Source: a virus. Taken from it: a DNA stretch of 20,673 nucleotides. Of this stretch, positions 1 to 20,673 are shown piece after piece. The position numbers were made by a program, and so were the translations under genes. The notes below the pieces were generated by a model that worked only from the letters and a program-made list of their open reading frames with translations, had not been told where the DNA came from and made no database searches. The DNA lies in the IMG/VR virus record IMGVR_UViG_3300031862_000770, positions 1 through 20,673 of that record; one strand, given 5' to 3'. Each line of letters opens with the position of its first letter. The stretch's first letter is position 1.

Positions 1-159
1 ATGTTTGACAAGGAACAGTTCAAAACCCGCGAGCAAGTGCGTAAGTGGCTTGATGAGCATTTGAAAGCGGAAATTCAAACGTTGCTTGACTTTAAAGCGT
101 GGAATGAATGGAAAAGACGGTTTGTAAACGCTTACGTCAAAATTTCAGAAGTTTCATAG
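1..159 (+). CDS. Small charged helical protein, unknown function (52 aa)
   Basis: This is an open frame of 52 codons from an ATG at the first base to TAG. It is rich in Lys, Glu, Arg and Trp and looks fully helical, with no membrane segment and no Cys pair. Because the window starts exactly at this ATG, the true start could lie further upstream and no ribosome site can be seen. It lies 36 bases before the next gene and just before the prohead protease, where tailed viruses usually carry the portal or small head-assembly proteins. I do not recognise the family. The composition and same-strand packing support a real gene; the function is unknown. Confidence 0.55.
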   Translation: MFDKEQFKTREQVRKWLDEHLKAEIQTLLDFKAWNEWKRRFVNAYVKISEVS

Positions 160-195
160 TCATTTCGGAAATGACAAAAAAGGAGTGAGAATAAA

Positions 196-609
196 ATGAG
201 TTTTCAAGCAGCAGAATGGACAACTAAAACGATAAATGACCTTCCAGATTCGGCGTTTGCTCTCGTTGTGAAAGGCGAAAAGGACAGTGAAGGCAAAACA
301 GTGCCTAGAACAAACAGGAACTTGCCGCATCATAAGCCTAACGGCGACGTTGACCTTCCACATTTAAGGAACGCTATGGCTCGCGTCACGCATACAAGCC
401 TTTCCAAGGAAGAGCAGAAGCAGGCGCACGACCATCTTTTGAGGCATTACAGAGAGCTTGGCATGGCTCATCCGCCGTGCAGCGTGCCCGGGTGCAGAGG
501 CTACTATCCAAAAGAGCAGAAGAAAAGTATGCTTGAAGATTGGCAAACATTCCATGCGTGGCAACAAGCGCTTTACAAGGCTCGGGGCAAAAGGATTCCA
601 GTTTTCTAA
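196..609 (+). CDS. Capsid-assembly associated protein with LPHH...HLRNA domain (137 aa)
   Basis: The start is supported by an AAGGAGTGA ribosome site 6 bases before the ATG. The first ~90 residues contain an LPHH motif, then a G-x-V-D stretch and HLRNAMARV. From family memory, this pattern occurs next to, or fused to the C-terminus of, phage capsid maturation proteases; here it is a separate gene immediately upstream of the protease. The C-terminal ~45 residues carry CSVPGC and several His and Trp residues, so metal binding is possible but not shown. The gene is cytoplasmic, with no signal peptide or membrane segment. A role in prohead assembly is inferred from the motif and position. Confidence 0.6.
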   Translation: MSFQAAEWTTKTINDLPDSAFALVVKGEKDSEGKTVPRTNRNLPHHKPNGDVDLPHLRNAMARVTHTSLSKEEQKQAHDHLLRHYRELGMAHPPCSVPGCRGYYPKEQKKSMLEDWQTFHAWQQALYKARGKRIPVF

Positions 610-658
610 CCGCCGTATTTGAACGGCTTAATGTTTTACGTTTTCGAGGTAAGTCAAA

Positions 659-1837
659 ATGCAGCTTCGTTATTATGTTCCTTTCAAGGCTCAAGAGGGC
701 GTTTCGGCAGAGTACGCGCTCAAGGAAAAGCTGATCAACATTGAAGGCGTAGCTGTCGATTCATCAATAAACGCGAATAAGTGGCAGATTCCAAGCGAAG
801 ACCTTCAGTTTGTAGCTGAAAGCCTCACTGGAGCCCAGCTTCGTGTTGACCATGCTGAAAGCGCTTTGATGGTTGTCGGCAGGGTTGTCGAGGCTAAACG
901 TGACGGTGACCGTGTTCTTTTCCGCGCTGAGGTCGGGGAAGAGAAACTGATTGAGAAGATACTACGAGGATACGTTACACATGTAAGCATTCAGGTGGAC
1001 AGTGATGATGTTGAGTGTAGCAAGTGCAAGATGCCCACGCGGAAAGAGGGTGTGCTGGTTCACCTGCATCCTGGCGCCTGGGAAGTAGTTCACAAGCCGA
1101 CAGTGCGAGAGCTCAGCATCGTTGCGAGTCCCGCTTACAAGACAACAGAGTTTCAGCCCGTAGGCTTCTACGCGGCCATGAACGAAGACCAGTGGAAGGC
1201 TATAGTGAAAAGGCAGGATGAAACAAGCATGATAATTCAAACTCTTACAAATTCACAGTTATCGAAAGATAGCAAGGATGTGGGTTCTAACCGAGAGGTG
1301 CAAGAACCTGAAAACAAAATTTTAGACAAGCAAAAAGAGGTGAAGCATATGTCCGTTAAAGCGGATAAAGATGCTTCTCCACATCAAGCACAAGGCGTAG
1401 TAAACACTGCACCCGGAGAGTCGGCGCCGAAACAGGTTGAGTATGAAGACTTGATGAATCAACTGCAGCAGCTGGAAAAGCAGATAACACAGACGAAAGC
1501 GGAAGACACTGAAGTTGAAGCTTTAAAAAAGAAAGTGGCTGACTTGGAAGCTGAACTTGGCAAAAGAGCCTCAAAGAAGACGTTGAGCAAGAAAATAAGT
1601 GAGCTTTCTAAACGGCTGGCTGAAGTGGAAGCTGAAGAAGCGGAAGAAGCGGAAGAAGCAAAGAAAAGCGGGGAACAAGAGAAACCGAAGGCTCCGCTTG
1701 AAACTGAGGAAGAAGCGAAGCGTGCAACGGGCCAAGGCATAGTCGCTGTTGACGAGATCAGCAGAGACATGCTTGGCAACTACGACTGGTTCAAGGACCT
1801 CCTGAAGGCCCACAAGAAACTTGTGGGATTAAAGTAG
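659..1837 (+). CDS. Prohead protease fused to scaffold domain (392 aa)
   Basis: This is an HK97-type prohead maturation protease with a C-terminal scaffold. Residues ~1-170 form the protease: His65 in LRVDHAES and Ser110 in THVSIQV fit the catalytic His/Ser of the S78 fold, and ELSIVASPAYKTTEF at ~151-165 fits the conserved strand after the active site. Between these lies CSKC (120-123) followed by HLH (135-137), an unusual possible zinc knuckle. Residues ~231-392 are a Glu/Lys-rich coiled coil typical of a scaffold. The start is preceded by GAGGTA. In this family the protease cleaves scaffold and capsid N-termini inside the prohead. Position just before the decoration and capsid genes agrees. 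The C-terminal half can also be made separately from a nested start. Confidence 0.85.
   Translation: MQLRYYVPFKAQEGVSAEYALKEKLINIEGVAVDSSINANKWQIPSEDLQFVAESLTGAQLRVDHAESALMVVGRVVEAKRDGDRVLFRAEVGEEKLIEKILRGYVTHVSIQVDSDDVECSKCKMPTRKEGVLVHLHPGAWEVVHKPTVRELSIVASPAYKTTEFQPVGFYAAMNEDQWKAIVKRQDETSMIIQTLTNSQLSKDSKDVGSNREVQEPENKILDKQKEVKHMSVKADKDASPHQAQGVVNTAPGESAPKQVEYEDLMNQLQQLEKQITQTKAEDTEVEALKKKVADLEAELGKRASKKTLSKKISELSKRLAEVEAEEAEEAEEAKKSGEQEKPKAPLETEEEAKRATGQGIVAVDEISRDMLGNYDWFKDLLKAHKKLVGLK
1337..1343 (+). promoter_or_regulatory. Internal ribosome binding site for nested scaffold
   Basis: GAGGTGA lies 5 bases before an in-frame ATG at 1349, inside the protease-scaffold gene. It matches the GGTGA-type site used before other genes here (for example AAGGTGAT before the capsid gene), in sequence and spacing. 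Confidence 0.6.
1349..1837 (+). CDS. Nested in-frame scaffold protein (162 aa)
   Basis: The ATG at codon 231 of the protease-scaffold gene is preceded by a strong, well-spaced ribosome site and lies in the linker between the protease and coiled-coil parts. Translation from it would give a free scaffold of 162 residues, mostly Glu/Lys/Ala coiled coil with long AEEAEEAEEA-type runs. Phage lambda makes its scaffold Nu3 from an internal start within the protease gene C in the same way, which allows many scaffold copies per protease. The sequence shows the start and the ribosome site; separate production is an inference. Confidence 0.6.
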   Translation: MSVKADKDASPHQAQGVVNTAPGESAPKQVEYEDLMNQLQQLEKQITQTKAEDTEVEALKKKVADLEAELGKRASKKTLSKKISELSKRLAEVEAEEAEEAEEAKKSGEQEKPKAPLETEEEAKRATGQGIVAVDEISRDMLGNYDWFKDLLKAHKKLVGLK

Positions 1838-1847
1838 AGGGACCTTC

Positions 1848-2222
1848 ATGTCTGCCCCAATTTTGGAAGGAACATCACCACACATAAGCGACCGTTACAT
1901 CATAACCATGACGGCGGGCGAAGACCTATCTGTAGGCGACATCGTTGAAATCACAGCGGACTACACCGTCAAAAAACCAACAAGTACAAACAGCCTGAAA
2001 ATCGCTGGGATATGCTTAACAAACGCTGCTAACGGCAAAAAAGTAAGTATTATCAACCGCGGCGTCTGCCGAATCAAAACTTTTGGCACCGTAAACGCTG
2101 GCGACCAACTCGCCGTTTCAGGCGGAACCGCAATCACAGACAACACTAGCAAAAACACATCGATAATCGGCATAGCCATAAAGGCTGCAGTAAGCAACGT
2201 GTGCGACGCGATAATCTGGTAA
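1848..2222 (+). CDS. DUF2190-like capsid decoration protein (124 aa)
   Basis: This small beta-rich protein has the pattern ITMTAGEDLSVGDIVEI, then IAGICLTNAANGKKVSI, then a C-terminal IIGIAIKAAVSNVCDAI. This is the layout of DUF2190-type proteins, which in phages are capsid decoration or head-fibre-like proteins encoded between scaffold and major capsid protein. That is exactly its position here, 10 bases after the scaffold and 13 bases before the capsid gene. GAGGGA lies before the ATG. It is probably displayed on the outer capsid surface, where it stabilises the expanded shell. Family assignment is from recalled pattern, not a search. Confidence 0.7.
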   Translation: MSAPILEGTSPHISDRYIITMTAGEDLSVGDIVEITADYTVKKPTSTNSLKIAGICLTNAANGKKVSIINRGVCRIKTFGTVNAGDQLAVSGGTAITDNTSKNTSIIGIAIKAAVSNVCDAIIW

Positions 2223-2235
2223 AAGGTGATTTGAA

Positions 2236-3167
2236 ATGAGCATGACTCGCGACGCATTCACGTGGGTTGACACCGGAGCCATAGCATATCCATCGCTGCA
2301 CAAGAAAATCGTCGAGTTAACCATGCCCTCACTCGTTGTGAAACGGCTGTTTCCAGAGTTTCCGTTGGTAGCTGGCAAAACGGCTACATTCGTGAAGCAG
2401 AGCGGTTCAAGAAGCGCCGTGATAAGCGAGACAAGTGAAGGCGCAGAACTCATGATGGACTTCACACCGTACACAACGGTGACCGCTACACCGTACAAAA
2501 AAGGCTTAAGAGAACGCATAAGCCGCGAAAACATTGAAGACCTCTACATCCCAGTCATTGAAGATCAACTGCGTAGGCTTGCCCGGCGAATGGCTTTCAC
2601 CATTGACAAAGACTGCATGAACGTCATAGACGCTGCTGCAGGCTACTCAAGCGCAGGCACGGGCAAAAGCCTCGGCGCAACAGGCACAGAGTTCACCATT
2701 ACAGGAGGTTTAGGCACTAAGGATATTCTTGCAGCGGAGGCCTACATTGCAAGCATGAACTTCGTTGCGGACTCGCTGCTGGTTAACCCCATAAACGCGC
2801 GAGACCTAAAGTACCTGCCCCAATTTTCACTTGCTGCGCAGTACGGCGAAGCTGTCATTCAAACAGGGGCAGTGGGCAAAGTGTACGGGTTAGACCTGTA
2901 CACAAGCACCGTTGTCCCCGCAGGCACAGCCTACGTCATAAGCACTGGACAAAACCTGTCAGCATCATACGCTCCAAAGCCGCAAACAAATGAGAAAGTC
3001 GTTTGCGACGGAGACTGGGGTTCTTCATAATTAAAAGACCTCTGATGACTGACATGGAAATCAAAAAGGAGTTCGACAGCGTAGACGTAATGTTGACGAC
3101 ACGGTACGCGCCTGTAGTGCTGAATGGAGAATGCATCGCCAAAGTTACTAACCTAGCATCAACTTAA
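2236..3167 (+). CDS. HK97-fold major capsid protein, frame interrupted near C-terminus
   Basis: This is the major capsid protein of an HK97-type head. The first frame, 2236-3030 (264 residues), starts after AAGGTGAT. It has the expected order: N-terminal helix; the E-loop region around KTATFVKQSGSRSAVISE; the spine-helix region around EDQLRRLARRMAFTIDKDC; and the A-domain part NFVADSLLVNPINARDLK. It stops right after a Trp-Gly. The -1 frame from base 3021 continues with 48 codons (FFIIKRPLMTDMEIKKEF, then TTRYAPVVLNGECIAKVTNL), which matches the conserved C-terminus of such proteins, and ends at TAA 3165-3167. The joined product would be 310 residues, a normal length. The break is either programmed frameshifting, a real mutation or a lost base in the assembly. 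Confidence 0.85.
3018..3024 (+). other. -1 frame break in capsid gene
   Basis: The sequence around the break is GACTGGGGTTCTTC. The zero frame reads Trp-Gly-Ser-Ser-stop, while the -1 frame from 3021 gives Phe-Phe-Ile-Ile-Lys-Arg-Pro, the conserved continuation. G-GGT-TCT is not a good tandem slippery heptamer, because only the P-site codon can re-pair. One extra G in the run of four would restore the frame. Confidence 0.6.
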
Positions 3168-3187
3168 ACTGCCATACAGCAGCATCC

Positions 3188-3227
3188 ATTTTTCTTCATT
3201 TCCCCATTTTTTTCAAATTTCATTTTC
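3188..3227 (+). terminator. T-rich terminator-like tract after the capsid gene
   Basis: Several T-runs (5, 4, 7, 3 and 4 T) follow 20 bases after the capsid stop codon, without a convincing hairpin. Archaeal polymerases terminate at such T tracts. The spacer to the next start (3168-3336) holds no supported ORF. Confidence 0.5.
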
Positions 3228-3336
3228 AACCCGAAACTTTCTGAGGGGCTCTCCCTTCTCCTTACTGCTTTTTCATGTTGTGACCAAGCCCTCTCTGGAA
3301 GCGGGAAATAACAGAAAATCATGGTTCGGTGAGAAA

Positions 3337-3801
3337 ATGGCGACAGCGTTTGTCACGGTTTCGGATGTGCAGGCTCAGCTGAACGCCACGTATGATGCCG
3401 CAGCGCACGTCTACAGCGTCTACGGGCTTAACATTCAAGAAGCAAGCATGCAGGCGCATGTGGATTACGCGAACAGTTATGTGAATGCGCTTTTAGGCGT
3501 TGACCTGTCCAGTTCAGACCCGAAGTATCCCTTTGCAAAGATGGCTGCGCTTGACATGGCATGCATGAGGATCCTCGTAGTGAGCAGCGGCGGGGCATTA
3601 GTCGGAGCCTACGATTATTTCCTAGGCGACTTGAGAGTTGCACGTGCAGGGCCCTACGCTGAAGCGATTGAACGCACCATAAGAGGGTTCCGCGAAGATT
3701 TTGCGAGGCAAACCACAAATTTAGTATCATCTGTGAAAGCGGCTGAAGCCACGGTTGCCGGTGAAGTGCCAACGTACAAAGGCGGTTTAATATCCCCATG
3801 A
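3337..3801 (+). CDS. Head-tail adaptor protein, HK97 gp6-like (154 aa)
   Basis: A longer frame opens at GTG 3280, but the ATG at 3337 is chosen because GGTGAG lies 4 bases before it and VTVSDVQAQLN, a typical adaptor N-terminus, follows soon after. The protein is mostly helical: an N-terminal segment; a helix with YANSYVNALLG; a long middle helix with AALDMACMRILVVSSGG; and a C-terminal helix AIERTIRGFREDF. This layout and the position just after the capsid gene fit the gp6/gp15-type adaptor ring that joins portal to the neck. Its stop overlaps a short ORF (ATGA at 3798-3801). Confidence 0.65.
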   Translation: MATAFVTVSDVQAQLNATYDAAAHVYSVYGLNIQEASMQAHVDYANSYVNALLGVDLSSSDPKYPFAKMAALDMACMRILVVSSGGALVGAYDYFLGDLRVARAGPYAEAIERTIRGFREDFARQTTNLVSSVKAAEATVAGEVPTYKGGLISP

Positions 3802-3910
3802 ATTATCACACGTGTGATAAAGTTTACCCGGGTAAACAAAAGCTGAAACTTACGGAGAAATCAAGTTTGGATGACGCAATAGCCGTAACGCCCAGTGTGG
3901 AGAGTGGTTA
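3798..3910 (+). CDS. Very small ORF overlapping the adaptor stop (37 aa)
   Basis: An ATGA overlap places this ATG on the stop of the adaptor gene, as in translational coupling. The first ~15 codons run through two perfect palindromes and read NYHTCDKVYPGKQK; the rest reads KLKLTEKSSLDDAIAVTPSVESG. The stop TAA at 3908 lies where the next ORF (-1 frame) becomes readable, so these two may be one broken gene of about 104 residues. The overlap supports translation; the palindromes argue that the 5' part is not ordinary coding sequence. Function unknown. Confidence 0.3.
3803..3820. repeat. Perfect palindrome, CACGTG type, copy 1
   Basis: TTATCACACGTGTGATAA is an 18-base perfect palindrome with no spacer. 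The inner 16 bases recur exactly at 6181-6196. A gapless palindrome is a better dimeric protein-binding site than a hairpin. Confidence 0.9.
3822..3837. repeat. Perfect palindrome, CCCGGG type, copy 1
   Basis: GTTTACCCGGGTAAAC is a 16-base perfect palindrome, one base after the CACGTG-type palindrome. Related copies lie at 6204-6221, 6218-6237 and 15215-15230. Confidence 0.9.
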
Positions 3911-3913
3911 ACG

Positions 3914-4117
3914 ATTGCTGAAGTTAAAGTATTAGAAGATTGGGGTCGAGAAGCCGAGTTGCGTAAGAAGTGGATGCGAATGTGGGAGAGGCTTGGAGTT
4001 CGCATCTTGAAGTTTCCAAAATGGATGCAGGCAATCATTCTTGAAGACGTGAACACGGCGATTGAGAATCGCGTAGCAACTATGGAGATGATCCGCAATG
4101 CGAAAACAAGAAGATAA
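3914..4117 (+). CDS. Small helical ORF without a clear start (about 67 aa or shorter)
   Basis: The frame is open from 3875 to the TAA at 4115-4117 and reads like a real helical protein: AEVKVLEDWGREAELRKKW, then MWERLGVRILKFPKWMQ, then IILEDVNTAIENRVATMEM. It has no ATG or GTG at its front. An ATT at 3914 (11 bases after GGAG), a TTG at 3959 and an ATG at 3974 are the options, and 3914 is only a placeholder. It could instead be the -1 continuation of the preceding 37-residue ORF. Position among neck genes suggests a small structural or assembly factor, but no family is recognised. Confidence 0.5.
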   Translation: MAEVKVLEDWGREAELRKKWMRMWERLGVRILKFPKWMQAIILEDVNTAIENRVATMEMIRNAKTRR

Positions 4118-4253
4118 AGTTTCTGAATGTTTTTGGGGAGCGTATTGTGCCCACGCAATTTTGACGGATAGAATTAGCGTTTACCACTGTCCGTTCTTAG
4201 GTTCTTGCTTCAAAAGAGTTGAAGTGAAAAAGGATGAGCAAAGTAGTCGGTAA
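4098..4253 (+). CDS. Small Cys/His-rich, zinc-finger-like protein (51 aa)
   Basis: This ATG frame overlaps the end of the preceding ORF by 20 bases. It encodes 51 residues with CFWGAYCAH near the middle and YHCPFLGSCFKR further on, which gives four Cys and two His in C-x5-C-x-H and H-C-x5-C spacing. This fits a single small zinc-binding fold. No ribosome site is obvious, and translation could be coupled to the upstream ORF. Small zinc-finger proteins are common in archaeal viruses as regulators, although a place in the connector module is unusual. The function is not known. Confidence 0.5.
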   Translation: MRKQEDKVSECFWGAYCAHAILTDRISVYHCPFLGSCFKRVEVKKDEQSSR

Positions 4254-4359
4254 GGGCAATTACATCGTTGCGAGGGTAAATGGCACCAGGATGGTCTTGA
4301 CAAGCACAGAGTTGCAGAAGCTTATTGATGATGGTTACGACGTTGAAGTCGTTGGGTGA
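4234..4359 (+). CDS. Small conserved-looking protein (41 aa)
   Basis: The ATG overlaps the end of the zinc-finger-like ORF. The 41 residues include KGNYIVARVNGTRMVLT, then a helix TELQKLIDDGYDVEVVG. This is a compact beta-beta-alpha pattern with no Cys or membrane segment. The stop is 6 bases before the next ATG, and its GGGTGA serves as that gene's ribosome site, so the genes form one tightly packed unit. I do not recognise the family. Confidence 0.5.
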   Translation: MSKVVGKGNYIVARVNGTRMVLTSTELQKLIDDGYDVEVVG

Positions 4360-4365
4360 AACTGA

Positions 4366-4806
4366 ATGGTTACTCAGGACAACGCCTCAATAATTTCTGG
4401 CGTTCTACATGACAATTGGACGTTAACAGGCCCAGCAGTTGGAGACGTTCTTTGGGCAACAACCCGCGTAGACGCAGCTGCATTTTTGAGCAGCGGAAAA
4501 AACTATGCTGTCGGCTGCTACAACCCTACCAGCCCAACGCAAGTGGCGCCTTTAAGCCGCGAAGTTTGGCAGCAAGTCGAACGCGTCATGGTTGACGTTT
4601 ACGTTAAAGTAGTCACAACACAAGCGGCAGCAACAGGCATAAGAGAGGATATGAAAGCGGAAATCTACAGGATCCTGCACTCACAGGAACTGAAGATCAG
4701 CGGCGTCAAAGACGCTTACGTTGAGCGGGAAAGCAGCAAGGTTGAAGGGCCAGACCTTGCTCGCCTGACGCTTCAGGTTGCATGTGTAAACTTCCACGTG
4801 ACCTAG
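4366..4806 (+). CDS. Tail-terminator-like protein (146 aa)
   Basis: GGTGA lies 7 bases before the ATG. The N-terminal ~65 residues are beta-rich (LTGPAVGDVLWATTRVDAAAF). The rest follows the pattern of tail terminator or completion proteins: a long strand VMVDVYVKVVT, a helix with REDMKAEIYRILHS, a variable loop, and a final strand pair ARLTLQVACVNFHVT. The gene is packed one base before the gp10-like gene. In siphoviruses the terminator hexamer caps the tail tube and joins it to the head. The assignment rests on fold pattern and position and could be confused with a head-closure protein. Confidence 0.5.
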   Translation: MVTQDNASIISGVLHDNWTLTGPAVGDVLWATTRVDAAAFLSSGKNYAVGCYNPTSPTQVAPLSREVWQQVERVMVDVYVKVVTTQAAATGIREDMKAEIYRILHSQELKISGVKDAYVERESSKVEGPDLARLTLQVACVNFHVT

Positions 4807-4807
4807 A

Positions 4808-5188
4808 ATGAGCGTTAAAATGGAGGTAGACGTTCAATACGCGAGGGAACTGGCTGCCAGCCTACGCGAAAACTTTCCTGAAGCGCTCACCCAGAAAATT
4901 CAAGACGCTGTGATGGTTGTCGGCGAGCGGATGGCAAACGACGCGCGGCAATTCTGTCCTGTCCGCACGGGCTACCTTCAAAGCACGATTGCGCTGGATC
5001 AGCCGGGCGCGGCTAAATGGGTGTTTAGCCTTGTTGCACGCGCACCCTACAGCGTTTACGTTGAGTTTGGAACAAGGAGGATGACTGCAAGGTTGTTCAT
5101 GACTCGCGCGGTTGAGCTTCACATGCCTGAAATGCGAGAGGAAGTTGAAAATGCAGTTGCAAATGCGATCAGAGACAGTTTCCATTAG
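4808..5188 (+). CDS. HK97 gp10-like neck/head-tail joining protein (126 aa)
   Basis: This is a clear match to the HK97 gp10 family. An N-terminal helix is followed by CPVRTGYLQSTI (the usual P-V-[DR]-T-G-x-L motif), then strands ending in ARAPYSVYVEFGTRRM, then RLFMTRAVE and a C-terminal helix. The motif order and length (126 aa) are typical. The protein acts in the virion neck between head and tail. It starts one base after the previous stop codon and so is probably translated by coupling. Confidence 0.88.
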   Translation: MSVKMEVDVQYARELAASLRENFPEALTQKIQDAVMVVGERMANDARQFCPVRTGYLQSTIALDQPGAAKWVFSLVARAPYSVYVEFGTRRMTARLFMTRAVELHMPEMREEVENAVANAIRDSFH

Positions 5189-5207
5189 GAAGGGGGTAAG
5201 TACTTAA

Positions 5208-5711
5208 GTGGCTCACGGCATGAATAAGGAGCTTAAGTTATGTTTAACAAAGAAACTCGTGAACTTTGCAGTGCGCATTCTAGACAAGCTAGTCCCGAAA
5301 GCAGAGGCAACTTACCCGCAGACGTTGATGACTGACAGCATGTTCAAGCGGATGTTTAAGGCTTACCAGATTGAGGCGTACGCTGGCCGCTTCGACGACA
5401 AGCCATACAAGCAGCTTCCAGAATTGAAGGACAAAAACTTCATGAGGTTCCTCTGCTTGTCTCGGAAAATTCTGGTTTATCTGGGCGAGAACGACCGTTA
5501 CTATCGCATGTGGCTTGGCTACGCGTTGCTGCTTGCCGGAGACGAGGTTAAAGCTGAACTTGAAAGGCTCAGCATGGAAGATTTCCTCAGGCTAACTAAA
5601 GCTCAATGGGAGTTTGACATGAAAGGCGCGTTTCCAAAAGAATATTTTACGGCTCACAAGCAAGAGTTCCTCAACATAGTCTTAGCCAACTTCCTCACGA
5701 ATTTGGCATAG
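5208..5711 (+). CDS. Unknown helical protein between neck and tail-tube genes (167 aa)
   Basis: The GTG at 5208 follows a GGGGGT ribosome site; an ATG four codons later is an alternative. The 167 residues are almost all helical and Lys/Leu/Tyr-rich, with segments such as NFMRFLCLSRKILVYLGEND and MEDFLRLTKAQWEFDMKG. No membrane segment or zinc motif is visible. It is followed at once by a strong stem-loop. In other tailed viruses this slot holds a tail completion or minor neck protein, but I do not recognise the family. Confidence 0.7.
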   Translation: MAHGMNKELKLCLTKKLVNFAVRILDKLVPKAEATYPQTLMTDSMFKRMFKAYQIEAYAGRFDDKPYKQLPELKDKNFMRFLCLSRKILVYLGENDRYYRMWLGYALLLAGDEVKAELERLSMEDFLRLTKAQWEFDMKGAFPKEYFTAHKQEFLNIVLANFLTNLA

Positions 5712-5743
5712 TCACGAAAGAGAGCCCATAGGGCTCTCCGTGA
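5712..5743 (+). promoter_or_regulatory. Strong stem-loop between neck operon and tail-tube gene
   Basis: TCACG (5712-5716) pairs with CGTGA (5739-5743), and GAGAGCCC (5720-5727) pairs with GGGCTCTC (5731-5738), around an ATA loop with an AAA bulge. That is 13 base pairs starting right after a stop codon. It has no following T tract, so it is more likely an mRNA processing or stability element for the abundant tail-tube message than a terminator. Confidence 0.75.
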
Positions 5744-5776
5744 ATGCAACAAAACTTTGAGAGGTGAAAGCAAGAT

Positions 5777-6169
5777 ATGAGTGCTACTCCGTTGATTGGT
5801 CGTAACGCCGTGATTCAGATGGGCACAACCACGATAGGCTTCGCCACTGGTTTCACATGCAACATAGGCGTTGACTTGATTAAAGAGTTTGCTTTAGGCA
5901 GTGACAAGGCGCAGGTTCTTAGCGGTGGAAACAAAAGCTTCAAGGTGAGCTGTGACAAGATGTACATTGACAATACGTATGCAAGTCAGGTTCTAGGCGG
6001 CACACCTGTAGACTTCGTAATTGGTCCTGCAGGCTCGAGTACGGGCAAACCGAAAATCACCATTAAAAGCGTGGTGTTGACGGTTTGGGATTTCAAGGCG
6101 GACCAGAAGGGCATCGTCAGCGAGAAGGTAAGCGGCGAAGGAAACGACTTCATAGTCGGAACATTCTAA
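5777..6169 (+). CDS. Major tail tube protein (130 aa)
   Basis: AGGTGA lies 9 bases before the ATG. The 130 residues are nearly all beta strand, with short glycine turns: PLIGRNAVIQMGTTTIGFAT, then a loop KEFALGSDKAQVLSGGNKSF, then alternating strands ending in EKVSGEGNDFIVGTF. This small all-beta layout, placed just before the tail-assembly chaperone and tape measure genes, is that of a siphovirus tail-tube protein. Subunits stack as hexamers around the tape measure. A strong stem-loop upstream and palindromes downstream bracket this gene, which suggests it is expressed differently from its neighbours. Confidence 0.75.
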   Translation: MSATPLIGRNAVIQMGTTTIGFATGFTCNIGVDLIKEFALGSDKAQVLSGGNKSFKVSCDKMYIDNTYASQVLGGTPVDFVIGPAGSSTGKPKITIKSVVLTVWDFKADQKGIVSEKVSGEGNDFIVGTF

Positions 6170-6180
6170 ATTCCCCCCTT

Positions 6181-6196
6181 TATCACACGTGTGATA
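6181..6196. repeat. Perfect palindrome, CACGTG type, copy 2
   Basis: TATCACACGTGTGATA is identical to the inner 16 bases of the palindrome at 3803-3820. It lies 11 bases after the tail-tube stop codon, in non-coding sequence. Confidence 0.9.
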
Positions 6197-6203
6197 TTTT
6201 CGG

Positions 6204-6221
6204 AGTTCACCCGGGTGAACT
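6204..6221. repeat. Perfect palindrome, CCCGGG type, copy 2
   Basis: AGTTCACCCGGGTGAACT is an 18-base perfect palindrome. Its inner 16 bases recur exactly at 15215-15230. It overlaps the next palindrome by 4 bases. Confidence 0.9.
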
Positions 6222-6237
6222 TTACCCGGGTAAAGTT
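6218..6237. repeat. Perfect palindrome, CCCGGG type, copy 3
   Basis: AACTTTACCCGGGTAAAGTT is a 20-base perfect palindrome whose core TTTACCCGGGTAAA is shared with 3822-3837. It ends 16 bases before the tail-chaperone ATG, over or next to its ribosome-site region. Confidence 0.9.
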
Positions 6238-6252
6238 TAGAGAGGCAAAAAT

Positions 6253-6708
6253 ATGAGTGAAAAACAGATAGATTGGAGCAAAGTTGCTGAGTTCGAGAAT
6301 GCTATCGAAGAGTACTCACTTGAGAAGCTTGCGAAGGTAAAGCTGTTTGACCCGAAAGAGCTTGTGAGAAGCGCCAAGAAAGTGAGGGAAATCGTTGATG
6401 AAGATTTGGGCACGATACGCTACGTGCTGCTCACGTATGACGACCTGAACGAGATTGTGGAAAAGTTCAAGGACAACAAGGACAGAAGCATCCAATTGCT
6501 TTTCAAGCAGCTTGCGCCTGCCAACAAGGGCTTAACGGTTGAAGACATACGCCAAATGCCCTACGAAGTCGTCGTGAGGCTCCTGACAAAACTGCAGAGC
6601 GAAGGCAGTTTTTTTCCGCGCAAACCATTCAAGACTGGATCGACGTCGACGCCAGAGCCCAAACCGTCGGATTCATCGCCCACGAGTACGGCTACCCACT
6701 TCAAGTAA
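6253..6708 (+). CDS. Tail assembly chaperone, short (G-like) form (151 aa)
   Basis: This helical protein begins EKQIDWSKVAEFENAIEEYS and has further helices through residue ~120, then a Pro/Ser/Thr-rich end (residues 122-151) that looks like out-of-frame reading. It lies between the tail-tube and tape measure genes, the fixed place of lambda G-type chaperones. A run of seven T at 6609-6615 sits at the point where conserved-looking sequence moves to the -1 frame. The G-like form is thought to coat the tape measure during tail assembly and is not kept in the virion. Confidence 0.75.
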   Translation: MSEKQIDWSKVAEFENAIEEYSLEKLAKVKLFDPKELVRSAKKVREIVDEDLGTIRYVLLTYDDLNEIVEKFKDNKDRSIQLLFKQLAPANKGLTVEDIRQMPYEVVVRLLTKLQSEGSFFPRKPFKTGSTSTPEPKPSDSSPTSTATHFK

Positions 6709-6785
6709 TAGGCAAGTTGACCCCTTTCCAACTTGAGTTTCTGAAGCAGTGGGCTCTCTGGTGGTTTAAACAGCAGAAAGGTTAG
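6253..6785 (+). CDS. Tail assembly chaperone, -1 frameshift (GT-like) form (177 aa)
   Basis: Codons 1-121 are read in the start frame to the T7 run; after a -1 slip, 56 codons continue from base 6615 to the TAG at 6783-6785. The added part reads well as protein: QTIQDWIDVDARAQTVGFIA, then GYPLQVIGKLTPFQLEFLKQ and a Trp-rich end. It runs to 6 bases before the tape measure ATG, filling a space that would otherwise be empty. In lambda the GT form binds both tape measure and tail-tube subunits. The frame relation is seen; slipping in vivo is inferred. Confidence 0.7.
6609..6615 (+). promoter_or_regulatory. Slippery heptamer T TTT TTT for -1 frameshifting
   Basis: The zero frame reads AGT TTT TTT CCG. 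T TTT TTT is a perfect X-XXY-YYZ heptamer, so both P-site and A-site tRNAs can re-pair after a -1 slip. It sits exactly at the junction between the two chaperone parts. Confidence 0.7.
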
Positions 6786-6791
6786 CCGTGA

Positions 6792-9689
6792 ATGAGCGAA
6801 GTTGAAATACACCTAGTCGCCTATGACGAGGCAAGCGAAAAAATAGAGAGCGTAGGTAACACTGTAAGCGCAACGTTCACGGACATTGAAGGCAAAACGC
6901 AAAGCCTCACAACAGTGACGGATGAATCAACAGGGCAAATCACTGCTAGCTACGGTAAAGTTGCAGATGCAGGCCAGAACCTTGAGAAGCAACAAGCCAA
7001 AACCACGATGGGCTTCAGCGACTCTGCACTCGCAGCGAACAATTTGGCGTTGTCTGGCGCAACATTATTCATGAGTTTTGAACGTGTAGAAAAGGCTGAA
7101 GTGGCAGTTGACAGGGCAAACTTGAATGTTCAGCGTAGCACTGAAGCTGTAGATCAGGCCCAGAAAGCGTACAACGCGGCAGTTGCTAAGTACGGCGAGA
7201 ACAGCGCTCAGGCCAAAGACGCTGCAGACAAACTTGCCATCGCACAGGAAGCTCATAACGTTGCTTTGGAACGTGCTGGCATGGCTTCGCAAAACCTTAA
7301 CCAAGCAATGATATTCAGCGCGCTCACCGTGATTCCAAGCTTAATCTCGATAATCACAAGTGTTTCGCACATCACGGAAATTTGGCAGGGAGTACAAGCT
7401 GGGCTTAACGCAGTTATGAATGCTAACCCAATCTTTCTAGTAATCACGGCTGTCAGCCTGCTTGTCGTCGGCATAATCACCGCTTACAACGCTTGCGAAC
7501 CTTTCCGCAACGCCATAAACGCGATTGGAAAAGCTCTCGGTGACTTCTTCAAGCCCGCCATAGACGCGGTTAAGGGCGCGTTAGAGTGGCTTTGGAACAA
7601 CATTCTGGTTCCGCTCGGCAGCTTCCTCAGCGCAATGCTTACATACGACATTAAAGTCGTCGGTGACGCTTTCAACTGGCTGGCAGGCGTTCTCAAACCA
7701 GTTACGGATGCTCTCGGCGCAGTTGCTAACGCTGTCGGCGGAGCGTGGAACGCAGCTGTAGGAGCTATTGGAGGAGCCGTTAGCGCTATAGGTGGCTTTT
7801 TTGGAAACGTTGCTGACGCGTCAAACAACCTTTCCAAGGGCGTAACTGCTGATACTGGGGAGATGGTTGTCGGGCTGGAGAAGGTCGGAGACTCGCTTGG
7901 ACCCTTCAGCGGCGCTTTTGACGCTATGAAAAATGTGGTTTTAGGCTTCACTGGAGAAACGAAAGAATACTACGAGGCTTGGCGTGACGAGCAGGTCAAG
8001 CTGGTTGACGAGAACCTTTCGAAACAGTTGGACATAATCAACAAAAAGTATGATGAGCAGCTGAAGACGGTTGACGATTCACTGTCGAAACAGGTTGAGG
8101 AAATAAACAAGAAATATGACGACATGACTAAAACCGTCAACGATGCTTTCGACAAGGAATACGCGGAGTTCATCAAGCATTACGCCGAACTTCTTGAACC
8201 GCCAGTAAGCGCGCTTGACAAACTCCTGGAAAAGTATAACAGTTATTTTGACAAGCAAATCGCGGATCTCACGAGGCATTATGATGAGGAAACAAAAAGC
8301 ACAACATCACATTATGACGGCTTGATAAGTGATGTTGAGAGGAGCCTGAACGAGCAGAAAAGATTCATTGAAGCAGACTACAGCGAGATGCTCAGAACCG
8401 TCCAGCAGGAATACGCCGACGAAATCGCCGCAACACGAGCTCACTATGACGATATGATTGGAGCTGTGAACGCTGGGCTGAAACAGATTCAGAACGCTAG
8501 GAAAGGCGATTTGGACGCTTTAGAGCTTAACATGTTGCTGGAGAAAGAGAAGCTTAAGGCAGCGCTTGCAGCCAATGAGATAACTCAAGACGAATATCAG
8601 AAGAAAGTTTCAGAGCTCGAAAAAACCTACAACGCGCAACGTGCTGAGACTAATGATGCGTATCGGCTGAAGGAGCTTGAATATCAAAAAGCGCATGCCG
8701 GCGAAGTCGAAGCGCTAGAGAAGGAGAAAGGCGAGAAACTAAAAGAACTCGCAAACAAAGAGAAAGATGCAGTTACAGACATTAATGCGGAGAAGAACGA
8801 GAAGCTTCTAGGCGCTGAAACTGCAGCGAACGCTAAGATTGCTGCACTTAACCAAGAGAAAACAGACAAACTGAAAGCAATCGCTGACCAAGAAAAAGAC
8901 GCACTCACAAAGATTGAGGAAGAGAAAAACACGAAGATTAAGGAGATTCAAGACAGAGCTGCAGCGTTAGAAAAAGAACACGCTGACAACATTGCAGCAA
9001 TCGAGAAATCTAAGAATGAAGAGATTAACGCTGTCACAACCGCTGCGGAAAACGCTAAAGCGGCCCTCATCGCAAGCAGGGAAGGCGAAATTAAAAACAC
9101 GATTCAAGCAGCCGAGCTTGAAAAGCAACGCATCATCAGCGAGTCAGGAGAGAAACTTGAAGCTTCAAATCAAAACGTTTGGAGCAGCATAGGAGGCGCA
9201 ATTTCAAATGCGTGCGCATCTGCCTCCACAACGTTGCAAAGTTGGGCTAAAAGCGTTGCGGACGCGATGAGCGGCGCGTGGGACGCTATAAGCAAATTTA
9301 TCGGAAGCATCTGCTTCGCGCATGCCCTTGCAAACGCTGCTGATTCAAGCCAGAAAACCATGGCTGGCTGGGTTGGCATGGTTCAAGACAGCATGGAGGC
9401 GGGTTTAGGCAGCATTAAAGCGTTTAACAGGCAAGCTGAACTTTCAGGCGCCGTCGCCTCGGCTGGCGCTGGAGCCGCGCCTGTCCCGTCTGCTGCATTG
9501 GCTGGGGCGAGAGCGCCAGTAACAGTTAACATCACGGCGCCCCTCGTGAACGTTGAAGGCAGCGCGGACAGGGCGACGGTGGATTTGGCTTCAAAGCAGG
9601 TTTTGGAAACTTTGAAAACGGTTATAGTTGAGCCTACAAGCGCTTCTGCCGTTCAAAAGAGAATTAGAAAGGGAGCAGTGTTCGCATAA
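6792..9689 (+). CDS. Tape measure protein (965 aa)
   Basis: This is the longest gene in the window and lies just after the tail chaperone. Residues 1-170 are Ala/Lys-rich helices. Two hydrophobic segments follow (~173-195 and ~211-232), typical of tape measures that enter the host membrane. A glycine/alanine-rich amphipathic part covers ~300-345. Residues ~400-790 form a long coiled coil with internal repeats: NLSKQLDIINKKYDEQLK against SLSKQVEEINKKYDDMTK, and EKGEKLKELANKEKDAV against EKTDKLKAIADQEKDAL. At the usual ~0.15 nm per residue, the tail would be roughly 145 nm. The protein sets tail length and is ejected ahead of the DNA. The start ATG is 6 bases after the chaperone fusion stop. 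Confidence 0.9.
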   Translation: MSEVEIHLVAYDEASEKIESVGNTVSATFTDIEGKTQSLTTVTDESTGQITASYGKVADAGQNLEKQQAKTTMGFSDSALAANNLALSGATLFMSFERVEKAEVAVDRANLNVQRSTEAVDQAQKAYNAAVAKYGENSAQAKDAADKLAIAQEAHNVALERAGMASQNLNQAMIFSALTVIPSLISIITSVSHITEIWQGVQAGLNAVMNANPIFLVITAVSLLVVGIITAYNACEPFRNAINAIGKALGDFFKPAIDAVKGALEWLWNNILVPLGSFLSAMLTYDIKVVGDAFNWLAGVLKPVTDALGAVANAVGGAWNAAVGAIGGAVSAIGGFFGNVADASNNLSKGVTADTGEMVVGLEKVGDSLGPFSGAFDAMKNVVLGFTGETKEYYEAWRDEQVKLVDENLSKQLDIINKKYDEQLKTVDDSLSKQVEEINKKYDDMTKTVNDAFDKEYAEFIKHYAELLEPPVSALDKLLEKYNSYFDKQIADLTRHYDEETKSTTSHYDGLISDVERSLNEQKRFIEADYSEMLRTVQQEYADEIAATRAHYDDMIGAVNAGLKQIQNARKGDLDALELNMLLEKEKLKAALAANEITQDEYQKKVSELEKTYNAQRAETNDAYRLKELEYQKAHAGEVEALEKEKGEKLKELANKEKDAVTDINAEKNEKLLGAETAANAKIAALNQEKTDKLKAIADQEKDALTKIEEEKNTKIKEIQDRAAALEKEHADNIAAIEKSKNEEINAVTTAAENAKAALIASREGEIKNTIQAAELEKQRIISESGEKLEASNQNVWSSIGGAISNACASASTTLQSWAKSVADAMSGAWDAISKFIGSICFAHALANAADSSQKTMAGWVGMVQDSMEAGLGSIKAFNRQAELSGAVASAGAGAAPVPSAALAGARAPVTVNITAPLVNVEGSADRATVDLASKQVLETLKTVIVEPTSASAVQKRIRKGAVFA

Positions 9690-10745
9690 ATGGTTTTGTT
9701 AAGCGAGCAAGTTCGTACCAAAGACCAACCGCTAATTGAAAACGCAACACAATATGTTGGTGCAGCCGCTGCTGGTTGGGCTACCATAAAAGATTATGGC
9801 AACATAACACTTTCCGAAGACGCTATTGTAGCCTTTACCTATGACTACGGAATGGTAGTCGTCGGAGGAGGTACCGCATGTAACCACAGATTAAAAATCG
9901 GCGGCACAATCGTATGTGGCTTCCCGAGAAACACGGCTGGTCCAGAAACTGTTTTTGGAGTTTTCTTTTTGGCAGCTGGAACATACGACGTTCTCATGGA
10001 AGGCGTAACAGATTGGTATGACGGGAACAACTATAGAAAACCTTACGTTCAAAACTTCAAACTTGGCAAGTTAAGCTTAAGCGACGTTCAAGGATGCAGT
10101 TTAGCCGCATATTCAGCGGAGATAACGAAGAATCTGCCTCAACGCAAAACATGTGTCGGTCCATCAAAGAACGGCAACATGATTATAATCGTTTCCGCAT
10201 ATACGTCTGGAGTTCCGACAAACTTTGCGAATGTAGGCGAAAGCATCTGGAACGACGTGTCAATAACTGTTGATGGAACTCAGAGGAACTGGACGGAGCG
10301 AAAACAAGACAACATCGCTGGTCAATTTAATGCTATTTATGGTGCTGCATTGGGGCGCTTGCACATCAGTTTAGCTGTAGGGTCAAACCATACTGTATCC
10401 ATCGCAAAAACGAACGCTAACACAGTGGTAAATATTTCATTGTGTTACAGTCCGTGGCTACTGTCAGCAGATACAACGTTTGAGCCTGTTTCGCTAGATT
10501 TTCCGCAGGGAAGCACGCTGTACGTAGTTGCGGAGCCTCTAAGCGCCAACCCAACAAAAAACATTAAGGTTGGCAAGAAGCGGGCTGTAAGCTTCGGTTC
10601 TGCATCAGACTACTACAGTTCGGCAAGCGGGACGGACATTCTCAGTTGGAGCTACACTTTCGAAATTGTCGAAGTTACGAACGCTACTTTAGCGGTGGAT
10701 GGCTGGGGCGGATGCATCGGCGTCATCGCTGTGGACGTGAGGTGA
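9690..10745 (+). CDS. Beta-rich tail-tip protein, unknown family (351 aa)
   Basis: The ATG follows the tape measure stop directly. The protein is nearly all beta strands with many Gly, Thr, Asn and Tyr. Segments ITLSEDAIVAFTYDYGMVVV and VFGVFFLAAGTYDVLMEGV in the first half, and NGNMIIIVSAYTSGVPTN and GRLHISLAVGSNHTVSIAKT in the second, suggest two similar beta-sandwich domains joined near residue ~150. No membrane segment is present. The slot after the tape measure normally holds the distal tail protein, so a tail-tip or host-contact role is likely. I do not recognise a named family. Confidence 0.65.
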   Translation: MVLLSEQVRTKDQPLIENATQYVGAAAAGWATIKDYGNITLSEDAIVAFTYDYGMVVVGGGTACNHRLKIGGTIVCGFPRNTAGPETVFGVFFLAAGTYDVLMEGVTDWYDGNNYRKPYVQNFKLGKLSLSDVQGCSLAAYSAEITKNLPQRKTCVGPSKNGNMIIIVSAYTSGVPTNFANVGESIWNDVSITVDGTQRNWTERKQDNIAGQFNAIYGAALGRLHISLAVGSNHTVSIAKTNANTVVNISLCYSPWLLSADTTFEPVSLDFPQGSTLYVVAEPLSANPTKNIKVGKKRAVSFGSASDYYSSASGTDILSWSYTFEIVEVTNATLAVDGWGGCIGVIAVDVR

Positions 10746-10751
10746 TTCAAA

Positions 10752-11039
10752 TTGACGATTAAAATCACGCAAATCTCAACCCTTACAGGCGAAGTTACCC
10801 TGACAATTGCGTATGATAACCCTTTAGGAAGCGGCAAGCTTTCAACCTTCACGGTATCAATGCAGGATCTGGTTGACCGACTCATCACCGTCCGCAACCT
10901 TCTCGGCAGACCGTTAACCTTGACTGACGCTCGGCAGGCGCTTGTCGCAATCATTAATGAAAAACGTAAAGGACAAAGCGGGGTTCCTGAACGGTTTGAT
11001 TTTGCGCCCTACATAGGTGTTGAGCTGGAGGCTCCATAG
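10752..11039 (+). CDS. Small tail protein, TTG start (95 aa)
   Basis: The start is TTG, supported by AGGTGATT ending 5 bases upstream; no ATG lies near the front. The first ~45 residues form beta strands (TIKITQISTLTGEVTLTIAY), followed by a helix pair (MQDLVDRLITVRNLLG and LTDARQALVAIINEKRKG) and a Pro-rich end. The TAG stop is followed at once by the next TTG start. It is probably a small virion or assembly factor of the tail tip; no family is recognised. Confidence 0.65.
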   Translation: MTIKITQISTLTGEVTLTIAYDNPLGSGKLSTFTVSMQDLVDRLITVRNLLGRPLTLTDARQALVAIINEKRKGQSGVPERFDFAPYIGVELEAP

Positions 11040-11399
11040 TTGGCCACAACCCTAGACGGCAAAACGTTGACTGTGACGAAGTGGGGCGAGAACGTTCAGA
11101 CTAGAGCAAGCCAATGGGACGCTTGGGAAAATCAAGAATGTAAACGGAAAATAAAAGTTTACGGCGTAACCCGAACATACATGGTTGAATGTGTCGAGCA
11201 AAACGCTGCGTGGACAGACAGCCTAGTCAATTATTTTGAGCAGACAGAAAAAAACGGATCCTCTGTTGTCTTGAGCAGCGACCGCCCAACGAGACCCGTA
11301 AACAACGTATCCGTTTATGTCTTAAACGTTTCATACAGCGAAGAAAACTTGGGAACACAGAACATCAGAAGGTTCACGCTTACGCTTCAGGAGGCTTAA
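11040..11399 (+). CDS. Tail-tip associated beta protein, TTG start (119 aa)
   Basis: The TTG start directly follows the previous stop, so translation is probably coupled. The 119 residues contain KTLTVTKWGENVQTRASQWD near the front, CKRKIKVYGVTRTYMVECVE in the middle, and SVYVLNVSYSEENLG with a final IRRFTLTLQEA. The alternating strands and the closing RRFTLTLQEA strand resemble small distal tail-like or tail-tube-like beta barrels. There is no signal peptide or membrane segment. The assignment to the tail comes from fold pattern and position. Confidence 0.6.
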   Translation: MATTLDGKTLTVTKWGENVQTRASQWDAWENQECKRKIKVYGVTRTYMVECVEQNAAWTDSLVNYFEQTEKNGSSVVLSSDRPTRPVNNVSVYVLNVSYSEENLGTQNIRRFTLTLQEA

Positions 11400-11402
11400 A
11401 CA

Positions 11403-11618
11403 GTGAGTGTTTGGGGCGGCGAAGCAATACATGATGCAGTGTTAAGCCAGTTGACGAGCGCTCCAACAGGCAAGAAAGTCTCGAAGTTCAGTTTCTCTTG
11501 GAATGGGGATGGAACGGTTTCTACGATCAGGGCTTATGACAGTGGTGGAACGTTACTTTTCACCCTATCCTTTTCATGGAACGGGGACGGCACGCTCAAA
11601 GAAGTTTCACGGTCATGA
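11403..11618 (+). CDS. Small protein with duplicated SWNGDGT motif, GTG start (71 aa)
   Basis: The start is GTG, three bases after the previous stop. The C-terminal half holds two copies of F-S-W-N-G-D-G-T (FSFSWNGDGTVSTIRAYD and LSFSWNGDGTLKEVSRS) separated by ~22 residues. Similar 'Y/W-N-x-D-G-T-L' strand repeats occur, from memory, in phage tail and fibre proteins, where each unit forms a beta hairpin. The length suggests a small tail-tip accessory protein. The next gene's strong ribosome site lies 15-20 bases after its stop. Confidence 0.55.
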   Translation: MSVWGGEAIHDAVLSQLTSAPTGKKVSKFSFSWNGDGTVSTIRAYDSGGTLLFTLSFSWNGDGTLKEVSRS

Positions 11619-11646
11619 TTTTCATGACGTAGAAAAGGTGAAAAAT

Positions 11647-12207
11647 ATGGAAAAAGCGTTTGGAAAAGACTGTATAGATGTTGGTGCATCGATTCCCATG
11701 AAGGATGTGGTCATGTACAAGACAAGGTGGACTATCGAAAAATTCAAGGGAAACTTCAGAAGCCGAGAAGAAGCGGTTAAAGCCAAAGCTGAATTGATTG
11801 AGAAGCTTGAGGTTGACGGCAACCTGCTGCTGAACGAAGGCATAAACAGCATCTGGACGCTCGTGTGCAGCGGCGCAACAGCAACCGTTCTAGTATTCAA
11901 CAACGCGAACAGCTATATAGGCGTCGGAGACAGCGCAACCGCCGCCGCTGCCACTGACACGGGCTTGCTGGGAACGAATAAGCTTTACAAGGCGATGGAC
12001 GCGGGCTACCCGACTTTCGGTTCAAACCAGCAGGTGGTGTTTCGCAGCACTTTCGGCAGTGCAGACGCGAACTTTGCTTGGAACGAGATCACCGTTGCTG
12101 ACGGCAACAGCGACTCAAGCATGAACCTGAACCGTAAAGTCCAAGCAATGGGCACAAAAGCCAGCGCCACCACGTGGGTCGTTACGTTAACCATAACGCT
12201 GTCTTAA
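11647..12207 (+). CDS. Virion protein with NSIWTLVCSG...YIGVGDS domain (186 aa)
   Basis: An open frame extends back to 11503, but the ATG at 11647 is chosen because AAGGTGA lies 5 bases before it and the upstream part overlaps the previous gene. Residues 1-50 are charged and partly helical. From ~60 on comes a conserved-looking beta domain: NEGINSIWTLVCSGATATVL, then NSYIGVGDSATAAAATDTGL, YKAMDAGYPTFGSNQQVVF, and a closing KASATTWVVTLTITLS strand. I recall this pattern in structural proteins of many tailed phages, often beside fibre genes. It is probably exposed on the virion. Confidence 0.65.
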   Translation: MEKAFGKDCIDVGASIPMKDVVMYKTRWTIEKFKGNFRSREEAVKAKAELIEKLEVDGNLLLNEGINSIWTLVCSGATATVLVFNNANSYIGVGDSATAAAATDTGLLGTNKLYKAMDAGYPTFGSNQQVVFRSTFGSADANFAWNEITVADGNSDSSMNLNRKVQAMGTKASATTWVVTLTITLS

Positions 12208-12222
12208 AGGGAGGTAAATGAC

Positions 12223-12513
12223 GTGGCAGTGGGGGACGTTTTCAGCGGACTTGCAAGTGTGGCGGCTGCGGGCTACTTGGACATTCTGCCGACTGGCACT
12301 GTGGAAGCTGTGATTCACAACATTTACCACGAAAGCGACATTCAACTTGAATTTTATGATGGAACAAACAGCTGCGTCTTCGACACAGACGCAGGTGCAG
12401 GAATCTATGCTAAATACGCTTTCCACGTGAATGCCACTCGACGAATCCGCGTTAAGAATACGGCGACAGCAGCTAAGCTGATCGGCTACGATGGCATAGT
12501 CACCCACGTTTAG
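12223..12513 (+). CDS. Small beta-sandwich virion protein, GTG start (96 aa)
   Basis: The start is GTG, preceded by AGGGAGGTAA 5 bases upstream; the ATG at 12219 is in another frame. The protein is all beta: a short Ala-rich front, then TVEAVIHNIYHESDIQLEFY, then a loop, then YAFHVNATRRIRVKNT and a last strand. The compact ~90-residue sandwich with an exposed RRIRVKN edge resembles small decoration or fibre-attachment domains. Function is inferred from neighbours only. Confidence 0.65.
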   Translation: MAVGDVFSGLASVAAAGYLDILPTGTVEAVIHNIYHESDIQLEFYDGTNSCVFDTDAGAGIYAKYAFHVNATRRIRVKNTATAAKLIGYDGIVTHV

Positions 12514-12579
12514 GCATTTGCTTGTGAAGGTTGGCGGAGTAAAGGTTTTACGATTCGAGATTTTGGGGACGACTAAACA

Positions 12580-13323
12580 ATGAGTCGAATAACGCCACAG
12601 TTCACTTCAAACAAGACTTTAAACATTACTTTTCAGACTCCGCAAGAAACATTGTTGGCTACGCCTGACACGTTGCCCACTGCTGAGCCTGCTACGCCGC
12701 AAGTGAGCTACACGGTTGACAGCGCATGGCTTCCAGCGTTGGACATCCAGTCCTTCTCGAAAGTTTATGTTGCACATCTTCACGCCGCAGGCAAATGCCC
12801 AACGGCTGCCACGATTTCTTGGCGGATGAAGAAGAACGGCGCCAGCGTCGCCACAGGCACAATTTCGGTAAGTGCAAACTACTACTACAACATTATGCCC
12901 AACTTCTACGACGTTGCCGTTGGAGACGTTTTGGAGCTTGCTCTTTGGTCAAATGTTGCGGACAGCCAATATGATTATAAAGCGTGCGCCATAAGCATCT
13001 CACGCGTCATCATAGTCAACGCTGACGTGATGTTGCCCTGCAACTTCGCAAATTACACCACCTATCCAACCCTCAGCCTCGGCACTCCTACCGTTTACAG
13101 TCAGCCAGCCTTCAGAATTTACAACGACACCCTCGAAGTTCAGCTTGCAAGCGCCGCGAATGTTGGAGCCGTCAAGCTTAACAAGAGTTACGGGCTCTTC
13201 CGCGTGTACCACGCTGACATCTACAACCCAAACGCTGCCACCCTAGTTAGTTACTCGAGTAGACCGCGGTACTGCAAAAACTATGTGCCCACCCAGATAA
13301 TTTTGCGGGGGTTAAAGATTTGA
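12580..13323 (+). CDS. Beta-rich fibre or baseplate-type protein (247 aa)
   Basis: The ATG follows a 66-base spacer with GGGGAC near the start. The N-terminus is Thr/Pro-rich, then beta strands dominate: LDIQSFSKVYVAHLHAAGK, ATISWRMKKNGASVATGTI, VAVGDVLELALWSN and ISISRVIIVNADVMLPCN. This resembles a jelly-roll domain repeated or extended. The stop overlaps the TTG start of the repeat-fibre gene (TTGA at 13320-13323), so the two are probably made together and may assemble into one fibre. No family is recognised. Confidence 0.65.
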   Translation: MSRITPQFTSNKTLNITFQTPQETLLATPDTLPTAEPATPQVSYTVDSAWLPALDIQSFSKVYVAHLHAAGKCPTAATISWRMKKNGASVATGTISVSANYYYNIMPNFYDVAVGDVLELALWSNVADSQYDYKACAISISRVIIVNADVMLPCNFANYTTYPTLSLGTPTVYSQPAFRIYNDTLEVQLASAANVGAVKLNKSYGLFRVYHADIYNPNAATLVSYSSRPRYCKNYVPTQIILRGLKI

Positions 13324-14516
13324 TTAGTGAATACGGCGAAGTGATGCTTGACGGCGTGGATGAGTGGGGTTTCCGCAGGACCGACGGCTTACTTGAAGAT
13401 GGCAGAATAATAATCACAGTAACGGTTGGAGTAACCTACGTGAACGTTGATGACAGTGGCTCAGGCACAGATGCGCTTTACAGTCTTTTGGCAACGTTAG
13501 CGTTGGCGGAGTCGGGTAGCGGAACTGACGGTTCAGATATGCAAGCAGCTCTGCCTTTAACTGATTCTGGCGCAGGCTCAGACGTTTTACAGTCAATCGG
13601 GTTGCCCCTAGCAGATGTTGGTTCTGGAACGGACGTGTTAAACATGCAGGGACAGCTACCTCTATCCGACTTGGGAAATGGGCTGGATTCTGCTTCAATG
13701 CAGGGCAGTTTAACATTAAGCGATGTGGGAGCAGGCTCTGACCTTTCTTCTTTACAGGCGCAGCTGTCTTTAACGGACTCTGCAGTTGGCAACGACTTTC
13801 TAGAATCAATTGGCGTACCGTTAACGGACAGTGGAGTTGGAGCTGAAACTTTGGCTATGCAGGGGCAACTGTCTCTGTCAGATGTTGGAGCTGGATTAGA
13901 CTCTCCGTCTATGCAAGGGCAAATATCTCTCTCCGATGCGGGAAACGGCGCAGATATTGGCTCACTGCAAGGACAATTAACATTAGCCGATTCTGGAGTT
14001 GGCGCCGACGTTCTGAGTCAGCTTCAAGCCCAATTGCCCGTCAGCGACGTAGGCTTGGGAAGTGATGTTCTCCAATCAATAGGAATTCCCATTTCTGAAA
14101 TTGGTTCAGGAGATGATGTTCCAACTTTGCAAGGCCAGTTAACGCTGACTGACGAGGGTTTGGGGGCTGAACTTTTCGGTTTACAGGCTAGTTTGGCACT
14201 GGCTGATGTTGGGAACGGCGTTGACTTACCTTCTCTGCTTGCTCGCCTGTTCGCGGCTGATTCTGGGTTGGCTTCTGAAACGTTAGACTTGCAGGCTCTG
14301 CTGTCACTTTTAGAGTCGGGTCTTGGAGCAGACAACGTGAACGTCTACACTGGGCCTATTAGCGTGAACGTGGGCGACAGTGGTGTAGGCTATGACGTTG
14401 TTAGGGCTGCATGCTTGATAGAGGCTCCGCAAGTCATCCTGACGGCAGACGGGAAAATAGTTTTGCGCGTTTCGCTCGCTACGAAGGACAAGCCCCAGTA
14501 CATAGTGTTGGGCTAG
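13320..14516 (+). CDS. Repeat fibre protein with ~17 GxGxD repeats (398 aa)
   Basis: The TTG start overlaps the previous stop. Residues 1-38 form a short N-terminal domain. From ~40 to ~345 the protein is a run of about 17 units of 17-18 residues with consensus [ST]-D-x-G-x-G-x-D-x3-[LM]-Q-x-Q-L-x-L. Every fourth or fifth unit is one residue shorter and carries SIG[LVI]P instead of the Q-x-Q part (three times), which gives a longer-order period. A non-repeat end domain (~346-398) follows. Gly-x-Gly-x-Asp at turns is reminiscent of calcium-binding RTX rolls, and 18 is twice the RTX period of nine, but metal binding is only a guess. It is probably an elongated beta-solenoid tail fibre. Confidence 0.75.
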   Translation: MISEYGEVMLDGVDEWGFRRTDGLLEDGRIIITVTVGVTYVNVDDSGSGTDALYSLLATLALAESGSGTDGSDMQAALPLTDSGAGSDVLQSIGLPLADVGSGTDVLNMQGQLPLSDLGNGLDSASMQGSLTLSDVGAGSDLSSLQAQLSLTDSAVGNDFLESIGVPLTDSGVGAETLAMQGQLSLSDVGAGLDSPSMQGQISLSDAGNGADIGSLQGQLTLADSGVGADVLSQLQAQLPVSDVGLGSDVLQSIGIPISEIGSGDDVPTLQGQLTLTDEGLGAELFGLQASLALADVGNGVDLPSLLARLFAADSGLASETLDLQALLSLLESGLGADNVNVYTGPISVNVGDSGVGYDVVRAACLIEAPQVILTADGKIVLRVSLATKDKPQYIVLG

Positions 14517-14530
14517 CGTGTGTTAACTTT

Positions 14531-14944
14531 GTGGGTGTTACAGGTTTGAAGCGGAAGGTTCTTGGTGAACTAGGAAAACTAAGCCTAGGCGATCTTGTTC
14601 GTGTTGAATGGCAGGATGCTTCAATCGGCAAAAGCTTGGGCACTGGTGTGGCTGTTGACGTGAACGTCTGCAGCTGGGGCATTTTCATAGGATTCATGGG
14701 CGAGAGAGGCAAGCACATAGTGTTGGCGCAAAACAACTTTCACTATGCTGACGGCCTCTACGACATTGATTACACGGCAATCCCAGTTTCATGGATGATG
14801 AGCGTTGACGTAATAGCAAAAAACCACATCAAAACGAGCGATGCCAAGGAGCTTCTGAACAGCTTTCTCACGGGTGGAAGACGAACACTGCCAAAGCGCA
14901 AGCGTCAGCAGAGGATAGTTAACCATTATGGCAGACTGGATTAA
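14531..14944 (+). CDS. Unknown beta protein before the holin-like gene (about 137 aa)
   Basis: The frame is open from before 14411, inside the fibre gene. A GTG at 14531 is chosen as the start because it is the first start codon after the fibre stop; a TTG at 14546 is the alternative. KLSLGDLVRVEWQDASIG and SWGIFIGFMGERGKHIVLAQ suggest a small SH3-like barrel, followed by a helix and a basic tail with LPKRKRQQR. The end overlaps the next gene by 17 bases. Function unknown; the basic end could bind nucleic acid or phospholipid. Confidence 0.5.
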   Translation: MGVTGLKRKVLGELGKLSLGDLVRVEWQDASIGKSLGTGVAVDVNVCSWGIFIGFMGERGKHIVLAQNNFHYADGLYDIDYTAIPVSWMMSVDVIAKNHIKTSDAKELLNSFLTGGRRTLPKRKRQQRIVNHYGRLD

Positions 14945-15185
14945 ACGGGCTTTGACAAGGACGGTGCAGCGCAAGGGTTCCAGGGGAAAACAGCAAATTA
15001 TTATTGTGCAGCCCAGCTTCAAGCTTGTTTTGCTTGTCAAGTTCACAATAGCAATGGCTGCTTGTCTTTCAGGTTTGGAGGTTGCTTACTTAGCTTTTTT
15101 GGGCAGGTGGAACAGTGAAGTTTTCGCTGCAATAACCGGGCTTATCGGCACGGTTACAGGCGTTTTAATCGGACACCACGCGTAA
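14928..15185 (+). CDS. Holin-like small membrane protein (85 aa)
   Basis: A short basic N-terminus (ADWIKRALTRTVQRKGSRGK) is followed by two hydrophobic segments, ~31-57 (LVLLVKFTIAMAACLSG onward) and ~65-83 (AAITGLIGTVTGVLIG). Size, two membrane helices and position at the end of the tail gene cluster are those of a holin, the protein that permeabilises the host membrane at lysis. No lysin gene is recognisable nearby, and archaeal virus lysis is poorly known, so this remains a likeness. It overlaps the previous gene and is the last gene before a structured spacer. Confidence 0.5.
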   Translation: MADWIKRALTRTVQRKGSRGKQQIIIVQPSFKLVLLVKFTIAMAACLSGLEVAYLAFLGRWNSEVFAAITGLIGTVTGVLIGHHA

Positions 15186-15214
15186 AACTCGGTTTTTCCC
15201 TTCAGAGCTTCAAA

Positions 15215-15230
15215 GTTCACCCGGGTGAAC
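15215..15230. repeat. Perfect palindrome, CCCGGG type, copy 4
   Basis: GTTCACCCGGGTGAAC is identical to the inner 16 bases of 6204-6221. It lies 30 bases after the holin-like gene and three bases before the structured RNA candidate. Confidence 0.9.
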
Positions 15231-15232
15231 CC

Positions 15233-15358
15233 CTAGACTGAAAAGAGCTCGGGGGGCCCGTTTCAGAAAGTTCAGGAGAGCCCATGTTAAGCTTCAGAAC
15301 GCTCGTAGTATGGGCTGCTGGCTGAACCGTGTTTTTCTGAGGCGTTTTCAGATTCTAG
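15233..15358 (+). ncRNA. Candidate structured RNA with three-way junction
   Basis: The closing stem pairs CTAGACTGAAAA (15233-15244) with TTTTCAGATTCTAG (15345-15358), 12 base pairs with a two-base AT bulge. Inside are a short hairpin CGGG-GGG-CCCG (15250-15260) and a long interrupted stem: TCAGAAA/TTTCTGA (15263-15269 with 15334-15340), GTTCAG/CTGAAC (15270-15275 with 15322-15327) and AGCCCAT/ATGGGCT (15279-15285 with 15310-15316). TTTCAG at 15261-15266 could instead pair with CTGAAA at 15238-15243, giving an alternative fold as in switches. It lies 69 bases before the next ATG. Pairing is seen by eye; transcription and function are inferred. It could be a leader, attenuator or independent RNA. 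Confidence 0.5.
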
Positions 15359-15426
15359 TTTCAAAGCTCACTCACAAGCGGGGTGGGCGAAACCATGAAA
15401 AACTTGGGAGGAGGTGAAAGGTAAAA

Positions 15427-16125
15427 ATGAATAATACAGAAAAGTTGGTTTTGGGCTTTGCAATCTTCGTGATTCTAACAGGAGTGTTTTTAGCGATTAG
15501 CCAATACGCCAAAACAATTGATGCGTCGACTATGCCTGCGTTCCTTCAAGGCATAGTAAAGGCGGTTCAAAACTTCTTCGCATATTCTGCCGTAGTCTTT
15601 GCGGTGGCCTATTTACGCAACATATTAGGCTACTTCAGAAATTGGGTTACGCTGCATAAGACGGAAGCCGTTGACTATGACTTAAACAGGTATTATAACA
15701 CGCTGCTATATTACGTTGGACCGTTCAACATTGCTTTATCTGCGCTGCCCTCGCCTTACAACGCCTTCGGCGCAGCCTTAGCGTTCATCGTGGATGTTTT
15801 CACGGCAGAATTCAAGAAGATTCAAACGATAAAACCAACTGAGCCGGCTCCTCCTTATCCGCCACCGATTCCCGCAACAGTACTATTCAAAGAGAAGGTA
15901 ACCGTCTCCGATGTGTTTGTTGACGGAAAAGCTTTTCCAAAATCGCTGTCGACAACAGGAACTCAGATCGGGACATATCAAGTGGCTACGGACGAAACAA
16001 AAGAATGGAAGACAAGCGTTACGATAGCTTTTGCCGACTATAATCCGCATCAGGTTCAGATGAAAGCTAACGAAACCGTGATTTGGTCTGGAAGTTTACA
16101 GTACGGACAAATAATGTACGCATAA
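15427..16125 (+). CDS. Membrane protein with proline-rich linker and C-terminal beta domain (232 aa)
   Basis: A very strong GGGAGGAGGTGA site lies 9 bases before the ATG, which suggests high translation. Two or three hydrophobic segments occur (about 7-26, ~48-68, and a weaker ~118-135). A proline-rich linker (PAPPYPPPIPATV, ~155-167) leads to a beta-rich domain of ~65 residues ending in WSGSLQYGQIMYA. The order suggests a membrane anchor with an exposed beta domain. It stands alone between the structured spacer and a T-rich tract. No family is recognised; candidates are a lysis-related or cell-surface protein. Confidence 0.65.
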   Translation: MNNTEKLVLGFAIFVILTGVFLAISQYAKTIDASTMPAFLQGIVKAVQNFFAYSAVVFAVAYLRNILGYFRNWVTLHKTEAVDYDLNRYYNTLLYYVGPFNIALSALPSPYNAFGAALAFIVDVFTAEFKKIQTIKPTEPAPPYPPPIPATVLFKEKVTVSDVFVDGKAFPKSLSTTGTQIGTYQVATDETKEWKTSVTIAFADYNPHQVQMKANETVIWSGSLQYGQIMYA

Positions 16126-16130
16126 ATTCC

Positions 16131-16163
16131 CTTTTTTCTTTTCAAAACTTTTTTTCTCATTTT
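16131..16163 (+). terminator. T-rich terminator-like tract
   Basis: T-runs of 6, 4, 7 and 4 follow 6 bases after the membrane protein stop, like the tract after the capsid gene. No hairpin is present, as expected of archaeal intrinsic termination. Confidence 0.5.
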
Positions 16164-16184
16164 AACTTGTCGTCAGTGGACACT

Positions 16185-16262
16185 ATGAGCAATGGAAAAG
16201 TGAAGTTGAAGAGGCTGCGGGAAAAGTTGAAGCGGAAGCAGGTTGAGGGCGTGACACGTTGA
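16185..16262 (+). CDS. Very small basic peptide coupled to the ABC-GNAT gene (25 aa)
   Basis: The ATG frame encodes 25 residues, with a run like GKVKLKRLREKLKRKQVEG in which more than a third are Lys or Arg. Its TGA overlaps the TTG start of the ABC-GNAT gene (TTGA at 16259-16262). No clear ribosome site is seen. The overlap suggests translational coupling, and the charge suggests nucleic-acid contact, but a leader ORF with no useful product is equally possible. Confidence 0.4.
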   Translation: MSNGKVKLKRLREKLKRKQVEGVTR

Positions 16263-17734
16263 CAAGGCGAAGAGAATATTTCCGCATCCGCCAGTTCCGC
16301 AGAGTCTACGATAGAAGCCGGAACAGGTTCACCTTCAACATTGCGTACGAAACCGCTACCAAGCTGACGCCTAGAAGCGTGGCGGTTGCTGAAGCCTTCG
16401 GCCTTGGCCTTGACGAGCAGAAGCGCTTCGTGATTTATGACAATGTTGAGTTGAAAATAAGCCCTAACGACATCGTGCTGATCACCGGCGATTCAGGATC
16501 AGGCAAAAGCGTGCTACTACGAGCATTACTAGCTGACCTTGGCTCTGAAGCTATAGACATGAAAAACCTCGAAATCTGCAGCAATAAACCGCTAATCGAG
16601 ACTGTTGGAAAGACGGTTGAAGAGGGCATTGAGATTTTAAGCCGCGTTGGCTTGAATGACGCTTTTCTGTTCCTGCGCACTTACGAGCAGCTTTCGGACG
16701 GACAGAAGTACCGTTACCGCATCGCCAAAATGGTTGAGAGCAGGAAGCAGTGGTGGATCGCTGACGAGTTCTGCGCTACCCTGGATCGTGATACGGCGAA
16801 GATTGTGGCGTTTAACGTGCAGAAGCTTGCAAGAACCTTGGGAAAAGCTGTGGTTGTAGCTACGACTCACACGGACCTGTTTGAGGATTTGCGGCCGAGC
16901 CTACACGTTCACAAGAGGTTCGGCAAGGAAATATCCATCAAATATTATCCGAATGAGCCAGCCAGAGAATGCAGCCTCGTCAAGGAAATGCGTGTTGAAG
17001 AGGGTACACTGCAGGATTGGAAAGAGCTCGCCGGCTTTCATTACCGCAGTCACAGGGTAGTTGCGCCACGCAAAATCTATTGTCTTAAGCGGGGAACCGA
17101 GGTGTGCGGAGTGATCGTTTATTGTTATCCGCCTCCCAGCGCCTACGGTCGAAGAATGGTTCTGCCCAAAATGACGATGCGAGAACTGAACGAGAAACTA
17201 ACCATTATCAACCGTGTTGTGGTTCACCCGAAATATCGGAGCATAGGACTCGGAGCGAAACTTGTTCAGGACACCCTACCCTTAATCGGCACGCCTTATG
17301 TAGAGATGGTTGCGGTTATGGCCAAGTACAACCCTTTTGCAGAGAAGGCGGGAATGAAGAAGGTGGCTGAGCAGGAGCCTCAGAGGGAGATTTTACGGGT
17401 TTCCAGAGTTCTTCAAGAGGTCGGGTTTAATGTTCAGCTGCTTGGAAGCGGGAACTATGTTCTGCAGAAACTTCAAGCACTCAACGCCGATGGCCTGGAA
17501 AGGGTTAGGGAGGCCTTCGTCAAAGCCGACCATCCGCGCTTCTCAAAGTTTTTCAGCTCAGGCCTTCCATTCGGGCATACGGGGGATTACGAGAAGAAGG
17601 TGAATGCTGCAAGCTTGGAGCAGCTTGCAGGACTTGTCAAGATCTGCGGCTTCCTGATGCAGACGAAGGCTTACCTTTTCTGGAAGTTTTATCCATTAAA
17701 TCCCTCAGCAACGTGTGCGCAAGATTTGCTTTAA
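16259..17734 (+). CDS. ABC-type ATPase fused to GNAT acyltransferase, COG2401-like (491 aa)
   Basis: Residues ~55-215 are an ABC ATPase: Walker A GDSGSGKS (77-84), signature LSDGQ (145-149), Walker B WWIADE with catalytic Glu170, D-loop-like TLDRD, and His204 in TTHTD. No membrane segment is present, so it is not a transporter. Residues ~250-370 are a GNAT domain: FHYRSH (260-265), GVIVYCYPPP, then NRVVVHPKYRSIGLGAKLV with the RxxGxG acetyl-CoA loop (327-332), and NPFAEKAGMKKV. The C-terminal ~120 residues are unassigned. This architecture matches, from memory, COG2401, common in archaea and tailed viruses. The HY-loop and GV[IV] pattern recall Mom-type DNA-modifying GNAT enzymes. The substrate is unknown; DNA or tRNA modification is a guess. 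Confidence 0.85.
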   Translation: MTRRREYFRIRQFRRVYDRSRNRFTFNIAYETATKLTPRSVAVAEAFGLGLDEQKRFVIYDNVELKISPNDIVLITGDSGSGKSVLLRALLADLGSEAIDMKNLEICSNKPLIETVGKTVEEGIEILSRVGLNDAFLFLRTYEQLSDGQKYRYRIAKMVESRKQWWIADEFCATLDRDTAKIVAFNVQKLARTLGKAVVVATTHTDLFEDLRPSLHVHKRFGKEISIKYYPNEPARECSLVKEMRVEEGTLQDWKELAGFHYRSHRVVAPRKIYCLKRGTEVCGVIVYCYPPPSAYGRRMVLPKMTMRELNEKLTIINRVVVHPKYRSIGLGAKLVQDTLPLIGTPYVEMVAVMAKYNPFAEKAGMKKVAEQEPQREILRVSRVLQEVGFNVQLLGSGNYVLQKLQALNADGLERVREAFVKADHPRFSKFFSSGLPFGHTGDYEKKVNAASLEQLAGLVKICGFLMQTKAYLFWKFYPLNPSATCAQDLL

Positions 17735-17815
17735 AAATGTAAAAATTGGCTTGCTATTGGTTCTTCGTAATTTTTCGCTAATTTTCCAACAGAGAACGAA
17801 AAAAGATGAAGTATC

Positions 17816-17855
17816 TTAACATTTTTATGCCTTTTCAATTACATTTTTTAGAGGA
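17816..17855 (+). promoter_or_regulatory. Possible promoter and ribosome site for the four-helix membrane protein
   Basis: The spacer 17735-17861 is AT-rich. TTTTTATG at 17822-17829 could be a weak TATA box about 37 bases before the ATG, with CTTAAC before it. GAGGA at 17851-17855 is a plausible ribosome site. The match is weak. Confidence 0.3.
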
Positions 17856-17861
17856 TTCCCT

Positions 17862-18248
17862 ATGTTGGGTCAAGAAAACGCGTACAAAAACTTTAAAATG
17901 CTTTTGAGAGGAGCCGGTTTTGTCATTTTAGTGATTTGGGTTGCGGTGATGTCCTTTTCTTTCGTCTGTTATGCGCTTGGTTTTTCCATCCCTGAAATCC
18001 TAACTTCTTCGGATTTCACAATCGCTGGTTGCGGATTCTCATTTCTCTATATCAGCGTCATGAATGTTCAATGGGAGAGAAGAGGGAAAGCTGAGTTAAC
18101 CCTTTCCATCCTGCTCCTACTCATAGGTGGTTTAGTTTTATTCCAAGGCGTGTATGTTATGCTGTTCGAGACGCCAAACCCTTTCACATACCTTTGCCTC
18201 ATAATAGGAACAGCCCTTGCCATTTTAAATGCGAAACGAATCAAGTAG
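17862..18248 (+). CDS. Four-helix membrane protein, unknown (128 aa)
   Basis: The protein has four hydrophobic segments at about 17-39 (FVILVIWVAVMSFSFVCYAL), ~46-66, ~80-101 (LSILLLLIGGLVLFQGVYVM) and ~108-122 (YLCLIIGTALAILN). The loops are short, with WERRGK between helices 2 and 3. GAGGA precedes the ATG. No catalytic motif is visible. It converges with the minus-strand gene 5 bases beyond its stop. More AT-rich composition and its own spacer separate it from the virion genes, so it may belong to an accessory or host segment. Confidence 0.6.
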   Translation: MLGQENAYKNFKMLLRGAGFVILVIWVAVMSFSFVCYALGFSIPEILTSSDFTIAGCGFSFLYISVMNVQWERRGKAELTLSILLLLIGGLVLFQGVYVMLFETPNPFTYLCLIIGTALAILNAKRIK

Positions 18249-18253
18249 AGTAG

Positions 18254-19156
18254 TTAATTTTGATGATGAAATACGCTGTCGAAAAACTTTTTGTTACTTT
18301 TTAACCATTCAAATACTACCCTCTTAACAGGGATTATTAGGACATCGTCTTTTTCATCCACATTCCAGCAGTTGCAAAAAAGGATCAGATGGTTTTCTTT
18401 TCCATCAAACATCTTCAATTTTTGAAACTTTTGCTTACAATTTTTAGACTCTATATTATCGTATGTAACCTGTGCAAACATCCTTTTACCATCGCTGGCG
18501 CAACCATAAATGTCTACATCCTGCAAAGTTCTTCCTACAGGCAAAAGTAGGAAATCAAGTTTTGGGCAGCTTTCAATATTCGGATTCCTCAAAAATTCAG
18601 CGCAAACCGCCTCTTGCTGTTCAGTGGTTAAATTGCCCCAATCTTTAGGAATTGGAGTGTCCTCAACATAGTATTTTAGACGGTTCCCAATGATTTTCCA
18701 TTCGGTAATAGTACACATTCTCGGTCTTGCTGCAACTAACCCCATAACATCGCCTTTTTTAAGCGTTTTCACATTTTCCATTTGAAGCGCTTTCAATATT
18801 GCCCTATCACCTTTCTTACGTTCAGGATTCTTACAATTCTCTGACCACGTCGTTGGAATGTATTCCACCTTGCTTTTCGGCTTTATTTTTCCCACCTTCA
18901 CTACCTCGGGGCGAGGGTAGTATTCAGCCCAAACATAGCCACTATTTTCGCCAAGTTTTTTGAAGCATTTGATTGCTCTAACTTCACCCCGCTTCTCATA
19001 AACTTCTGGATCAGGATCAATGCTTTTTGAATCTTGCTTTCCACTACCAGGGAAGTGTATTGCAACTTTATTCTCATCAAAGATTTTCTTGATAACATCA
19101 GCGTTAACAAGAATCTTACGCGTATGCCTGATAAAATACGATTTCAACTCATCCAT
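18254..19156 (-). CDS. Uncharacterised protein with possible restriction-endonuclease-like core (300 aa)
   Basis: The frame extends to a GTG at 19174, but the ATG at 19156 (MDELKSYFIRH) is preferred because it lies ~26 bases after the transcription start predicted from a TATA box. The middle contains GYVWAEYYPRPEVVKVGKI, then AILKALQMENVKTL and LVAARPRMCTITEW. Near residue ~220-250 is LLPVGRTLQDVDIYG followed by FAQVTYDN. A D-V-D-I strand followed by a Q-x-T strand resembles the D...(E/Q)-x-K core of PD-(D/E)XK nucleases, but the Lys is replaced by Thr, so activity is uncertain. I recall similar uncharacterised proteins with GRT..DVDI.G and AQVT. It lies next to an EVE-domain gene. Confidence 0.6.
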   Translation of the reverse strand: MDELKSYFIRHTRKILVNADVIKKIFDENKVAIHFPGSGKQDSKSIDPDPEVYEKRGEVRAIKCFKKLGENSGYVWAEYYPRPEVVKVGKIKPKSKVEYIPTTWSENCKNPERKKGDRAILKALQMENVKTLKKGDVMGLVAARPRMCTITEWKIIGNRLKYYVEDTPIPKDWGNLTTEQQEAVCAEFLRNPNIESCPKLDFLLLPVGRTLQDVDIYGCASDGKRMFAQVTYDNIESKNCKQKFQKLKMFDGKENHLILFCNCWNVDEKDDVLIIPVKRVVFEWLKSNKKFFDSVFHHQN

Positions 19157-19204
19157 ATAACAGCGCCGCCACACGATTGTTATCTTAAAGTAGAGTACTT
19201 ATGC

Positions 19205-19213
19205 TTTATATTT
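19205..19213 (-). promoter_or_regulatory. TATA box for the minus-strand gene 18254-19156
   Basis: On the minus strand the sequence reads AAATATAAA. Its centre at ~19209 predicts transcription starting near 19182, which leaves a leader of ~26 bases to the ATG at 19156 or ~8 bases to the GTG at 19174. No ribosome site is visible before either start. Confidence 0.5.
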
Positions 19214-19394
19214 ACTTAAAAGTGCTTTCATATAGCCATGTCTCGCATTTAGAAGCCTGCAAAGGCAAATACGTGGGAATGAAAACTTTAACCTTAGGCC
19301 CTGGAGAATCTTGCTCAACCAAAACCTTGCTTACTGGAACTCTGTTCCAATGACCACAATGGGCAGACTTCATTCTTAAGGTTTTATGAGTCAT
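19212..19394 (-). CDS. Small zinc-ribbon-like ORF, possibly decayed (60 aa)
   Basis: The ATG at 19394 is chosen because GAGGAG lies 6 bases before it; an upstream ATG at 19418 has no such site. The text AHCGHWNRVPVSKVLVEQ, then VFIPTYLPLQASKCETW, resembles small archaeal zinc-ribbon proteins of the type C-G-H-W-N-R-V ... P-x-Y-x-P ... C-x-x-C. Here the second cysteine of the last pair is Trp and the protein ends 8 residues later, so the C-terminal ribbon half is missing. It may be a truncated or decaying gene. Its stop overlaps the TATA box of the following minus-strand gene. Confidence 0.45.
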   Translation of the reverse strand: MTHKTLRMKSAHCGHWNRVPVSKVLVEQDSPGPKVKVFIPTYLPLQASKCETWLYESTFK

Positions 19395-19723
19395 CGGCTT
19401 CTCCTCAGAGTGAGGCAATCACAACTTTCCATTAGAGAAGCCTCACAGAACTTAGTTGAATTGAATTCATTTATAGTTTTCCATCGCGCACAATGAGAAA
19501 CTCTTTTTCTCTGAACGAGTTTCTTCTGGGATAATTATGGAGGAGATGATAAAGAGAGAACCTATGCGCTTCTGGTAACGTCATAATAGCTGACCCGAAA
19601 AGTTCTGTCAGATTGAGCATGTAGCAGAAATTCCATTAAACATTATCCAAATGAATGCACTCACGCACACACTCGCTTAGCATTTTTGACAATCAGAGTA
19701 TCTATTCGGAGTGTTATCGTCAA
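19395..19723. other. Spacer with no recognised gene
   Basis: This spacer separates a minus-strand gene from a plus-strand one. It holds only ORFs of about 13 codons, and I see no tRNA, palindrome or direct repeat in it. It probably contains the divergent promoter for the zinc-ribbon-like ORF, but no clear TATA box was found for it. Confidence 0.5.
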
Positions 19724-19733
19724 ATATTTAAAT
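19724..19733 (+). promoter_or_regulatory. TATA box for the EVE-domain gene
   Basis: ATATTTAAAT is centred 24-25 bases before the ATG at 19753. With an archaeal TATA-to-start distance of ~25-27, transcription would begin at or beside that ATG, giving a leaderless mRNA. Confidence 0.55.
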
Positions 19734-19752
19734 GCGTTCTGATAATGTTAAA

Positions 19753-20190
19753 ATGGTGTATTATTTGGTCAGTTATTGGTTGTGTGTTACCAATGAGGAC
19801 AACTGGAATGTGGTGAAGAAGCGAAATGTCTGGGGTGTTCCGGACAAGCGAGGCAGACTTCAGATTGAGGCAGTAAAACCTGGCGACTATCTCATTTTCT
19901 ATGTTATGCCTAAAAAGATTGGAGGAATTTTCAGAGCAGTTTCCGAACCCTTTGAAAGCAAAGAGAAGATTTTCAGCTGGGCTGACTTTGGTAGAGCAGA
20001 AGTCTTTCCGTATCGGGTAAAACTTGAGCCAAGCCTAGTGGCTAACCAGCCTGTTTCTATTGAAAAGCTCATTGGGAAATTGAGCTTTACAAAAGGGAGG
20101 AAACGTTGGTCGGCCTCTCTTCGGAGGGCGATGCTTCAAATAGCAAAAGCTGATTACGAGTCTATATATGCCCTCCTAGCCAAAAAGTGA
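19753..20190 (+). CDS. EVE-domain (PUA-like) protein (145 aa)
   Basis: The open frame has an earlier ATG at 19732, but that overlaps the TATA box, so the ATG at 19753 is taken as a leaderless start. The sequence YYLVSYWLCVTNEDNWNVVK, then WGVP, then VKPGDYLIFYVMPKKIGGIF, EPF and FPYRVKLEP is the signature order of EVE domains (Trp and aromatic cage residues, then G-D-x-L-[IV]-F-Y). EVE and related PUA folds bind modified nucleotides in RNA or DNA and are often linked to restriction and defence genes. The ~145-residue length fits a stand-alone EVE protein. Its neighbours here, a possible nuclease and a wHTH protein, fit that context, but the ligand is unknown. Confidence 0.8.
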   Translation: MVYYLVSYWLCVTNEDNWNVVKKRNVWGVPDKRGRLQIEAVKPGDYLIFYVMPKKIGGIFRAVSEPFESKEKIFSWADFGRAEVFPYRVKLEPSLVANQPVSIEKLIGKLSFTKGRKRWSASLRRAMLQIAKADYESIYALLAKK

Positions 20191-20335
20191 GCTGTATGTG
20201 CCGTTATACCCTGCTTCTTCTACATGTGCCATAAGAAGAACAGATTACTATTTGTCTATAATTTACTGTGACAGAATATGGTACCATCATCCTCATCGAT
20301 GAAACAAAAAGGATGTTTTTTATTAGACAAACTTG

Positions 20336-20398
20336 ATTGATTCTCTTTATTATGTTTAAGCGGAGGCTGACGAAGGTTGATGCCTTTCGAGAATCAAT
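20336..20398. repeat. 10-base inverted repeat between convergent genes
   Basis: ATTGATTCTC (20336-20345) is exactly inverted as GAGAATCAAT (20389-20398), separated by 43 bases. The spacer 20191-20403 otherwise has no ORF; a T6 run at 20315-20320 could end the EVE transcript. The repeat may be an operator of the adjacent regulator or part of a shared 3' end. Confidence 0.4.
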
Positions 20399-20403
20399 GA
20401 ATG

Positions 20404-20673
20404 TTAACTCCTTTCCCCAAGAATTTTCGCTATTTCAACACCCTTTTTAGTAAGACTATAAACCCGTCCCTTTTTTCTCTTAGGAGTTAGACAAATCACG
20501 ATTTGTTTCTCGGCCAACTCACGTAGTGATCTGCTTATACACGCTGTGCCTACGCCCATCTCTCTGGAAATTTCTGTCGGAGTCATAGGACGATTACGCA
20601 GTGCCAGTACAACCCCCCTCCTGTACTTGCTTGCAATAACTTGTCCATAATCTTGCCATATGTTCCTCGGCAT
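20404..20673 (-). CDS. Winged helix-turn-helix transcriptional regulator (89 aa, start at window edge)
   Basis: The frame reads from an ATG at the last base of the window, so the N-terminus may extend beyond it. An N-terminal helix (IWQDYGQVIASKYRRGVVLA) is followed by the helix-turn-helix TPTEISREMGVGTACISRSL, then LRELAEKQIVICLTP and a wing KRKKGRVYSLTKKG. This is the usual archaeal single-wHTH layout (ArsR/MarR-like). It probably binds DNA as a dimer. It could control its own gene, the adjacent EVE gene, or virus genes with palindromic sites, but nothing in the sequence decides which. Confidence 0.75.
   Translation of the reverse strand: MPRNIWQDYGQVIASKYRRGVVLALRNRPMTPTEISREMGVGTACISRSLRELAEKQIVICLTPKRKKGRVYSLTKKGVEIAKILGERS

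Follow-up and report, generated by a model that had tools for sequence, protein, structure and literature searches.

Bulged hairpins by a ribosome site are known as the coat-protein operators of the RNA phages MS2, PP7, and Q-beta. In phage T7, intercistronic hairpins are processed by RNase III. Cis-acting structured RNAs of archaeal viruses seem to be little studied. In Archaea, the bulge-helix-bulge motif has been described for introns, for example in the Cbf5 pre-mRNA (PMC2738675), and candidate structured RNA motifs have been obtained by comparative genomics (PMC2864571).

In the present study, we analysed a 20.7-kb IMG/VR virus record (the window), together with related sequences, all of which are metagenomic. 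We found a 36-nt hairpin, very probably a control element in viral mRNA, that recurs ahead of the same small set of virion genes; across some 40 related virus sequences, its shape is kept and its letters are not. Like the MS2, PP7, and Q-beta operators, it is short, is interrupted by a bulge, has conserved letters in bulge and loop, and lies beside the ribosome site of a viral cistron in a putatively polycistronic RNA. Those operators, however, belong to RNA genomes, their bulge is a single A, and their upper stem is shorter than the 8 bp seen here. The present hairpin, with a 3-nt bulge and a loop of 7-9 nt, is one of tailed DNA viruses, and a genome often has two copies. The likeness to a coat-protein-type translational operator, at which a bound protein represses the cistron that follows, concerns geometry and position only and is suggestive. 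The T7 hairpins are likewise repeated between cistrons just ahead of ribosome sites, but they are processed, and an archaeal counterpart would need a different enzyme. The candidate motifs from comparative genomics (PMC2864571) are similar in being defined by covariation upstream of genes, with their function open. No Rfam 15 family matches the hairpin: cmscan of the whole window gave no matches, and a permissive scan of 15186-15430 gave only a sub-threshold CRISPR-repeat match at 15214-15245. We found no description of this hairpin in the open-access literature. As the hairpin is repeated within genomes, covaries strongly, and precedes likely virion-component genes, its partner and effect are directly testable with a 36-nt RNA. 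It offers a way to study how late genes, which probably share one transcript, are balanced in tailed viruses of uncultivated archaeal lineages or viruses not yet grown in culture.

We take the window to be from an archaeal tailed virus (genes in Table 1). The capsid protein had no match in the annotated phage collection, and its relative in the related contig L003 is a PHROG major head protein. Among the matches listed for the large terminase of a relative, the top score was that of the archaeal Halogranum tailed virus 1 (29% identity). A search for a host or provirus, in which species genome contigs were scanned with a strict pattern and with the capsid protein, gave no matches. The membrane-protein gene downstream of the hairpin has no match in Pfam or PHROG. 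The name "tail-tube" is based on position and general resemblance, and that gene has no PHROG match.

Table 1. Features of the window discussed in the text
Feature	Position	Strand	Remarks
Conserved hairpin	15358..15393	+	58 model matches, 25 distinct
Lower stem of conserved hairpin	15358-15362/15389-15393		5 bp
Bulge of conserved hairpin	15363-15365		AAA, 3 nt
Upper stem of conserved hairpin	15366-15373/15381-15388		8 bp
Loop of conserved hairpin	15374-15380		ACAAGCG
Shine-Dalgarno sequence (SD) of membrane-protein gene	15406..15417	+	GGGAGGAGGTGA; from sequence
Downstream gene, presumed target of hairpin	15427..16125	+	232 aa; N-terminal half hydrophobic (membrane protein)
Second copy of the architecture	5712..5743	+	TCACG-AAA-GAGAGCCC-ATA-GGGCTCTC-CGTGA; 5/3/8 bp, different loop
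SD of tail-tube gene	5761-5767		GAGGTGA
Homologue of tail-tube-type genes (SD follows hairpin in relatives)	5777..6169	+	from protein alignment and scan
Capsid protein, HK97-type	2236-3030		Pfam Phage_capsid_4
Tape measure protein gene	6792-9689
Three-way junction proposed earlier	15233..15358	+	not conserved as such; no part of the conserved element
Perfect DNA palindrome GTTCACCCGGGTGAAC	15215..15230	+	separate repeated element, not in L087 spacer
Palindrome sites	3822-3837, 6205-6220, 6220-6235, 15215-15230; also 3803-3819, 6180-6196

The relative L004, whose matching spacer follows the capsid gene, has only the end of the window spacer in common with it. All pairs are kept between the window copy (GUUUC-AAA-GCUCACUC-ACAAGCG-GGGUGGGC-GAAAC) and the L004 copy (GUCUC-AAA-GCUCACUC-ACAUGCG-GAGUGGGC-GGGAC). 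A first alignment of 12 distinct sequences kept all 13 pairs, 10 of them through double changes. A covariance model finds 58 copies in related tailed viruses, 25 of them distinct; some of these loci overlap on one contig, and about 40 contigs are represented in all, with L087 and L098-L100. In the 25 distinct rows, all 320 pair cells hold standard pairs and none is broken, and 95 of the 320 are changed on both sides, with double changes in 10 of the 13 pairs; several of the rows are close relatives, so that not all changes are independent events. The covariation score was 0.835; shuffles gave 0.231, and sliding gave no more than 0.198. The compensatory base changes that mark a conserved structured RNA are therefore present, and we regard the structure as firmly established through covariation. 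The geometry is fixed across copies: 5 bp, a 3-nt bulge A-N-A/U, 8 bp, and a loop AC-A/G-N(1-3)-GCG (observed as ACAAGCG, ACAUGCG, ACAUUGCG, ACAAAGCG, ACAGGCG, ACAAGGCG, ACGUCUGCG, and ACGUCUGUG). The bulge and loop letters are conserved, and the stem letters vary freely. G-U pairs occur in the stems and non-standard pairs never do, which points to an RNA rather than a DNA site.

Copies were collected in several ways. A stem-relaxed pattern search gave ten further viral contigs with the hairpin, and L030, L143, and L182 were added by inspecting the regions downstream of capsid genes. A structural scan revealed further copies ahead of the tail-tube gene, which form a second set: their bulge and loop are the same, but the letters of their stems are quite different. 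Since part of the set had been found with patterns that fix the bulge and loop letters, the tail-tube loci were gathered again by protein similarity alone, yielding 43 loci with 37 distinct 150-nt upstream regions. The strict hairpin (5 bp / 3 nt / 8 bp) was present in 25 of these 37 regions, as compared with a mean of 0.03 in dinucleotide shuffles and 1 of 164 stretches further upstream. All 25 bulges are of the form A-N-A/U (13 AAA, 6 AGA, 3 AUU, 2 AAU, and 1 ACU). L260, L262, and L263 have an AAA-bulged hairpin with another loop or an upper stem of differing length. At the tail-tube gene of other related viruses (L261, L264-L271, and L005), the hairpin is absent. Several matches were discarded: the 48 matches of the first viral-contig pattern, leaving aside the own family, resemble bacterial terminators or chance; the match in L092 belongs to a bacterial-type phage, at its gene for a DnaB-like helicase; and that in L016 covers the SD region only. 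Model matches of 24.6 bits or less were treated as chance where the locus had been retrieved with a pattern that itself fixes part of the hairpin.

The copies lie on the coding strand, 1-29 nt ahead of an SD, and many genomes have the hairpin at two places. Copies of class (i) follow the capsid gene by 38-106 nt and precede, by 4-29 nt, the SD of a small membrane-protein or signal-peptide gene; these downstream genes are of several seemingly unrelated types. Copies of class (ii) lie 1-18 nt before the tail-tube SD, and for many of these viruses the gene ahead of the copy ends in a stop codon that extends into the bulge (CUUGUAAAG or CUUGUAGAG). When the window was scanned for the bare architecture, exactly two hairpins were obtained, at the two positions in Table 1, both with an AAA bulge and on the coding strand (expectation in shuffles, 0.025, for A-N-A/U bulges on both strands). 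The copy before the tail-tube gene begins directly behind the stop codon of the upstream gene. That at 15358 is separated from the capsid gene by 12 kb, yet the SD core GAGGTGA of the membrane-protein gene starts 17 nt past its end. The comparison shows the hairpin itself, its conservation, strand, and site before SDs, and also that this site ahead of a membrane-protein gene is retained far from the capsid gene. The element thus goes with the downstream cistron, not with the 3' end of the capsid message.

The fixed position of the bulge, the conserved bulge and loop letters, the covarying stems, and the site before late-gene SDs together suggest that a protein recognises the hairpin and that the downstream cistron is controlled. 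A recognition site would be expected to keep its bulge and loop letters while its stems change freely, as is seen here. We consider it somewhat better than an even chance that the hairpin is a cis-acting element of the downstream cistron in late mRNA, most simply the site of an RNA-binding protein that would set its translation. The hairpin would sit in a polycistronic late viral mRNA just upstream of a strong SD, where a viral or host RNA-binding protein would recognise it, and binding would set the translation of the tail-tube gene or the small membrane-protein gene within the transcript. Binding of a protein is probable, and the controlled step is presumably translation, not mRNA stability. 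Some observations argue against this explanation: the spacing to the SD is loose for a steric block, the hairpin is missing at the tail-tube gene of some related viruses, and in context folds of some sequences it competes with other pairings (in the window, 0.47 for the lower and 0.69 for the upper stem). In addition, the second window copy has the loop AUA, so that recognition of the loop cannot hold for every copy.

The main rival is processing or stabilisation of the downstream message. According to this possible but doubtful explanation, the hairpin acts at the 5' end of the downstream message, as a mark or as protection against a 5'-3' exonuclease, once the long late transcript has been cleaved; the tail-tube and membrane-protein messages would then outlast the rest, and a dedicated translational regulator would be unneeded. 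The variable spacing to the SD fits this explanation, although mere protection needs no conserved bulge or loop letters. U-rich tracts are the kind of site where archaeal transcripts end or are cut, and after the capsid gene such a tract directly precedes the hairpin in most relatives; the tail-tube copies, however, lack the tract and lie in or beside coding sequence. An intrinsic terminator would be a G+C-rich hairpin followed by a U run, whereas here an SD follows the hairpin and any U-rich tract lies upstream.

Translational control through a protein also has to be set against an RNA switch (riboswitch or thermometer), where the SD would compete with the hairpin for the 5' strand of the upper stem. 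In the window and L004 this strand, CUCACUC, is indeed able to pair with the SD region, but other copies have a different strand (GCCAGCCC, GGGCCAUC, or GAGCCUCA). As judged by inspection, complementarity to the SD is not conserved, the hairpin is, and we consider such a switch very improbable. A phi29-like packaging RNA would be a free RNA that docks on the portal and is required for packaging; the occurrence of the hairpin at two sites in a genome, both linked to an SD, argues against it. For the same reason, the packaging signal or free viral ncRNA suggested in the first-pass annotation finds no support.

The capsid genes of these viruses contain insertions of their own. In the window, L009, L018, L005, L010, L101, and L095, insertions of 24-38 nt interrupt the capsid reading frame, and four different sites are affected. 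The window frame stops early, after 264 codons. The 38 nt at 2978-3015 have a bulge-helix-bulge motif (CUCC-AAA ... GGAG-ACU) at their borders; without them, the gene (2236-3167) again reads ...SASYAPMGFFIIKRPLM... and encodes 297 aa, as many as intact homologues. Likewise, removal of a 31-nt insertion near codon 28 (L018 and L005) or of a 24-nt insertion near codon 202 (L101 and L095) gives 297 aa; L010 has a 32-nt insertion near codon 84 and a second break further on. Each insertion is bounded by the archaeal bulge-helix-bulge motif, and excision restores the homologous sequence, at exactly 297 aa except in L010. These insertions are candidate introns spliced by the tRNA-splicing endonuclease EndA. 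The archaeal mRNA intron case that we found in the literature is Cbf5 (PMC2738675), and we found no report in the open-access literature of such introns in a viral capsid gene; they are possibly of more interest than the hairpin itself.

As the same viruses appear to contain EndA-type introns, it is of interest whether the hairpin is itself a processing site of the host EndA at its 3-nt bulge, that is, a one-bulge derivative of the bulge-helix-bulge that would cut late polycistronic mRNA before chosen cistrons. The 3' bulges of the introns (ACU, AGA, AAA, and AAU) are all found among the hairpin bulges (AAA, AGA, AAU, AUU, and ACU), and the hairpin shares with the archaeal motif (PMC2738675) a 3-nt A-rich bulge between helices. 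The canonical motif, however, requires a 3-nt bulge on each of its two strands, with 4 bp between them, and the hairpin has one bulge, lacks this spacing, and has a lower stem of at least 5 bp that in many copies is continuous with flanking A-U pairs. Cleavage on the canonical rules is unlikely, and we hold the derived site to be improbable as well. If it were true, viruses with apparent EndA-spliced capsid introns would also cut their late mRNA by a derived EndA substrate.

The first-pass annotation had placed a candidate new structured RNA with a three-way junction at 15205-15369, before the membrane-protein gene. A candidate new structured RNA is present there, as the covariation and the lack of an Rfam match indicate, but it is the single bulged hairpin, which those coordinates split in two. 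The proposed outer pairing of GAGCTT with AAGCTC is contradicted, as AAGCTC (15364-15369) is part of the conserved hairpin. The letters do allow 15233-15244 to pair with 15345-15358, and they contain the GCTC/GGGC hairpin as well as the long stem with its interruptions; TTTCAG (15261-15266) does have two possible partners, and the neighbourhood is as described, with a small holin-like gene upstream and a strong ribosome site downstream. Against shuffles, the fold was modestly unusual for 15205-15369 (-57.8 kcal/mol, z -2.09, 5 of 200 shuffles equally good) and moderately better for 15233-15358 (-46.1, z -2.4, 5 of 500).

The sole known homologue of the junction spacer is in L087; none was found in any other relative. 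It is 89% identical although the flanking genes have diverged, and it precedes another gene (78 aa, as compared with 232 aa in the window). L087 leaves 38 of the 49 pairs of the window junction fold unchanged and retains 5 more through base changes; the 6 that it breaks include 4 of the 12 closing-stem pairs, and L087's own best fold lacks this stem. Homologous spacers that are alike in sequence but lose the pairs were what the first-pass annotation had named as refuting its fold, and on this comparison the junction is rejected as a conserved structure, as far as two sequences can tell. That it functions as a switch, attenuator, or packaging RNA, which its z score and the identity with L087 might favour, is extremely improbable. 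The consensus fold of the two sequences consists of two separate hairpins, a small one (CUGAA/UUUCAG, the alternative pairing noted earlier) and then a long one; two hairpins, at 15238-15266 and 15270-15325, are more likely for this region, with the reservation that two sequences cannot prove either fold. The two-state switch proposed earlier loses its basis, as its alternative pairing sits in sequence known from one other virus only.

In the comparison of 14928-15426 of the window with L087, the spacer is similar, whereas the C-terminal half of the upstream gene and the entire downstream gene differ; a recombination boundary around a conserved leader is likely. The GTTCACCCGGGTGAAC hairpin was rejected as part of the conserved RNA, as it is missing from the L087 spacer and recurs in other window spacers. 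Loop-less palindromes of the forms GTT(C/T)ACCCGGGT(G/A)AAC and TTATCACACGTGTGATAA are repeated in intergenic spacers, and the former also occurs about 20 times in a 113-kb contig (IMGVR_UViG_3300045051_000987). These palindromes look like operators of a dimeric DNA-binding regulator. Elsewhere in the window, the frames at 11403-11618 and 11503-12207 overlap and carry repeated SFSWNGDGT-like coding sequence, and the relative L009 also aligns here in two overlapping pieces; a frame break or internal duplication is possible. The gene at 16259-17734 encodes an ABC-type ATPase domain followed by a GNAT acetyltransferase domain, and its product is about 37-41% identical to proteins from large bacterial phages, several of which are annotated as ABC transporters.
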